A stretch of DNA of 58,592 nt from contig CANRLV010000007.1 in NCBI GenBank assembly GCA_947631565.1, positions 1 through 58,592 of the forward strand, given 5' to 3'. Shown here piece by piece: positions 1 to 58,592 of the stretch (positions are counted from its first letter, which is position 1; each line of letters begins with the position of its first letter). Below the pieces are notes generated by a model that had not been told where the DNA came from, searched no databases, and saw nothing but the letters and a program-made list of their open reading frames with translations. The stretch comes from an uncultured Gemmiger sp. (lineage in GTDB: Bacteria > Bacillota > Clostridia > Oscillospirales > Ruminococcaceae). Both the position numbers and the translations under genes were made by a program.

Positions 1-531
1 ACCCCGCACATCATGATCCCGCTGGTCGGCGAGGTCAAGGAGCTCAAGTACGTCAAGGACGTGGTCGTCAAGACCGCTGACGCCCTGATCGCCGCCGCCG
101 GTGTGGATATGCACTACGAGGTCGGCACCATGATCGAGATCCCGCGCGCCGCCCTGACCGCCGGCGACATCGCCAAGGAGGCGGACTTCTTCAGCTTTGG
201 CACCAACGACCTGACCCAGATGACCTTTGGCTTCAGCCGTGACGATGCCGCCAAGTTCCTGACCGCCTACTATGACACCAAGATCTACGAGAGCGATCCG
301 TTCCAGCACCTTGACCAGATCGGCGTCGGCCGCCTGATCAAGATGGCCGTGGCCGACGGCCGCGCCGCCAACCCCAAGCTGGGCCTTGGCATCTGCGGCG
401 AGCACGGTGGCGACCCCAGCAGCGTCGAGTTCTGCCACAACGTTGGCCTTGACTACGTCAGCTGCTCTCCGTTCCGCGTGCCCATCGCCCGCCTGGCCGC
501 CGCGCAGGCTGCCATCAAGCAGCCGCGCTGA
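1..531 (+). CDS. ppdK: Pyruvate, phosphate dikinase, C-terminal part (partial)
   Basis: This is the last 176 codons of pyruvate phosphate dikinase; the reading frame is open through base 1, so the gene begins outside the window. The enzyme interconverts pyruvate, ATP and phosphate with PEP, AMP and pyrophosphate in the cytoplasm. The visible part is the PEP-utilizing TIM barrel: [11 protein letters not shown] at the start, the metal-binding segment [19 protein letters not shown], and the catalytic cysteine in [11 protein letters not shown] near the C-terminus, followed by the typical [17 protein letters not shown] ending. In anaerobic Firmicutes this enzyme often works in glycolysis with pyrophosphate. 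A strong intrinsic terminator follows about 40 bases downstream, so it ends a transcript. Family assignment is secure. Confidence 0.97.
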
Positions 532-573
532 GACGCAGGCTTTTGAGAGCGTAAACACCCGATAGCATGACCG

Positions 574-611
574 GGCGCCCCGCCGCAAGGCGGGGCGCCT
601 TCTGTTTTGTT
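574..611 (+). terminator. Intrinsic terminator of ppdK
   Basis: An 11-bp perfect GC-rich stem (574-584 with 589-599) closes a GCAA tetraloop and is followed by a T-rich stretch (TTCTGTTTTGTT). Confidence 0.92.
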
Positions 612-640
612 CGGCAACCGTATACCATCTTTTTGCCTGC

Positions 641-669
641 TTGCAAAGCGGGGCGGTACCTGTTATACT
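641..669 (+). promoter_or_regulatory. Promoter of the hexapeptide acetyltransferase gene
   Basis: TTGCAA at 641-646 and TATACT at 664-669 are separated by 17 bases, and a TG dinucleotide one base before the -10 makes it an extended -10 promoter. The predicted start of transcription lies about 25 bases upstream of the ATG at 700. Confidence 0.8.
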
Positions 670-699
670 GCTGGTACAATGTATTCTGGGAGGCTGCGG

Positions 700-1317
700 A
701 TGACCGAGCGCGAAAAGATCCACAGCGGCGGGCTGTACCTGCCGTTGGACGAGTCCATCATGGCGGAACAGCTTGGGTATCTGGACCGGCTGTATGATTT
801 CAATTCCACCCGCCCGAGCGAGCTGGACAGGCGTGAAGCCCTGCTCAAAGAGATGTTTGCCGAGCTCGGCGCGGGCTGCTATATCGAGCCGCCGCTGTAC
901 GCCAACTGGGGCGGGCACCATGTGCATTTCGGGCATCATGTCTATGCCAACTTTGGCCTGACGCTGGTCGATGACACGCACATTTATGTCGGCGACTACA
1001 CCGAGTTCGGCCCCCATGTGACGGTGGCCACGGCCGGGCATCCGCTGCTGCCCGAGCTGCGCGAGAAGGGCTACCAGTACAACCTGCCCGTGCACATCGG
1101 CCGCAACTGCTGGCTGGGCACCGGGGTCATCGTGCTGCCCGGGGTCACCATCGGTGACGGCACCGTGGTGGGGGCCGGCAGCGTCGTCACCAAAGACCTG
1201 CCGGCCGGCGTGCTGGCGCTGGGCACGCCCTGCCGTGTGGTGCGCACGCTCGGCGAACGGGACCGGGAAGTTTACTTCCGTGACCGCAAGATCGATTGGG
1301 ACGCCCTGCCGCTGTGA
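700..1317 (+). CDS. Maltose/galactoside O-acetyltransferase family protein (hexapeptide repeat)
   Basis: A 205-residue cytoplasmic acetyl-CoA-dependent O-acetyltransferase of the maa/lacA group, which acetylates sugars such as maltose, glucose or galactosides. The N-terminal helical mac domain (about residues 1-60, with LGYLDRLYDFNSTRP) precedes a left-handed beta-helix of hexapeptide repeats. The signature YVGDYTEFGPHVTVATAGHP contains the catalytic histidine, and VVGAGSVVTKDLPAGVLALGTPCRVVR is the typical C-terminal coil. I chose ATG 700 because GGGAGG sits 9 bases upstream and the promoter lies between it and the earlier in-frame ATG at 607, which would fall inside the ppdK terminator tail. 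The true acceptor sugar cannot be told from sequence. Confidence 0.93.
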   Translation: MTEREKIHSGGLYLPLDESIMAEQLGYLDRLYDFNSTRPSELDRREALLKEMFAELGAGCYIEPPLYANWGGHHVHFGHHVYANFGLTLVDDTHIYVGDYTEFGPHVTVATAGHPLLPELREKGYQYNLPVHIGRNCWLGTGVIVLPGVTIGDGTVVGAGSVVTKDLPAGVLALGTPCRVVRTLGERDREVYFRDRKIDWDALPL

Positions 1318-1328
1318 CCTGCTTACAT

Positions 1329-1373
1329 AATCCCCTCCCCCGCCGGGCATACTGGCGGCGGGAGGGGATTTTT
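1329..1373 (+). terminator. Terminator-like hairpin that also contains the trx ribosome binding site
   Basis: Bases 1329-1344 pair with 1354-1370 (about 16 bp with one bulged C), followed by a T run at 1369-1373. The right arm contains GGGAGGGG, which is the only Shine-Dalgarno sequence for the thioredoxin ATG at 1376. The hairpin therefore can both end the upstream transcript and mask translation of the next gene. Confidence 0.75.
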
Positions 1374-1375
1374 GT

Positions 1376-1684
1376 ATGCTGTATGAAGCCAATGATGAAA
1401 CGTTTGAAAGCCTGGTCCTGCACAGCACGGAGCCGACGCTCGTCGATTTTTGGGCGCCGTGGTGCGGGCACTGCCGGCGGCTGGAGCCGGTGCTGGAGCA
1501 GCTGGCCGACGAGGGGCGGCGCATCGTCAAGATAAATGTCGACATCGCGCCCCGCACCGCGCGGCAGTACGGCGTGGGCAGCATCCCGGCGCTGTTTTAT
1601 TGTAAGGATGGCGGGCATGGGGCGGCACTGGTCGGCCCCGTCGGTCGCGAGGATATCGAGCACTGGCTGGCGGCGCAGGCATGA
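1376..1684 (+). CDS. trxA: Thioredoxin
   Basis: A 102-residue single-domain thioredoxin that reduces protein disulfides in the cytoplasm. The redox motif is W29-C30-G31-H32-C33 (WCGHC, against the classical WCGPC; a histidine in this position is found in more oxidizing members such as PDI). The cis-proline loop GSIPALFY lies around residue 72. Its stop codon overlaps the start of the thioredoxin reductase gene (ATGA), so the two are translationally coupled and form a complete NADPH-to-thioredoxin chain. Translation initiation may depend on opening the hairpin that holds its ribosome binding site. Confidence 0.95.
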   Translation: MLYEANDETFESLVLHSTEPTLVDFWAPWCGHCRRLEPVLEQLADEGRRIVKINVDIAPRTARQYGVGSIPALFYCKDGGHGAALVGPVGREDIEHWLAAQA

Positions 1685-2592
1685 TCTGGGACGTGCTCAT
1701 CGTCGGCGGCGGGCCGGCCGGCTACACCGCCGCGCTCTATGCCGCCGGGGCGGGGCTGCACACCGTACTGCTGGAGAAGCTCGGCCCCGGCGGGCAGATG
1801 GCCGGCAGCGGCGCCATCGCCAACTATCCGGGCCTGCCGGGCGTGGACGGCGCCGCTTTGGCCGAGCGTATGCGCGTGCAGGCCGAGGCCGCCGGCGCCG
1901 AGACCCGCTATGAGGAGGTCACCTCGCTGGCGCTGCGCGGCACGCCCAAGACCGCCCACACGCGGCAGGCGGAGTACGCCGCGCACACCGTCATTTTGTG
2001 CACGGGGGCGGCGCCGCGGCCGCTCGGCCTGCCGGAGGAGACTGCCCTGCGCGGGCGCGGCGTGAGCTACTGTGCCGCCTGCGACGGCGGGCTGTACCGC
2101 GGGCGGGCGGTGGCGGTGGTGGGCGGCGGCAACACGGCCGCCGCCGAGGCGCTGTATCTGGCCGGGCTCTGCCGCGAGGTCACGCTCATCCACCGGCGCG
2201 GTGCACTGCGGGCCGACGCCCGCTGCACCAGGGCGCTGGAGGCCGCGCCCAATGTCGGCTTTTTGTGGAACACCCGCGTCACCGCCCTGCTCTACACCGA
2301 GACGCTGGCCGGCCTCAAGCTGCAAAACACCGTGACCGGGGCGCGCAGTACGCTGGCCGTAGCGGGGCTGTTCGTGGCTGTCGGCCGCGCCCCGCAGAGC
2401 GCGCTTGCCGCCGGACAGCTGGCGATGGACGGGGCGGGGTACCTGCTGGCCGGTGAGGACTGCCGCACCGCCCTGCCGGGCGTGTTCGCGGCCGGCGATG
2501 TGCGCGCAAAGCCCCTGCGCCAGATCGTGACCGCCGCCGCGGACGGTGCCATGGCCGCCAGGGCGGCGCAGGAATATATCGCTGCGCTGTGA
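1681..2592 (+). CDS. trxB: Thioredoxin reductase (FAD/NAD(P)H)
   Basis: A 303-residue low-molecular-weight thioredoxin reductase. The FAD-binding GGGPAGYTAALYAA loop is at residues 9-22, the redox pair is C131-A-A-C134 followed by D (the classical motif is CATC), the NAD(P)H loop GGGNTAAAEA starts at 148, and the C-terminal FAD segment GVFAAGDVR is near residue 268. The gene overlaps trxA by four bases and is followed by an intrinsic terminator, so the pair is a two-gene operon. Cofactor preference (NADPH, NADH or ferredoxin/flavin) is not decided here. Confidence 0.95.
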   Translation: MIWDVLIVGGGPAGYTAALYAAGAGLHTVLLEKLGPGGQMAGSGAIANYPGLPGVDGAALAERMRVQAEAAGAETRYEEVTSLALRGTPKTAHTRQAEYAAHTVILCTGAAPRPLGLPEETALRGRGVSYCAACDGGLYRGRAVAVVGGGNTAAAEALYLAGLCREVTLIHRRGALRADARCTRALEAAPNVGFLWNTRVTALLYTETLAGLKLQNTVTGARSTLAVAGLFVAVGRAPQSALAAGQLAMDGAGYLLAGEDCRTALPGVFAAGDVRAKPLRQIVTAAADGAMAARAAQEYIAAL

Positions 2593-2596
2593 TTCA

Positions 2597-2629
2597 GGCC
2601 GGGACAAATGTCCCGGCCCTTTGCTTTTG
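2597..2629 (+). terminator. Intrinsic terminator of trxA-trxB
   Basis: GGCCGGGA at 2597-2604 pairs with TCCCGGCC at 2611-2618, followed by CTTTGCTTTTG. Its T-rich tail overlaps the -35 region of the next promoter. Confidence 0.88.
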
Positions 2630-2648
2630 TTTCGCCGTGTGCTATACT
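2621..2648 (+). promoter_or_regulatory. Promoter of the flavodoxin gene
   Basis: TTGCTT (2621-2626), 16-base spacer and TATACT (2643-2648) with an extended TG (2640-2641). The -35 is built from the T tail of the preceding terminator. Confidence 0.72.
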
Positions 2649-2695
2649 GAAAACGATCGCCCTGGTCAACCGTTTTCAAAAAGGGGGTATATACC

Positions 2696-3103
2696 ATGAC
2701 CGTCGCCGTTCGTTACTACACCCGTTCCGGCAACACCAAAAAACTGGCCGAGGCCATTGCCGCCGCCGTCGGCGTGTCGGCCCAGCCGGTGAGCGTGCCG
2801 CTGCCCGAAAAGACCGACATCCTGTTTTTGGGCTCCTCGCCCTACGCCTTTGACGTGGACGAGGCCGTCAAGCGCTTTGTGGCCGACAACGCCAAAAGCA
2901 TCGGTACTATATACAATTTCGGCACCTCGGCGTCGCCGTCCTCCACGCGCAAGCTGGTGGCGAAGCTCGCCGCCGGGCATGGCGTGCAGACGGCGGAGGA
3001 AGAGTTCCACTGCTTCGGCAGCTTTTTGATGCTGCACCGCGGCCGCCCCAACGCCGAGGACTGCGCGGCCGCCGCCGAATTCGCCAAAAAAGTGATTGGA
3101 TGA
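2696..3103 (+). CDS. Flavodoxin-like protein
   Basis: A 135-residue small flavodoxin-fold protein, expected to carry FMN as a low-potential one-electron carrier. The phosphate-binding loop is YTRSGNTKKLAEAIA near residues 8-22; LFLGSSPYAFDVD and FGTSASPSSTRK fit the later flavin loops. GGGGG lies about 10 bases before the ATG. It has its own promoter and is followed by a shared terminator with the convergent aldo/keto reductase. Partner enzyme unknown. Confidence 0.87.
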   Translation: MTVAVRYYTRSGNTKKLAEAIAAAVGVSAQPVSVPLPEKTDILFLGSSPYAFDVDEAVKRFVADNAKSIGTIYNFGTSASPSSTRKLVAKLAAGHGVQTAEEEFHCFGSFLMLHRGRPNAEDCAAAAEFAKKVIG

Positions 3104-3122
3104 ACGTTACAAACCGACGCAC

Positions 3123-3163
3123 AAAGGCACTGCGGGCCGCGAAAACGGTCCGCAGTGCCTTTT
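3123..3163. terminator. Bidirectional terminator between flavodoxin and aldo/keto reductase genes
   Basis: A 17-bp stem (3123-3139 with 3146-3162) has A-rich and T-rich flanks on both strands and lies between two converging genes. Confidence 0.9.
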
Positions 3164-3171
3164 GTCTGTGT

Positions 3172-4194
3172 TTACAATGCCTTGCCTGCCAAAATCTCTT
3201 TGTAATCCTGCAGGTTTTTGGCCAGCAGGGCCGGCGTGTCCAGCCCGTAAGGGCATTTACTCTTACAGCGGCCGCAGTGCAGGCAGTTCTCGATGCGCAG
3301 CATCTTCTCCTGCCAGGCGGGCGACAGCCACTGTGCCGAGGGCGAGCGCCGGATGAGCTGGCTCATGCGGGCGGAATTGTTGATCTCGATAGCGGCCGGG
3401 CAGGGCATACAGTAGCCGCAGCCGCGGCAGAAATCGCCCATCAGTTCGGCGCGGTCCTTTTCGATGACGGCGCGCAAGCTTTCGTCCATGCGGGGCGGGG
3501 CGTCCATAAAGGCCAAAAATTCCTCCAGCTCGGCCATGCGCTGCACGCCCCAGATGGGCAGCACGCCGTCGTATTGGGCGGCGAAGGCGTAGGCCGCGGC
3601 GGCGTTGGTGATGAGCCCGCCGGACAGTGATTTCATCGCCAGAAAGCCCATGCCGGCGGCCTTGGTCTTCTCAGCCAGGCGGATGTCGGCGTCGGTGGCC
3701 AGGTAGCAGAACGGGAACTGCAGCGTCTCGTACAGGCCGCTGTCGACGGCCTCCTCGGCCACGGCCAGGCGGTGGTTGGTGATGCCGATGTGGCGGATCT
3801 TGCCCTGTTCCTTGGCCGCGACCATGCACTCATACAGGCCGCTGCCGTCGCCCGGCTTGGGGCAGAAGGCCGGGTTGTGGAACTGATAGATGTCGATGTG
3901 GTTGGTCTGCAGCATTTTGAGCGAGGTCTCGAGATCTTTCCAAAAGCCCTCCGGCGTGGTGGCCGCGGTCTTGGTGGCGATGTAAATTTTATCGCGCATA
4001 CCGCCAAAGGCAAGGCCCAGCTTCTCCTCGCTGTCGGTATAGGCGCGGGCGGTGTCAAAGAAGGTGATACCGCCCGCCAGCGCGGCGCGCAGGATGCGCA
4101 CGCCCTCCTCCTTGCTCACGCGCTGCACCGGCAGCGCGCCGAAGCCGTTCTTGCTCACCGTGATGCCGGTGCGGCCAAGTGTCACTTTGTCCAT
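3172..4194 (-). CDS. Aldo/keto reductase with C-terminal ferredoxin domain
   Basis: A 340-residue protein joining an aldo/keto reductase barrel to a dicluster ferredoxin tail. The AKR tetrad is visible as D47, Y52, K75 and H106 (FFDTARAYTDSE, IATKT, YQFHNP). The C-terminal part carries two [4Fe-4S] motifs: C256-x2-C259-x2-C262-x3-C265 and C304-x2-C307-x2-C310-x3-C314. The fusion is common in anaerobes and suggests reduction of a carbonyl, or oxidation of a sugar, using ferredoxin-type electrons. AGGAAAGG precedes the ATG. It lies 42 bases behind the GH35 gene and probably shares its transcript, so its substrate may be a sugar released by that enzyme. Confidence 0.92.
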   Translation of the reverse strand: MDKVTLGRTGITVSKNGFGALPVQRVSKEEGVRILRAALAGGITFFDTARAYTDSEEKLGLAFGGMRDKIYIATKTAATTPEGFWKDLETSLKMLQTNHIDIYQFHNPAFCPKPGDGSGLYECMVAAKEQGKIRHIGITNHRLAVAEEAVDSGLYETLQFPFCYLATDADIRLAEKTKAAGMGFLAMKSLSGGLITNAAAAYAFAAQYDGVLPIWGVQRMAELEEFLAFMDAPPRMDESLRAVIEKDRAELMGDFCRGCGYCMPCPAAIEINNSARMSQLIRRSPSAQWLSPAWQEKMLRIENCLHCGRCKSKCPYGLDTPALLAKNLQDYKEILAGKAL

Positions 4195-4236
4195 GCTTTT
4201 GCCCTTTCCTGTGCGGTGGTGATTACAGTTGGGCGC

Positions 4237-6342
4237 TCAGGCCCACGGTTCCAGATAAAAGTCGTTTCGGCGCTCACTTTCAACGAGCCAGCAGGGGCCG
4301 CTGCCGTCGCCGTACAGCAGCGCCGCCGGCACGCGCCAGACCTCGCCGGTGTAAAAGTGATCCGCCAGCAGGCGGCTGCCGTCGATGTCGTAGATCTGCG
4401 CCGCGTCGTAGTCGCCGGGGATGTCGACAAAGCCCTCGGGGCCGGTGACCGCCAGCTTGTACCAGCGGCGCGCGCGCGGTCCGCCCAGTTCGAGCTCCTC
4501 CGCATAGCGCGGGGCAAACGGCTCCGCCGCCGCGGTCACGGTCAACGCGGCCGGGTGGAAGGGCCGCTTTGCTTCCCGGCGCACAAAGGCGCCGTCCGCG
4601 TCCCGATACCGCCACCAGGCGAAATCGCCGTCCGCCGCGGCGCAGATCTCACCGTCCAGCGCGTAGAGGTCGCACCCGTCGCCCAGGTACAGCGCGCCGT
4701 CCAACCGGCGCAGGTACTCGGCCAGCGCCAGCGGCAGCGTGACGATGCGCACGCCGCCGAAGTTGAAACCGCTTTCCAGTCCCGGCTCGGCCGTGACGGT
4801 CGTCTGCGCGCCGCCGTCCGCGGCAAAGCAGAACTGCGGCGTGATGCCGGGCACGGCGGCGAAGAAGAAGGTGCTCCCCTGCCGGCAGACCGGCTGGGCG
4901 GTGGCCCAGAGCAGCCGCTCGCCGTCCAGGGGCATATGGTAAGGGAAGAAGAAGCAGATGTCCCCCGCCACGGCAAAGGGCGGGAAGTCGGCGCCCGGCA
5001 CCTGCAAATGTACATCCGGCACATCGGCCAGCGTCAGGTGGCGCTGGTGGTGGTTGACGAAGACGAAGCCGGCCTGCCCGTCGGTGCGCAGCGCACAGCG
5101 CAGGTGTTCGGCGTCGGTGCAGGGCACGAAGGGTTCGGCAAAGACCGGCTCCATGGGGGCGAGCAGCGCGCCGAAATCCCGCGCGAACAGGTGCAGAAGA
5201 TTCAGCAGCCGGTACTGCCGGCGCACCTCGCCGTACTGGCCCAGGCAGGTGCCAAAATCGTAGTTGCGTATCGGCAGGTCGCCGTCCCACTTGGACGCAG
5301 CGGCGGCCTTGGATTCCTGGAAGGTCGAGTGCTTGCCGATCTTGTTGGTGCCGCCGTGGTACATATAGTAGCCGATGAGGTTGTTGCCGCAGCCCAGCTT
5401 GACCAGCGACAGCGCGTAGGCGTCCATCGGGCTCAAAATGGGGCGGCGCGTGTGGGTGGGCTGCAGGCCGCAGCCCATCTCACAGATGGCGAAAGGATAG
5501 CGCTCATAGGGCAGGCGCCAGCCGTCGGTATCATAGAGCTTGTCGTCGCCGTTCCAGGCCACGCTGTCATTGCGGAAAGGCACGAAAGAGTAAAGGTAGG
5601 AGAGGGGCAGCTCCTCGACGGTGTCGTCCCACGGATGGTCGGCGTAGGCTGAGAACACCGGCAAGAACTCGTCCACCGGCATACGCGCGCCGTACTGGTT
5701 GTTCCAGCCGGTGGCGGTGTAGATGGGCACGTCCAGCCCCACGCCCTTGGCGAGGTACTTGAGGGCCATCAGGTGGTCGGCGGCGTCGGTGAGCTCGTTC
5801 TCGATCTGGATGCCGATGACCGGCCCGCCGTCCTTGTAGAGCAGGCCCTGCACCTGCCGGTAGATCTGCTCGAACCAGCCGCGTGCTTTCGCCATGTAGG
5901 CGGGGTCATTGGTGCGCAGGGGCAGGCCGCTGTGCTGCAGCCAGTCCGGGAAACCGCCGTTGCGGCACTCGCCGTGCGCCCAGGGGCCGATGCGCAGCAT
6001 GACGTCCAGCCCCTGTTCCGCGCACGCCAAAACAAAGGCGCGCACGTCAAGGTCGCCGGTAAAATCGAGCTTGCCTTCCTCCTCCTCATGGTAGAGCCAA
6101 AGGATGTAGGTGGCAACGACGGTCACGCCGCCGGCCTTCATTTTCGCCAGCTCCCGCCGCCAGTGGGCGCGGTCATCGCGGCTGAAATGGTACTCCCCCA
6201 TCACCGGGATGACCGGCGCGCCGCCGCGCGTGATGTAGCGGCTGGTGAGCTCGATGCGTTCCCCCGCCGGGTCTGCCCCGCCCAGGCGCAGATGGCCCTG
6301 CAAAAGCCCGGTCGGTTCATACGGTGCAAAACGGATGTCCAC
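4237..6342 (-). CDS. Glycoside hydrolase family 35 beta-galactosidase
   Basis: A 701-residue cytoplasmic enzyme (no signal peptide) of family GH35, expected to split terminal beta-galactosyl residues. The TIM barrel begins with IPVMGEYHFSR, and RIGPWAHGECRNGGFPDWL is the family hallmark. The acid/base is E183 in IGIQIENEL, and the nucleophile is very likely E288 in ICEMGCGLQ. The C-terminal 300 residues are beta-rich. It is preceded by a promoter overlapped by a palindromic operator, and followed by the ferredoxin-type aldo/keto reductase. Intake of the substrate needs a transporter that is not in this window. Confidence 0.93.
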   Translation of the reverse strand: MDIRFAPYEPTGLLQGHLRLGGADPAGERIELTSRYITRGGAPVIPVMGEYHFSRDDRAHWRRELAKMKAGGVTVVATYILWLYHEEEEGKLDFTGDLDVRAFVLACAEQGLDVMLRIGPWAHGECRNGGFPDWLQHSGLPLRTNDPAYMAKARGWFEQIYRQVQGLLYKDGGPVIGIQIENELTDAADHLMALKYLAKGVGLDVPIYTATGWNNQYGARMPVDEFLPVFSAYADHPWDDTVEELPLSYLYSFVPFRNDSVAWNGDDKLYDTDGWRLPYERYPFAICEMGCGLQPTHTRRPILSPMDAYALSLVKLGCGNNLIGYYMYHGGTNKIGKHSTFQESKAAAASKWDGDLPIRNYDFGTCLGQYGEVRRQYRLLNLLHLFARDFGALLAPMEPVFAEPFVPCTDAEHLRCALRTDGQAGFVFVNHHQRHLTLADVPDVHLQVPGADFPPFAVAGDICFFFPYHMPLDGERLLWATAQPVCRQGSTFFFAAVPGITPQFCFAADGGAQTTVTAEPGLESGFNFGGVRIVTLPLALAEYLRRLDGALYLGDGCDLYALDGEICAAADGDFAWWRYRDADGAFVRREAKRPFHPAALTVTAAAEPFAPRYAEELELGGPRARRWYKLAVTGPEGFVDIPGDYDAAQIYDIDGSRLLADHFYTGEVWRVPAALLYGDGSGPCWLVESERRNDFYLEPWA

Positions 6343-6453
6343 AGGTATCCCCTCCTGCCGGCAAAAATGCGGTCTTACCGATCAGCTTTGTCGATCCAAG
6401 GTCCGTTCCGGGCACAGCACATCCTTGCCCGCAGCGGCATACCGCCATTCGGA

Positions 6454-6476
6454 CCTGTGATACAGTGTATCACAGG
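6454..6476. promoter_or_regulatory. Palindromic operator on the GH35 promoter
   Basis: CCTGTGATAC and GTATCACAGG form a perfect 10-bp inverted repeat around a 3-base centre. It covers the -10 of the GH35 promoter, the expected place for a LacI- or GntR-type repressor. The repressor gene is not adjacent. Confidence 0.75.
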
Positions 6477-6492
6477 AGCAGGCAAAAAGCAA
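6464..6492 (-). promoter_or_regulatory. Promoter of the GH35 - aldo/keto reductase operon
   Basis: On the minus strand TTGCTT (6492-6487), 17-base spacer, TACACT (6469-6464) with extended TG. The leader to the ATG at 6342 is about 115 bases. Confidence 0.72.
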
Positions 6493-6577
6493 TCTTCCGC
6501 GGACAGGCGCGCCCTGCCGCCAAGGCGCCCTTTGCCCCCCATATCCACCGCTGCGTGCCTGACCGTGCTGGACCTAT

Positions 6578-6636
6578 ACGAAAAAAGTAGACACGATCAT
6601 GCCCTATTTGTTATAATAAAACAGACACGAAAAAAG
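6578..6636 (+). repeat. Direct repeats around the restriction gene promoter
   Basis: ACGAAAAAAG occurs at 6578-6587 and again at 6627-6636; AGACACGA occurs at 6589-6596 and 6623-6630. They bracket the promoter and look like binding sites of a regulator, perhaps the lost controller protein. Confidence 0.5.
6588..6617 (+). promoter_or_regulatory. Promoter upstream of the restriction endonuclease gene
   Basis: TAGACA (6588-6593), 18-base spacer, perfect TATAAT (6612-6617). It would drive the small open frame at 6646 and the endonuclease gene at 6824. Confidence 0.7.
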
Positions 6637-6645
6637 AGGTCCCCT

Positions 6646-6771
6646 ATGGCAGCAAACAGCTGCAGATGGCTGTACAATACCGAAGACCGCCGTCGTGAAG
6701 CCGTCATAAAAAATGCAAAAAATGGAAGCCATACAGCGCTATTGCTGCCCATTGCTTATAGCAAGCTTTAG
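6646..6771 (+). CDS. Possible small leader ORF (41 aa)
   Basis: A 41-codon open frame starts with ATG 29 bases behind a perfect TATAAT box and has AGAGGT eight bases upstream. The peptide is basic in the middle and hydrophobic at the end (TALLLPIAYSKL). I do not recognise it. It fills part of the 480-base interval between the GH35 and endonuclease genes; the rest of that interval holds the two promoters and the operator. It may be a real leader peptide, a relic, or chance. Confidence 0.3.
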   Translation: MAANSCRWLYNTEDRRREAVIKNAKNGSHTALLLPIAYSKL

Positions 6772-6823
6772 AGCGCGGCTTAAAGAACGAAAAATTTCAC
6801 CTGTCTAAAGGAAGGACTGCACA

Positions 6824-8083
6824 ATGACATTAAAAGAGTACTTCGTAGAAAATATTAAAACCGGAAGAATTGGAGAAATCGGGCAAAAAGCGATCGACTA
6901 CTATAAGGTCCCAAGAGTGGAAGATTTATCAGCACAACAAAAGCTGGACTCTTTATGCACTGCCGCAGATGTGTCCCCCGCCTTATTGGATGAAATCATT
7001 TCGTCCAATTCTCCTGTGCTGCGCACCGTAAAAGGACATGCCTTTGAAACAGTATTTGGTAAAATCATGGATAGCAATGGCATAGTCTGTGACGATATCG
7101 GCGGTGACGGAGATGTTGACCTTACAGTGAATGGAAATACGCTCCAATGCAAAACACCGTATGCCGCCGGCTGTAACGAAACAACTGTTTCCTATAAAAC
7201 CCATAAGACGCATGGTGCAAAATCCAAATTGGAATCCATGGACTATTACCACCACGTCGCCGATTTCGCGGATTATCTGGTAGGTTTGGTTTCGTATGAG
7301 CCCTTCCAGGTATTGATTGTCCCCAAGAGCGATCTTCCCCGTGTGCCTGCTTCCAATGTTCACATTGCAAGTCCGATGTTTTTACCGATCAATGGGCCTT
7401 ATCTAAATGCATTTGACAAAATAGGAATTACCAAAAAACTCTCTATTCCATCGACAATCACAACACCTTCGGCCTCTGAGCTCCTGCCCAAATCCGCCAA
7501 GGTCATGAAATTGAAAAGTGAATATATTTTGGAGACCATTTTCAGAGTGGAAAATTTCCGAATTTGGGATATGAATATGCGCGGGTTTATCCGGGAAGCC
7601 GTCTTACACCAAATGTTCACTGAGAATCGGATCAAAGTTTATGATCCCATAAAGCTCGGCCTTGAACGCGCAGATAAAGCCGACCTTGTGCTGAAGGATG
7701 CGCAAAAGAGGGATGTACGTTTTCAAGTTAAAGGACTAACATATAATGGTTGTGTATTCGATGGTACTGATTCCATCATTGACTGTGAAACCCAACTCTC
7801 GCGCGGACGTGTCAACGATCACCCTACCCAAAGCCGTCTATACATGACTACCGATTTTGAATATGTGATAATGGCCATAGACCCTGCTTACTCAAATCAG
7901 TTTCGTCGTGAATGCTGCAAAACGAATGACTACAACTGGCATTTTTACTGTGTTCCTACAGCAGATCTGAGAAAACATCCCGACTATCCAGGACGGATAT
8001 TTTCTCATCAACGACCAAAATACACCGCACTCCAAAAATATCTTATTGACAGCAATTGGATCGGGCTATGGTCTAAATTCTAA
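6824..8083 (+). CDS. Putative type II restriction endonuclease with two PD-(D/E)xK-like motifs
   Basis: A 419-residue soluble protein that I recognise by context and motifs rather than by family name. Two segments each follow the nuclease pattern helix-E, beta-D, beta-QxK: E75, D99 and Q108-C-K110 (GDVDLTVNGNTLQCK), then E258, D287 and Q301-V-K303 (ADLVL ... RFQVKG). It faces two adenine methylases, with which its 3' end overlaps by 18 bases. GGAAGGA precedes the ATG. The role as the endonuclease that cuts unmethylated DNA is inferred; one of the two nuclease-like domains could be inactive or serve in target recognition. Codon use is AT-rich, unlike neighbours outside the island. Confidence 0.7.
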   Translation: MTLKEYFVENIKTGRIGEIGQKAIDYYKVPRVEDLSAQQKLDSLCTAADVSPALLDEIISSNSPVLRTVKGHAFETVFGKIMDSNGIVCDDIGGDGDVDLTVNGNTLQCKTPYAAGCNETTVSYKTHKTHGAKSKLESMDYYHHVADFADYLVGLVSYEPFQVLIVPKSDLPRVPASNVHIASPMFLPINGPYLNAFDKIGITKKLSIPSTITTPSASELLPKSAKVMKLKSEYILETIFRVENFRIWDMNMRGFIREAVLHQMFTENRIKVYDPIKLGLERADKADLVLKDAQKRDVRFQVKGLTYNGCVFDGTDSIIDCETQLSRGRVNDHPTQSRLYMTTDFEYVIMAIDPAYSNQFRRECCKTNDYNWHFYCVPTADLRKHPDYPGRIFSHQRPKYTALQKYLIDSNWIGLWSKF

Positions 8084-8923
8084 CTGCCCATCCTGCGATT
8101 CAGCTTCGTAGTTTGTAATAATCAACTCCTTTCCTATCATCCGCTTTCCCTGGCTGTTCGCCGTATTATACTGCCAGCTTGCATCATAGATTTCCGCCCA
8201 CTTGTAAAGCTTACGGATCTCCGGGCAATCATCGTAGGATAAGCAAAAAAGGTATTTTGTTTTCTTCAGGGCTTCACTGAGCCGCTTATGGTCTTCCTCC
8301 TTAAACGGCTTGGTGTATGCCCTTTTTGTATCTGCATGATAATAGGGCGGATCAAGATACATCATCACCGTTTTCCCTCTGGCTGGCATTTCAAGTATTT
8401 CTGCAAAATCAAGTGAGTACATATCAACGTCATGAAGCTTGGGCGTTGCCTTCCTGATAAAGTTTCCCCAGTTCTTCGGTGGGGAGCTTTTCCCGTCTTT
8501 GTATCCCCACGCGGGGCAATTAATGATCCCGCTGTAGGACGTTCTGTTTAAGTAATAGGTCTTGAACACTTTATCCAGCCCTGTAATCGGTTCAAAATCC
8601 TTTATTTCCTGATGACGTTCTCGGGTAGCGACCTCTTTATCCAGGAGTTTTATCAATGCTTCCGCCTGCTCCGCATCTTTTATCCATCTGTAAAAATCCA
8701 TGATGTCGGATTCCAGGTCGTTTATGATGTTATATTTCACTTTTTGTTTGGCAAAGAAAATCGCGCCGCCGCCAAAAAATGGCTCTCTGAATTCATCATG
8801 CTCAACGCATTGTATGTACGGCATGATGTGTTTCAAAGCATAGAACTTTCCTCCGGGATATCGGAGGGGAGATTTTATGGCATCTCCGGATGGAACATAG
8901 TCATTGATGAAATACTTAGTCAT
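8066..8923 (-). CDS. DNA adenine methylase, D12/Dam family (second of two)
   Basis: A 285-residue N6-adenine methyltransferase. SPLRYPGGKFYALKHI is motif X, REPFFGGGAIFFAK is the AdoMet-binding motif I, and MMYLDPPYYHADT is the catalytic motif IV (DPPY). It is a paralogue of the gene just upstream: both share YDDCPxIRxLYxWAxIY near the C-terminus. Its start overlaps the stop of that gene by eight bases, so they are co-translated. Two methylases with one nuclease usually mean a non-palindromic target whose strands are methylated by separate enzymes. Its 3' end overlaps the convergent endonuclease gene. Confidence 0.92.
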   Translation of the reverse strand: MTKYFINDYVPSGDAIKSPLRYPGGKFYALKHIMPYIQCVEHDEFREPFFGGGAIFFAKQKVKYNIINDLESDIMDFYRWIKDAEQAEALIKLLDKEVATRERHQEIKDFEPITGLDKVFKTYYLNRTSYSGIINCPAWGYKDGKSSPPKNWGNFIRKATPKLHDVDMYSLDFAEILEMPARGKTVMMYLDPPYYHADTKRAYTKPFKEEDHKRLSEALKKTKYLFCLSYDDCPEIRKLYKWAEIYDASWQYNTANSQGKRMIGKELIITNYEAESQDGQLEFRP

Positions 8924-9752
8924 CGTTTCTACCTATGATCTCGTCAATTGTCATTTGTTGCGGCATATCATAGTTGGTTATTATCAATTCGAATCCCAAC
9001 TGACGATTTCCTCCCTTTACTGCAGAATTATCCACTCTATAGACAAAATTGGCGCTGTAAATATTGGCCCATCTGTAAAGCTCACGAATGTCGGGACAAT
9101 CATCATATGTCAGAAAAAACTTGTGCTTGGTTTTTTTCAGACACTCTGCCAATCGAATATGGTCTTCCGGGTCAAATCCATAACGATAATGTTTGTGTTT
9201 TGGCGGCAAATAATACGGTGGGTCAACATAAATCAATACATTTTCCCCTTCCGCATTTATCACCTCACTGAAATCCAAATGGGTCAGCTTTGTGTCTTCA
9301 AGATACTCGCCACAGGGTATGATTCGTTCTTTCCACCTTTCCGGAGGCAAACTTCTCTTTGGCCTGTATCCCCATGCTGCAGACACGAGCTTTCCGCTGA
9401 AGGATGTGCGATTCAAATAGTAGTATTTACGTGCCGTTTCATATTCATCATCAGGTATACTATCAAATACTTCTCTCCAGCGTTCTCTATTTGCAACTTC
9501 ATTCTCAAAATCAGCAACAAGCTTCTTTCGTCCGCCAGGGTCCTGCATTACCTTGTAGCAAGTGATGAGTTCCTCATCGAGGTCATTCAGCCAATTTCTG
9601 CTCGCTTTCGGTTTGTGAAAGAAAACCGTCGCACCGCCTGCAAACGGCTCTCTGTATTCATCATGCTCTACAGCACTCCAAAATGGCTCTAAAATGTCCA
9701 TTGCATAAAATTTTCCGCCTGGATATCTGAATGGCAATGGTCTTTTTTTCAT
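8916..9752 (-). CDS. DNA adenine methylase, D12/Dam family (first of two)
   Basis: A 278-residue N6-adenine methyltransferase. Motif X is RYPGGKFYAMDI, motif I is REPFAGGATVFFHK and motif IV is YVDPPYYLPP. It is similar in length and layout to the next methylase but differs in the central target-recognition part, so the two likely read different strands or sites. Its ATG overlaps, as ATGA, the stop codon of a truncated XRE regulator, evidence that an intact controller gene once headed this operon. With that gene's 5' part gone, transcription must now start in the short rumA-island junction or come from the rumA operon. Confidence 0.92.
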   Translation of the reverse strand: MKKRPLPFRYPGGKFYAMDILEPFWSAVEHDEYREPFAGGATVFFHKPKASRNWLNDLDEELITCYKVMQDPGGRKKLVADFENEVANRERWREVFDSIPDDEYETARKYYYLNRTSFSGKLVSAAWGYRPKRSLPPERWKERIIPCGEYLEDTKLTHLDFSEVINAEGENVLIYVDPPYYLPPKHKHYRYGFDPEDHIRLAECLKKTKHKFFLTYDDCPDIRELYRWANIYSANFVYRVDNSAVKGGNRQLGFELIITNYDMPQQMTIDEIIGRNDD

Positions 9753-9823
9753 TGGAATTCCTCTTCCCGAATGATCTCCATAATGTCATTTGTTTCGCAG
9801 CTTAGTGCCGCACAAATTTTATT
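9749..9823 (-). pseudogene. C-terminal remnant of an XRE/Cro-type regulator
   Basis: Twenty-four codons read NKICAALSCETNDIMEII and end in TGA that overlaps the methylase start. This is the typical end of small Cro/C1-type helix-turn-helix proteins (K-I-C-x-A-L-x-C-x-x-x-D-I-M-E). An in-frame TGA stands directly upstream at 9824-9826 and the sequence beyond is the rumA terminator, so the helix-turn-helix itself is missing. It was probably the controller of the restriction-modification genes. Confidence 0.7.
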
Positions 9824-9826
9824 TCA

Positions 9827-9840
9827 AGCCGCTTCCGGCT
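9827..9840 (-). terminator. Small hairpin behind the rumA-like gene
   Basis: AGCCG and CGGCT pair around a 4-base loop, four bases behind the stop codon, with a short AT-rich tail that already belongs to the island. Weak terminator at best. Confidence 0.4.
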
Positions 9841-9843
9841 GCC

Positions 9844-11226
9844 TTATGTATTTTCATGTGACAAAAGAACTGCCGTCTCCACATGGCGCGTGCGCGGGAA
9901 CAGATCGACCGGCTGCACGGCCTCGGCGCGGTAGCCGTGTGCGGCGAGGTACTTGACGTCCCGCGCGGCGGTGGCGGGGTCGCAGCTGACCATGACCACG
10001 GTGCGCGGGGCCATCCGGGCAATGGCGTCGAGCGTCTGCTCGCTGCAGCCCTTGCGCGGCGGGTCGACGATGATGACGTCAGGGTGCTGGTGCTCGGCCG
10101 CCAGCTGCGCCGCCGCCTGCCCGGCGTCGGCACAAATAAAGCCGGCTTTATCGGGCCCAAAGCCCATGCGCCGGGCGGTGGCGGCGGCGCCCTCGACCGC
10201 CTGCGGCACGACCTCGACGCCCAAAAGGCGCGCACAGTCCCCTGCCATCGAAAGCCCGATGCTGCCCATGCCGCAGTAGAGGTCGAGCAAAAAATCGCCG
10301 GGACGCAGGGCGGCAAACTCACGCGCTTTGGCGTACAGCATCTCCGCCGCAGCGGTGTTGACCTGATAAAACTCCTGCACGCCCATGCGCAGCGGCACGC
10401 CGGCCAGCGTATCCTCGATAAAGCCGGGACCGAGCACCGTGCGGGGCGGCGCCGTGCCCAAAATGACGTTGGTCTGCTTTGTGTTGGCCTGCACCAGCAC
10501 GGTGGTCAGGTCGAACTCCTGCGCCAGCGTTTGGCAGATATTCTGCTCTTCCGGCAGCTTTTGGCCGTTCAGCACAAAGCACAAAAGGCGCTGGCCCGTG
10601 TGCCAGCCCTGCCGCAGATAGAGATGGCGCACAAGGCCGGTGTGGGCCGTCTCGTCATAGGCCGCGGCGCCGGCGGCCGTGAGCAGGGCGCAGGCACGGG
10701 CCGCCAGCTCGTTCATCCATTGCGGCTGCAATTTGCAGTCGGCGCAGGGCACGACGCGGTGGCTGCGCGGGGCGTAAAAGCCGGTGATGAGGCTGCCGCC
10801 CGCACCGGTACCCACCGGCAGCTGCACCTTGTTGCGGTAGCGGTCGGGCGCGGGGGCCGGCAGCACCGGCGCCACCGGCACGTCCAGCCCGCCGAGGCGG
10901 GCAAAAGCATCGCGCACAAAGGCGGTCTTGGCCTCGCACTCGGCCGCATAGGCAAGGTGCCGGAACACGCAGCCGCCGCAGGGCGCGGCGCTCGCGCAGT
11001 CCGGCTCAATACGCTCGGGGCCGGGCGTTATGATTTGTTCGAGGCGGGCAAAGCCGTAGGTCCTGCCCGCCTTGACCACCCGCACGGCGGCCACGTCGCC
11101 GGGGGCGGCGCCGGGCACGAACAGCACATAGCCGCCCGCCGTATGCGCAACGCCGCTGCCGTCACTGGAAAGTGCTTCCACCGTGACGGTCAGGCATTGA
11201 TTTTTTTGTACGGGCGCCGCGTTCAT
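9844..11226 (-). CDS. 23S rRNA (uracil-5-)-methyltransferase, RumA/RlmD family
   Basis: A 460-residue AdoMet-dependent m5U RNA methyltransferase. An N-terminal TRAM RNA-binding domain (about residues 1-65, with VEALSSDGSGVAH) is followed by an iron-sulfur cysteine cluster (CASAAPCGGCVFRHL and a later CADC), the AdoMet loop FLLDLYCGMGSIGLSMAG, VDPPRKGC, and the catalytic cysteine in VMVSCDPATAARD. It starts inside the last codons of the AraC-type gene (ATGA overlap). Whether it methylates U1939, U747 or tRNA cannot be told. The restriction island lies immediately behind its stop. Confidence 0.93.
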   Translation of the reverse strand: MNAAPVQKNQCLTVTVEALSSDGSGVAHTAGGYVLFVPGAAPGDVAAVRVVKAGRTYGFARLEQIITPGPERIEPDCASAAPCGGCVFRHLAYAAECEAKTAFVRDAFARLGGLDVPVAPVLPAPAPDRYRNKVQLPVGTGAGGSLITGFYAPRSHRVVPCADCKLQPQWMNELAARACALLTAAGAAAYDETAHTGLVRHLYLRQGWHTGQRLLCFVLNGQKLPEEQNICQTLAQEFDLTTVLVQANTKQTNVILGTAPPRTVLGPGFIEDTLAGVPLRMGVQEFYQVNTAAAEMLYAKAREFAALRPGDFLLDLYCGMGSIGLSMAGDCARLLGVEVVPQAVEGAAATARRMGFGPDKAGFICADAGQAAAQLAAEHQHPDVIIVDPPRKGCSEQTLDAIARMAPRTVVMVSCDPATAARDVKYLAAHGYRAEAVQPVDLFPRTRHVETAVLLSHENT

Positions 11227-12059
11227 CGCTTCTCCAGGCTGGCCAGGTAGCGGCTGGGCGGCATCCCCTTGACCTTTTTGAACACGCGGGAAAAATAGAA
11301 CTGGTCAAAGAAGCCGACGCTGACCGCGATCTCGGCGATGGAAAGGTTGGTATTTTTGAGCAGGGCGCAGGCCTCGTCGACGCGGTAGGCGGTCAGATAG
11401 TCGATGGGGCTTTGGCCGACGGCGGTCATGAACACGCGGTAGAGGTGGCTGCGGCTCACGCCCACGGCCTTGGCGATGTCGTCCACCGAGATATCGTGCG
11501 AGTAGTTGAACTGGATATACTTGACCGCCGCCAGCACATACTGGCTGCCGGTGGCGACAGCGCGGGGCATGGTCTCCTGCGCCTCTTTCATGAGCAGGGC
11601 CAAAAACAGGTAGAGACAGCCCGTCATGCGGGCCTCGTCCTGCGGCTCGGTGCCGCGGGCGTTGTAAATTTGGTCCAGCGCTTCGCGCATGGGCCGGGGG
11701 TCGGCGCAGTGGTGGCAGGGCTGGCTGTCGGTAAAGGGGGCCTGCTGCACCAGCCGGCTGGCGCAGGCACCGTTGAAGCCCACCCAGCAATATTCCCACG
11801 GTTCTTTGGCGTCGGCCGTGTAGCTGATGCGCTGACCGGGCTTTGCCAGAAACAGGTCACCGGGGGCCAGCGTATAGCTCTGTCCGCCCACCTGGTAGCT
11901 GCCGTGCCCGGCCACGACGAGATGGATGAGGTAATGGTCCCGCACGCCGGGGCCCCAGGTATAGCCGGGGCGGCAATGCTCATGCCCGCAGCGAAAGACC
12001 GACAGCTCGACGTTGTCGGCGTCGGCCTGGATATAGGACTGCTTGGCGAGGTTTTCCAT
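11223..12059 (-). CDS. AraC family transcriptional regulator
   Basis: A 278-residue regulator with an N-terminal cupin sugar-sensing domain (about residues 25-140, with HYLIHLVVAGHGSYQVGG and LAPGDLFLAKPGQ) and two C-terminal helix-turn-helix motifs (ISVDDIAKAVGVSRSHLYRVF and the SIAEIAVSVGFFDQFYFSRVFKK segment). ATG 12059 is chosen because GGGGGTGGAG is just upstream; an earlier frame start at 12092 would lie on the promoter. It stands divergent to galK, so control of galactose or alpha-galactoside use is a reasonable guess. The start of the rRNA methylase gene overlaps its end. Confidence 0.92.
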   Translation of the reverse strand: MENLAKQSYIQADADNVELSVFRCGHEHCRPGYTWGPGVRDHYLIHLVVAGHGSYQVGGQSYTLAPGDLFLAKPGQRISYTADAKEPWEYCWVGFNGACASRLVQQAPFTDSQPCHHCADPRPMREALDQIYNARGTEPQDEARMTGCLYLFLALLMKEAQETMPRAVATGSQYVLAAVKYIQFNYSHDISVDDIAKAVGVSRSHLYRVFMTAVGQSPIDYLTAYRVDEACALLKNTNLSIAEIAVSVGFFDQFYFSRVFKKVKGMPPSRYLASLEKR

Positions 12060-12094
12060 GCTCCACCCCCAAAAACGTACATTGTAGCACAACG

Positions 12095-12123
12095 ATTATA
12101 GCAAACCATTCACCAAAAGTCCA
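12095..12123 (-). promoter_or_regulatory. Promoter of the AraC regulator gene
   Basis: On the minus strand TGGACT, 17-base spacer, perfect TATAAT (12100-12095), about 35 bases before the chosen ATG. Confidence 0.65.
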
Positions 12124-12157
12124 TATTTATTTTGGCAAAAAGACGGCGCGGGGGGCT

Positions 12158-12185
12158 TTCACTTCCGGCGCGGTTCTGGTATACT
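12158..12185 (+). promoter_or_regulatory. Promoter of galK
   Basis: TTCACT, 16-base spacer and TATACT (12180-12185) with extended TG. The weak -35 fits an activator such as the divergent AraC protein. Confidence 0.62.
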
Positions 12186-12226
12186 GGAAAATAAAGAAAA
12201 ACTGTCAGGAAAGGTGCGGATACAAA

Positions 12227-13528
12227 ATGGCGACTACCATTGAACTGAAAAGGCAGCTGGCGGACGGCGTGTATGACGCCGCGCTGGCCAGGCTCTACGG
12301 CGAGCAGGCCGTGCCCGCCCAGCGGGCGCGCTACATCGGCGCGGTGGACGGGTTCGAGGCCATCTATGGTCCCGGGCGGGAGGTCACGTTCTACTCGGCC
12401 CCCGGGCGCACCGAGATCGGCGGCAACCACACCGACCACAACAACGGCGTGGTGATGGCCGCCGCCGTCGATTTGGACATCATCGCCGTGGTCGCCCGCA
12501 CCGCCAACCGTGTAGTGCGGGTCAAGTCCAAGGGGTATGACAAGATCGACGTCGTGGACGTGAACAATTTAAAGCCGGTCAAGAGCGAGAGTGGGCGCTC
12601 GGCGGCTCTCGTGCGCGGCGTGGCGGCCGGCATCGTGCAGCACGGCGGCAAGGTGGGCGGCTTTGACGCCTACACGACCAGCAATGTGCTGGGCGGGTCG
12701 GGGCTGTCGAGCTCGGCGGCGTTCGAGGCCTGCATGGGGGCCATCTTCCGCGGCGAGTACAACGGCAACGACATGGACGCCCTTGACCAGGTGGCCATCG
12801 CCCAGATCGGCCAGTATGCCGAGAACGTCTTTTTTGAAAAGCCCTGCGGCCTGATGGACCAGACGGCCTGCGCCGTGGGCGGGGCCATCACCATCGATTT
12901 TGCCGACCCGGCCGCCCCTCGCGTCGACCGCACGCCGTTCGACCTGGCCGCGCACGGCTACGCGCTGTGCATCAGCGACACCAAGGGCAGCCACGCCGAT
13001 TTGACCGACGAGTATGCCGCCATCCGCCGCGAGATGGAGAGCGTGGCCGAAGCGCTGGGCCAGCGCCACCTGCGCGAGGTGCCGGAGAAAGAGTTCTTTG
13101 CCGCCATCCCGGCGCTGCGCAAAAAGGTCGGCGACCGCGCCATCGTGCGCGCCATCCATTTTTACGCCGACTGCCGGCGCGCGCGCGACCTGTGCGCCGC
13201 CATCGCCGACAACGAGTTCGAACGCTTTTTGCAGCTGGTCATCGAGGGCGGGCATTCCAGCTTTGAGTACAACCAGAACGCCTACAGCATCAAGGATCCC
13301 TCCACGCAGGGCATCCCGCTGGCGCTGGCCGTCAGCCAGCATATTTTAGCCGGGCGCGGCGCCTGGCGGCTGCAGGGCGGCGGCTTTGCCGGCACCATCC
13401 AGGCCTTTGTGCCGCTGGATATGCTGGAGGCCTACCGCGCCGCCATCGACGGCGTGTTCGGCGCCGGCAGCTGCCATGTGCTGAATGTGCGCAACTACGG
13501 CGCCGTGCAGATGACGCCGGAGCTGTAA
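12227..13528 (+). CDS. galK: Galactokinase
   Basis: A 433-residue GHMP kinase that phosphorylates galactose at C1 with ATP. The galactokinase signature GRTEIGGNHTDHNNG is at residues 60-74 and the GHMP ATP-loop GGSGLSSSAA starts at 156; the third motif LQGGGFAGTIQAF is near the C-terminus. It is somewhat longer than the E. coli enzyme (382 residues). AGGAAAGG precedes the ATG. It stands alone behind an AraC-type regulator, without galT or galE nearby, and is closed by a strong terminator. The GH35 enzyme upstream could supply galactose. Confidence 0.96.
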   Translation: MATTIELKRQLADGVYDAALARLYGEQAVPAQRARYIGAVDGFEAIYGPGREVTFYSAPGRTEIGGNHTDHNNGVVMAAAVDLDIIAVVARTANRVVRVKSKGYDKIDVVDVNNLKPVKSESGRSAALVRGVAAGIVQHGGKVGGFDAYTTSNVLGGSGLSSSAAFEACMGAIFRGEYNGNDMDALDQVAIAQIGQYAENVFFEKPCGLMDQTACAVGGAITIDFADPAAPRVDRTPFDLAAHGYALCISDTKGSHADLTDEYAAIRREMESVAEALGQRHLREVPEKEFFAAIPALRKKVGDRAIVRAIHFYADCRRARDLCAAIADNEFERFLQLVIEGGHSSFEYNQNAYSIKDPSTQGIPLALAVSQHILAGRGAWRLQGGGFAGTIQAFVPLDMLEAYRAAIDGVFGAGSCHVLNVRNYGAVQMTPEL

Positions 13529-13542
13529 ACCGTATACGAGAC

Positions 13543-13586
13543 CGCCCGCCCCGGGCTTTTCCCGGGGCGGGCGCGCTATTTTGTTT
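13543..13586. terminator. Bidirectional terminator between galK and an oxidoreductase gene
   Basis: A 13-bp GC-rich stem (13543-13555 with 13561-13573) followed by CTATTTTGTTT lies between converging genes. Confidence 0.9.
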
Positions 13587-13594
13587 ATAAAGTT

Positions 13595-14671
13595 TTACCC
13601 GTCCCGCCACGGGCGGGGGCGGCTTTCGAACGTTTGGCCCGGATGCTCGCAGGCCTGCTGCATCAGCAGCCAGAGATAAGCGTCCTCGAGCGCCTCGGCC
13701 AGCGGGTAGCCGCCGCGGTTTGTTTTGACAAGTCCGGCCATGTCCAGCAGCAGCGTGGCGATGGCGTACTCGTCCTGCCAGGGCTCCATGTGCACGGCGG
13801 GGTGCCATTCGGCGCAGAGCGCGCGCAGGGCATCATCCTGCAAAGCGGCGTAGGCCGGGTCGAGCCGGGGGCGCAATGGCTCCGTGTGCGGGGCGTGGGC
13901 GGCGTCCACCCGGCGCAGCGTGGTGTCGTTCCACTCCCCCTTCGTGCCCTGCACGTTGATGTGCCGCGCACGGATAAAGGAATGGTAGGCCACGCCGCTG
14001 AAATCATAAAAGCCGAGCTTGCCGTCGGCAAATTCCAACGTGACACGGTCCCGCGTCTGGGTCTGCATACGGCCGTCGGTGACAGGACCCTGGCGGGAAT
14101 CGGTGCACTCGACGGGATATTGGTAGCGCGCGCCGGTCACGCGCACCTCCGGCAGCGGGTCCCCGGGGCGGTAGCCGAGCGCGCGGCGCAGCACGCTGGC
14201 GCCGTGGTAGTCATGCGCCAGATTGAGCGTGGCGGCCTGCGGCGCGCCCAGCAGCCCCTGCTCCACCGCGTGCAGGCCGGCGGCGACGATCGGGTAGCGG
14301 AAATACTGTTCGGCGATCTGCAATCTGGCCCCAGCCCTGTACAGGGCCCACAGCTCGGCCAGTTCCTGCTCGCTGCCGGCGGCCGGCGTCTCGGCCAGCA
14401 CGGCGAAGCCGCGCGCGAGCCACGCCTTGGCGACGGCGGCGTTGGCGGATTTTTCCACCGCCACCACAACGAAATCCGGTCGCTTGGCGGCAAGTTTCTC
14501 GGCGTCGGCGGTGGCGTCGACGCCGTATTCGCGGCGCAGGGCTTCGGCCTTTTCGGCGCTGCGGCAGAGCATGCCGAGCAGCCGGAAGCACTGCGGCCAG
14601 CGCCGGGCGATGCGGACGTAGAACAGCGCGCGCCAGCCCGCGCCGACGACGATATAAGTCAGTGGCTGCAT
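13595..14671 (-). CDS. Gfo/Idh/MocA family oxidoreductase
   Basis: A 358-residue cytoplasmic oxidoreductase. The N-terminal Rossmann fold begins with TYIVVGAGWRALFYVRIA, and DFVVVAVEKSAN and VLAETPAAGSEQEL correspond to the strands around the nicotinamide, with the family's EKP replaced by ETP. IAEQYFRYP lies in the catalytic region. ATG 14671 follows GGGGGAGGGG; an ATG six codons earlier overlaps that site. It begins 18 bases behind the UvrA2-like gene, so they are co-transcribed. Substrate unknown; the lysine of the usual EKP motif is absent, which may change or abolish catalysis. Confidence 0.85.
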   Translation of the reverse strand: MQPLTYIVVGAGWRALFYVRIARRWPQCFRLLGMLCRSAEKAEALRREYGVDATADAEKLAAKRPDFVVVAVEKSANAAVAKAWLARGFAVLAETPAAGSEQELAELWALYRAGARLQIAEQYFRYPIVAAGLHAVEQGLLGAPQAATLNLAHDYHGASVLRRALGYRPGDPLPEVRVTGARYQYPVECTDSRQGPVTDGRMQTQTRDRVTLEFADGKLGFYDFSGVAYHSFIRARHINVQGTKGEWNDTTLRRVDAAHAPHTEPLRPRLDPAYAALQDDALRALCAEWHPAVHMEPWQDEYAIATLLLDMAGLVKTNRGGYPLAEALEDAYLWLLMQQACEHPGQTFESRPRPWRDG

Positions 14672-14689
14672 GGTAGTCCCCTCCCCCAT

Positions 14690-17176
14690 TTACAGGTAGC
14701 GGCCGGTCACGCTGTGCGGAGCCGCTTTGATCTGCTCCGGCGTGCCGGCGGCGACGATGCGCCCGCCCTCGGTCCCACCGCCGGGGCCCATGTCCACGAC
14801 ATAGTCGGCGCTGCGGATGACGTCGAGGTCGTGCTCGATGATGACGACGGTGGCCCCTTGCTTAATCAATGCGCCGAACACGTCCATCAGGCTCTGCACA
14901 TCGAGCGGGTGCAGGCCGATGGTCGGCTCGTCAAAGACGAACAGCGTGTCGGCCTGGCCGCGGCCCATCTCGCTGGCCAATTTCAGGCGCTGCGCCTCGC
15001 CGCCCGAAAGCCCGGGCGTCTGCTCGCCCAGCGTCAAGTAGCCAAGGCCGACGTCGTGCAGCACCTGCAAACGATTGCGCACGGTGGGCAGGTCGGCGCA
15101 GGCGGCGAGGGCCTCGTCGACGCTCATCGCCATCAGGTCGGGCAACGAGAGCGCCGGGCCGCCCTTTTTGGGCACGCGGCGGATACGGTAGGCGGCGTCG
15201 GCATAGCGCGCGCCGCCGCACGACGGGCAGGGGATGTCGACGTCGGGCAGGAACTGCACATCCAGACTTATGCTGCCGGTGCCGTCACAGACCGGGCAGC
15301 GCAGCGCGCCGGTGTTGTAGGAGAAATCGCCGGCCTTGTACCCCCCGGCCCTGGCGTCCGGCGTGCGGGCGTAGGTCTTGCGCAGCTCGTCATGCACATC
15401 GGCGTAGGTGGCGACGGTGGAACGGACGTTGATGCCGATGGGTGTGGCGTCGATGAGCTTGCCCTGCCGGATGCCGGGCGCCGAAATCCTTACGATATGT
15501 TCCGGCAGCGGCTTGCCGGCCGCCGCGGCGGCCAGCGCCGGGACGAGGCTTTCCAGCACCATCGTCGTCTTGCCGGAGCCCGACACCCCCGACACCACGC
15601 TCAGCCGCCCCTTGGGCAGGCGCACGGTCAGCGGCTGCACGGTGTGGAGGGGCCCCGTTTGCATCTCAATGGTGCCGAGGGCGAAGAGGTCCGCGGCCGG
15701 CGTGCGTTCGCGCAGCGCGGGCCTTGTTCCGGGAGCCAGGTAGGGACCGATCTTGGAGACCGGGTTTTGGATAAGGTCGGCCACCGTCCCCTGTGCCAGC
15801 AGCCGCCCGCCGTCCGCGCCGGCGCCGGGGCCGAGCTCCAGCAGCCAGTCGGCATGGGCGAGGACCTGCGTGTCATGGTCGACGAGCAGCACGGTGTTGC
15901 CGTCCGCCACCAGGTCATCCATGACGCCGGTCAGGCCCTTGAGGTTCGCAGGGTGCAGGCCGATGGACGGCTCGTCCAATACATACAGCGCGCCGGTCGT
16001 GCGGTTGCGCACGGCGCGGGCCAGCTGCACGCGCTGGCGCTCGCCCGTCGAGAGCGTGGCCGCGGCGCGGTCCAGCGTCAGGTACGAAAGCCCCAGCTCG
16101 ACCAGCCGCCGGGCGGTGTTCAGGAAAGCGGCGCAGATGCTCTCGGCCATGGGGCGCATCGGCTCCGGCAGCGTGGCCGGCACGCCGCGCACCCAGTCGA
16201 TGAGGTCGGCCAGCGTCATTTGGCAGGCGTCGGCCAGGCTGATGCCGCGCAGGCGCGGGGCGCACGCGGCCTCGGACAGGCGGGTGCCGCCGCAGTCGGG
16301 GCAGATATCCTGCCGCAAAAACTTTTCCACCCGCTTCATGCCCTTCTCGTCCTTGACCTTGGCGAGGGCGTTCTCGACGGTGTAGGTGGCGTTATAGTAG
16401 GTAAAATCCAGCTCGCCGGCTTCCTCGGTGTGCTTGGAATGGTAGAAAATGTGCTTTTTGACCGCCGGGCCGTTGTAGACGATGTCCTTTTCCTGGTCGG
16501 TCAGGTCGCGGAAGGGCACGTCGGTGCGCACGCCCATGGCCCGGCAGACGTCGGTCATCAGGCTCCACATCAGGCTGTTCCAGGGCGCCACGGCGCCCTC
16601 GTCGATGGTCAGCGATTCGTCCGGGACAAGCGTCGCTTTGTCCACCGTGCGCACGACGCCGGTGCCGCCGCACCTCGGGCAGGCGCCCTGGCTGTTGAAG
16701 GCGAGCTCCTCGGCCCCCGGTGCGTGCACGGGCGCACCGCACACCGGGCAGACGATGGGCTGGCCGGCGGCGACGTTCGGCGTCGGGTCGAGATAATGCC
16801 CGTTGGGGCAGCGGTGGGACGCCAGGCGGGAAAACATCAGCCGCAGGCTGTTGAGCAGCTCCGACCCGGTGCCGAAGGTGCTGCGGATGCCCGGCACGCC
16901 GGGGCGCTGGTGCAAAGCCAGCGCCGGCGGGATGTAGCGCACGGCGTCCACCTGCGCCTCGGCCGCCTGGGTCATGCGGCGGCGGGTGTAGGTGGAGAGC
17001 GATTCAAGATACCGGCGCGAGCCCTCGGCATAGAGCACGCCCAGCGCCAGCGACGATTTGCCCGAGCCCGACACCCCGGCGATGCCGACGATGCCGTGCA
17101 GCGGCACGTCGACGTCCAGGTTTTTGAGATTGTGCACACGGGCCCCGCGGACCTCGATGGCGGACGGTCTTTCCAT
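14690..17176 (-). CDS. UvrA2-like ABC protein (excinuclease ABC subunit A homologue)
   Basis: An 828-residue soluble tandem ABC ATPase. Two Walker A loops (GVSGSGKSS at 34-42 and GVSGSGKTT in the second half), two signature motifs ([12 protein letters not shown] and [12 protein letters not shown]) and two Walker B motifs ([13 protein letters not shown] and [13 protein letters not shown]) are present, along with zinc-binding CxxC pairs (CPVCGAP, CPRCGG, CPDCGG, CPVCDG, CPSCGG). It is about 110 residues shorter than housekeeping UvrA (about 940), mainly where the UvrB-binding domain would be. Such UvrA2 proteins are linked to tolerance of DNA-binding drugs. It has its own promoter and leads into an oxidoreductase gene. 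Confidence 0.9.
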
Positions 17177-17208
17177 GCTGCGTTCCCTCTTTGCCGGAAT
17201 TTACCGCT

Positions 17209-17237
17209 ATTGTACTATGAAACCGCCCAAAAAGCAA
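17209..17237 (-). promoter_or_regulatory. Promoter of the UvrA2-like gene
   Basis: Minus strand TTGCTT (17237-17232), 17-base spacer, TACAAT (17214-17209). The -35 is the T tract of the preceding terminator. Confidence 0.72.
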
Positions 17238-17394
17238 CCGGAGGGCCGGCAGTGTGCCGACCCTCCGTATCGCTATTTTGCAATTCCAAATGCACCCCGC
17301 CCGCAAAGCCGCCCAGCTCCCATTCGAACCGGCAGGCCGTCAAGCCAAGGAGCATCACAAGCGCCAGCAGCAGGGCGCAGAATTTGAATTTCAT
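17215..17394 (-). CDS. Small lipoprotein (59 aa)
   Basis: A 59-codon gene too short for routine listing. MKFKFCALLLALVMLLGLTAC is a lipoprotein signal peptide with lipobox L-T-A-C and cysteine at 21; the remaining 38 residues would sit on the outer face of the membrane. Its ATG overlaps the stop of the preceding small membrane gene (ATGA). The last third of the reading frame runs through the hairpin of the operon terminator. It is the last member of a Bce-type antibiotic-sensing operon. Function unknown; an accessory subunit of the transporter is a guess. Confidence 0.62.
   Translation of the reverse strand: MKFKFCALLLALVMLLGLTACRFEWELGGFAGGVHLELQNSDTEGRHTAGPPVAFWAVS
17230..17266 (-). terminator. 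Terminator of the Bce-type operon
   Basis: GGAGGG-TCGGCA pairs with TGCCG-CCCTCC (17240-17266, one mismatch) and is followed on the minus strand by CCGGTTGCTTTTT. It lies inside the end of the small lipoprotein reading frame and supplies the -35 of the next promoter. Confidence 0.75.
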
Positions 17395-17567
17395 TTTGCA
17401 CCGTCCTTTTTGTCAATGAGGGCGAGCAGACGGTCGAACCCGTGCCAGACGAGCTCCGCCGCGCCGCCCAGCATCAGCGCCGGCACCAGCAGCACGGCCA
17501 GCAGCGCCATGCCGGCGCAGAACACCGCCCACACGGCCGCCTTGTGGGCCAACTCCCGCCCGCGCAT
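17391..17567 (-). CDS. Small single-pass membrane protein (58 aa)
   Basis: A 58-codon gene starting three bases behind the ABC permease, with GGAGGA inside the permease stop region. A hydrophobic stretch (about residues 11-34, AVWAVFCAGMALLAVLLVPALML) is flanked by a basic N-terminus and a short soluble tail ending in DKKDGAK. I do not recognise the family. Position and translational coupling to the next lipoprotein gene point to an accessory role for the BceAB-like transporter. Confidence 0.62.
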   Translation of the reverse strand: MRGRELAHKAAVWAVFCAGMALLAVLLVPALMLGGAAELVWHGFDRLLALIDKKDGAK

Positions 17568-17570
17568 ATC

Positions 17571-19625
17571 TCAGTCCTCCCCGGCGCGCGCGCCGCTGAC
17601 GATGCCGTAGTACACGTTGGAGGTCAGGCGGTAGACGGCGGTGTAAAACAGCGTGAACACGCCCAGGCAGCCGAGCGTCACAAGGGCAAACAGGCCGGTG
17701 TTGTCAAAGTTGAAGGCGCGCATCAGCTTTTCGACGATGGGGAACGCGAACGCCAGGTGTAAGGCCGCCAGCGCCAGCGGCAGCAAAAACACCGTGAGCA
17801 TCTGGCTGTTGATGCTTTTGCGGATGGCGCGCCGGGTCATGCCGACCTTGCGCATGATGGCGAAGCGGGCCTGGTCTTCGTACCCCTCCGATATCTGCTT
17901 ATAATAGATGATGAGCACGGTGGCGAACAAAAACACGATGCTCAAGAAAATGCCGAGGAAGAACAGCCCGCCGTTGAGCGACAGAAAGTCCTGCCGTTCC
18001 TGCTCGCGGCACTCGACCATGGTGGTTTTGAGGCCAAAGGTACCGGCCCTGTTCAGTTCGGCCACCCTGTCCACGACCGCCGCAGAGACAGCGTCCTGTT
18101 CGGCGGCGGACAGGCCGGTGTCAAAGCCCAGATACCAGAAGTAGGTCAGCATCGGGTCGCCGTTGAAGTTGGCAAGCCTGTCCAAGCCCTCGACGGCCGC
18201 CGCCAGGTCCGGCACCACCACCATGAGGGTGGGCATGATGTCCATGGCCGCATAACCGTCGGCATAGAAGGGTTCCAACTGTTTTTTGACCTTGAAGCTG
18301 CGCCCGCCCCGGAAAGAGAGGCTGTCGCCGCTGAAGGTATAGTGGTAGGCATAGGTCATCGCCTCGCCGTCGGCCAGCGTCTCGCTGTTGCCGGTCGCGC
18401 GGTTGTAATCGGCCAGCGGGATGAAGCAGAACTGCAAAACATTGTTGTAGATGGCGGGGGTCAGCTCGTCGAGCGCTCGCACGTCGGTCTCGACGACACC
18501 GTTCTCGAGCAGACCGGCCACCGTCACGTTGCGCAGGAAATATTCGTTTTGCACCGCGGCCCCGCTTTGGGCGGCGGCGCCCAGCACGGCGCCGCGCAGG
18601 GCGTCGCCGTTCGTGTCGTCAAGGTCGGCGGCGCTGTTCATCGTCACGGTCAGGCCCATCTCGCGCGGGTAGCGCCGCAGCAGCGTGTCCTCGCCGCCGG
18701 CGTAGAGGCTGGTGGTCAGGCTCATCATCACGAGCACCATCGTGGCCAAAATGCAGATGGAGGCAAGGCCGGCGCCGTTGCGCTTCATGCGGTAGGTCAT
18801 GGAGGCGACGGAAACAAAGTGGTCAGGCTTATAGTAGTAGGCCTTGTTTTCCTGCAAAAGGCGGCAGAAGACCACCGAGCCCGCGATCATGATGAGGTAG
18901 GTGGCGATGATGACCAGCGCCACCGCCCCGAAGAAGGCGATGAGCGCCGTGACCGGGTTGGTGATGGAAACGGCGATATAGTAGGCGATACCCAAAATCA
19001 CCACGCCGGTCAGGCCCAGCAGCCAGTTGCCCTTGGGCGGCTTTTCACCGCTGTGCTCGGATTGCAGCAGGTTGGCGGCACTGGTGCTGAAGACCTGGCG
19101 CAGCGTGTCCAAAAAAAGCAGCAGAAAGGTGACGGCAAAGAACACCGCCGTCTCGGCCATCGCCTTGGGCGAAACGGTCAGCCTATAGTTGACCCCGCCC
19201 TGCAAAATGTTGATGAGCCCCAGCTCGGCGAGCTTTGACAGCAGCATGCCGAGCGCGAAGCCGCCGCCCAGGGCGATGAGCGCGATGAACAGCGTCTCCC
19301 AGAACAGGATGCGCCCGAGGTCCAGCTTGCCCATGCCCAAAACGTTGTAGAGGCCGAACTCCATCTTGCGGCGGCGGATGAGGAAAGAATGGGTGTAGAA
19401 CAAAAACAGCAGCGCGAACAGCGCGATGACGCCGGCGCCCAGCTGCAGCATATAGCACAGCAGATTGCCGCCCTGCAGGGCGTAGACGTCCGGGTCCAGC
19501 GAGAGGAATCGGATGATGTAGCGCATGGCCACCATGCCGACACAGGTAAAGATGTAAGGCACATACAGCCGCCCGTTTTTGGCGATGCCCTGCCAGGCCA
19601 GGCGCGGGTAAAAGCCGGTCTTCAC
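17571..19625 (-). CDS. BceB-type ABC transporter permease (FtsX/MacB fold)
   Basis: A 684-residue membrane protein with about ten transmembrane helices and a large extracellular domain (about residues 310-530) between helices seven and eight, the layout of BceB/VraG permeases that sense and remove peptide antibiotics from their targets. Helices one to four occupy the first 240 residues and three more occupy the last 130. Its start overlaps the stop of the ATPase gene (ATGA). Together with the kinase and regulator upstream it forms a flux-sensing module, in which the permease signals to the kinase. Confidence 0.92.
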   Translation of the reverse strand: MKTGFYPRLAWQGIAKNGRLYVPYIFTCVGMVAMRYIIRFLSLDPDVYALQGGNLLCYMLQLGAGVIALFALLFLFYTHSFLIRRRKMEFGLYNVLGMGKLDLGRILFWETLFIALIALGGGFALGMLLSKLAELGLINILQGGVNYRLTVSPKAMAETAVFFAVTFLLLFLDTLRQVFSTSAANLLQSEHSGEKPPKGNWLLGLTGVVILGIAYYIAVSITNPVTALIAFFGAVALVIIATYLIMIAGSVVFCRLLQENKAYYYKPDHFVSVASMTYRMKRNGAGLASICILATMVLVMMSLTTSLYAGGEDTLLRRYPREMGLTVTMNSAADLDDTNGDALRGAVLGAAAQSGAAVQNEYFLRNVTVAGLLENGVVETDVRALDELTPAIYNNVLQFCFIPLADYNRATGNSETLADGEAMTYAYHYTFSGDSLSFRGGRSFKVKKQLEPFYADGYAAMDIMPTLMVVVPDLAAAVEGLDRLANFNGDPMLTYFWYLGFDTGLSAAEQDAVSAAVVDRVAELNRAGTFGLKTTMVECREQERQDFLSLNGGLFFLGIFLSIVFLFATVLIIYYKQISEGYEDQARFAIMRKVGMTRRAIRKSINSQMLTVFLLPLALAALHLAFAFPIVEKLMRAFNFDNTGLFALVTLGCLGVFTLFYTAVYRLTSNVYYGIVSGARAGED

Positions 19626-20386
19626 GCTCTGCCACCCCCCGTCGCCAACAGCGTCAGGGTGTTGGAGATCTTCTCGTACAGCTGCTCGTTGCTCGCCTCG
19701 CCGCGGTAGAGCTGGTGGTAGACCTCGCCGTCCTTGATGAACAGCACCCGCCCGGCGCTGCTGGCCGCCTTGACCGAGTGGGTGACCATGACCACAGTCT
19801 GGCCCAGGGCGTTGACCTCGGCAAACAGGCGCAAAAGCTCGTCGGTGGCGCGGGAATCCAGCGCGCCGGTGGGCTCGTCGGCCAAAATCAGCCGCGGGTC
19901 GGTGATCATGGCGCGGGCCACGGCGGCGCGCTGCTTCTGCCCGCCCGAGACCTCGTAGGGGTATTTTTTGAGGATGTCGGCGATGCCCAGCCGCTGCGCG
20001 ATGGGCACGAGGCGGCGGTGCATCTCGTCGTACCTTTTGCCGGCCAGTACGAGCGGCAGGTAGATGTTGTCCTCCAGCGTAAAGGTGTCAAGCAGATTGA
20101 ACTCCTGAAACACAAAGCCCAGGCGGTCGCGCCGGAAAGCGGCGCGGTCCTGCTCCCGGACCTGGGCAAGGTCACGCCCGTCCAGCAGCACGCGGCCGGC
20201 GGTGGGCTTGTCGAGCGCGGCCAGAATGTTCAAGAGCGTCGTCTTGCCGGAGCCGGACTCGCCCATGACGGCGACGTACTCGCCCTCCTCGACGGTGAAG
20301 CTGACGTCCCGCAGCGCCTCGACCTTGCTGGCGCCAAAGCGACCGGAATAGATTTTTTTCAGGTTCTCGACCTGTAGTATCGGCAT
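19622..20386 (-). CDS. BceA-type ABC transporter ATP-binding protein
   Basis: A 254-residue ATPase of the MacB/LolD/BceA group. Walker A GESGSGKTTLLN, Q-loop VFQEFNLLD, signature VSGGQKQRAAVARA, and Walker B LILADEPTGALDS are all present, with the late H-loop VMVTHSVKAA. ATG 20386 follows AAGGGAGGA; the frame remains open further upstream but without a ribosome binding site. It is coupled to the permease gene and preceded by a regulator binding site. Confidence 0.95.
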   Translation of the reverse strand: MPILQVENLKKIYSGRFGASKVEALRDVSFTVEEGEYVAVMGESGSGKTTLLNILAALDKPTAGRVLLDGRDLAQVREQDRAAFRRDRLGFVFQEFNLLDTFTLEDNIYLPLVLAGKRYDEMHRRLVPIAQRLGIADILKKYPYEVSGGQKQRAAVARAMITDPRLILADEPTGALDSRATDELLRLFAEVNALGQTVVMVTHSVKAASSAGRVLFIKDGEVYHQLYRGEASNEQLYEKISNTLTLLATGGGRA

Positions 20387-20419
20387 CGTGCAGTCCTCCC
20401 TTTCGGTTTGCCTGCCCCC

Positions 20420-20425
20420 AGTATA
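20420..20425 (-). promoter_or_regulatory. -10 element of the bceAB-like promoter
   Basis: TATACT on the minus strand, 34 bases before the ATPase ATG, has no recognisable -35; a GC-rich hairpin (20432-20448) occupies that place. This fits a promoter that needs the response regulator bound upstream. Confidence 0.5.
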
Positions 20426-20457
20426 CAAAACGGCGGGCCGCGCCCGCCATCGATTCG

Positions 20458-20496
20458 GCTTACAGTTTGCCGCGCAGACCTTACGATTTTGTAAGG
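20458..20496 (-). promoter_or_regulatory. Response regulator binding site upstream of bceAB-like genes
   Basis: CCTTAC and GTAAGG form an inverted repeat with a 6-base spacer (20479-20496), and a further GTAAGC half-site lies at 20458-20463, nearer the promoter. A main palindrome plus a secondary half-site is the arrangement known for BceR-type regulators. Confidence 0.6.
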
Positions 20497-20505
20497 TGAA
20501 GCGCC

Positions 20506-21525
20506 CTATTCCGCTTTCAAATCATACTGTGCCAGGTCGAGATACACCCGCGTCCCCTGCCCCGGCGCCGACTCGATGCGGATGCCGATGCCAAGGTTTT
20601 GGCACACGCGCCTGCACAGGTAGAGCCCCAGCCCGGTGGCGTGCCGGCCGGCGTCGCGGCGGCCGTTACAGCCGGTATAGCCCTTGTCAAACACGCGGGG
20701 CAGATCCTCGGGCGCGATGCCGATGCCGGTATCGGCGATGCACAGCTCGCTTTCGCCCGCCGGCGCCACCGTCACGCAGCCGCCGTCCGGCGTGTATTTG
20801 AGGGCGTTTGAAAGCAGCTGCTCCACGACAAAGCCGAGCCATTTTTCGTCGCTGACGAGCGTGCGCCCGGTGGGCACGAAGTCCAGCCGGACGTGCCGGT
20901 CGATGAAAGAGGCCGCGAACCGCTTGACCGCCCGGCGCAGCACCTCGTCCAGCGCGCAGGTGCACAGCACATAGTCGGTGTCGGCGCTGCCCAGGCGCAC
21001 AAAGGCCAGCACCATCTCGACATACTGTTCGATGCGAAAGACCTCGGCCTCCAGCCGGCGGGAGAGGGGCGTGTCCTCACTTTGCAGTATCAGGCGCATG
21101 GCGGCGATGGGGGTTTTGATCTGGTGTGCCCACGCCGTGCAGTAGTCGCTCATATCGCGGGCGCGCAGCGCGCTGTGCGCGCTCTGCGCCGCCAGCTGCT
21201 GCTGCAAAGCGGCGATGAGCGCCTGATAGTCCTGCCCGGCAACATCCTCGGCAGCGGGCAGCGCCCCGGCCAGCGCGGCGGCCAGGTCGGCGCTTTCCGC
21301 CGCGCGGGCGGTCAGGGCCTGTAAGGTGCGGTGGGTCTTCGCAGTGCGGGCCAGGTCCCGGCCCGCAAAGGCCGCCGCCAGCAGTGCGCACAGTCCCGCC
21401 GGGTAGAGGACGGCCGGCAGCGGCAGGTGGTAGAGCGCAAAGGTGACGCCGAAGACGGCGCAGCACACCGCCGCCAGAACGATCGCCCGGCGCCGGGCCC
21501 GGAGATATCGGCGCAGCAGCTCCAT
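20506..21525 (-). CDS. BceS-type intramembrane-sensing histidine kinase
   Basis: A 339-residue kinase with two transmembrane helices (about residues 14-31 and 36-52) joined by a very short outer loop, so it has no sensor domain of its own and depends on the BceB-like permease. The H-box is WAHQIKTPIAAM (H134), the N-box LLSNALKYT, and the ATP-lid motifs ADTGIGIAPEDLPRVF and GLGLYL follow. It lies 18 bases behind the regulator gene. Confidence 0.93.
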   Translation of the reverse strand: MELLRRYLRARRRAIVLAAVCCAVFGVTFALYHLPLPAVLYPAGLCALLAAAFAGRDLARTAKTHRTLQALTARAAESADLAAALAGALPAAEDVAGQDYQALIAALQQQLAAQSAHSALRARDMSDYCTAWAHQIKTPIAAMRLILQSEDTPLSRRLEAEVFRIEQYVEMVLAFVRLGSADTDYVLCTCALDEVLRRAVKRFAASFIDRHVRLDFVPTGRTLVSDEKWLGFVVEQLLSNALKYTPDGGCVTVAPAGESELCIADTGIGIAPEDLPRVFDKGYTGCNGRRDAGRHATGLGLYLCRRVCQNLGIGIRIESAPGQGTRVYLDLAQYDLKAE

Positions 21526-21543
21526 GCTTCCCCCTCCCCCCTT

Positions 21544-22215
21544 TTACCCGATCAGATACCCGGCGCCCACCCTGGTGGTGATGAAATCGGTCAGGCCGGC
21601 GTCGGCCAGCTTTTTGCGCAGACGGTTGACGTTGACGGTCAGGGTGTTGTCATCGACAAATTCATCGGTCTGCCACAGGCGCTCCATCAGCTTTTCGCGG
21701 CTGACCACGCGGCCCCTGGCCTCCAGCAGGCAGAGCAGGATGCGGTACTCGTTGCGGGTCAGGGGCACGGGGCGGCCGTCATAGGTCAGGGTCTGGGCGC
21801 CGGTGTCCAGCACGGCGCCGCGCCGCGCCAGCACCGGGGCCGCCGGGGCCAGGTCATAGCTGCGGCGCAGCAGCGCCTGCACCTTGGCCATCAGCACGCT
21901 TTGGTCAAAGGGCTTGGCGATGAAATCGTCGGCGCCCAGGTCGATGGCGGTGACGATGTTCATGTTGTCCGCCGCCGAGGACAAAAACAAGATCGGCACC
22001 GGCGACGCCGCGCGGATAAGGCGGCACCAGTGGTAGCCGTTATAAAACGGCAGCGAGATATCGAGGATGACCAGGTGCGGTGCAAAGGCTGTAAATTCTG
22101 CCATCACGTCGCGGAAATTTTGCGCCGCGCGGGCTTCGAGCCCCCACTGCCCGGCCGCCGTGCAGACGGCGGCGGCGATGGTGCGGTCGTCCTCGACCAC
22201 CAGGATGCGGTACAT
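21544..22215 (-). CDS. BceR-type response regulator (OmpR family)
   Basis: A 223-residue regulator with a CheY-like receiver (phosphoacceptor D52 in VILDISLPF, acidic pocket EDD at 8-10, K in IAKPFD) and a C-terminal winged helix (LTRNEYRILLCLLEARGRVVS and TVNVNRLRKKL). ATG 22215 is preferred over the GTG at 22224 because AGGAGG is eight bases before it. First gene of the Bce operon, with a strong promoter. Confidence 0.94.
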   Translation of the reverse strand: MYRILVVEDDRTIAAAVCTAAGQWGLEARAAQNFRDVMAEFTAFAPHLVILDISLPFYNGYHWCRLIRAASPVPILFLSSAADNMNIVTAIDLGADDFIAKPFDQSVLMAKVQALLRRSYDLAPAAPVLARRGAVLDTGAQTLTYDGRPVPLTRNEYRILLCLLEARGRVVSREKLMERLWQTDEFVDDNTLTVNVNRLRKKLADAGLTDFITTRVGAGYLIG

Positions 22216-22254
22216 GGCATACACCTCCTGCCCAATAGAACGACTTACACTTTT

Positions 22255-22282
22255 ATTATAAAGCGCCGGGCGGCAAAGTCAA
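22255..22282 (-). promoter_or_regulatory. Promoter of the Bce-type regulator operon
   Basis: Minus strand TTGACT (22282-22277), 16-base spacer, perfect TATAAT (22260-22255). A GTAAG half-site of the operator type lies in the leader. Confidence 0.8.
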
Positions 22283-22363
22283 CCGCCGGTCCCGGTCGGG
22301 CGCCGCAGGGGCGAAAAACACTTAATCGACCGAAATATTCACCTATTTGACGTTTTGCGCGGC

Positions 22364-22393
22364 TTGCAATGGGCACAGTGTTTTGGGTAAAAT
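22364..22393 (+). promoter_or_regulatory. Promoter of the LytTR regulator gene
   Basis: TTGCAA (22364-22369), 18-base spacer, TAAAAT (22388-22393). Confidence 0.5.
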
Positions 22394-22428
22394 AATAGTG
22401 GATCATTGGGGGAAAGGAACGGTGCGGG

Positions 22429-23142
22429 ATGCGGTTTGCCATCTGTGACGACGACGCGGCCGAGCGCGAGCGCGTGGCCGCGCTGGTGCGGGAATACCTG
22501 CACGCGCACGGCTCCGACAGCGAGGTGCTGACCTTTGCCGGCGCCGACGAGCTGCTGCGCGCCGCCGCCGACGCCGACGTGTTTTTGCTGGACATCCTGA
22601 TGCCCGGCACCGACGGCATCCGCCTGGCCAAGGCGCTGCGCGCGCGCAACCGTGACGCCGCCATCCTCTACCTGACCGGCTCCACCGACTATGCGCTGGA
22701 TGCGTTTGGGGTGCGGGCGGCCGCCTACCTGGTCAAGCCGGTCGAGCGCGAAAAGCTGTTCGACGAGCTGGACGAGTGTATGCGCGCCCACCTCAAGCGC
22801 TGCTGCACGGTGGAGGTGCGCCGCGGCGGCAGCGTGGTGCGCGAGCAGGTGCTGCTGGACGAGGTCATCGCCGTGGAATACCACGACCACCGCCTGGTCT
22901 ACCGCCTGACCGGGGGCCGCACGCTGACCGGCAACTACAAGCGCGGCTCGTTCGAGACGATGGCCGCCGCTTTCCACGCCATGCCGGATTTTTTGAAGAT
23001 ATCGGCCAGTTATCTGATCAATGAGCGCCATGTGCGCCAGCTGGCCGGGGACGATTTTATCATGTCGGACGGGCAAAGCTACCATGTGACCCGCCGGTAT
23101 CAGAATGCCAAAAAACGCTACATCGATTTTATTTTGGAGTAA
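22429..23142 (+). CDS. LytTR family response regulator
   Basis: A 237-residue regulator of the AgrA/LytR type. The receiver has the acidic triad CDDD at 6-9, phosphoacceptor D55 (FLLDILMPG) and the conserved VKPVE lysine; the LytTR DNA-binding domain occupies about residues 130-235 (ending in YHVTRRYQNAKKRYIDFILE). Nine bases separate it from its GHKL kinase. Such pairs commonly control bacteriocins, competence or quorum responses; no peptide pheromone gene is visible next to it, so the signal is unknown. Confidence 0.93.
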   Translation: MRFAICDDDAAERERVAALVREYLHAHGSDSEVLTFAGADELLRAAADADVFLLDILMPGTDGIRLAKALRARNRDAAILYLTGSTDYALDAFGVRAAAYLVKPVEREKLFDELDECMRAHLKRCCTVEVRRGGSVVREQVLLDEVIAVEYHDHRLVYRLTGGRTLTGNYKRGSFETMAAAFHAMPDFLKISASYLINERHVRQLAGDDFIMSDGQSYHVTRRYQNAKKRYIDFILE

Positions 23143-23151
23143 GGCCCTGTT

Positions 23152-24465
23152 ATGGAAGTCAACGAGGTCATCCGCCATCTTTCCATCATCCTGTCGACCT
23201 TTCACGCCGTCATCCTCAACTACCTGACGGTGGTGCCCCGCTGTGCCCAAAAAAAATTTTTCCAGCGCACCCTTGTGCTCATCGCCGTGCTGGCGGCGAC
23301 CACGGCCGGGGCCGTCTGGTGCTTTGGGCTCGCGAAGGTGTCGGCCTGGGTGCTGCCGCTCATCATCTTCCCGAGCCTTGTCTGCTTTTTCGCCTGCTCG
23401 CAGTACCGCGACGGGCGGTTTTTGCTGGGCATCTTTCTGGGCGACGTGTTCGCCACCATCGCCACCAACGCCACCGCCATCATTGCCGCTTTGCTCGGCA
23501 ACAATATGTGGTTCGTGCTCATCAGCTGGGGGCTGCTGTTCCCGGCGGCGGAGTACATTTTTTACAGGTACTACCGTGCTACATACCGGCTGGCCCTGGC
23601 CGAGCTGGGCAAAATGAACTGGTGGATGCTATCGGCCGTATTGGTGCTGTACTATGTGGTGTTCACCTATGTCACCTCCTACCCGGCCGAGCTTTCACAC
23701 CATCTTGAGGGCGTGCCGCTGTTTTTGCTGCTGGTGCTGCTGACGGTGCTGACCTTTTCGGTGATCTACTATGTCCTGCGCGACCAGCTGCGTATGCGCC
23801 GCTATGAGCAGGCGGAAAAGCTGCTCGCGGTGCAGATGCAGTCCTTTGACAACGCGGTCGAGGCGATGGAACACAGCGAGGCCAACCTGCGCATCCTGCG
23901 CCACGATATGCGCCACTACAAAAACCTCCTGCGTGAGATGCTGCAAAGCGGTGACAGCGCCGGGGCCCTCGCGCTGCTGGGCGGCATGGAGAACGCCCTG
24001 GACAGCGCAAAGCCCGCGAAATACTGCGATGTGCCGGCGCTCAACATCGTGCTGCGCTATTACAGCGAGCGCGCCGAGGCCATCGGCTGCAGGCTGACGA
24101 CACGCATCCGGCTGGAGCACCCGCTGCCGGCCGACACGGCCGGGCTGTGCATCGTCATCTCCAACGCACTGGAAAACGCCGTCAACGCCTGCGCGCAGAT
24201 CCCGGAACCCGACAAGCGGGAGATCAAGGTCACCTGCGTGGACAGCCCTGCCTTTGCCTTGGGCATCTACAACACCTACCGCGGCGAGATCCATTTTGGC
24301 GAGGACGGGCTGCCCCTGACGCCGGAGCCCGGCGGCGGCCACGGCTACGGCGTGCAGAGCATCTGCGCCTTTGCCCGCAAAGCGGGGGCGCTGCTCGACT
24401 ATGACGCCGACGGGCAGTGGTTCAAGATGCGTCTCGTCATCAACCCGCCGGCAGACGAAAAATAA
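23152..24465 (+). CDS. GHKL-type sensor histidine kinase (AgrC-like)
   Basis: A 437-residue kinase with six or seven transmembrane helices in the first 210 residues, a coiled linker, an H-box with H251 (ILRHDMRHYKNLL), an N-box VISNALENAVNA near 340-351, and the G-box GGGHGYGVQSI near the end. The short ATPase domain without the usual F-box is typical of AgrC-like peptide receptors. A strong shared terminator follows. Confidence 0.92.
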   Translation: MEVNEVIRHLSIILSTFHAVILNYLTVVPRCAQKKFFQRTLVLIAVLAATTAGAVWCFGLAKVSAWVLPLIIFPSLVCFFACSQYRDGRFLLGIFLGDVFATIATNATAIIAALLGNNMWFVLISWGLLFPAAEYIFYRYYRATYRLALAELGKMNWWMLSAVLVLYYVVFTYVTSYPAELSHHLEGVPLFLLLVLLTVLTFSVIYYVLRDQLRMRRYEQAEKLLAVQMQSFDNAVEAMEHSEANLRILRHDMRHYKNLLREMLQSGDSAGALALLGGMENALDSAKPAKYCDVPALNIVLRYYSERAEAIGCRLTTRIRLEHPLPADTAGLCIVISNALENAVNACAQIPEPDKREIKVTCVDSPAFALGIYNTYRGEIHFGEDGLPLTPEPGGGHGYGVQSICAFARKAGALLDYDADGQWFKMRLVINPPADEK

Positions 24466-24480
24466 CCTTATACGGCGTAA

Positions 24481-24514
24481 AAGCAGGCAGGGGTCGGGTG
24501 GCTCCTGCCTGCTT
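24481..24514. terminator. Bidirectional terminator between GHKL kinase and aldose epimerase genes
   Basis: AAGCAGGCAGG (24481-24491) pairs with CCTGCCTGCTT (24504-24514); T-rich tails exist on both strands. Confidence 0.88.
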
Positions 24515-24537
24515 GTTTGGTGTTTACTTTGCGCGCG

Positions 24538-25407
24538 TCAGCTCACGGTCACGCCCCACGCAAAGGTTTTTTGGGCGCCGGGGGCCAGCTCCTCGTGCCG
24601 ACCGGCCTCGTTGAGGCTGTTGGCCCAGCCGTTCCACGGCTCCATGCAGACGAAGCGCTCGGCGTCCTGCTGCCACAGCACGCCCTTGCCGAAGTTATCG
24701 TCAAAGTCGACGGTGACGGTGCGGCCGTCGGCGGTGTCGGTCAGCTTCATCGGGTCCTGCACGCCGGTGAGCAGGCGGATGGAATCGGCGCTGCCGGGCT
24801 TTTTGGTCAGCGTGATCTGCGCCGGGGCGGCAGGCTGGGGGCCCTTGGCATCCTCGGAGCAGGTGGCGGCGGTGATGTCGAAGACGACGTTTTCGAGCTT
24901 GGAAACGGCAAAATACGGGTGGAAGCCGACGCTGTAGGGCAGCGTTTTGCTGCCGGTGTTTTCAACGGTCAGGGCCAGCCCGGCGCGGGCGCCCTTGAGC
25001 GTATAGCGCATGGTCAGCTTGAAATCGAACGGGTAGACGAACTTGGTCAGGCCGTTCGGGGCAAGGGTCAGCTCGATGGCGCTGTCGTCGGCTTTGGCTA
25101 CCTGCCAGGGCAGCAGGTCGGCGAAGCCGTGGACCTCCATCGGGTAGGCGGTGCCGTCAAAGATGTGCACGCCGCCGTCCGGCTTGGAGCAGCTGGGGAA
25201 CAGGATCGGGATGCCGCAGCGCGGGCGGTCGGTGGATTCAAAGTTGCCGTCGCGCAGCCACAGATACTCGACCCCGTTTTTGGTGAAGGACGTCGCCATA
25301 CCGCCCTTCTCGGGGATGACGGTCAGGGCGCAGTCGCCGTCGGTCAGGGTGAGGGCGGCGTAGCGCACGCCGTGCTTTTCATAGGTGCCTTTCTGCAAAG
25401 TGGACAT
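24538..25407 (-). CDS. Aldose 1-epimerase family protein
   Basis: A 289-residue galactose mutarotase-fold protein that would interconvert alpha and beta anomers of a sugar. IPILFPSCS, the histidine in PMEVHGFADLLPW, YSVGFHPYFAV and the late CMEPWNGWAN segment fit the YphB/aldose epimerase group rather than classical GalM. It is 16 bases behind a Gfo/Idh oxidoreductase gene; both probably act on the same sugar. Confidence 0.9.
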   Translation of the reverse strand: MSTLQKGTYEKHGVRYAALTLTDGDCALTVIPEKGGMATSFTKNGVEYLWLRDGNFESTDRPRCGIPILFPSCSKPDGGVHIFDGTAYPMEVHGFADLLPWQVAKADDSAIELTLAPNGLTKFVYPFDFKLTMRYTLKGARAGLALTVENTGSKTLPYSVGFHPYFAVSKLENVVFDITAATCSEDAKGPQPAAPAQITLTKKPGSADSIRLLTGVQDPMKLTDTADGRTVTVDFDDNFGKGVLWQQDAERFVCMEPWNGWANSLNEAGRHEELAPGAQKTFAWGVTVS

Positions 25408-25423
25408 AGGGGGTTACCTCCTT

Positions 25424-26416
25424 TTAGGATATGGGGGCGTCGCCGGCGGCAGGCTGCAGGCCGGCGGCCGTGCGGACTTCGGTCAAAATGCGGGCGGCGG
25501 TCAGCGACTGGTCCAGCCGCTGCTCATACAGCGCGGTGTCCCCGCTTTCGATCGCGGCGGTGATGGCGGTGAATTCCGCCAGCGCGCGGTGGGCGGCCGA
25601 GCCGTCGTCAAAGGTCTCGGCCGTGCCGTCACGCAGGGTCAGCGTGACGGCGCCCACGAGGTTGGGCGCGTACCGGCATTGCAGCGTGCCCAGCGTGCCC
25701 TCGACGGCGAAGAGCGCCGGCCCCGGGCAGCTTTTGGCCGCCGACAGCGCGGCCGCAAAGCCCGGATAGCGCAGCGTGAGCACGCCGGCCGTGTCGATGC
25801 CGCGCTCGAGCACCGGCGTGTACTGCGCGCTTTGCGGGGCGCCGAAGAGCCCCAGCACAAAGTGCAGATTGTAGACGTTCAGGTCCAGCAGCGCGCCGCC
25901 GCCCTGCGCGGGGTCGAACACGGGTGGCGTCTCGCCGCGCAGGAACGCATCGTACCGGCTGGAATACTGGCTGAAATTGCACTGCACGAGCTTGACGGTG
26001 CCAATGCGCGGCAGCCACCGCCGCAGCTTTTGGTAGGTGCCAAGGTAGGGCGTGGTGACGGCCTCCCACACGGTCACGCCGTGCGCCTTGGCCGCCGCGG
26101 CCAGCGCCTGCGCCTGCGCGAAAGTGACGGTCATCGGCTTCTCGACGATGGCGTGCAGCCCGCTTTCCAGCGCCTGCAAAGCGATGGCACAGTGGGCGGC
26201 GTTGGGGGCGGCGACGTAGACGGCGTCGGGCCGGTGGGCCAGCGTCTCTTCGAACGAGAACACGGCCGGCAGACCGTATTCGGCGCACAGGGCGCGGACC
26301 CTTTCGGCACTGTGCGGGCGGCCCTGCACGCTGACGACCTCAAGCCCCGGTACGCGCAGCAGGTCGGGCAGGAACTCCCGCACGATGGCGCCGGCCCCGA
26401 TCACGGCAAGGCGCAT
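25424..26416 (-). CDS. Gfo/Idh/MocA family oxidoreductase
   Basis: A 330-residue NAD(P)-dependent sugar or inositol type dehydrogenase. RLAVIGAGAIVREF is the Rossmann loop, DAVYVAAPNAAHCAIALQAL follows, and IVEKPMTVTFAQAQ contains the conserved EKP. The C-terminal half is the beta-sheet substrate domain. First gene of a two-gene operon with an aldose epimerase, divergent from uxaC. Confidence 0.92.
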   Translation of the reverse strand: MRLAVIGAGAIVREFLPDLLRVPGLEVVSVQGRPHSAERVRALCAEYGLPAVFSFEETLAHRPDAVYVAAPNAAHCAIALQALESGLHAIVEKPMTVTFAQAQALAAAAKAHGVTVWEAVTTPYLGTYQKLRRWLPRIGTVKLVQCNFSQYSSRYDAFLRGETPPVFDPAQGGGALLDLNVYNLHFVLGLFGAPQSAQYTPVLERGIDTAGVLTLRYPGFAAALSAAKSCPGPALFAVEGTLGTLQCRYAPNLVGAVTLTLRDGTAETFDDGSAAHRALAEFTAITAAIESGDTALYEQRLDQSLTAARILTEVRTAAGLQPAAGDAPIS

Positions 26417-26460
26417 GGCGTCCCCTCCCCTTTTTGCCTTTTGGTTTGGTCTCTGCCTTT

Positions 26461-26489
26461 ATTTTAGTTTTTTTGCGTCCCGCCGTCAA
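26461..26489 (-). promoter_or_regulatory. Promoter of the oxidoreductase-epimerase operon
   Basis: Minus strand TTGACG (26489-26484), 17-base spacer, TAAAAT (26466-26461). Confidence 0.75.
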
Positions 26490-26581
26490 GGGCGGCGGGC
26501 GCCGCGGGCGCCGCGCAAATCCACCAAAAACGCACGGCAATTTTTGGTAAGAATTTTTGCCGCCGCGGCGGCGGTTTCGCC

Positions 26582-26610
26582 TTGTTGAACGGGGCCGCAT
26601 TTTGTATAAT
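26582..26610 (+). promoter_or_regulatory. Promoter of uxaC
   Basis: TTGTTG (26582-26587), 17-base spacer, perfect TATAAT (26605-26610); leader about 90 bases. Confidence 0.72.
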
Positions 26611-26705
26611 GATAGGTAGGTCATCAGGCCCGGCAGCCGGCAGGCGGCGCCGCCGCGGGCTTACTCCCCTCGCCGCAACATCTTACACCGCAAAGGAGAC
26701 CGGAA

Positions 26706-28148
26706 ATGAAAGCTTTCATGGACAAGGACTTTTTGCTGGACACCCCGACCGCGCGGCACCTGTACCACGATTACTCGGCCAAGCTGCCCATCGTGGACTA
26801 CCACTGCCACATCCCCCCGCAGGAGATCTATGAGGACCGCCGGTTTGAGAACATCGCCCAGGTCTGGCTGGGCGGGCACCAGGTGCTCGCCGACGGCAGC
26901 GACTATTATTTCGGCGACCACTACAAGTGGCGCGTGATGCGCTCCAACGGCGTGCCGGAGGAATACATCACCGGCGACAAGCCCGACCGCGAGCGCTTCC
27001 AGAAATTTGCCGAGGCGCTGGAGATGGCCATCGGCAACCCGATGTACACCTGGTGCCATCTGGAGCTGAAAAAGTTCTTCGGCTATGACGGCGTGCTCAA
27101 CGCCGACACAGCCGAGGAGGTCTGGAACCTGTGCAACGACAAACTGCAGAACGACCCCAACATGACGGTGCGCGGGCTCATCAAGCAGTCCAACGTCGCT
27201 TTCATCGGCACCACCGATGACCCCGTCGACACGCTGGAATGGCACCAGAAGATCAAGGACGACCCGTCCATCTCCTTCACGGTGGCGCCCAGCTTCCGCC
27301 CCGACAAGGCGCTGAACATCTTAAAGCCCGGCTTCAAGGAGTACATCGAAAAGCTGCAGGGCGTCGTCGGGCGCGAGTTCAAGTGCGTGAACTGCGTGGT
27401 CAAGGCACTGGACGAGCGGCTGCAGTTCTTCGTCTCGATGGGCTGCAAGGCGTCGGACCACGGCCTTGACTACGTGCCCTACCGCGAGCCGGACGCCGAC
27501 GTGGCGACCGCGGCTTTCAAAAAGGCGATGGCCGGCGAGCCGGTCAGCCTGGAGGAGGGCGAGACCTACACTACCTATGTGCTGCTGGCCCTGGGCCGCC
27601 TGTACAAGAAATACAACGTCGCCATGCAGCTCCACTACAGCTGCCTGCGCAACGTCAATGAGAAGATGTACAAAAAGCTCGGCCCCGACACCGGCTATGA
27701 CATGATCGCCGTGACCGACTGCAGCGAGACCTTGAGCCGCCTGCTCTCCAAGCTGACCGAGACCGATGAGTGCCCCAAGACCATCCTGTACAGCCTGAAC
27801 AACTCTGACTTTGATATGCTCGGCACGCTGCTGGGGCCGTTCCAGGACGACGAGGTCCCCGGCAAGATCCAGCTGGGCAGCGCCTGGTGGTTCCTGGACA
27901 CCGACGACGGTATGTACCAGCAGATGCGGACGCTGGCGCGCCTTGGACTGCTCGGCAACTTCATCGGTATGCTGACCGACAGCCGCAGCTTTTTGAGCTA
28001 CACCCGGCATGAGCTGTTCCGCCGCCTGATGTGCAACCTGATCGGTTCCTGGGTCGAGAACGGACAGTACCCCAACGACGAGAAGGCCCTGAAAAAGATC
28101 GTCGAGGGCATCAGCTACAACAACGCCGTGCGGTACTTCGGACTGTAA
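26706..28148 (+). CDS. uxaC: Glucuronate isomerase
   Basis: A 480-residue cytoplasmic isomerase that turns D-glucuronate into D-fructuronate and D-galacturonate into D-tagaturonate, the first step of hexuronate breakdown. It belongs to the amidohydrolase fold; metal ligands are H33 and H35 in VDYHCHIPPQEIYED. IQLGSAWWFLDTDDGMYQQM and GMLTDSRSFLSYTRHELFRR are family blocks near the C-terminus. AAAGGAGA precedes the ATG. It is a single-gene unit here; the next pathway enzymes (uxuB/uxaB, uxuA/uxaA) are not in the window. Confidence 0.97.
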   Translation: MKAFMDKDFLLDTPTARHLYHDYSAKLPIVDYHCHIPPQEIYEDRRFENIAQVWLGGHQVLADGSDYYFGDHYKWRVMRSNGVPEEYITGDKPDRERFQKFAEALEMAIGNPMYTWCHLELKKFFGYDGVLNADTAEEVWNLCNDKLQNDPNMTVRGLIKQSNVAFIGTTDDPVDTLEWHQKIKDDPSISFTVAPSFRPDKALNILKPGFKEYIEKLQGVVGREFKCVNCVVKALDERLQFFVSMGCKASDHGLDYVPYREPDADVATAAFKKAMAGEPVSLEEGETYTTYVLLALGRLYKKYNVAMQLHYSCLRNVNEKMYKKLGPDTGYDMIAVTDCSETLSRLLSKLTETDECPKTILYSLNNSDFDMLGTLLGPFQDDEVPGKIQLGSAWWFLDTDDGMYQQMRTLARLGLLGNFIGMLTDSRSFLSYTRHELFRRLMCNLIGSWVENGQYPNDEKALKKIVEGISYNNAVRYFGL

Positions 28149-28171
28149 GATCTGTTTTCTGTACACATTTC

Positions 28172-28200
28172 CCCGGCGGGCCTGCGCCCGCCGGGTTTTT
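28172..28200 (+). terminator. Intrinsic terminator of uxaC
   Basis: CCCGGCGGGC and GCCCGCCGGG form a perfect 10-bp stem with CTGC loop, followed by TTTTT. Confidence 0.95.
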
Positions 28201-28212
28201 GCGCCCACAATG

Positions 28213-28226
28213 TGTGCATTTGCACA
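28213..28226. promoter_or_regulatory. Operator-like palindrome upstream of the GH32-like gene
   Basis: TGTGCA-TT-TGCACA is a perfect palindrome 28 bases before the -35. Its right part ATTTGCACA returns at 28259-28267 inside the promoter spacer, suggesting two sites for one regulator. Confidence 0.55.
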
Positions 28227-28253
28227 ATATTCGGCCGGAATGTCGATTTCTTG

Positions 28254-28282
28254 TTGACATTTGCACACACTGCCGGTATAGT
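28254..28282 (+). promoter_or_regulatory. Promoter of the GH32-like lipoprotein gene
   Basis: Perfect TTGACA (28254-28259), 17-base spacer, TATAGT (28277-28282). Confidence 0.85.
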
Positions 28283-28322
28283 GAAAGCAGGAAAAACGCA
28301 CTTGCCAAAAGGAGTGGAAGCC

Positions 28323-30086
28323 ATGTCGGTAAAACCATCCACATCGTCCGGTCCGCTGTCCGTCAAAATGCGCTCGTTCTGCCTGGCCCTCTGCCTGCTG
28401 GCGGGCGCCTCGCTGTGCAGCTGCGGGGCGCCGGAGCACACCGTCCATTTTGACGGCAACTACAGCGGCTGCGCGGCCATCCCGGACCAGACGGTGCCGG
28501 CGCGCCAGCCGGCGGCCGCCCCCGACATCACGCGGGAGGGCTATGTGCTGCTGGGCTGGTACCAGGACGCAAATCTGACCGAGCCCTGGGACATCGAGGG
28601 CGGCAAGGTCAAGAAGGACATGACACTCTACGCCGCCTGGGACAGGGATACCGGCGATGAGATCACCGAGCCCGGCAATGACGTGGATTTTTCCGCGCTG
28701 GAAAGCCCGGAACAGATGGAGGCCGCCTGTATGTACCAAGCATACTTCCGCCCCGAAAAGGACGGCGACAGCCAGCCCTATGTCGGCGACCCGATGCCTT
28801 TTTATGAGGACGGGACGTATTATATCTATTACCTCAAGGAACAGGGCGATTCCCGCCGCCACTCGCTGTATCTGGTCACCACCACCGACTTTGTGACCTA
28901 CACCGAGTACGACGACCCGGTGGTGGAATCGACCCCCGCCGCGCAGGATGACTGGATCGGCACCGGCTCGGTGGTGAATGTCGAGGGGACGTACTATCTC
29001 TTCTACACCGGCCACACCGACGGCCCCATGGAATACAAAGAAAAGGTCATGCTCGCCAGGGGCGACAGCCCGCTGGCCTTTGAAAAGGTAGCCGACTGGG
29101 AACTCGTCCCGCCCGAGGAGATCGGCCAAAAGCGCGATTTCCGCGACCCGCAGGCCTACTATGACCCGGAAGCCGGCACCGTCACGCTGACCGTGACCGC
29201 CGCGCAGGACGGCGTGGCCCGCATCCAGAAATTTACTTTGAGTGCCGACCTGCAGCAGGTCACCTACGACGGCATCATCCTGACCGACCCGACCGAGTCT
29301 TTCTGGAACCTGGAGTGCAGCGATACCTTCCGCATCAGCGATACCTGGTACATCACCTGGTCCGGCCAGGACGACACGCTGTGGTACGCCAGATCCGCCG
29401 CGCCCTACGGCCCCTATGACGAGCCGGTGCGCGTGGACGGCAAGCTGTTCTACGCCGCCAAGCATGTGGAGGATGGTACGAACGCCTACATGGTCGGCTG
29501 GGCGCGCCGACAGGAGACGATGTCCTCGACCGCGGGCGTGACCGACTGGGCCGGCAACCTGGTGGTGCAAAAGCTCGTGCAAAGGCCGGACGGCACGCTG
29601 GTGCTGGCCCCCGTGGACGCCGTGGCCGACGGCTTCACGGCGCGCCGCGCACTGCTGACCGAGGCGCCGCACCTGTATATCAAGGCCGGCGAGGAACGCA
29701 CCTATGCAGACGTCTGTACCTGCCAGGAGGCGTTCAAATTGAGTGGTGCGTTCCGCTATACCGGCGAGGGCGCCTTTGGTTTGAGCTTTGACTTCAACGG
29801 CGAGGCAGCCTTCAACAAATCCATCACCGTTGACCCGGCCGCCGGTATGCTCCAGCTGTGGTTCAACGAGGGCAGCACCCTCATCACCGAGACGGCCGTC
29901 GACCTGCAGCCGGGCGAGGATTACACCTTCACCTACATCCAGGAGGGCTCGGTGGGCGTGTTCTACATCGACGGCCTGGCCAGCCTGACCGTGCGCCTGT
30001 ATGGCGTGGGCGGCAAGCCCGTCCGGCTGTACGCGCAGAACAACGGCGTGCTGTTCACCTCACTGCGGCAATATACCAGAACTTAA
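28323..30086 (+). CDS. GH32-like fructan hydrolase lipoprotein with InlB-type repeat
   Basis: A 587-residue surface lipoprotein. The signal FCLALCLLAGASLCSC ends in a lipobox-type cysteine. Next comes one Listeria-Bacteroides (InlB B) repeat, ending in GYVLLGWYQDANLTEPWD and MTLYAAW, then a five-blade propeller hydrolase of clan GH-J. The three acidic motifs are visible: D in VGDPMPFYEDG (nucleophile), RDPQ in KRDFRDPQ (transition-state stabiliser) and E in NLECSDTF (acid/base). The C-terminal 150 residues form a beta-sandwich. Activity on levan, inulin or sucrose is inferred. ATG 28323 follows AAAAGGAG. Genes for fructose use are not adjacent. Confidence 0.85.
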   Translation: MSVKPSTSSGPLSVKMRSFCLALCLLAGASLCSCGAPEHTVHFDGNYSGCAAIPDQTVPARQPAAAPDITREGYVLLGWYQDANLTEPWDIEGGKVKKDMTLYAAWDRDTGDEITEPGNDVDFSALESPEQMEAACMYQAYFRPEKDGDSQPYVGDPMPFYEDGTYYIYYLKEQGDSRRHSLYLVTTTDFVTYTEYDDPVVESTPAAQDDWIGTGSVVNVEGTYYLFYTGHTDGPMEYKEKVMLARGDSPLAFEKVADWELVPPEEIGQKRDFRDPQAYYDPEAGTVTLTVTAAQDGVARIQKFTLSADLQQVTYDGIILTDPTESFWNLECSDTFRISDTWYITWSGQDDTLWYARSAAPYGPYDEPVRVDGKLFYAAKHVEDGTNAYMVGWARRQETMSSTAGVTDWAGNLVVQKLVQRPDGTLVLAPVDAVADGFTARRALLTEAPHLYIKAGEERTYADVCTCQEAFKLSGAFRYTGEGAFGLSFDFNGEAAFNKSITVDPAAGMLQLWFNEGSTLITETAVDLQPGEDYTFTYIQEGSVGVFYIDGLASLTVRLYGVGGKPVRLYAQNNGVLFTSLRQYTRT

Positions 30087-30096
30087 AAGCGTGTGA

Positions 30097-30144
30097 CAAG
30101 ACGCCGGCCGGGCGGGGATGCTCCCCTGCCCGGCCGGCGTCTTG
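30097..30144. terminator. Long hairpin between the GH32-like gene and the acyl carrier protein gene
   Basis: About 20 bp pair almost perfectly (30097-30117 with 30123-30144). It lies between converging genes but lacks a long T run. Confidence 0.6.
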
Positions 30145-30173
30145 CTCGTACAGCAGACCGGCTTTACGGTTCC

Positions 30174-30401
30174 TCACTTCACAAGGCTTTTTACATAAGC
30201 GATGAGGCGGTCCTTGTTGCCGAAGTTTTCCTCGGTAATGTCGGCCGCATCGATCTCGATGTCGAAAGTGTTCTCAAGACGCCCGACCAGCGTAATAAGT
30301 TCAAAGGAATCGATGATATCGTCCGCCACCATATTATCGCCGGTGTAGGTCAGAAGTTCATCATTTGCGTTTTCGAGAATAGCAAGTATTTTTTCTTCCA
30401 T
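30174..30401 (-). CDS. Acyl carrier protein (DltC-like)
   Basis: A 75-residue carrier protein with the phosphopantetheine serine S32 in DDIIDSFELITLV, acidic helices and a size close to DltC. It should hold an acyl or aminoacyl group as a thioester after 4'-phosphopantetheine attachment. ATG 30401 follows AGGAGA; an upstream in-frame ATG lacks a site. It is the last gene of the adenylation/MBOAT cluster but has a promoter-like element of its own in the 155-base gap before it. Confidence 0.9.
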   Translation of the reverse strand: MEEKILAILENANDELLTYTGDNMVADDIIDSFELITLVGRLENTFDIEIDAADITEENFGNKDRLIAYVKSLVK

Positions 30402-30442
30402 TTTAGTACATCTCCTGTCGTTTGGTTTCATTTGGCTTGTAT

Positions 30443-30471
30443 TTTATCAGTAAAACAGCGCGGTCTTTCAA
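30443..30471 (-). promoter_or_regulatory. Possible internal promoter of the carrier protein gene
   Basis: Minus strand TTGAAA (30471-30466), 17-base spacer, GATAAA (overlapping TAAAAT). Confidence 0.45.
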
Positions 30472-30556
30472 ACTTACTGCTTACTGTATCTACCTGTAGG
30501 CTTTGTCTATTCAGCTTTTTGGGCGGCATCACCCGGCTTTCCGATATTCATAGGTC

Positions 30557-31156
30557 TTATCGATTCCCTCTTATTCGTTTGTGCGCGTCCTCTTCGGCGA
30601 GCTGCTGACCTTTGTCTCGAATCTTATCGATTTTTCTTTGGCAAAGTTTCCGCAGCTTATGAGTGGCAGCACAAACATACATACCGCCGGGCGGTGTGGA
30701 CTCGTTGATCATACTCATCGCCCCAAAGGAGCAGCCCTCTCCCAGACAAACACCCGGAAGCACCACACTATGTGTGCCAATTATGACAAACCGTTCCAGG
30801 CAGATATCTTTCTGCGTTATCCATCTGTATCGGCGAGGAATGGCCGGGCCAGGAAGATACGGACCAACGTACTCGTCCGTCAATGCATACAGCGAGGTAT
30901 GTGACGAGATCGCGCAGCAATCGCCGATGATGATCGTCGATTGGTCCCCGGTAAGCAACTCACAATGGGAACTGATATGGACGTGATCACCGATCATGAT
31001 CGTGCCGTCCAAAATGGTGAAATCATCGATCAGGACATAATTCCCAAGACGTATTTTCCGGGGCGTCAGGATGCTGCAGGTCTTGCTGATCAGCACCTGC
31101 TGTCCGATCTCCTTAAAGCCTATGGCCCGCAATTCATCTTCAGAATAGTAACGCAA
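30557..31156 (-). CDS. Hexapeptide-repeat acyltransferase (WbbJ/LacA type)
   Basis: A 199-residue left-handed beta-helix acyltransferase. Repeats run from about residue 22 to 150 (LISKTCSIL, IRLGNYVLIDDF, TIMIGDHVHISSH, IIIGDCCAISSH, VVLPGVCLGEGCSFGAMS). The usual catalytic histidine lies in SSHTSLYA or the nearby SSHCEL. Start codon is TTG with GGGGG eight bases upstream. It is part of the Dlt-like cluster and, like it, richer in A and T than the flanks. It probably acetylates a sugar or the product of the cluster with acetyl-CoA. Confidence 0.85.
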   Translation of the reverse strand: MRYYSEDELRAIGFKEIGQQVLISKTCSILTPRKIRLGNYVLIDDFTILDGTIMIGDHVHISSHCELLTGDQSTIIIGDCCAISSHTSLYALTDEYVGPYLPGPAIPRRYRWITQKDICLERFVIIGTHSVVLPGVCLGEGCSFGAMSMINESTPPGGMYVCAATHKLRKLCQRKIDKIRDKGQQLAEEDAHKRIRGNR

Positions 31157-31208
31157 ATCCGGTTCCCCCTGTCAAAATCCTGTTTGAGAGGGGTACCGTT
31201 CCAAAGCA

Positions 31209-31713
31209 TTACTTTGCGGCGGTCACCTTTTTCATCATCAGCGTTTCCGTAACGCCCCGACGAAACAGGTTCTCCAATTTTGTAAGCCCTACATAACCGC
31301 GATCGCTATAAAATTTCTCGGCAGAACTGTTAAAGTCTCCTACCGTCAAAAACGCCTTCGTTCGCAGCTGGTTTTTGCCGTTTTTTAAAATGTCCTGCTC
31401 AAAGAAATCCATCAATTCCGTCCCAATGCCCTGCCTGCGGCATCCGTCTTTCACCGCGATCATATGGAGATATGGGAAGGAGTGGAACATACCCTCTCGT
31501 TGATACCATATAAGACCAAGCGTATCTAGATCACTGTCTACCCCCCCCCCGCTTTTTATCTTTCATAAGGTATATCTCATCGGTTTGGATACCCTGCTCA
31601 ACCGCCTCACGCATAAGCTCCCGAAGGGGGTAATAGGTGTGGCCGAGCGCAGAGGAAAAAAGGATGTCCACACAGGGTTCCAAATCCATCTTGCTTGCTC
31701 TTGCGATCATCAT
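31209..31713 (-). pseudogene. GNAT acetyltransferase, out of frame at a ten-G tract (phase-variable candidate)
   Basis: Two adjoining frames make one GNAT protein. The first gives MMIARASKMDLEPCVDIL and reaches a run of ten G (coding strand, 31550-31541), after which it stops within three codons. The second continues from there with DSDLDTLGLIWYQREG, the acetyl-CoA loop VKDGCRRQGIGTEL and a normal C-terminus. Nine G instead of ten restore one 167-residue frame. ATG 31713 follows AAAGGAGA, and the stop of the adenylation enzyme lies just before it. Either the gene is switched off in this cell by slippage, or the read of the tract is one base too long. Confidence 0.85.
31541..31550. repeat. Homopolymer of ten G (coding strand) in the GNAT gene
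   Basis: Ten C on the plus strand. Such a run is rare within coding sequence and prone to slippage; its present length breaks the reading frame. Confidence 0.95.
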
Positions 31714-31723
31714 AACGTCTCCT

Positions 31724-33253
31724 TTACGCAAGATACTCCTGGCGGAGCCTTACACGGTCTATCTTGCCGTTGGCATTCAGCGGCAATTTGTCTACGCAAA
31801 TCACTTTACCGGGCAGCATATAATCCGGAACAAGATCGCGGATCTTGCTGTTTATTTCGCTGCGGCGAAATTCCTGCTCCAGGAAAAGAACGATCTTGCT
31901 GTTTTTATCATCGTACAGGCAGCAGCACATGGAGATCTCTTCGAGGGACGAGACCGCCGTCTCTATCTCACCAAGCTCTATACGGTGTCCGAGGTGCTTT
32001 ATCTGGAAATCCTTGCGCGACAGATAGATGATCTCGTGGCGCTCATTGTATTTTACCAGATCTCCGGTTCGATAGATCTTTTCCTGATATGCGGTTTGCA
32101 GCGGATTCTGTACAAAGGCCGCCGCGGTCCTCTCAGGGTCATTGTAATAGCCAGCCGCTAACGAGGTCCCACGCACACAGAGCTCGCCGATCTGCTCCGG
32201 CTCTGTGACCAGACGATTGTTTTCGTCCAGAACAAGGATCTCGGTGTTCCGCATGGGGCGGCCGATCGGAAGCGGTTCGTCGTCTGAGAATTCCCGATCC
32301 ACTTTATAAAAGGTACAGGCATCGGTTATTTCCGTAGGCCCGTAAAGATTCGCATACACAGCATCCGGCAGCCATGTCCGCCAAATGTTGAGCTGCTTGT
32401 TCGGCATGACTTCACCGCAGAAAAGAACGCGCTTCAGGTACCGGGATACATCCACATTCCGGAATGCCTTTAGCCCCGAGACCATGATCAGCGCGGAAGG
32501 GACCCAGAAGATCGTCGTTATCCTGTTGTCTACCAGAAATTGCAGCAGCTTGACCGGTTGGGAAAAGAGGCTTGCTGGTATGATATACAGCGCTGCGCCT
32601 GTTTTGACAGCCGAATAGATATCCAGTATCGAATTGTCAAAATAAAACGGCGCCTGATTGCCGAAGGAATCGTTCTCGGTAATGGAAAATTCGCTGGTCA
32701 CCCAATCTATGTAGTCTATAACGCTGCGATGGGTGATCGCCACGCCTTTCGGCGTTCCTGTGGAACCGGATGTAAACAAGACGTACAACAGGTCCGTATC
32801 AAGGATCCGGTCTGCATATTCTTTCGCCTTGTCATCACTGACAGCTTGGCTGGTCATCTCTTCAAAATAGAGGACCTTGCCCTGCGATGGGTACAGCGCC
32901 TTCAGGTCAGCAGTGCTTCCTTCAAGATCTTTTGTTGTTATAATGGCCGCCGGCTGTAAGGTTTGCAGTATCTTTTCAACTCTGGCATACGGCATATCGG
33001 TAGCGATTGGGCTGTAAAAGTTCCCGCTGTAGGCAATTCCCATGTACGCTGCCAGCATATCGGCAGATTTTTCCATATATACGGCCACCGGCAGCTTATG
33101 GCCTTGCAGCGCAGCATTGATTTCTTCTGCAATGGAAAGACCGGTACGCCGCAGTTCATCCCATGTATACTGTTTTTTCTCATCGACAAAAGCGATGCGA
33201 TCCGGGAAGCGTTTGGCTGTTGCCTCCAGCCACTGTACTACACTGTTTTGCAT
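31724..33253 (-). CDS. Amino-acid adenylating enzyme (DltA-like)
   Basis: A 509-residue AMP-forming enzyme, the length of DltA. Core motifs: LYVLFTSGSTGTPKGVAI (ATP loop), NLYGPTEITD, IYRTGDLVKY, GHRIELGEIE, and the catalytic lysine in LNANGKIDR near the C-terminus. It should activate an amino acid or other acid as adenylate and load it on the carrier protein encoded three genes later. AGGAAAGG precedes the ATG. D-alanine is the substrate of true DltA, but the pocket code was not resolved here, so the acid is open. Confidence 0.9.
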   Translation of the reverse strand: MQNSVVQWLEATAKRFPDRIAFVDEKKQYTWDELRRTGLSIAEEINAALQGHKLPVAVYMEKSADMLAAYMGIAYSGNFYSPIATDMPYARVEKILQTLQPAAIITTKDLEGSTADLKALYPSQGKVLYFEEMTSQAVSDDKAKEYADRILDTDLLYVLFTSGSTGTPKGVAITHRSVIDYIDWVTSEFSITENDSFGNQAPFYFDNSILDIYSAVKTGAALYIIPASLFSQPVKLLQFLVDNRITTIFWVPSALIMVSGLKAFRNVDVSRYLKRVLFCGEVMPNKQLNIWRTWLPDAVYANLYGPTEITDACTFYKVDREFSDDEPLPIGRPMRNTEILVLDENNRLVTEPEQIGELCVRGTSLAAGYYNDPERTAAAFVQNPLQTAYQEKIYRTGDLVKYNERHEIIYLSRKDFQIKHLGHRIELGEIETAVSSLEEISMCCCLYDDKNSKIVLFLEQEFRRSEINSKIRDLVPDYMLPGKVICVDKLPLNANGKIDRVRLRQEYLA

Positions 33254-33280
33254 TTTATTGCCTTTCCTTTCTGCAAATGC

Positions 33281-34777
33281 TTAAAATTGGCCATAGACAA
33301 AATATGTTTCGCCGAAATAAGCAAGCATAATCGTCAACCCGCATTCTATAAAAAAGCAGGTAAGTCCTGTCACTGTATTTAAATTGAAAATGGGGTAAAA
33401 GCCTTCTACCTTCTTTTTCCCGTTCTTTCGGGACTGTCGGCAGGCGATCATTGTCGCAGCAAACAAGACGGCATACGCAACGAAAGACCATATGTACGGC
33501 TGCGCCACACCGGCATTCCAGGAAAACATTCTTTTGAACATATAAAATGCCTGCCCAAGTGAATCGGACCGGAAAAATACCGAAACAAGGTTGAGCGTGA
33601 AATAGTTCGCAAGGATGTCGATCGCTATCAGCCACTCCGGTTTGCTCCTTATGAATTTTCTGTGTTTCGCCTTCATCCAAGTGGAATACGACCTGTGAAC
33701 GATCGATATGACACCCTGCAAAAGTCCCCACACAATAAATGTAAGCCCCGCGCCATGCCAAAGCCCGCTGAGAAAGAATGTTATGAGCATGGCTGCATAG
33801 GGTGGGATATTTATAAACCTTTCAAAATTATTCTTGGAAAATTTTGAAATGATATGATTCAATTTTGTCGCTGCCTTGTTGAATACATATTCATTCAGCC
33901 AAGAGGACAGCGAAATATGCCATCTGTCCCAGAATTCCGCAATATTGCGGGCCATGAAGGGCAGATTGAAATTGCGGGCGAGGTCGTAGCCAAACATCTT
34001 CGAGATGCCCACTGCCATATCGGAATAGCCGGAAAAATCAAAATACAGCTGCAGGAAATAGCTGAACACGGCCAGCCAGATCGTTGCCGTGCCATACGCG
34101 GCCGGCGCGTAGAATACATCATCTACAAAGACGGCCAGATGGTCGGCAAGAACGATTTTTTTAAACAGACCGAACACAAAGATCTGTACACCGACCGCAA
34201 GGCCATCAAGGGTGATCCTGCGGTCTTCTTTGAGCTGCGGCAAAAAATCCCGCGCGTTCACAATAGGGCCGCAGACCTGCTTGGGAAAGAAGGATAAAAA
34301 CAGAGCCATATCCAAAAGGCTTTGCTCGGCCTTCAGCTTTCCCCATGAAACATCCAGCACATAGCCGATAGCGGACAGCATATAAAACGAAATGCCCAAC
34401 GGCAGAATGATCTTGAGGTCAGACCACGTTTTCCCGGCCAGCATAAACGCTGTAGACATAAAAAAGTTCAGATATTTGAATACGCCCAAGACCGCAAGCA
34501 GAACCGTTACGGTAAACACCGTCAGCACATGCTTTGCTTTTCCTTGTGCGCGTTCAATACCTGAACCTGCAAAATAAGTTATCAAAATCACGCCCGTCAT
34601 GCACACGCAGTACCGTATATCGTACAGTGCCATGACAAGGTAACTAAATACCAGAAGGACAGTTTTAGCTAAAAGCCGTGATACCCCCCCCGGATTTCTA
34701 AAAACGCATTGGATCAAGGCAACTGCCGCGAGGAGCAATAGCGCGGCAGGATAGAACCAAATATCCACAAAAGACAT
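33281..34777 (-). CDS. MBOAT family membrane acyltransferase (DltB/AlgI-like)
   Basis: A 498-residue polytopic membrane protein with about ten to twelve helices. The MBOAT hallmark is the histidine in FFLSGLWHGAGLTF, and IAEFWDRWHISLSSWLNEYVF and FFPKQVCGPIVNARDF are typical of AlgI/DltB. It would hand an acyl group from the carrier protein across the membrane. It is the first gene of the cluster. A run of eight G (codons 29-32, P-G-G-V) near the 5' end is presently in frame; slippage would truncate the protein after about 35 residues. Confidence 0.93.
   Translation of the reverse strand: MSFVDIWFYPAALLLLAAVALIQCVFRNPGGVSRLLAKTVLLVFSYLVMALYDIRYCVCMTGVILITYFAGSGIERAQGKAKHVLTVFTVTVLLAVLGVFKYLNFFMSTAFMLAGKTWSDLKIILPLGISFYMLSAIGYVLDVSWGKLKAEQSLLDMALFLSFFPKQVCGPIVNARDFLPQLKEDRRITLDGLAVGVQIFVFGLFKKIVLADHLAVFVDDVFYAPAAYGTATIWLAVFSYFLQLYFDFSGYSDMAVGISKMFGYDLARNFNLPFMARNIAEFWDRWHISLSSWLNEYVFNKAATKLNHIISKFSKNNFERFINIPPYAAMLITFFLSGLWHGAGLTFIVWGLLQGVISIVHRSYSTWMKAKHRKFIRSKPEWLIAIDILANYFTLNLVSVFFRSDSLGQAFYMFKRMFSWNAGVAQPYIWSFVAYAVLFAATMIACRQSRKNGKKKVEGFYPIFNLNTVTGLTCFFIECGLTIMLAYFGETYFVYGQF
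34684..34691. repeat. Homopolymer of eight G (coding strand) in the MBOAT gene
   Basis: Eight C on the plus strand at codons 29-32 of the MBOAT gene, in the first tenth of the reading frame. Confidence 0.95.
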
Positions 34778-34908
34778 TCGCTTTCTCTCTTTTCCTCTTT
34801 ATCTGTTTTATCTGTACCGGATGTTTTGCCTCGCCGCAGCGAGCGCCCCTGTGCATTCCCGACCTGCGCGTTGACAGCACCACGAACGTTCCGCCATCGG
34901 CTTAATAT

Positions 34909-34937
34909 ATTATAAGCAAAACCGCATCCAAATGCAA
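34909..34937 (-). promoter_or_regulatory. Promoter of the Dlt-like acylation operon
   Basis: Minus strand TTGCAT (34937-34932), 17-base spacer, perfect TATAAT (34914-34909); leader about 130 bases. It lies directly behind ybaK. Confidence 0.78.
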
Positions 34938-34944
34938 CCCCTTT

Positions 34945-35433
34945 TTATGGCAGGTCCGGCCGCCAGCCCTTGGCCACGTCCACCCAGCCGGCGAAGCGGT
35001 CGCCTACCGCCGCCTGCAGCTCCGGCACGGTCAGGCGCACGGCGCTGGCCGCTGTGCCCGCCGCCGGATAGACGACATCGAACCGCTTGAGCGATTCGTC
35101 CAGCCAAACCGGCACGCCGGGGCGCAGTGCGAACGGGCAGACCCCGCCCATCGGGTGGCCGACGCGCGCGACGAGCTCCTCGGGCCGTATCATGACTGCC
35201 TTTTGGTGGAACTGCGCCTTGTAGCGTGCGTTGTCCACGCGGGCGTCGCCGGCCATGAGCACGAGCTGCGCCCCCTCCCCCGCCGCAAAGGCCATGCTCT
35301 TGGCGATGCGTGCCGGCTCACAGCCCAGATCGGCCGCCGCCAGCTCCACCGTGGCGCTGGACTGCGCGAACTCGATCACACGGTCGGCAAGGCCGCAGCC
35401 GGCCAGGTATTCTTTCACCGCTTCGATTGACAA
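34945..35433 (-). CDS. YbaK/EbsC family aminoacyl-tRNA deacylase
   Basis: A 162-residue editing-domain protein that hydrolyses mischarged tRNA such as Cys-tRNA(Pro). The conserved lysine is in IAKSMAF, and VGHPMGGVCPFAL is the family GxxxGGVxPxG-like block. Start codon appears to be TTG (35433) with GGGAAG upstream; no better ATG is near. It is the last of a run of minus-strand genes starting at the GH25 protein. Confidence 0.93.
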   Translation of the reverse strand: MSIEAVKEYLAGCGLADRVIEFAQSSATVELAAADLGCEPARIAKSMAFAAGEGAQLVLMAGDARVDNARYKAQFHQKAVMIRPEELVARVGHPMGGVCPFALRPGVPVWLDESLKRFDVVYPAAGTAASAVRLTVPELQAAVGDRFAGWVDVAKGWRPDLP

Positions 35434-35472
35434 TTCGTATACTTCCCTTCCCCATTTATTTTACAAAATGTA

Positions 35473-36015
35473 TTACCGCTTCCTGCCCAGCAGCACGGTA
35501 CGGATGTAGGCAAAGCAGGCGTCCTCGCCCTCGTCGCGCAGGATCTGCAGGCTGGTCTCGAGCTTTTGGCGCGTGTCGGGGTGGAGCACATAGTGGTCCT
35601 TGCCGTGCTCGTAGTACTGCCACGGGTGGGCGTCGGTATAACCGCTGCCCATATAGTTCTTGCTGGCGGCGATACGGTCACAGATCATCTCGGCCACATA
35701 CCTGTCGGGCATCTTCATGCCGGCAACGGTGCCGCCCTGCGCGGGGTCGTAGTCGATCCAATACTCAAAATGGTGCTTGTTGCGGCCCTTGTGGTGCAGC
35801 CAGGCGGCACTGTAGCCCTCGGCCAGGCGCTGCTCGTTGTTGGGGCTGTGGGTGCCGCCCTGCCAGTATCTGGCCCCGGCCAGGAACTCCACCGGCGCCA
35901 GCTTGCTCAGGTCATGGGTCAGGCCCTGCCAGTACAGCCCGCAGGCAAAGCAGTGCCGCCGCACCAGCACATAGTGGCGGTGGATGGTCTTGAAATGTTG
36001 GACAGGATGCCACAT
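35473..36015 (-). CDS. DUF5662 family protein (catalase-like, function unknown)
   Basis: A 180-residue histidine-rich protein: MWHPVQHFKTIHRHYVLVRRHCF, WQGLTHDLSKLAPVEF, AWLHHKGRNKHHFEYWIDY and MICDRIAASKNYMG. The many conserved histidines and aspartates suggest a metal site like an HD-type fold, which is inference. ATG 36015 follows GGAGG; the frame extends upstream without a signal. It begins 14 bases behind the polytopic membrane protein gene. Confidence 0.85.
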   Translation of the reverse strand: MWHPVQHFKTIHRHYVLVRRHCFACGLYWQGLTHDLSKLAPVEFLAGARYWQGGTHSPNNEQRLAEGYSAAWLHHKGRNKHHFEYWIDYDPAQGGTVAGMKMPDRYVAEMICDRIAASKNYMGSGYTDAHPWQYYEHGKDHYVLHPDTRQKLETSLQILRDEGEDACFAYIRTVLLGRKR

Positions 36016-36029
36016 GGGCACAGCCTCCG

Positions 36030-37343
36030 TCAATGGATGTGCGCGGGCCGCAGCGCCCGGAAAAGCGTTTTTGCCAGCAGGACCAGCAGCGCGCAGCTGA
36101 CCGGCACAAAGGCAAAATGCCACAGCATGGGGATGATGTGCGGGTGGGCCGCGCTGTGCGCCTTGGACAGCACCAGCCAACTGACCGGTGCCGCCAGGCT
36201 GAGCACCCAGACGCACAGCGGCGGCAAAAGTGTTTTGAGCGCAGCGCGGTCCCGCACAGCCAGCACCGCCGCCGTCAGCGCCAGTGCCGCCAGGCAGGTC
36301 ACGGCCAGGACCGGCAGGCGCACCGCAAAGTCGCCCAGCTGTAAAAGCGGCGCGGCATCGTCCAGCAGGTAGGTGCGCAGCACCTGCGGCACGGTGACGG
36401 CGGAAACGCTGTCATCGGTCAGGCTGTTGCGCAGCGCGACGATGGCGCGGATGTTCTCCAGGCTGGCGGCCCAGCCGCCGAAGAACAGCCGCCCCTGCAC
36501 GAGCCACACGCCCAGGGCCGCCGCCATGCCGCCCAGGCCGGCCAGTCCGGCGCCGACCATGCGCCCGACCCACATCCTGGCCGGCCGGCCGCCGCACAGG
36601 CAGCGTGCCCAGCAAAAAACAAGCGGTATCTCGCTCAAAACAAGGTAAACGCTGATGAACTCAAACCCGCACAGGCAGCGCAGCCATACCGCCGCAAAGG
36701 GCAGCGCGAAGGCCCACGGCGGCGTTTTGCCGCGGCGGGTCAGCGCGCAGAGCAGCGCCCCCGCCAGCGCCGGCAGCCACCACAGCCACAGGCACCAGTA
36801 CAGGTCCTTCATGCCGCGCTGCAGCCAGGGCGCCAGCAGCACGGCGGCCAGCCAGGCCAGTGCCGGGCCGACGCCCCACACGCCGGCCACAAAGCCGCAC
36901 AGGCACAGCGTCGCGGCATAGAACAGCGTGCTGTTGAGACCGTACAGGATGCGTTCCCGCGTCTCGCCGCCGGGCCAAAGCAGGCCCAGCGCCTTGTTGA
37001 GGATGCCAAAGGCCGTGCCCTGCAGCCCGCTCTGGTCCGGGTAGACGACAAAGGCGGCGGGGTCCTGCGCGGCATTTTCACGGAAGAGATAGCGGTTCTC
37101 GCTGGTTTCGCCGCTGATGCGGTAGCCGCCCATAAAGCCGCCCGGCGTCGTCTGCCCCTGCTGCATCTGCAGCATACGGCCAAACACCAGATCCTGTGAC
37201 TGATGGTCCCACATACCGGTCAGATAGGGATCGGCGTTGTGCCGCCACAGCGTGAGCAGCACGCCCGCGCCCAGCACCAATGCCGCCGCCAGCAGGCCCG
37301 CCAGTACCTTGTGGCGGGCGGCGGCCCGTCTCAGCGCTCCCAT
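36030..37343 (-). CDS. Polytopic membrane protein, glycosyltransferase-like
   Basis: A 437-residue integral membrane protein with about ten helices spread over its length and an outer loop after helix one (residues 40-120, with NADPYLTGMWDHQSQD). The layout resembles lipid-linked-sugar glycosyltransferases, but no family motif was firmly recognised. Its ATG lies inside the last codons of the beta-CASP nuclease gene (13-base overlap), so the two are co-transcribed. Confidence 0.75.
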   Translation of the reverse strand: MGALRRAAARHKVLAGLLAAALVLGAGVLLTLWRHNADPYLTGMWDHQSQDLVFGRMLQMQQGQTTPGGFMGGYRISGETSENRYLFRENAAQDPAAFVVYPDQSGLQGTAFGILNKALGLLWPGGETRERILYGLNSTLFYAATLCLCGFVAGVWGVGPALAWLAAVLLAPWLQRGMKDLYWCLWLWWLPALAGALLCALTRRGKTPPWAFALPFAAVWLRCLCGFEFISVYLVLSEIPLVFCWARCLCGGRPARMWVGRMVGAGLAGLGGMAAALGVWLVQGRLFFGGWAASLENIRAIVALRNSLTDDSVSAVTVPQVLRTYLLDDAAPLLQLGDFAVRLPVLAVTCLAALALTAAVLAVRDRAALKTLLPPLCVWVLSLAAPVSWLVLSKAHSAAHPHIIPMLWHFAFVPVSCALLVLLAKTLFRALRPAHIH

Positions 37344-38944
37344 TTGTCACACAGGGCGGTGATCTGGTCGGCGAATCTGGCCAGGTCCTTGTTGGCGCCG
37401 CCGCGGTTGTGCTCGATGACGGCAAGCAGGCGCTGCCCGGCGCTGCGCAGCCGTTCAAAGGTCTGATTGGCCCTTTGGGCCTTCTGGCTGCCCTCGCCTT
37501 TGTCACGGATGCGCTCGGTGTTGCCGGTCGCCAGGCAGGTCACCTGCCCGCCGGCCAGCTCGTACACGGCGCCGTTGTAGGGCGCCGCGGCCTTATGCCC
37601 CTGCTCCGTCAGGTGCTGCGCCCAGCCGGCGGCGACCTCGTCGTCGCCGTGGTTGACGAAGACGAAGGCGGGCCTTGGCGTGAAATGGTCGAGCCAGGCC
37701 TGCAGCCCGTCCCGGTCGGCGTGGCCGGACAGGCCGGTCATCTGGGCGATCTCGGCCCTGACGGCGATCTTCTCGCCGAAGAGCTTGACCTCCCTGGCGC
37801 CGTCCACGAGCTGCCGGCCCAGGCTGCCCACGGCCTGGTAGCCGACGAAGAGCACGGTGGAATCCGACCGCCAGAGGTTGTACTTGAGGTGGTGGCGGAT
37901 GCGCCCGCCCTCGCACATACCGGAGGCCGAGATGATGACCTTGGGCGTGGGGTCGGTGTTGAGCGCCATGGAATCCTGGCTGGTCTCGCACACGCGCAGG
38001 CCGGGGAACTGCAGCGGGTTCTCGCCCTTTTGCAGTATGGCCAAGGCCTCGTCGTCATAGCATTCGGCGTAGTTTTCGCGGAAGATGGTGGTCGATTTGT
38101 TGGCCAGCGGACTGTCGACATAGACCGGGAAATCCGCGTGCCCCCTGACAAGGCCCTCGGCCTTGATCTGGCGGATGAAATAGAGCAGCTCCTGCGTGCG
38201 GCCGACGGCAAAGCTCGGCACCACCACGTTGCCGCCGCGGTCCAGCGTGCGCTGGATGACGCCGGCCAGCACGGGCAGCGGGTCGGGCCGGGGGCCGTGA
38301 GTGCGGTCGCCGTAGGTGGATTCCATGACCACATAGTCCGCCCTGTCCAGACAGACGGGGTCGCGCAGCAGCGGGATGCCGGTATTGCCGATATCGCCCG
38401 AGAAGACCAGCGTCTCGGTGCGGCCGGCCTCGGTCACGCGCAGCGTGATGCTGGCGCTGCCCAGCAGGTGGCCGACGTCGGTAAAGCGCGCCTCGATGCC
38501 GGGGAAAAGCGGCAGCCAGGCGTCATAGCGGCAGGGGGTGAACTGGCGCATGACGGCGGCGGCGTCCTGCACAGTGTAGTCCGGCTCCACCAGCGGCGCG
38601 CCGCTGCGCTGGTTCTTGCGGTTGGCGTAGGCGGCGTCCTGCTCCTGGATGTGGGCGGAGTCGGCCAGCATGATGGCGCACAGGTCGGTGGTGGCCTCGG
38701 TGGCATAGATGGGCCCGCGGTACCCGTTTTTGTACAGGTACGGTACCCGCCCGGTGTGGTCGACGTGGGCGTGGGTGATGAGCAGCGCGTCGATGTCCGC
38801 CGGGGCGACGGGCAGGGGCGCGTTCTCGTACAGGTCCCTGCCCTGCTCCATGCCGAAATCGACGAGCAGCCTGCGCCCGGCGGCCTCGACCAGCGTGCAG
38901 CTGCCGGTCACCTCGCGCGCGGCGCCCAAAAAGGTCAGCTTCAT
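37331..38944 (-). CDS. Metallo-beta-lactamase fold / beta-CASP RNA nuclease
   Basis: A 537-residue zinc-dependent nuclease of the YSH1/CPSF-like bacterial group. THAHVDHTG gives ligands H58, H60, D62 and H63, VGHLLGSAS and FSGDIGNT give the next, and the beta-CASP part shows VMESTYGDR, PSFAVGRTQELL and SGMCEGGRIRHHL; SGHADRDGLQAW is the last zinc motif. It likely processes RNA in the cytoplasm. AAAGGAGG precedes the ATG. About 85 extra residues follow the usual C-terminus. Confidence 0.93.
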   Translation of the reverse strand: MKLTFLGAAREVTGSCTLVEAAGRRLLVDFGMEQGRDLYENAPLPVAPADIDALLITHAHVDHTGRVPYLYKNGYRGPIYATEATTDLCAIMLADSAHIQEQDAAYANRKNQRSGAPLVEPDYTVQDAAAVMRQFTPCRYDAWLPLFPGIEARFTDVGHLLGSASITLRVTEAGRTETLVFSGDIGNTGIPLLRDPVCLDRADYVVMESTYGDRTHGPRPDPLPVLAGVIQRTLDRGGNVVVPSFAVGRTQELLYFIRQIKAEGLVRGHADFPVYVDSPLANKSTTIFRENYAECYDDEALAILQKGENPLQFPGLRVCETSQDSMALNTDPTPKVIISASGMCEGGRIRHHLKYNLWRSDSTVLFVGYQAVGSLGRQLVDGAREVKLFGEKIAVRAEIAQMTGLSGHADRDGLQAWLDHFTPRPAFVFVNHGDDEVAAGWAQHLTEQGHKAAAPYNGAVYELAGGQVTCLATGNTERIRDKGEGSQKAQRANQTFERLRSAGQRLLAVIEHNRGGANKDLARFADQITALCDKWER

Positions 38945-38985
38945 CGGGGCAACCTCCTTTTATGTTTGGCGGTCCTGACGGGCCT

Positions 38986-41751
38986 TTAACGCCCGCGCCC
39001 GGCCCCCAGCGAGGGCTGGGCCGGCAGGTGGAATTCGTCGTTGAAGGCGTTGGTGGCATCGCTGATAAGCATACGCAGGCGCCAGTACACATCACCGTAA
39101 TCCCGCAGCAGCGTATAATTTTCAGCGTCGATCGTGCGCAGGGCGGCCGTGTCGGTGATGAGCACGGCGGGCGCGTCGGGGTCCGCGGTGTCGGCCAGCG
39201 CCAGTTGGTCGAGCCAGGGCAGCACGGCGCCGCCGTCCACCAGCTGCTGGCAGGCGCCGGCCGTGGTCAGCACCAGCTGCAGCCGTTCGCCGGCCGGCAG
39301 GGCGGCGAGCAGGTCGCCGCAGGTGACGTCGCCCTCTGCCACCGTGCCGGTGCCGCAGGCCAGCGCCCACAGCGGCGCGTCGCCGGCGGCCGCCGCCCAG
39401 GCCGCGCGGTCGGCCTCGGCGATATCCCGCCAACTCTCGGCCACAAAGGCGTCAAAGGGGATGGGGTCGGTCTCGGCATCCGGGTCGGGGCTCAAGGTAA
39501 ACAGCACGACGTCGAGCGAGGCGGTCTCATCGCCTTCCAGCGAGGCCAGGGCGTCCAGGACGTTGGCATAGGTGGCCTTGGCGGCCTCGCCCAGCCGTTC
39601 GCGCCCGGCGACGAGCGCGGCGGCGGGCACGGCCTGCGTCGTCGCCGTGACCTTGCCCTCGGCCGTGAAGCAGAGGTCCAGCCGCCCCAGCTGTTCCGTG
39701 CCGCCGGCCGCGGCCAGCGTGGGCAGGGCGGCGTCAAATGTTTCTTCGGGGGCCAGGCAGCCGTCGATGACGGCGGTCACGCCGAGCTCGGCCAACGCCT
39801 TTTGCAGCGCCGTGCGGTCGGCGGCGGCCATCGGCGGGGCCAGCACGCAGACGGTGGCCTCGGCCCCTTGGGCGGCGAGCGCGGCTACCTGCTCGCCGGC
39901 GATGCGGATGAGGTCGTCCGCCGTGGGGGCGGCCTCGTTGGGAACGGCGTAGGGCGCGAAGGCTTCGCCGCCGGTCAGGGCAAAAAAGCCGATGCTGTGC
40001 CCGGCGCGCTGGAGCAGCGTGTGCATACCGTTGGAAAGGCGGCAGTTGCTCCAGGCCGGGGCACGGTAGAACATCGGCACGCCGTCGGCCGTGTGCAGGT
40101 TGGCGGCCAGCGTCGGGCCCTGGGCGCGGGCGGTATCGGCCAGCAGCCGCGCGATGCCGAAGGCAAGGTCCTGCCCGCCCACGGCCTGCAGGTCATACCC
40201 GGCATAGTTCAGCGCGGTCATCATGTCGCGCCCGCCGGTCAGCGCTGCCGGCAGCGTGCCCTGCACGCTGTTCCCGACGTCCAGCAGGACGGCCCCGTCC
40301 AGGTCCTTTTTATAGGCCGCCGCGTCGGCCAGCGTGAAGCCGCTTTCCGCGTCGGTGCCGTACCGGCCGGCCAGCGCGCCGGTGGCCAGGATGGGCACGG
40401 TCACGTCGCCCACGCGCACCGTGCAGTCGGCGGTCAGGCGACCGTCGGCCAGGGTGGCGGTGACGGTGCAGGTGCCGTCGCCCACGGCCTGCACGGCGCC
40501 GCGGCGGTCCACAGTGGCAACGGTCTCGTCGCTGCTCTGCCAGAACACGCGCTGGCCGCCGTTCTTCTCGCTGAGTTGGTCGGTGATGAGCGCGGCACGG
40601 TCATTTTTGGCCGCCAGCCAGAGGGTATCGGTGTAGGTATCGTTGCTGAAGGCGGGGGCCGGGTCGCCCTTGGCCTTTTCGATTCCCGTGAAGGAGAGCG
40701 TCTCCATCAAAAAGTCGACGTCGACGGTCTCGCTCTGCACGCCGTAGGCCGCGCCGGGCTCCTGGTAGGTGGACTGCCACATACGGTAGGGCCCGGTGTA
40801 GCCGAGCGCGGGCGCATAGCGGGCGATCCAGAAATTGTCGCGCCACTTATCAAAGCCGGGGTCCTGCAAACGCCCGCGCACCCAGTTGACCGAGGCGTAG
40901 ATGCCCTGCTCGCCCTTGTAGCCGTAGCTCTCCAGCTGGTCAAAGAAGGCCGCCGTGATCTCGGCCATCTCGGCCGGGAACAGGCCGGCGATGGAGCCGT
41001 CCTCGAGGTCATAGTAGAACGGCAGCGAGAGCTTGTAGGGCGTGTCGGTATAGCTTTCCAGCCCCTCGCGCGGGGGCTCGCACAGGCCCAGCAGGCGGGC
41101 GGCGTGGTCGGCCTCGGAACGGGCGTCCTCCACATTGAGCGCGTAGGAGTACAGGTACACCCCGAACGGGATGCCCAGCTCGGTGCAGGCGTCGGCGTTG
41201 CGGCGCCATTGGACATCGTCCTGGTTGTAGGTGGGCGAATCGTCGGTCCACTCGCCGCCAAAGCCGCAGCGCAGGATGGCGAAATCGATGCCGGCATCCT
41301 TGGCCTTCTGCCAATCGACCTCGCCCTGGTGGCGGGAGACGTCGATGCCCTTCTGCACGGCGGGCAGGATGGCCTCGCCCACGTCGTTGAAATAAAAGCC
41401 GTTCTCGTTTTTGGCCCAGGCGGCGGCCGGCTCACCGATGTCCAGCTCCGCCGGGGCCCTGGGGCCGGTGTCGCGCAGCAGCCACACCACCAGGCAGATG
41501 AGCAGCGCCAGCAGGCCGAGCGCCACCAGCACCAGCAGGCGGCGCTGCTGCGCGAGCTGCTGGCGGGTGGGCGCCGGGCGCGGTGCCTTGGGCGATTGGG
41601 GGGTCGGGGGCACGCCGGGTGCCGGCGGCGCCGGAGGCAGCAGATGCGCGCGGCCGGGCTGCCGGCGCGGTGCCTTGCCCGCGTTGGCCGGGCCGCCCGC
41701 GCGGCGGTACACCTGCTTTTGCTCTTCGGGACGGTTCGGCGTGTCTGGCAT
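38986..41751 (-). CDS. Membrane-anchored GH25 lysozyme with Big2 and degenerate 5'-nucleotidase-like domain
   Basis: A 921-residue type II membrane protein. A proline-rich cytoplasmic tail (1-70) leads to a transmembrane helix (71-92). A GH25 muramidase follows (about 133-350) with D137 in GIDVSRHQGEVDW and the catalytic pair in FYYDLEDG (D248, E250). Residues 375-450 resemble a bacterial Ig-like Big2 domain. From about 452 to the end it resembles a UshA-type 5'-nucleotidase (LLDVGNSVQGTL, MTALNYAGYDLQAVGGQD), but metal-binding GD is GN and GNHE is GGQD, so the domain is probably inactive. The protein should cut peptidoglycan at the cell surface. Confidence 0.85.
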   Translation of the reverse strand: MPDTPNRPEEQKQVYRRAGGPANAGKAPRRQPGRAHLLPPAPPAPGVPPTPQSPKAPRPAPTRQQLAQQRRLLVLVALGLLALLICLVVWLLRDTGPRAPAELDIGEPAAAWAKNENGFYFNDVGEAILPAVQKGIDVSRHQGEVDWQKAKDAGIDFAILRCGFGGEWTDDSPTYNQDDVQWRRNADACTELGIPFGVYLYSYALNVEDARSEADHAARLLGLCEPPREGLESYTDTPYKLSLPFYYDLEDGSIAGLFPAEMAEITAAFFDQLESYGYKGEQGIYASVNWVRGRLQDPGFDKWRDNFWIARYAPALGYTGPYRMWQSTYQEPGAAYGVQSETVDVDFLMETLSFTGIEKAKGDPAPAFSNDTYTDTLWLAAKNDRAALITDQLSEKNGGQRVFWQSSDETVATVDRRGAVQAVGDGTCTVTATLADGRLTADCTVRVGDVTVPILATGALAGRYGTDAESGFTLADAAAYKKDLDGAVLLDVGNSVQGTLPAALTGGRDMMTALNYAGYDLQAVGGQDLAFGIARLLADTARAQGPTLAANLHTADGVPMFYRAPAWSNCRLSNGMHTLLQRAGHSIGFFALTGGEAFAPYAVPNEAAPTADDLIRIAGEQVAALAAQGAEATVCVLAPPMAAADRTALQKALAELGVTAVIDGCLAPEETFDAALPTLAAAGGTEQLGRLDLCFTAEGKVTATTQAVPAAALVAGRERLGEAAKATYANVLDALASLEGDETASLDVVLFTLSPDPDAETDPIPFDAFVAESWRDIAEADRAAWAAAAGDAPLWALACGTGTVAEGDVTCGDLLAALPAGERLQLVLTTAGACQQLVDGGAVLPWLDQLALADTADPDAPAVLITDTAALRTIDAENYTLLRDYGDVYWRLRMLISDATNAFNDEFHLPAQPSLGAGRGR

Positions 41752-41917
41752 GGTCTGGCTCCCCCTTTGCGGCTTGTCTACAGTGTATGCCGCCGCCCCG
41801 GAGCTTCATGCAGGGGCGGCCGGCAGCCATACAGTATTATAGTAGCATTTGTCGAAAGAAATTACAATATGTAGTATGTAAAAACGGGCCTGCGCTTAAA
41901 TTAAGAAATTACCCACA

Positions 41918-41970
41918 GGGGGGCGCACTTACGCACCACCGGCTGGAGCCGGCGGTGGTAAGCGCGCCCC
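41918..41970. other. Imperfect long hairpin in the gap between the GH25 and blaI-like genes
   Basis: The 345-base gap 41752-42096 contains a TATAAT on the minus strand (41836-41841) that may serve the GH25 gene, this hairpin, and the blaI promoter. In the hairpin CCGGC-TGGA-GCCGG forms the top (41939-41952), and outer arms GGGGCGC and GCGCCCC with CTTA/TAAG close the base. No T run follows, so its role is open. Confidence 0.45.
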
Positions 41971-42030
41971 GCTGCGGCAGCAGGAACTCTCACTTTTCAA
42001 AAGCCATAACCGACCGCGATAAAATCAGGG

Positions 42031-42059
42031 TTGACAAACACGGTTTATTTTGATAAACT
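42031..42059 (+). promoter_or_regulatory. Promoter of the blaI-blaR1-like operon
   Basis: Perfect TTGACA (42031-42036), 17-base spacer, TAAACT (42054-42059) with extended TG. Confidence 0.85.
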
Positions 42060-42079
42060 ATAGTTTACTAAAATAAACC
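42042..42079. promoter_or_regulatory. BlaI-type operator
   Basis: A 38-base near-perfect palindrome (two mismatched pairs) centred on TAAACTATAGTTTA, covering the -10 and the start of transcription. It fits autoregulation by the BlaI-like repressor encoded just behind it. Confidence 0.8.
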
Positions 42080-42096
42080 ACGCAAAGGAGGCAATT

Positions 42097-42477
42097 ATGG
42101 GACGCAGAAAAATCGAAGGTTTCCACTTGGCAGAGGGCGAGTACCGATTCGCAGAGATCGTCTGGCAAAATGAACCTATGAAAAGCGGACAGTTGGCTGC
42201 TTTAGCGGAAAGCTCTCTTGGCTGGAAAAAAAGTACCACCTATACCGTTTTAAGAAAGTTATGCAATCGCGGTATACTGCAAAACGAGAATGGGCTCGTG
42301 ACCGCCCGCATCACGCGGGAAGCGGCACGGCGCATGAAAAGTGCCGCTGTTGTAGAGCACGCATTCGATGGCAGCCTTCCACAATTCGTGGCTGCTTTTG
42401 TTGGCAGTAATCCCATCAGTCCCAAGGAAGCCGCGGAGATCCGGGCGATTTTGGAAGAAGCAGAAAGGGGTTTATGA
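42097..42477 (+). CDS. BlaI/MecI family repressor
   Basis: A 126-residue winged-helix repressor that is normally inactivated by cleavage when its BlaR1 partner senses a signal. ESSLGWKKSTTYTVLRKLCNRGIL is the recognition region, and the C-terminal helices (SPKEAAEIRAILEEA) form the dimer arm. AAAGGAGG precedes the ATG, and the end overlaps the BlaR1-like gene (ATGA). No beta-lactamase gene is next to it, so the target may be elsewhere or the pair may serve another signal. Confidence 0.93.
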   Translation: MGRRKIEGFHLAEGEYRFAEIVWQNEPMKSGQLAALAESSLGWKKSTTYTVLRKLCNRGILQNENGLVTARITREAARRMKSAAVVEHAFDGSLPQFVAAFVGSNPISPKEAAEIRAILEEAERGL

Positions 42478-44420
42478 TGCAGTCATTGGTCTTGCAATAT
42501 GCACTGTCCAGCCTGCGAAGCGGCTTGCTGGTCCTGGTCGTGCTGCTGGTTTGCAGCCTGCTGCGCAGATTGCATACGCCCAGCCGCTATCTGTGCTGGG
42601 TATGGCTGGCCGTGGGGGTACGGTTTGTACTGCCGGGTATCCCTCTGACACTGCCCCGGCGCACCGGCGCCGCCTTGTCAAAAACGGCTGACGCTATACG
42701 CGCCTTCTCGACAGCCTCGGAAGCTGCCGACCCATCTGCGGTGGAAACCATCACGGAAGTACAGCCGCCCGCTGTGACAAGCCCTTACCATGTGGCAGAT
42801 ACAGTTGCCGCCCCGGCGGCCGTTCCGTGGTATGACCGGCTGACCGTATGGCACTTCCTGGCGGTTTTGTGGGCGGCAGTGGTTTGTATACTGATCCTGC
42901 GCACGGTTATCGGCTATCTTCGCCTGTCTCGTAAAATGGCTTTGGCATACCGTACCCATGACGGTGCTTATACCTGCGCCGCTGTCCGCACCCCGTTCAC
43001 AATGGGGCTTCTGCGCCCACGCATTTATCTGCCGCCTGATTTGACCGGCTCCGCGCGCCGCCATGTGTTGGCACATGAAGCGACCCATATCCGCCGCGGT
43101 GATACCATCACAAAGCCTTTGTTTTACCTGATTGCCTGCCTGCACTGGTTCAACCCGCTGGTCTGGCTGGCCTACCGGCAATTTCTCCGCGTCATGGAAT
43201 GTGCCTGTGACGAGGTTGCCGTACAGGGCCTGCCGGAAGAGCGCCGGGCGGATTATTGCAAGGTCATCCTGCACTTTGCCACTGTGCAGGGGCAGCCGAC
43301 GCCGGGGAGCCTTTCCTTTGGACGCGGGTCCACAAAGGAGCGCGTGAAAAGGGTGATGCGCTACCGCCGGCCCGGGCGGGGACGGCTGACGGTATGTGCC
43401 GCTGCCGTACTGTTGACGATGACCGCCTGCATGGTACAGCCGACCGCCGCCGGTGGTGCGCCGCAGGCAGCAGACCCGACCGCGCCGGCACCCGGCAGTG
43501 ATGCGGAGGCCGGATCGGGAACAGATGCCGCCGATGATACCGCCGAAAAGGGGCCGGTGATTTATTATGATATACAGGCGCTCCCGACGTCGGAAAAGGA
43601 ACCGGCTTCGGAGATCGGTTCGGCTGGACGTAGAAATTTGGAGTGGGGAAAGGACAACTGGCATTTGGACATCAGCACACGGCGCTACGATGAGACAGGG
43701 CAAGTTGCGGTCTTTAAGCAAACGCCGTTTACGACCGCAAAGAGCTGGGATGATTTCAATGAGAAAGCAGCCCCGTGTTACGATGCCTATGTGTGGGATA
43801 CTGACCATTATCTGGCCGCCGGTATCCCCGATGAGGATCCCGGCGCTGGCAGCCTCGTGTTTTATGAGACCTTTGACGACGGGGCGAATTGGCGCGAAAC
43901 AGCGCTGGATGTCGCACCGCAGATCGGAACGGCTGTTATAGAGGGGGTCGAGTTGGGCAATTATGACACCGGTGCGCTGTGGTGCGCCGTAACGACCGAC
44001 CAAGACAGGCTGTATGTTTACGAGCGAACCGATGAGGACAGCTGGCGTTTTGTGACCGAATTTGAAAACACTTATGAACCGGGGTGGTATGAGCACGTCT
44101 GGATGATAAGCCCGACACAGGGGTGGGCCACTATTGATGCGAGGTACAGCCGGACCCCATGGCTGTTTGTCACAACGGACGGCAGGAATTGGGAGCAGGT
44201 GACTGTCCGTGATAAGGAAACCGGCCAGACGCCGCCCATCAATTTTCTCGCAGGGATCGGAAGAAGCGGCGATACACTCATGCTGACGGCAGACTATGAC
44301 CCCACGCCCGGCGAAATGGGCGGAGAATTTCACAGCCTTTTTTCAACGGACAACGGGAAGACATGGCACATGGACTGGCCCCTGACCGGCTGGCCCGCGA
44401 CCGAGCAGGAGATCGGCTGA
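42474..44420 (+). CDS. BlaR1-like M56 sensor protease with Asp-box sensor domain
   Basis: A 648-residue membrane protease. Helices in the first 150 residues flank a zinc protease domain with H201-E-A-T-H205 and the third ligand region ACDEVAV (E247); a last helix at about 302-322 (LTVCAAAVLLTMTACM) leads outside. Where BlaR1 has a penicillin-binding domain, this protein has about 320 residues with Asp-box motifs (FDDGANWRE, TTDGRNWEQ, STDNGKTWH), which suggest a beta-propeller. It likely senses a ligand other than a beta-lactam and then cleaves the BlaI-like repressor. Confidence 0.85.
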   Translation: MMQSLVLQYALSSLRSGLLVLVVLLVCSLLRRLHTPSRYLCWVWLAVGVRFVLPGIPLTLPRRTGAALSKTADAIRAFSTASEAADPSAVETITEVQPPAVTSPYHVADTVAAPAAVPWYDRLTVWHFLAVLWAAVVCILILRTVIGYLRLSRKMALAYRTHDGAYTCAAVRTPFTMGLLRPRIYLPPDLTGSARRHVLAHEATHIRRGDTITKPLFYLIACLHWFNPLVWLAYRQFLRVMECACDEVAVQGLPEERRADYCKVILHFATVQGQPTPGSLSFGRGSTKERVKRVMRYRRPGRGRLTVCAAAVLLTMTACMVQPTAAGGAPQAADPTAPAPGSDAEAGSGTDAADDTAEKGPVIYYDIQALPTSEKEPASEIGSAGRRNLEWGKDNWHLDISTRRYDETGQVAVFKQTPFTTAKSWDDFNEKAAPCYDAYVWDTDHYLAAGIPDEDPGAGSLVFYETFDDGANWRETALDVAPQIGTAVIEGVELGNYDTGALWCAVTTDQDRLYVYERTDEDSWRFVTEFENTYEPGWYEHVWMISPTQGWATIDARYSRTPWLFVTTDGRNWEQVTVRDKETGQTPPINFLAGIGRSGDTLMLTADYDPTPGEMGGEFHSLFSTDNGKTWHMDWPLTGWPATEQEIG

Positions 44421-44450
44421 TCCTTACCGATACACCGTGGAGTGCCGTTC

Positions 44451-46202
44451 TTATTGCTCTGTAAGGGTGCTGCCGGTGCACACGCCATCCCGGAAGGTGA
44501 AAGTCAGCGTACAGCCGGGGCGCAGCGTCACGGTGTAGGTGCAGTCGTCCGGGATGCCCCACTCCCCGCGGCCGGTATCCGTGAGCGCCGTGCCGCTGTC
44601 ATACAGGCGCCATATCTCCTTGCTGCTGCGGCCTGTGAACCATCCACTCGCCTGCAGCCAGGCCGCGTACCGTGCCTGCTCGCCCGGCAGACCGGCGGCA
44701 TACTCGGTGCCGACACATCCGGCCAGGACGCTGGCATCCAGGGCGTTCGTCTGCCCGGCGTTGTAAAGCGCCACATCCACCCGCACGACGAGGTCCCTCA
44801 TGTTGACGGCCGAAAGCAGCAAAAAGGCCAGCACAAAGCCGTACACCCCCAGCCGCGCCGGGCCAAAGGGAACCTTGACGCCCAGCACCCACAACAGCGT
44901 CAGTACGGCCCAGAACAGCAGCACGCACACGAACCAGCCGCTGAGTGCCCGCCGCGGCGTGAGCGCGTAGAGCCGGATGTACGCCCCCAGCTTGACGGCC
45001 GCCAGCAGGGCAAAGGCGATGCCGAAGCTGCAGAACACCGCCGCCAATGCCTTGACGCTGCGCTTTTGCCGCAGTGCCGGGCCCAAAAAGCGCAGCGTCG
45101 CCAGCAGCGCAAAATCCAGCAGCAGCACACGGCAGAGCTGCCAAAAGCCCTCGACGGCGAAGTCACTGGCGGCGGGTGCCGTCAATTGCAGTACGCCGCC
45201 GGGCAGTGCCGCGGCCGCAAAGCCGCCCGCCTGCACGGCAAAGAACAGTGCGTAGACGGCGCATAAGCTCCCCAGCACCCAGTGCACGGTGAGGGCAGGC
45301 AGCGTCTGCCGCGGCGCGAGCCTTTGCCAAAAATCCCCGGCAGCGAGGGGCGGCTGCGCCCGCCGCAGGCAGCCGGCGACGAGCCCGAACAGCCACGCCC
45401 CGACCGGCAGCGAAAGGAGAAAGTACGCAACAAATTCCCCCGCCCAGGTCCAGTCCGGCCAGCGGCACCAGCCCAGAAGGCGCTCGCCCAGGGCGGCAAA
45501 GTTGGCGTCGGCGGCGGCCAACTGCCCCCACGCCCAGAGGCAGAGCACAAGGGCAAGGGCGGCGCTGGCCAGCGCGGTCAGACGGTGCTTTTTCTCTTGC
45601 GGGGCGCTTTGCCGCCCGGCGCGGTCTGCCCGCCGCCGCTGCCAGACCTGCCAGAGGGCCCTGGCGCGCAGGACCATGCCCGGCCAGGGGACGGTAAACA
45701 GGCCGGCCAGCGCATCAAGAACAGTCAAAACGCCGCTGTGTCCCGCCGCCAGTATGCCGCAGCGGGCCAGCGTATACCAGATGGCGAACATATGCCAGGC
45801 GAGGATCTGCCAGAGGGCCAGCCCGCCGTCCTGCCAGCCGTAGGCCCACATACTGAAGGAGAGCGCCAGCCAGCCCAAAGCCCAGAGAGGCGTTTCTTTT
45901 GAGGCCTGCGGCGCCGGTGATGCCTGCGGCGCCGGTGCACCCTCGCGGTGTACGGCGCAGGCAAACGCCTCGACGCACAGGATATACAGGAGCGCGAACG
46001 CCGGCGCGCCCCAGTCGGCAAAGGCATTGACGAACAGCACCTTTTTGACGTAAAAATACGCCGGAAAATAGCTGATGAGCGCCGCCGCGGCAAAGCAGCG
46101 GGGCAGCGGCGCCGGCCCGTTTTGCGTTTGGGCCGGTACGGACTGATAAATGGGTGCGCTTTTGCGCAGGGGGCGGCCGGCGCCCTCTTGCTTGTCACAC
46201 AT
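44451..46202 (-). CDS. DUF4173 family membrane protein
   Basis: A 583-residue polytopic membrane protein with about twelve helices between residues 35 and 460 and a soluble C-terminal domain of about 110 residues. The stretch GAYIRLYALTPRR before the last helices is typical of the DUF4173 family. Function unknown. AAAGGAGG precedes the ATG. It is the last gene of an operon with a DUF2975 protein, an XRE regulator and a small membrane protein. Confidence 0.8.
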   Translation of the reverse strand: MCDKQEGAGRPLRKSAPIYQSVPAQTQNGPAPLPRCFAAAALISYFPAYFYVKKVLFVNAFADWGAPAFALLYILCVEAFACAVHREGAPAPQASPAPQASKETPLWALGWLALSFSMWAYGWQDGGLALWQILAWHMFAIWYTLARCGILAAGHSGVLTVLDALAGLFTVPWPGMVLRARALWQVWQRRRADRAGRQSAPQEKKHRLTALASAALALVLCLWAWGQLAAADANFAALGERLLGWCRWPDWTWAGEFVAYFLLSLPVGAWLFGLVAGCLRRAQPPLAAGDFWQRLAPRQTLPALTVHWVLGSLCAVYALFFAVQAGGFAAAALPGGVLQLTAPAASDFAVEGFWQLCRVLLLDFALLATLRFLGPALRQKRSVKALAAVFCSFGIAFALLAAVKLGAYIRLYALTPRRALSGWFVCVLLFWAVLTLLWVLGVKVPFGPARLGVYGFVLAFLLLSAVNMRDLVVRVDVALYNAGQTNALDASVLAGCVGTEYAAGLPGEQARYAAWLQASGWFTGRSSKEIWRLYDSGTALTDTGRGEWGIPDDCTYTVTLRPGCTLTFTFRDGVCTGSTLTEQ

Positions 46203-46232
46203 CTTCGGTTGTTCCTCCTTTACGGTGTCATC

Positions 46233-46562
46233 TCACGGCAGCGTCGTGTGCAGTACAGATTTGGCCAGGGCGATGACGAGCACCGCCGAAATATAGAGCG
46301 CGCACAGTGCGCAGGGCAGGACCGGCAGCCACAGCAAAGCCGGGCGGCGCAGGCGCAGCCCGCCGTGCCGGCGCAGCAGCCGGACGGCAAGCGCCATCGG
46401 CAGCGTACCGGCGGCCAGCCACGCCGCGGCCAGCTCGCCCAACGTCATGGGCAGCATCGCATCCGGGAAAGGCACCCACGGCGCGCGCAGCAGGGCGAGC
46501 ACCGTCAGTACCGCGGCCGCTAACGTGCCCAGCGCGTACAGCCCGCGGGACGCCGCCCTCAC
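46233..46562 (-). CDS. Small four-helix membrane protein (109 aa)
   Basis: Starts at GTG 46562, overlapping the stop of the XRE gene (GTGA), with GGAGG eight bases upstream. Three or four hydrophobic helices (LYALGTLAAAVLTVLALL, AAAWLAAGTLPMALAVRLL, LLWLPVLPCALCALYISAVLV) make up nearly the whole protein. Family not recognised. Confidence 0.72.
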   Translation of the reverse strand: MRAASRGLYALGTLAAAVLTVLALLRAPWVPFPDAMLPMTLGELAAAWLAAGTLPMALAVRLLRRHGGLRLRRPALLWLPVLPCALCALYISAVLVIALAKSVLHTTLP

Positions 46563-46807
46563 TGCGCGGCCTCCTGCAGGTCCGGCCGCGGCGCGTCCGC
46601 CGCGTCCGGCACATACTCGAGCAGGTCGGCGGGCTGGCAGTCCAGCGCCCTGCACAGCGCCTCCAGCGTCGAGAAGCGCACGGCCCTGGCTTTGTTGTTT
46701 TTGAGGATGGACAGGTTGGCCGGCGTGATGCCGACGCGCTCGGCCAGCTCCCCGGCGCCGATGCGGCGGCGGGCCATCATGATATCGAGGTTGACGACGA
46801 TGGGCAT
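46559..46807 (-). CDS. XRE/Cro family regulator (YozG-like HTH)
   Basis: An 82-residue DNA-binding protein: MPIVVNLDIMMARRRI, helix-turn-helix ELAERVGITPANLSILKNNK and the standard ending LEALCRALDCQPADLLEYVP. It forms the frequent pair with a DUF2975 membrane protein, whose gene ends 15 bases upstream. GGGGGCGG precedes the ATG. It probably controls its own operon. Confidence 0.92.
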   Translation of the reverse strand: MPIVVNLDIMMARRRIGAGELAERVGITPANLSILKNNKARAVRFSTLEALCRALDCQPADLLEYVPDAADAPRPDLQEAAQ

Positions 46808-46822
46808 ATGCCCGCCCCCTTT

Positions 46823-47305
46823 CTAGATCGTCAGGTCCAGCTCGTTCTTCATATTCACGGCCTGGGCGAAGGCACTTTTGATCACCCGCACGATGAGCGC
46901 CATGAACAGCGCTGCGCAGCCCAGAAAGGCGAACGGCAGGTAGACGATAAAGCCGGTGGGCAGGCACAGCGCCCCGGCCAGCAGGCAGCACCAGCCGATG
47001 CGCCGCAGCGCCGTGACGTTGGCGGGCACGAACACCGCGCCCTGCTCCAGCCGGTGCAGGAACAGATAGAGGTTATAGAGCATCCACAAGGCCAGCGCCG
47101 CGCAGGCATAGCCCAGCACCAGCAGCGCCGCGCCCACGGCCGGGCCGCTGATGCGCAGGTCCCGCGCATACATCAGCCAGCGCACGAGCCGCGGCCCGCA
47201 CGCCGCCATGCCTGTGCACACCACGCCGATGCCCAGCACCAGCCAGCGGGTAAAGGCGATGCTTTTGCGGTCCGACCAAAAACGGCGGTAAAAATCCTGC
47301 GCCAT
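46823..47305 (-). CDS. DUF2975 family membrane protein
   Basis: A 160-residue protein with four helices (WLVLGIGVVCTGMAAC, VGAALLVLGYACAALALWML, IGWCCLLAGALCLPTGFI, FAFLGCAALFMALIVRVI). The DUF2975/XRE pairing is well known in Firmicutes, function unknown. ATG 47305 follows AAAGGGGACAGG. First gene of the operon. Confidence 0.87.
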   Translation of the reverse strand: MAQDFYRRFWSDRKSIAFTRWLVLGIGVVCTGMAACGPRLVRWLMYARDLRISGPAVGAALLVLGYACAALALWMLYNLYLFLHRLEQGAVFVPANVTALRRIGWCCLLAGALCLPTGFIVYLPFAFLGCAALFMALIVRVIKSAFAQAVNMKNELDLTI

Positions 47306-47342
47306 ACATCCTGTCCCCTTTCGGTCCGTCAGTATGGCGCTA

Positions 47343-47371
47343 AGTATAGCACATATTTTTCTGTTTTGCAA
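47343..47371 (-). promoter_or_regulatory. Promoter of the DUF2975-XRE-DUF4173 operon
   Basis: Minus strand TTGCAA (47371-47366), 17-base spacer, TATACT (47348-47343) with extended TG. The region is unusually AT-rich. Confidence 0.78.
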
Positions 47372-47450
47372 GTGTTTCTTATTGTTTTTCAATAAATATT
47401 TTTCGTTTTTCAAATTCCAGGGTGCCGGCCCTGCCCGCACCACAAACAAT

Positions 47451-47479
47451 TTGCAGCCCCCGGCCACATATGCTATAAT
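47451..47479 (+). promoter_or_regulatory. Promoter of the FMN reductase gene
   Basis: TTGCAG (47451-47456), 17-base spacer, perfect TATAAT (47474-47479) with extended TG. Confidence 0.8.
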
Positions 47480-47512
47480 GGGAAAAACATTTGGACCGGG
47501 GAGGGTCTTTCC

Positions 47513-48133
47513 ATGAAAGTACTGCTCATCAACGGCAGCCCGCACAAGCAGGGCTGCACCTGGGCCGCCCTGTGTGAGGTGGCAAAGCCCCTGCAGGCGG
47601 CCGGCATCGAGACCGAGATCTACCACATCGGCGCCGCGCCTGTGGGCGGCTGCGTGGGCTGCGGCGGCTGCGCCAAAACGGGCGAGTGCGTGTTCGGCGG
47701 GCCGCCGGCCGAAGCGCTGCAGCTCGTCAAGGATGCGGACGGCATCGTCTTCGGCGCGCCGGTGCACTATGCCACGGCGGCCGCCAGTATGCTGGGCTTT
47801 ATGCACCGGCTGGCCTGGTCGGGCGGGAATTACCTGCGCCACAAGCCGGCGGCCATTGTGACCAGCGCCCGCCGCGCCGGCACCACCACCGCCATTGAGG
47901 CGATGGAAAAGGTCCCGCAGTTCTTTGAGATGCCGCTCATCAGCTCGACCTACTGGCCGATGGTGCACGGCTCGAGCGCCGAGCAGGTGGCCCTGGACGC
48001 CGAGGGCTGCCAGATCATGCGCAACCTTGGGCAGAACATGGCCTGGATCCTGAAGTGCATCGAGGCCGGCCAGGCCGCCGGCATCAAGGCGCCCAAGCCC
48101 GAGCGCGGTGCCTGGACCAACTTTATCCGATAA
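47513..48133 (+). CDS. NAD(P)H-dependent FMN reductase / flavodoxin-family oxidoreductase
   Basis: A 206-residue flavin protein. LLINGSPHKQGCTWAAL is the FMN phosphate loop, CVGCGGCAKTGEC is the cysteine cluster common in anaerobic members, and GAPVHYATAAASM lines the flavin. It likely reduces quinones or iron complexes. Its 3' end overlaps the convergent PAP2 gene by 11 bases. Confidence 0.92.
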   Translation: MKVLLINGSPHKQGCTWAALCEVAKPLQAAGIETEIYHIGAAPVGGCVGCGGCAKTGECVFGGPPAEALQLVKDADGIVFGAPVHYATAAASMLGFMHRLAWSGGNYLRHKPAAIVTSARRAGTTTAIEAMEKVPQFFEMPLISSTYWPMVHGSSAEQVALDAEGCQIMRNLGQNMAWILKCIEAGQAAGIKAPKPERGAWTNFIR

Positions 48134-48632
48134 CGGCGTAAAATACCGCGAAGCCGGCCGTGCCGACGGCGGCGCCGAAGGCAAGGCCCGCCAGCACGTC
48201 GCTTGGCCAGTGCACACCGGCCAGCACGCGCCCGGCGGCGATAAGCACCGCCAGCACGGCCGCGAACGCCCCCAGCGGGGCGCTGACCGCCGCGGCGGCC
48301 ACGGCGATGGCGGCTGCGCAGAAGCAGTGCCGGCTGGGCATGCTTTGCCCCTGCACCGCCTTGGGGAACAGCGGCACGAAGCCCAGCGCCGCATAGGGGC
48401 GCGGGCGGTCGATGGCGGCGCGCAGCAGCGTGCCGGAGCAAAAGGCGGCCGCCGGCACGCACAGCACGCCCCAGAACAGCACCTGCCGCTGCCACGCCAG
48501 CCAGACGAGAAGACCGATATAGAGGGCGTAAACGGCCGCCACGGTACCGTCGTTGACCGCCCTCAGCGCAGCCTTGGCCGCCGGGCGGGCGCCAAACCAG
48601 GCGATGACCGCCTGCCAGCGCGCTTTGTTCAC
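48123..48632 (-). CDS. PAP2 family phosphatase
   Basis: A 169-residue membrane phosphatase, probably for undecaprenyl pyrophosphate or phosphatidyl lipids. The three motifs are RAAIDRPRP, the PSRH of QSMPSRHCF, and RVLAGVHWPSDVLAG with the catalytic histidine. Five to six helices. The start is taken as GTG 48632 behind GGAAAGGGGG; the frame runs on upstream to 48728 without a signal. Confidence 0.9.
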   Translation of the reverse strand: MNKARWQAVIAWFGARPAAKAALRAVNDGTVAAVYALYIGLLVWLAWQRQVLFWGVLCVPAAAFCSGTLLRAAIDRPRPYAALGFVPLFPKAVQGQSMPSRHCFCAAAIAVAAAAVSAPLGAFAAVLAVLIAAGRVLAGVHWPSDVLAGLAFGAAVGTAGFAVFYAVIG

Positions 48633-48727
48633 CGCTGCCGCCCCCTTTCCGTCGATTTTTAAAAAGGATACCACCGGCAGCGCCGCTTTGTCAAATCCGA
48701 CGCCGCCCCCAAAACGAGGGACTGCCA

Positions 48728-50044
48728 TTGTTTGCCTTTGCCGATTTTGTGCTGCTGGCGCTGTTTGCCGCTGCCGCGCTCGACCTTGCTCTGGCGCTGC
48801 GTGCGGCGGCGCCGGGACCGGGCCGTGCGCGCCGGGCCCTTGCCTGGCTGTGGGATACCGAGCACTACCTGTACGGGAACTGGGGCGGTGAGACGCGCGC
48901 CGCCGCCGGCGGATGGCTGTTCGTGGCGGGGCTCGTGCTCTACGAGGTCAATGTGGCCTTGTGCAACAGCCTGCTGCGTGTCGACCGCCCGTGGGTGCAG
49001 GACATTTTGGGCGCGGCGCTGGAGGCCCTGAGCTTTGCCTGCCTGGCCGCCAAGCTGCTGCTGGGCACGCGCTATACCTGGCGCGGCATGGGCTGTGCGG
49101 GGTGCCTGTACTTTATCGCCCGCTGGGTCTATTTCAACTCCCAGAATATCTGGTGGATCGGCATCGTGCTGGCGGTGCTGGCCGCCAAGGACGCACCGCT
49201 GCGCCGCGCGTTCCGGGCCTATGCGGCCGCGGGCGCGGCGATGATGGTGCTGGTGGCCGCCCTGCAGGCGGCGGGCATCATCACCGCGCAGTACGTCGGG
49301 CCGCTGGCCGGCGAGACCCGGCCCGGCTTCGGCTACGGGCACCCCAACACCTTCGGCGGGCTGGCGTTCGGCGTGGTGCTGGCCTGGCTGCTTTCTCGCA
49401 GCGCAGCGCCGCGCCGGGCCGACATCGCCCTGACGGCGGCCGCCGGCGTGTTTTTGCTGGTGGGGCCGCAGTCCTCGTCGCCGGCGCTGTCGCTGCTGGT
49501 GCTGGCGGTGCTGCTGGCGCTGTGCCGGGCCCGCCCGGCGGCAGCGCAGCAGCTGCGGGCGGCCCCGGCCGTACTGCTGGCGCCGGCGGCCATCACCGGT
49601 CTCAGCTTTTTGCTGCCGCTGCGCCTTGTCAAGGTCGGGCCCTGGTGGGACGATATGGCCCCCGCCTGGCTGGCACGGCTGGACAGCCTTTTGAGTGGGC
49701 GGCTGACCATGACCTGGACCGCTTTCCGCGTCCTGCCGGTCAAGATCGCCGGGCAGGTGCTGCCGGACTATCCCGCCCTGGACAACAGCTATGTGTATGC
49801 CGTCTACCAGTTCGGGCCGGTGGCTGCGGCGCTGCTGCTGGCGTTGGTCGCGGCGGCGCTGTGGGGCTATGCCCGGCGCGGGCAGGCGGTGTGCGTGTGC
49901 TGCCTGCTGGCCGGGCTCGTCTACGCCTTTATGGAGATGCAGATCTTTCACCTGACCAGCGCCCCCACCGCCCTGCTGCTGGCCGGGGCGGTCTATCTGC
50001 TGCCGCCCGAGCGATGGCCGGACCCCGGCAGCGACTCTGTATAG
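48728..50044 (+). CDS. O-antigen ligase/polymerase-like membrane protein
   Basis: A 438-residue protein with about eleven helices. YFNSQNIWWIGIVLAVLAAKD, FGYGHPNTFGGLAFGVVLAWLL (the HxNxxG-like block of Wzy/WaaL proteins) and a long outer loop at about 300-350 fit polysaccharide polymerases. Start codon is TTG behind GAGGG. A perfect hairpin overlaps its stop codon. Acts at the membrane, substrate unknown. Confidence 0.82.
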   Translation: MFAFADFVLLALFAAAALDLALALRAAAPGPGRARRALAWLWDTEHYLYGNWGGETRAAAGGWLFVAGLVLYEVNVALCNSLLRVDRPWVQDILGAALEALSFACLAAKLLLGTRYTWRGMGCAGCLYFIARWVYFNSQNIWWIGIVLAVLAAKDAPLRRAFRAYAAAGAAMMVLVAALQAAGIITAQYVGPLAGETRPGFGYGHPNTFGGLAFGVVLAWLLSRSAAPRRADIALTAAAGVFLLVGPQSSSPALSLLVLAVLLALCRARPAAAQQLRAAPAVLLAPAAITGLSFLLPLRLVKVGPWWDDMAPAWLARLDSLLSGRLTMTWTAFRVLPVKIAGQVLPDYPALDNSYVYAVYQFGPVAAALLLALVAAALWGYARRGQAVCVCCLLAGLVYAFMEMQIFHLTSAPTALLLAGAVYLLPPERWPDPGSDSV

Positions 50045-50084
50045 CAAGAGCGCCCCGCCTGGCAGCGGGGCGCTCTTGCTATAC
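50039..50084. terminator. Bidirectional terminator, perfect 20-bp inverted repeat
   Basis: GTATAGCAAGAGCGCCCCGC (50039-50058) and its exact complement (50065-50084) enclose six bases. The left arm includes the stop codon of the polymerase-like gene, and the DUF4830 gene ends six bases beyond the right arm. Confidence 0.88.
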
Positions 50085-50089
50085 AGCGT

Positions 50090-50773
50090 TTACTCGGTCG
50101 GGAACACGCTCTCGTCGTATACATCGGCCGCGGTTTCAGCAGCTTCCGTATCCGCCGGGGCGGCGGCTTCCGCGGCGTCCTTGTTTTCGGCTTCGGCGCC
50201 GGCCGGCACAGCGTCCGGCGTTTCGGCCGCGTCGGCAGACACGTCGGCAGAGGCCTCGGCCGTATCCTGTGCCCCGATGCCGTCGATGTCCGCCGCGGTC
50301 TGCGCGGCGCTGACCAGGCCACTCACCTCGCCGCTCGGCTTTTGCAGCAGGTAGGCGCCCACCGGCTGGCCCTTGTAGACCAGCAGCACGCAGTAGGTGT
50401 CGTTCTCGCCGTCGGATCGGGCGGGGCACAGGGCGGTCCATTTTTCCACCGTCTTGCCCTTGTAGCCGGCCAGCGAGAGCCCACTCTCCCCCACCACCTG
50501 GTCAAAGGCGGTAAAGCTGTCGTCCCATTTGCGGGGGATCTTGACCTTGTCGACCGCCGCCGTGGCCAGATCGACCTCAAAGCCGTAGCCGGTAAAGTAA
50601 GCGGCGATATCCTGCGTGGTCTCGATGCTGCCCACGCCGGCCGCCGTCTCAACAGCCAGGTCCCGGCCGGAAAAATGCACCGCTGCCGCCACGGTACCAC
50701 TCAAGCACACCGCGCACAGGGCGAGCGCCCCCGCCTGCCGCAGCCCCGGTTTGGTAACAGTAAATAGAAACAT
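50090..50773 (-). CDS. DUF4830 domain protein, membrane-anchored
   Basis: A 227-residue protein with an N-terminal membrane anchor or signal (residues 11-31), a DUF4830-type domain (IAAYFTGYGFEVDLA, VKIPRKWDDSFTAFDQV, GLSLAGYKGKTVEKW) and an acidic, alanine-rich tail of about 85 residues (AEASADVSADAAETPDA). It is likely outside the cell membrane. ATG 50773 follows AGGAGGGGG, which is locked in a leader hairpin. The tail is low-complexity. Function unknown. Confidence 0.82.
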   Translation of the reverse strand: MFLFTVTKPGLRQAGALALCAVCLSGTVAAAVHFSGRDLAVETAAGVGSIETTQDIAAYFTGYGFEVDLATAAVDKVKIPRKWDDSFTAFDQVVGESGLSLAGYKGKTVEKWTALCPARSDGENDTYCVLLVYKGQPVGAYLLQKPSGEVSGLVSAAQTAADIDGIGAQDTAEASADVSADAAETPDAVPAGAEAENKDAAEAAAPADTEAAETAADVYDESVFPTE

Positions 50774-50774
50774 A

Positions 50775-50829
50775 CGCGCAGCCCCCTCCTGTTGGTCATT
50801 CCAATCCAACGGTATGCGGGGGCTGCGCG
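50775..50829 (-). promoter_or_regulatory. Leader hairpin that encloses the DUF4830 ribosome binding site
   Basis: CGCGCAGCCCCC and GGGGGCTGCGCG (50818-50829 and 50775-50786) form a perfect 12-bp outer stem, GTTGG/CCAAC an inner stem. The 3' arm contains the GGGGG of the Shine-Dalgarno sequence and ends one base before the ATG. Confidence 0.7.
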
Positions 50830-50855
50830 GTCTATGTATGGCAGGGCGCGGATTT

Positions 50856-51710
50856 TCAGCGTTTGTAATGGGGATCGGGCGTGTACCACTGGAAGATGAC
50901 GGCATCGTTGTCCCTTTGCAGGGCGGCCTGGTCGTCCTCGGGCAGGGCGGTCCAGTAGACCATCATCGCGCCCAGCGCGGCGCACAGGCGCACGGCCCAG
51001 TTGCGGGGGGCCGGGCCCCAGGCGATGAAATCCGGCCGGGCGAACAGGTTGCCCAGGCAGTGGGACAGCGCCCAGGCGTGCAGCGGACCGGCGCCCTCTT
51101 TTCGATGGCTTTGGCAGCTGTCGGCCAGCTGGCCGCGCAGCACGCCGGGGGCCAGGTGACCGATGCGGGCCACCACGCGCGGGTCAAAGCTCTCGATGCA
51201 GTACGCGCCCGCGTAGCCGTCCAGCGCGGCGAGCACGGCGCGGCAGAGCTCGTCCAGGTAGGCGTCGCCGTAGGCGCTGCGGCTCTTGATCTCGATGATC
51301 AGCGGCACGCGCCCGGCCACCGTTTCCAGTACCTCGGCGAACAGCGGCGCATGGTACGCGGTGCCCAGCAGCGGCATGGCGGCGATGTCGGCATACGCAA
51401 AGTCCCGCACCCAGCCATGGGTGCCGGTCATGCGGTCGAGCGTGTCGTCATGGAAGACCAGCAGCTGTTTGTCGGCGCTGAACTGCACGTCCAGCTCGAT
51501 GCCGTAGCCGGCCGCCGCGGCGGCGGCAAAGGCCGGCAGGCTGTTTTCCGGCGTCGACTGGTCCCTGGTAAACAGGCCGCGGTGGGCGTAGTTGCGCCCG
51601 GCAAAGCCGGCGCGCAGGGCGCGGCGCCGCGGGTCGAGCCCCGGCACGGTGCACAGCGCTGCCACGGCCGCCGGCACGGCGGCAGCAAGCGCGAATTTGA
51701 ATAGATTCAT
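50856..51710 (-). CDS. Glycerophosphodiester phosphodiesterase
   Basis: A 284-residue enzyme that splits glycerophosphodiesters into glycerol 3-phosphate and an alcohol. An N-terminal hydrophobic stretch (4-20) acts as membrane anchor. Active-site residues are H43 and R44 (YAHRG), E72 and D74 (IELDVQF) and H87 (VFHDD). ATG 51710 follows GAGGC; the earlier frame is not supported. It lies 82 bases before the DUF4830 gene on the same strand. Confidence 0.93.
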   Translation of the reverse strand: MNLFKFALAAAVPAAVAALCTVPGLDPRRRALRAGFAGRNYAHRGLFTRDQSTPENSLPAFAAAAAAGYGIELDVQFSADKQLLVFHDDTLDRMTGTHGWVRDFAYADIAAMPLLGTAYHAPLFAEVLETVAGRVPLIIEIKSRSAYGDAYLDELCRAVLAALDGYAGAYCIESFDPRVVARIGHLAPGVLRGQLADSCQSHRKEGAGPLHAWALSHCLGNLFARPDFIAWGPAPRNWAVRLCAALGAMMVYWTALPEDDQAALQRDNDAVIFQWYTPDPHYKR

Positions 51711-51822
51711 GGTTTTTGCCTCGTTTTTCAAGAATACATTTTCTTTATTGTAGCGCACGAACCGCGCCGCCGCAAGGGGGCTGGGCATTTGTGAAAACGG
51801 ATTTTAAAAAACTTTCAAAATT

Positions 51823-51853
51823 TTGTCACCTGCGGCTGGTATTGTGGTATAGT
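51823..51853 (+). promoter_or_regulatory. Promoter of the OmpR/HAMP-kinase operon
   Basis: TATAGT (51848-51853) with extended TG; TTGTCA (51823-51828) lies 19 bases before it, long for a -35. Confidence 0.6.
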
Positions 51854-51891
51854 AAAGATACTGTAAAGCCCAACGCAAGGAGGGGTTTTCG

Positions 51892-52575
51892 ATGGCGAAG
51901 ATACTGATCGTGGACGATGAGCCGCGCATCCGGGACCTGATCCGGGAGCACCTGCAGTTTGCCGGCTTTACCTGCGCCGAGGCCGGGGACGGCACGGCGG
52001 CGCTGGCGGCGCTGGCCCAGGGCGGCATCGACCTCGTGATTTTGGACATCATGATGCCGTTCATGGACGGCATGACCTGCCTGCGCGAGATGCGTGCCCG
52101 CAAGCTGAACACCCCGGTCATCATGCTGACCGCCCGCAGCGAGGAGTATGACAAGCTGGCCGGGCTGGAGGGCGGCGCGGACGATTACGTCGTCAAGCCG
52201 TTCTCGCCGCGGGAGCTGGTGGCCCGCGTCAAGGCGGTGCTGGGCCGCACCATGCCCAAGGCCGACGAGGCCGGCACCGCCTATGTCTTCGGCGACCTTT
52301 CCATCGACACGGCCAGCCACAGCGTCAAGGTGGCCGGGCAGGAGGTCCCCCTGACCCCCAAGGAATTCGACCTGCTGGTGTATCTCGTCAACAACAAGGG
52401 CATCGCCCTCTCGCGCGAGCGCATCCTGCAGAAGGTTTGGAACTATGACTATTACGGCGAGGACCGCACGGTCGACACCCACATCAAGATGCTGCGCAGC
52501 CATCTCGGCCCCTGCCGGAGCTACATCGCCACCGTGTGGGGCATCGGCTATAAGTTCGACCCTGACGTGCTGTAA
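51892..52575 (+). CDS. OmpR family response regulator
   Basis: A 227-residue regulator. Receiver: ILIVDDEPR, phosphoacceptor D52 in VILDIMMPF, VVKPFSPREL. Winged helix: LTPKEFDLLVYLVNNKGIALSRERIL and TVDTHIKMLRSHL, with IATVWGIGYKF at the end. AAGGAGG precedes the ATG. It leads into its kinase with a 15-base gap. Confidence 0.95.
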   Translation: MAKILIVDDEPRIRDLIREHLQFAGFTCAEAGDGTAALAALAQGGIDLVILDIMMPFMDGMTCLREMRARKLNTPVIMLTARSEEYDKLAGLEGGADDYVVKPFSPRELVARVKAVLGRTMPKADEAGTAYVFGDLSIDTASHSVKVAGQEVPLTPKEFDLLVYLVNNKGIALSRERILQKVWNYDYYGEDRTVDTHIKMLRSHLGPCRSYIATVWGIGYKFDPDVL

Positions 52576-52590
52576 GCGGGGCGATCGGAC

Positions 52591-54114
<1,524 letters not shown>

Positions 54115-54124
54115 GGTGTCCCGC

Positions 54125-54685
54125 ATGGACAAACTGGATGCAAGGATGGACGAAAAGCTGGACGAGCGTGTGGCCGAGCTGCACGCCCATGACGACGAAA
54201 GCGGCGACGGCCGCGTGAACAGCAAGGACCTGAAGCTGCAGCTGGACCGCATCGAGGCGCAGCTGGAGCTGCAGGACAAGCAGAACCGCGCCCTGCTCAA
54301 GGGCCAGCGCGTGCGCCTGTGGCTGGCTGTCGGCATCGCAGTGGTGCTGTGCGCGGCGGTAGTATTTTTGTGGGTGCGGGTCGACCAGGCCTATACCGAC
54401 ATCCACGCCACCAGCACCCAGGTCAACGAACTGGCCGGCCGCCTGCAGGAAAGCCTGGCCGAGCTGGACAGCGAGGAGCTGGCCGCGGTGCTGAACAGCC
54501 TGCCCGATTTGACGGAAAAGCTGGCCGGCGTGGACGTGGACGCCCTGAATGAGGTACTGACCCGTATGCCGGCGCTGATGGACACCGTCACCGACCTGCA
54601 GGACCGGGTGACCGGCCTGCAGAGCATTATGGACGGCTTTAAAGGCGGGCTGAGCAACCTGTTCGGCGGCTTTGGCGGCAACTGA
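54125..54685 (+). CDS. Membrane protein with coiled-coil regions, partner of the two-component system
   Basis: A 186-residue protein: charged N-terminus, a coiled-coil part (DLKLQLDRIEAQLELQDKQ), one helix (LWLAVGIAVVLCAAVVFLWV, about residues 65-84) and an outer coiled-coil rich in leucine and aspartate (QVNELAGRLQESLAELDS, LTEKLAGVDVDALNEVL), ending in a glycine-rich FGGFGGN tail. ATG 54125 follows GAGGTG, ten bases behind the kinase. It might be a signal partner of the kinase or its target; not recognised. Confidence 0.75.
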   Translation: MDKLDARMDEKLDERVAELHAHDDESGDGRVNSKDLKLQLDRIEAQLELQDKQNRALLKGQRVRLWLAVGIAVVLCAAVVFLWVRVDQAYTDIHATSTQVNELAGRLQESLAELDSEELAAVLNSLPDLTEKLAGVDVDALNEVLTRMPALMDTVTDLQDRVTGLQSIMDGFKGGLSNLFGGFGGN

Positions 54686-54706
54686 CGTTTTACCGGATAC
54701 GGCGGC

Positions 54707-54734
54707 GCCGGGGTCCTTGGCAAAGGGCCCCGGC
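54707..54734 (+). terminator. Terminator of the two-component operon
   Basis: A 12-bp stem (54707-54718 with 54723-54734, one G-T pair) with GGCA loop, followed by ATCTTTGTGTTG. Confidence 0.82.
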
Positions 54735-54749
54735 ATCTTTGTGTTGTGC

Positions 54750-55724
54750 TTACCGTTTGGGCAGGATGGCTACGGCGCGGCTGCCCATCGCCGTGTAGAC
54801 CTCGTCAAAGGTGCGGCTGCTCACGCGGGTGTAGTTTTCAAGCGGGTCGGCGAGTAGGAAACCGTCCCGGTCGTAGCCGGTCAGGACCAGGCAGTGCAGG
54901 TTGGTATAGGGCTTTTGGCCGTTCGGCAGCGCAAAGCTGTGGCCGGTGCGCGGGGCATTGAAATCGGTGGTGACCCAAACCAGCACCGGCACGCCGCGGT
55001 CCAGCAGTGTCTTGAGCTCGGCCGGCGTGCTGCCGGAAAGGTCCGCCGCCGTATGGCCGCTGCCCTGCGGGGCGGCGTCGGCCAGGTAGGCGTTGACGGC
55101 CGCGACCACCGGCCCGGTCATGCAGTAATATCCCCCGCCGCGGCTGAACGGGTCGCCCATGTAGGTCTGCTCGGGGTCGGCGGCATAGTAGGGCGCCCGG
55201 CAGGGCAGGTATTGGGCGGCCAGGGTGCATTTGTCGGCCGGGTAGCCGAGGTAGACAAGAGCGATGGCGGCCGAGGTGATCTCGCAGCCGTTGGGCAGCT
55301 CCGGCTTTTGGGCGATGTTTTGCACCGGCAGCTGCACGCTTTGCGGCACATTGCCGGGCGCCGAGGCCTTGACCGCCGGCGGCAGCGCCGCCGTTAAAAT
55401 ATCCCTCGCCGCGCCCATGCCGTAGCTGTGCCACAGCGCGCGCAGGGCCGGCCGCCCGCTGACCAGCAGCGACAGTGCGGCGGTGCCCACCAGCAAAAGG
55501 GCGGCCGCTGCCCACAGCCAGGCGCGCAATATATCGTGCCGGCGGCGGACGGCACGCCGCCGGGCGCAGGCCCTGCTCCTGGCCGGGGCCGCATACACCG
55601 CGGCGCGGCGCCGGGCAGGGCCTGCGGCCGGGCGGCCCGGCACGCGGCGGACCTGTACACGGCCGGCAGGTGTCGGACGCCGGGCGGGCGGCGCAAAGGC
55701 GAGGGTCTGCGTAAATTCCACCAT
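54750..55724 (-). CDS. Membrane-anchored C39-like peptidase
   Basis: A 324-residue protein with an arginine-, alanine- and proline-rich cytoplasmic start (10-63), one membrane helix (68-88) and an outer papain-like domain of the C39_2 type. Active-site candidates are C147 (PNGCEIT), H in TNLHCLVLTGYD and D in LLADPLENY. GGGAGG precedes the ATG. Such proteins act at the cell surface, possibly on peptides or cross-links; substrate unknown. Confidence 0.85.
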   Translation of the reverse strand: MVEFTQTLAFAPPARRPTPAGRVQVRRVPGRPAAGPARRRAAVYAAPARSRACARRRAVRRRHDILRAWLWAAAALLLVGTAALSLLVSGRPALRALWHSYGMGAARDILTAALPPAVKASAPGNVPQSVQLPVQNIAQKPELPNGCEITSAAIALVYLGYPADKCTLAAQYLPCRAPYYAADPEQTYMGDPFSRGGGYYCMTGPVVAAVNAYLADAAPQGSGHTAADLSGSTPAELKTLLDRGVPVLVWVTTDFNAPRTGHSFALPNGQKPYTNLHCLVLTGYDRDGFLLADPLENYTRVSSRTFDEVYTAMGSRAVAILPKR

Positions 55725-55833
55725 GGACGGGCACCTCCCAACAGGTCTGGCATATCCTATGCTGCCACTATAGCCCCGCCATGTTTCGGACTTGTTTCAA
55801 ACCTGTTGCCGAGTTGTTGCCGACCTGTAAAAA

Positions 55834-55876
55834 CGGCAAAAAATCCCCCGGTCCGCGTCAAAAATGCGGACCGGGG
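55834..55876 (-). terminator. Terminator of the cyclophilin operon
   Basis: CCCCGGTCCGC and GCGGACCGGGG (55846-55856 with 55866-55876) form an 11-bp stem, followed on the minus strand by GGGATTTTTTGCC. Confidence 0.88.
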
Positions 55877-55893
55877 AACGGTTTTGCCTGTGT

Positions 55894-56364
55894 TCAGATC
55901 TCGCGCACGGTGGCGATGACGACCGGCGTGCGGGGCTTGTCGCGGAAGTCGGTGGGGGCAGCGGCGATCTCGTCGACCGCGTCCATGCCCGCCACGACGT
56001 GCCCGAAAGCCGCATACTGGCCGTCCAGATGCGGGGCGTCGGCGTGCATGATAAAGAACTGGCTGCCGGCGGAATCCGGGTCCATGGCGCGCGCCATGCT
56101 GATGACGCCGCGGGTGTGGCGGATGGGGTTGTCGACGCCGTTTGCGCGGAACTCGCCCTTGATGTGCCAGCCCGGGCCGCCGGTGCCGGTGCCCTGCGGG
56201 CATCCGCCCTGGATCATAAAGCCGGGGATGACGCGGTGGAAGGTCAGGCCGTCATAAAATTTTTCGGCCACCAGCTTGCGGAAATTCTCCACCGTGATGG
56301 GCGCGGCGGCGGGGTCCAGCTCGATGTCGATGGTCTTGCCGTTTTGCATGGTGATGCGGATCAT
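55894..56364 (-). CDS. Peptidyl-prolyl cis-trans isomerase, cyclophilin type
   Basis: A 156-residue cytoplasmic cyclophilin that speeds proline isomerization in folding proteins. FYDGLTFHRVIPGFMIQGG, GVISMARAMDPDSAGSQFFI and LDGQYAAFGHVVAGMD cover the active site (R in FHRV, the QFF block). ATG 56364 follows AAGGAGGA and overlaps the stop of the preceding gene (ATGA). Confidence 0.96.
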   Translation of the reverse strand: MIRITMQNGKTIDIELDPAAAPITVENFRKLVAEKFYDGLTFHRVIPGFMIQGGCPQGTGTGGPGWHIKGEFRANGVDNPIRHTRGVISMARAMDPDSAGSQFFIMHADAPHLDGQYAAFGHVVAGMDAVDEIAAAPTDFRDKPRTPVVIATVREI

Positions 56365-57731
56365 ACAGGTCCTCCTTCTGTTTTTGCAGGTTCGGTATTG
56401 GTGTTTTCCGGCGCCGGGGCCGGTCCCGGTCCGGGCTCGTCCACGGCCTTTTGGAGCACGGCCAGCACGTCGGCGGCCGAGGCCTCGGGCTCCTCCTCCG
56501 GCCACGGGTCCGACAGGCTGCCGGAAAATACCGGCGCCGTATTTTCCGGTGTGGTTTGCTCCGGCGGGGCGCTCTCCCCTGCCGGCGTGCTTTCCTCCTG
56601 CAGGCCGCCGCTTGGGGCGGCCCCAGCAAGCTCCCCTGCCGCGTTCGGTGCGGGCTCCGGTCCCGGCGCAGGCGGGGTGTTCTCCCCTGCCGGCGCGTCT
56701 TCTTCCTGCGGTCCGCCGCTTGGGGCGGCCCCTACAGGCTCCTCTGCCGTTTCCGGTGCAGCAGCGGCTTCCGGCTCCGGCACGGACTCTGCCGGTACAG
56801 GCTCTTCCGCCGGCTCCGGCGCAGGCGGCGGCGCGAAGGCGGGGTCGCTTTGGGCCGTGGAACGGCCCTCCAGGTAGCTCATGCTGCCCAGCTGCTCGGC
56901 CAATGCCTGCCCGCTTTGCTGCCCGGCCCAGGCCAAAATGGTCGCGGCCATGTACTTTTCGCTGCGGCTTTGGGCCTGCTCCAGCAGGGCGAAAATGTCC
57001 TCGCCGTGCTCGGTCCCGGCAAAGGGGTCGATCCAGGCAGCCGGCAGGTCCTTCTTCATCTTGCGCGGGGTGACGTGGCCGGTGATGTAGCCGCGCCCGG
57101 CGAACAGCGGCTCGATGAGCCAGTAGAACGCCCGCCGCACGCCCAGGCGGGAGGTGAACAGCCCGCGCAGCACGGTGGCGTGGTGGAAGCTGTCGGCCAG
57201 GTACTCGACCGGCACGTCGAGGTCATACACCTCCCGCAAACAGGTGTGCAGCAGGTTGGCGACGTCGGCCAGCGCCTCGCCGGCCAGCACGGGGGCACAG
57301 TCGGCGGCCGGCACGGTGCGGGCGCCGGTGTCCTGCTCATGCAGCAGCGTGTCCAGCGCGGCCTCAAAGTAACCGTGGCCGCCCTTGCGGGCGTAGGGCA
57401 TACCGGGGCGGCACAGCGCTTCGACGTAGGGGTGGATGACGGTATCGGTGGCGTAGTGGCTCAAAAAGCCCATGGTGTACTCGATCTGGGGCACGGTGCG
57501 CACATGGCGGACCAGGCTGCACAGAAAGGCGCCGGTGTTCTCGTTATGCAGGCGGCGGCCCAGCGCCGGCAGGTCATACAGGCGTTTGCGGGCCGGCTTC
57601 CAGGCCTGGAAGCAGAAAAAGGTGTCGGGCCCGTTGGCGCCGGCGGCAAACGCCGCCGGGCACTTGACCTTGTAGCGCACGGCCTCGGCGGCACGGCGCG
57701 CGGTGCGGATGTGGGTGTAGCCTTCCGGCAT
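56361..57731 (-). CDS. Zinc-dependent phospholipase C-like protein with repeat-rich acidic tail
   Basis: A 456-residue protein. The N-terminal 250 residues fit the zinc-dependent phospholipase C domain: MPEGYTHIRTA, FAAGANGPDTFF, FLSHYATDTVIHPYVE, and HHATVLRG supply histidines and aspartates for a metal site. The tail (about 285-456) is rich in proline, glutamate and alanine and contains an imperfect repeat: GAAPSGGPQEEDAPAGEN and GAAPSGGLQEESTPAGES. No signal peptide is seen. It lies behind the MFS gene and overlaps the cyclophilin gene. Confidence 0.82.
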   Translation of the reverse strand: MPEGYTHIRTARRAAEAVRYKVKCPAAFAAGANGPDTFFCFQAWKPARKRLYDLPALGRRLHNENTGAFLCSLVRHVRTVPQIEYTMGFLSHYATDTVIHPYVEALCRPGMPYARKGGHGYFEAALDTLLHEQDTGARTVPAADCAPVLAGEALADVANLLHTCLREVYDLDVPVEYLADSFHHATVLRGLFTSRLGVRRAFYWLIEPLFAGRGYITGHVTPRKMKKDLPAAWIDPFAGTEHGEDIFALLEQAQSRSEKYMAATILAWAGQQSGQALAEQLGSMSYLEGRSTAQSDPAFAPPPAPEPAEEPVPAESVPEPEAAAAPETAEEPVGAAPSGGPQEEDAPAGENTPPAPGPEPAPNAAGELAGAAPSGGLQEESTPAGESAPPEQTTPENTAPVFSGSLSDPWPEEEPEASAADVLAVLQKAVDEPGPGPAPAPENTNTEPAKTEGGPV

Positions 57732-57770
57732 AGGGTGGGCTCCTCTCGGGTCAGAGATGGGGGCGGGGCG

Positions 57771-58592
57771 TCAGCGCCCGGCCTTTTTGAGCGCCCGCGG
57801 CAGGGCGATAAAGTACAGCAGCGCGCCGACCCCGATGACCAGCAGGATGGACAGGATGCCGTAGGGGCCGGAGGCGGCGTTGATGGCCGCGATCTGCTCC
57901 GGCGTGGCGGTGGTCTCGGTCAGGCCCTGCGCGGCCAGCATACGGTGGGCCGCCATGGCGCTGACCACGCCGACCAGCGCCGGGCCGATGATGGAGCTGA
58001 ACTTGCCGAAGATGTCAAAAAAGCCGAAAAACTCGCCGCTGCGCTGTTTGTCCGGGATGAGCTTGCCGTACATACTGCGCGACAGCGCCTGGATGCCGCC
58101 CTGGCTGGTGGCGCACAGCACGGCCAGCAGCCAGAACTGCCACAGGCTATGCATGAAGTAGGCGAACACGCAGATGAACATATACACGCAGATACCGGCC
58201 CCGACCATGGTGCGGGCGCCGAATCTATCGGCGAGGCGGATGTACAGCAGGCAGAACGGCAGGCCCAGCACCTGCACGAGCAGCAGCGCCAGCAGCATAC
58301 CGGTGGAATCCAGCCCCAGGTTGGTGCCGTAGGTGGTGGCCATGCTGATGACGGTGTGTACGCCGTCGATGTAGAAGAAATAGGCAAGGATGTAAAACAG
58401 CATCGGCTTGTCAGCGATGATCTCCCGGATGGTGTGCCCCACCTCGCGGATGGAGGCGCCGACCACACCCTTTGCGTAGGGCTTGCCGCCTTTCTGCTCA
58501 CAGTTTTTGAGCAGCGGCACGCTGAACACCGCCCACCACACGGCGGTGAGGGCGAAGATGACGGTCAGGCAGGTGAGCGTGGGCACGCCGAC
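57771..58592 (-). CDS. MFS transporter, UMF1 family (C-terminal part, partial)
   Basis: At least 273 codons open to the window edge; the N-terminal part lies beyond. Seven or so helices are visible, with the family blocks YILAYFFYIDGVHTVISMA, LLLVQVLGLPFCLLYIRLADRFG and GGIQALSRSMYGKLIPDKQ followed by EFFGFFDIFGKFSSIIGP. UMF1 proteins are related to the yeast vacuole effluxer Atg22 and may export amino acids; the substrate here is unknown. A phospholipase C-like gene follows 39 bases later on the same strand. Confidence 0.92.
   Translation of the reverse strand, partial: VGVPTLTCLTVIFALTAVWWAVFSVPLLKNCEQKGGKPYAKGVVGASIREVGHTIREIIADKPMLFYILAYFFYIDGVHTVISMATTYGTNLGLDSTGMLLALLLVQVLGLPFCLLYIRLADRFGARTMVGAGICVYMFICVFAYFMHSLWQFWLLAVLCATSQGGIQALSRSMYGKLIPDKQRSGEFFGFFDIFGKFSSIIGPALVGVVSAMAAHRMLAAQGLTETTATPEQIAAINAASGPYGILSILLVIGVGALLYFIALPRALKKAGR

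Follow-up and report, generated by a model that had tools for sequence, protein, structure and literature searches.

A ten-G tract as a probable contingency switch of a GNAT acyltransferase gene in an uncultured Gemmiger

A GNAT acyltransferase gene of an uncultured Gemmiger sp. is broken in its assembled form by a run of ten G, and comparison with related genomes makes it very probable that this run is a hypermutable poly-G contingency switch. The gene lies in a stretch of 58,592 nucleotides, which we call the window. Phase variation of the gene had been suggested in an earlier note on this DNA, and the suggestion gains support from tracts of eight, nine and ten G at the same site, from a genome-wide set of such tracts and from constraint on the sequence past the tract.

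On the plus strand, an A at 31540 is followed by ten C at 31541-31550 and a G at 31551; the minus strand reads C-G10-TAGACAG. The N-terminal part of the gene begins at 31713 (MMIARASK...KDKKRGGGRQ) and ends in the assembled frame at a stop at 31531. The C-terminal part, VDSDLDTLGLIWYQ...KKVTAAK (VDSDLDT...VTAAK), is in another frame that has no internal stop and ends at 31209. The two frames meet at the tract one base apart, and the claim that the tenth G breaks the frame is thereby confirmed. Placed in this way, the tract turns the frame on or off with a length change of one unit. It stands in the first third of the gene, where a frame break removes the GNAT domain: the C-terminal part alone is above the Pfam cutoffs for Acetyltransf_7 (1.5e-8), Acetyltransf_1 (3.1e-8) and Acetyltransf_10 (8.3e-8), the scores for these GNAT families being 35.3 against 27, 34.3 against 20.7 and 32.7 against 23.6 bits, and the 54-residue N-terminal part alone has no Pfam match. 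The short product of the assembled state should be inactive, because the C-terminal part holds RRQGIG, which we take to be the acetyl-CoA motif. Within the 58.6 kb window, no other G/C run reaches nine, and the only other one of at least eight is in the same operon (Table 1).

Table 1. Positions in the window of the tracts and of the genes around them
Feature	Position	Strand	Remark
G10 tract (C10 on the plus strand), putative switch	31541..31550	-	G-strand flanks C...TA
GNAT acyltransferase gene; in the assembly, its frame changes at the G10 tract	31209..31713	-	
Truncated frame at the assembled tract length (G10)	31531..31713	-	60 aa by arithmetic
Likely ribosome-binding site (AGGAG) for the GNAT	31719..31723	-	
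MBOAT (DltB-like) O-acyltransferase gene	33281..34777	-	Pfam MBOAT 3.3e-25
DltA-like AMP-forming ligase gene	31724..33253	-	Pfam AMP-binding 2.9e-68
Hexapeptide-repeat acyltransferase gene	30557..31156	-	Pfam Hexapep 7.7e-13
Carrier protein (ACP/DltC-like) gene	30174..30431	-	PP-binding 7.2e-4, 20.2 bits, slightly under the cutoff of 20.8
Additional C-G8-TA tract, close to the MBOAT gene start	34684..34691	-	Frame open at G8

On the minus strand, the GNAT gene is third in the order MBOAT, DltA-like ligase, GNAT, hexapeptide transferase and carrier protein. The adjoining ligase, carrier protein and MBOAT genes are reminiscent of the dlt operon for D-alanylation of teichoic acids. Unlike in that operon, the ligase and the MBOAT protein miss the DltA and DltB equivalog cutoffs (320.2 bits against 559.85 for TIGR01734, and 173.7 against 375 for TIGR04091), and there are additional GNAT and hexapeptide genes; the ligase is above the cutoff for TIGR01733 with 344.5 bits. 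GC content in 500-base bins is 45-53% over the operon genes, compared with 58-73% in those adjacent bins that were examined. Because of this low GC amid a GC-rich region, the operon (window 30174-34777) has the appearance of an acquired one and is likely to be so.

A scan of the genome_contigs collection for the ligase gave 468 relatives, of which the best 80 loci were kept; in most of these, carrier-protein matches (tblastn) adjoin the ligase. A GNAT gene like that of the window directly follows the ligase in two of the 80, with the same result in a repeat search at E 1e-3, although some of the other loci end shortly past the ligase and the GNAT comparison is one of three MAGs. In the first relative (L152, Oscillospiraceae MAG, Lapin-021 bin7), the tract is C-G9-TA at 6699 and the gene is intact, an ON allele of 168 aa (6538-7044) with 58% identity to the window. 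In the second (L154, Oscillospiraceae MAG, Lapin-004 bin81), C-G8-TA is found at 6706 and the frame breaks there; identity to the window is 44% before the tract and 68% after it. The count of tract lengths proposed in the earlier note, carried out on these relatives, thus gives G9 and G8 at the site where the window has G10, rather than nine G in all relatives. The residues around the tract vary (KDKKRGG, KIAAGGG and NTRGG), while the G run is kept. After the tract, the window and L154 differ at 26, 15 and 52 first, second and third codon positions in 98 codons. From this excess at third positions, it follows that the far part has been selected as a protein for much of its history.

These comparisons bear on the possibility that the gene is a recent pseudogene of this strain, without a way back. 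Such a reading fits the broken frame, and an operon that looks acquired may well be dispensable, but it leaves unexplained the codon-wise constraint after the tract and the other lengths that relatives have at the same site. Further inactivating changes, which the earlier note had seen as speaking against a switch, are absent from both frames of the window gene. We therefore give the pseudogene very little credence. A third account places the slippage in the RNA or the ribosome: long homopolymers can provoke frameshifting or transcript slippage, and some full-length GNAT might in this way be made from the broken frame. Such slippage is compatible with a switch in the DNA, the OFF state of which it could also blur. 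As an explanation in its own right it is improbable, since it does not by itself account for three DNA lengths at one site or for tracts in promoter spacers (see below), where no frame is read.

Weighing against a switch, the GNAT gene has few relatives in the genomes searched. The window kind is absent from the 34 other genomes of the genus, no close relative was found in the 393 other genomes of the order sample, and the GNAT protein, used as query against the genome_contigs collection, gave no relative. Outside its own genome, the genus and order searches gave seven matches, all at 31-41% identity. The four that were opened (L027-L030) are in other gene neighbourhoods by eye and were rejected as counterparts; their aligned loop is without Gly-Gly at the place of the tract and is 6-7 residues shorter in three of them. 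An AlphaFold model of the L152 protein, made without alignment, was too poor for use (mean pLDDT 43.7).

The tract is one of many in its genome. Runs of exactly seven, eight, nine and ten G number 27, 9, 12 and 6, and longer runs are absent; the numbers drop from G7 to G8 and climb again at G9 to a second peak at 9-10, which is what an equilibrium tract length would give. The 18 tracts of nine or ten G also share their flanks, with a T after the run in 18/18 and a C before it in 17/18, the sole exception being a G9 run with T...T flanks. C...T flanks are found in none of the 27 G7 runs, in 4/9 at G8, in 11/12 at G9 and in 6/6 at G10 (Fisher p 1.6e-11 for 9-10 G against G7). Against a codon effect behind the flanks stands the occurrence of tracts in genes of either orientation as well as in promoters. 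Repeated spacers on contig C6 had raised the idea of a mobile repeat with the tracts at its ends; this was dropped, as by eye most other tracts have little in common apart from the flanks.

An erroneous tenth G would leave the GNAT gene intact in the cell, and the material invites this explanation: the genome is a draft of 140 contigs that is 89% complete, homopolymer lengths are error-prone, and trouble in sequencing G tracts is described in the available text of one study (PMC9187656). Nevertheless, a single error does not explain the 17 further tracts of 9-10 G with fixed flanks in the same genome, nor why two other genomes, in one of which the gene is likewise out of frame, have a long run of G at the corresponding site, and Illumina reads are said to be accurate for such poly-G lengths in most draft genomes (PMC6321876, in the sections available). 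An error of sequencing or assembly is accordingly most improbable.

Several of the other tracts of this genome touch surface-related genes. Two acyltransferase-3 genes are apparently split (L011 and L017; far parts at 1.4e-22 and 3.9e-24, near parts matched by eye), as is a DUF4956 gene (L010). Tracts are also found at the start of a CotH gene (L021) and upstream of a T2SSE ATPase (L016) and a pilin (L015), and a cytidylyltransferase cluster (L012, contig C6:41800-50000) has gene-end tracts, three of 9 G and one of 8. On the other side of the balance, non-surface genes carry tracts as well, namely a permease in which the tract is in frame (L019), an ATP-grasp-like gene below the Pfam cutoffs (L022) and a phage small terminase gene, phrog_57, with the tract at its start (L023, contig C99). 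The strand of the gene carries C at L011, L015, L016, L021 and L023 and G at others, in an assignment that is partly by eye and leaves out five tracts (L013, L014, L018, L020 and L024). At one such site in the own genome, the G8 frame continues as far as a stop codon shared in part with the following start (ATGA), and tract length might there switch translational coupling to the next gene. A comparable gene-end tract, of the C-G8/9-T type, is present in a cytidylyltransferase cluster at L154:1850.

The spread of the flank rule was followed by counting C-G9-T against the same pattern reversed as control. Within the genus, C-G9-T is present in 11/35 genomes, with 33 sites against 9 reversed; the own genome has 11 against 0 and G050 7 against 0. 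In the order sample, 58/295 genomes have it, with 126 sites against 26 reversed as counted from the table (115 against 26 without the own genome); most genomes have none, and eight besides the own have 4-9. Among the matches listed for G307, exact C-Gn-TA runs with n from 6 to 11 number 3, 3, 1, 3, 5 and 1. The rule holds in some species but not genus-wide, as C...T flanks are found in only 21 of 51 G9 runs in ten genus genomes picked from the C-G9-T count (7/12 in G050 and 14/39 in the other nine). Among the 80 ligase loci (best of 468), which were not selected for tracts, runs of at least eight are C...T in 8/12, divided as 7/7 in L152-L154 and 1/5 in the others. Pooling all distinct runs of eight or more gives C...T in 87/118, where the 87 were deduplicated, came largely from loci chosen for C-G9-T and exclude tracts close to locus ends.

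A subset of tracts is placed in promoters. In five loci of other genomes (L041, L049, L089, L111 and L123), C-G9 tracts occupy the spacer that separates a TTGACA-like from a TATAAT-like box, and the final T of the flank is also the first base of the -10 box; by their position, these are likely to be transcriptional switches. The class is modest: it takes in 8 of the 87 C...T tracts, where 50 shuffles gave 2.4 on average and 7 at most, and a search of viral contigs for the promoter-spacer pattern gave no match. In genome G136, two C-G9-TA spacers that are alike (L116 and L117) precede starts of the form ATGAAA.CTGCCA by about 60 bases; by eye, they resemble the L012 spacers.

A further proposal, tentative and in our estimate rather unlikely to hold, is that poly-G switches in part of the order are a distinct element of the form C-G(8-11)-T(A) rather than any overgrown G run. 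On this view, the recurrence of the flanks in genes of both orientations, in promoter spacers and at gene ends would point to a dedicated factor, or to a repair or replication bias specific to the lineage, that makes, keeps or recognises the tracts.

Length differences are seen at other sites. The sibling species G017 has G6 where the permease has G9, a difference of three bases, and G8 in place of G9 in the pilin leader. Of 24 viral relatives of the phage small terminase gene, some have G runs near the corresponding place and 14 are without a run of seven or more G in the stretch examined; the copy in the own genome has a run of C on the strand of the gene. Two viral contigs with 94.3% identity over 4.7 kb have G8 and G9 (L262 and L265), and two with 99.9% identity over 3.0 kb have G15 and G14 with T...C flanks (L270 and L275), a difference that may stem from misreading. 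L267 and L269, like the four contigs just named, also carry a G or C tract where this gene begins.

The neighbours of the GNAT gene in the two relatives give an indication of its role. In L152, the unit is accompanied by a DegT aminotransferase, a hexapeptide transferase that C-G10-T seems, by eye, to split close to the start, formyltransferases, a PIG-L deacetylase whose gene ends in C-G9-T, and a bacterial sugar transferase. L154 has HMGL-like genes, one ending in C-G8-T, a cytidylyltransferase and a formyltransferase. Since sugar and glycan genes surround the ligase-GNAT unit in both, surface glycan clusters are pointed to. Of the two roles put forward previously, surface or metabolite acylation, these neighbours favour the surface, and metabolite acylation is the less supported. 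Near a related ligase, two C-G8-T tracts are seen at L153:9762 and L153:10713, one ending a FabA-like (hotdog) gene and the other at an apparent frame break in a similar gene.

A contingency switch in the GNAT gene would work as follows. Replication slippage would add or remove a G, such that the gene would be read through at G9, as in L152, and stop just past the tract at G10 (window) or G8 (L154), presumably in a reversible manner. Perhaps the carrier protein receives an acyl or amino-acid group from the ligase, the GNAT acylates either this group or the sugar acceptor, and the MBOAT protein transfers the group to a surface glycan. The switch would then toggle one surface decoration, and two steps could vary independently because a second tract sits in the MBOAT gene.

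Pathogens provide the best-known slippage switches. The closest parallel in number is the poly-G/C phasome of Campylobacter, with many tracts per genome, mostly for frame switching, and a peak at 9-10 (length 9 in 53% and 10 in 26%; PMC6321876, available text). The own genome shows the same length profile, with a peak at 9-10 and fewer tracts at eight. It differs in its unrelated lineage, in the C...T flanks of 17/18 tracts and apparently in several tracts with C on the strand of the gene, compared with 5% of ORF tracts in Campylobacter according to the same text. In the gut commensal Bifidobacterium breve, an intragenic G10-G11 tract likewise splits a surface gene into two frames. That gene encodes a pilin of a sortase-pilus switch rather than an acyltransferase, and mixed tract lengths were measured in the population by maximum depth sequencing, whereas the lengths given here are from assemblies alone (PMC9187656, available text). 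The gene-end tracts of L012 and L154 are similar to the 3´-end tracts for C-terminal switching in Helicobacter canadensis, from which the window tract differs by its place in the first third and the removal of the domain (PMC2823697, available text). Surface-sugar acylation is switched on and off also by oafA of Haemophilus influenzae and oafB of Salmonella, but these are acyltransferase-3 enzymes and the Salmonella mechanism is epigenetic (PMC9558356, as far as its available text goes). In the literature searched, a genome-wide tract set in gut Clostridia of this order is unreported, the Bifidobacterium case being nearest, and no paper states a C...T flank rule for poly-G tracts; contingency loci of the Campylobacter and Bifidobacterium kind are known, and the flanks are the part without an account.

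In conclusion, if the tract is a contingency switch, commensals of this lineage would randomly shuffle pili, surface sugars and acyl decorations, with a bearing on phage escape, immune recognition and strain persistence. Annotation pipelines would label genes switched in this way as broken. The C...T flanks provide a simple pattern by which such switches may be listed in MAGs, and by which it may be asked what maintains them.
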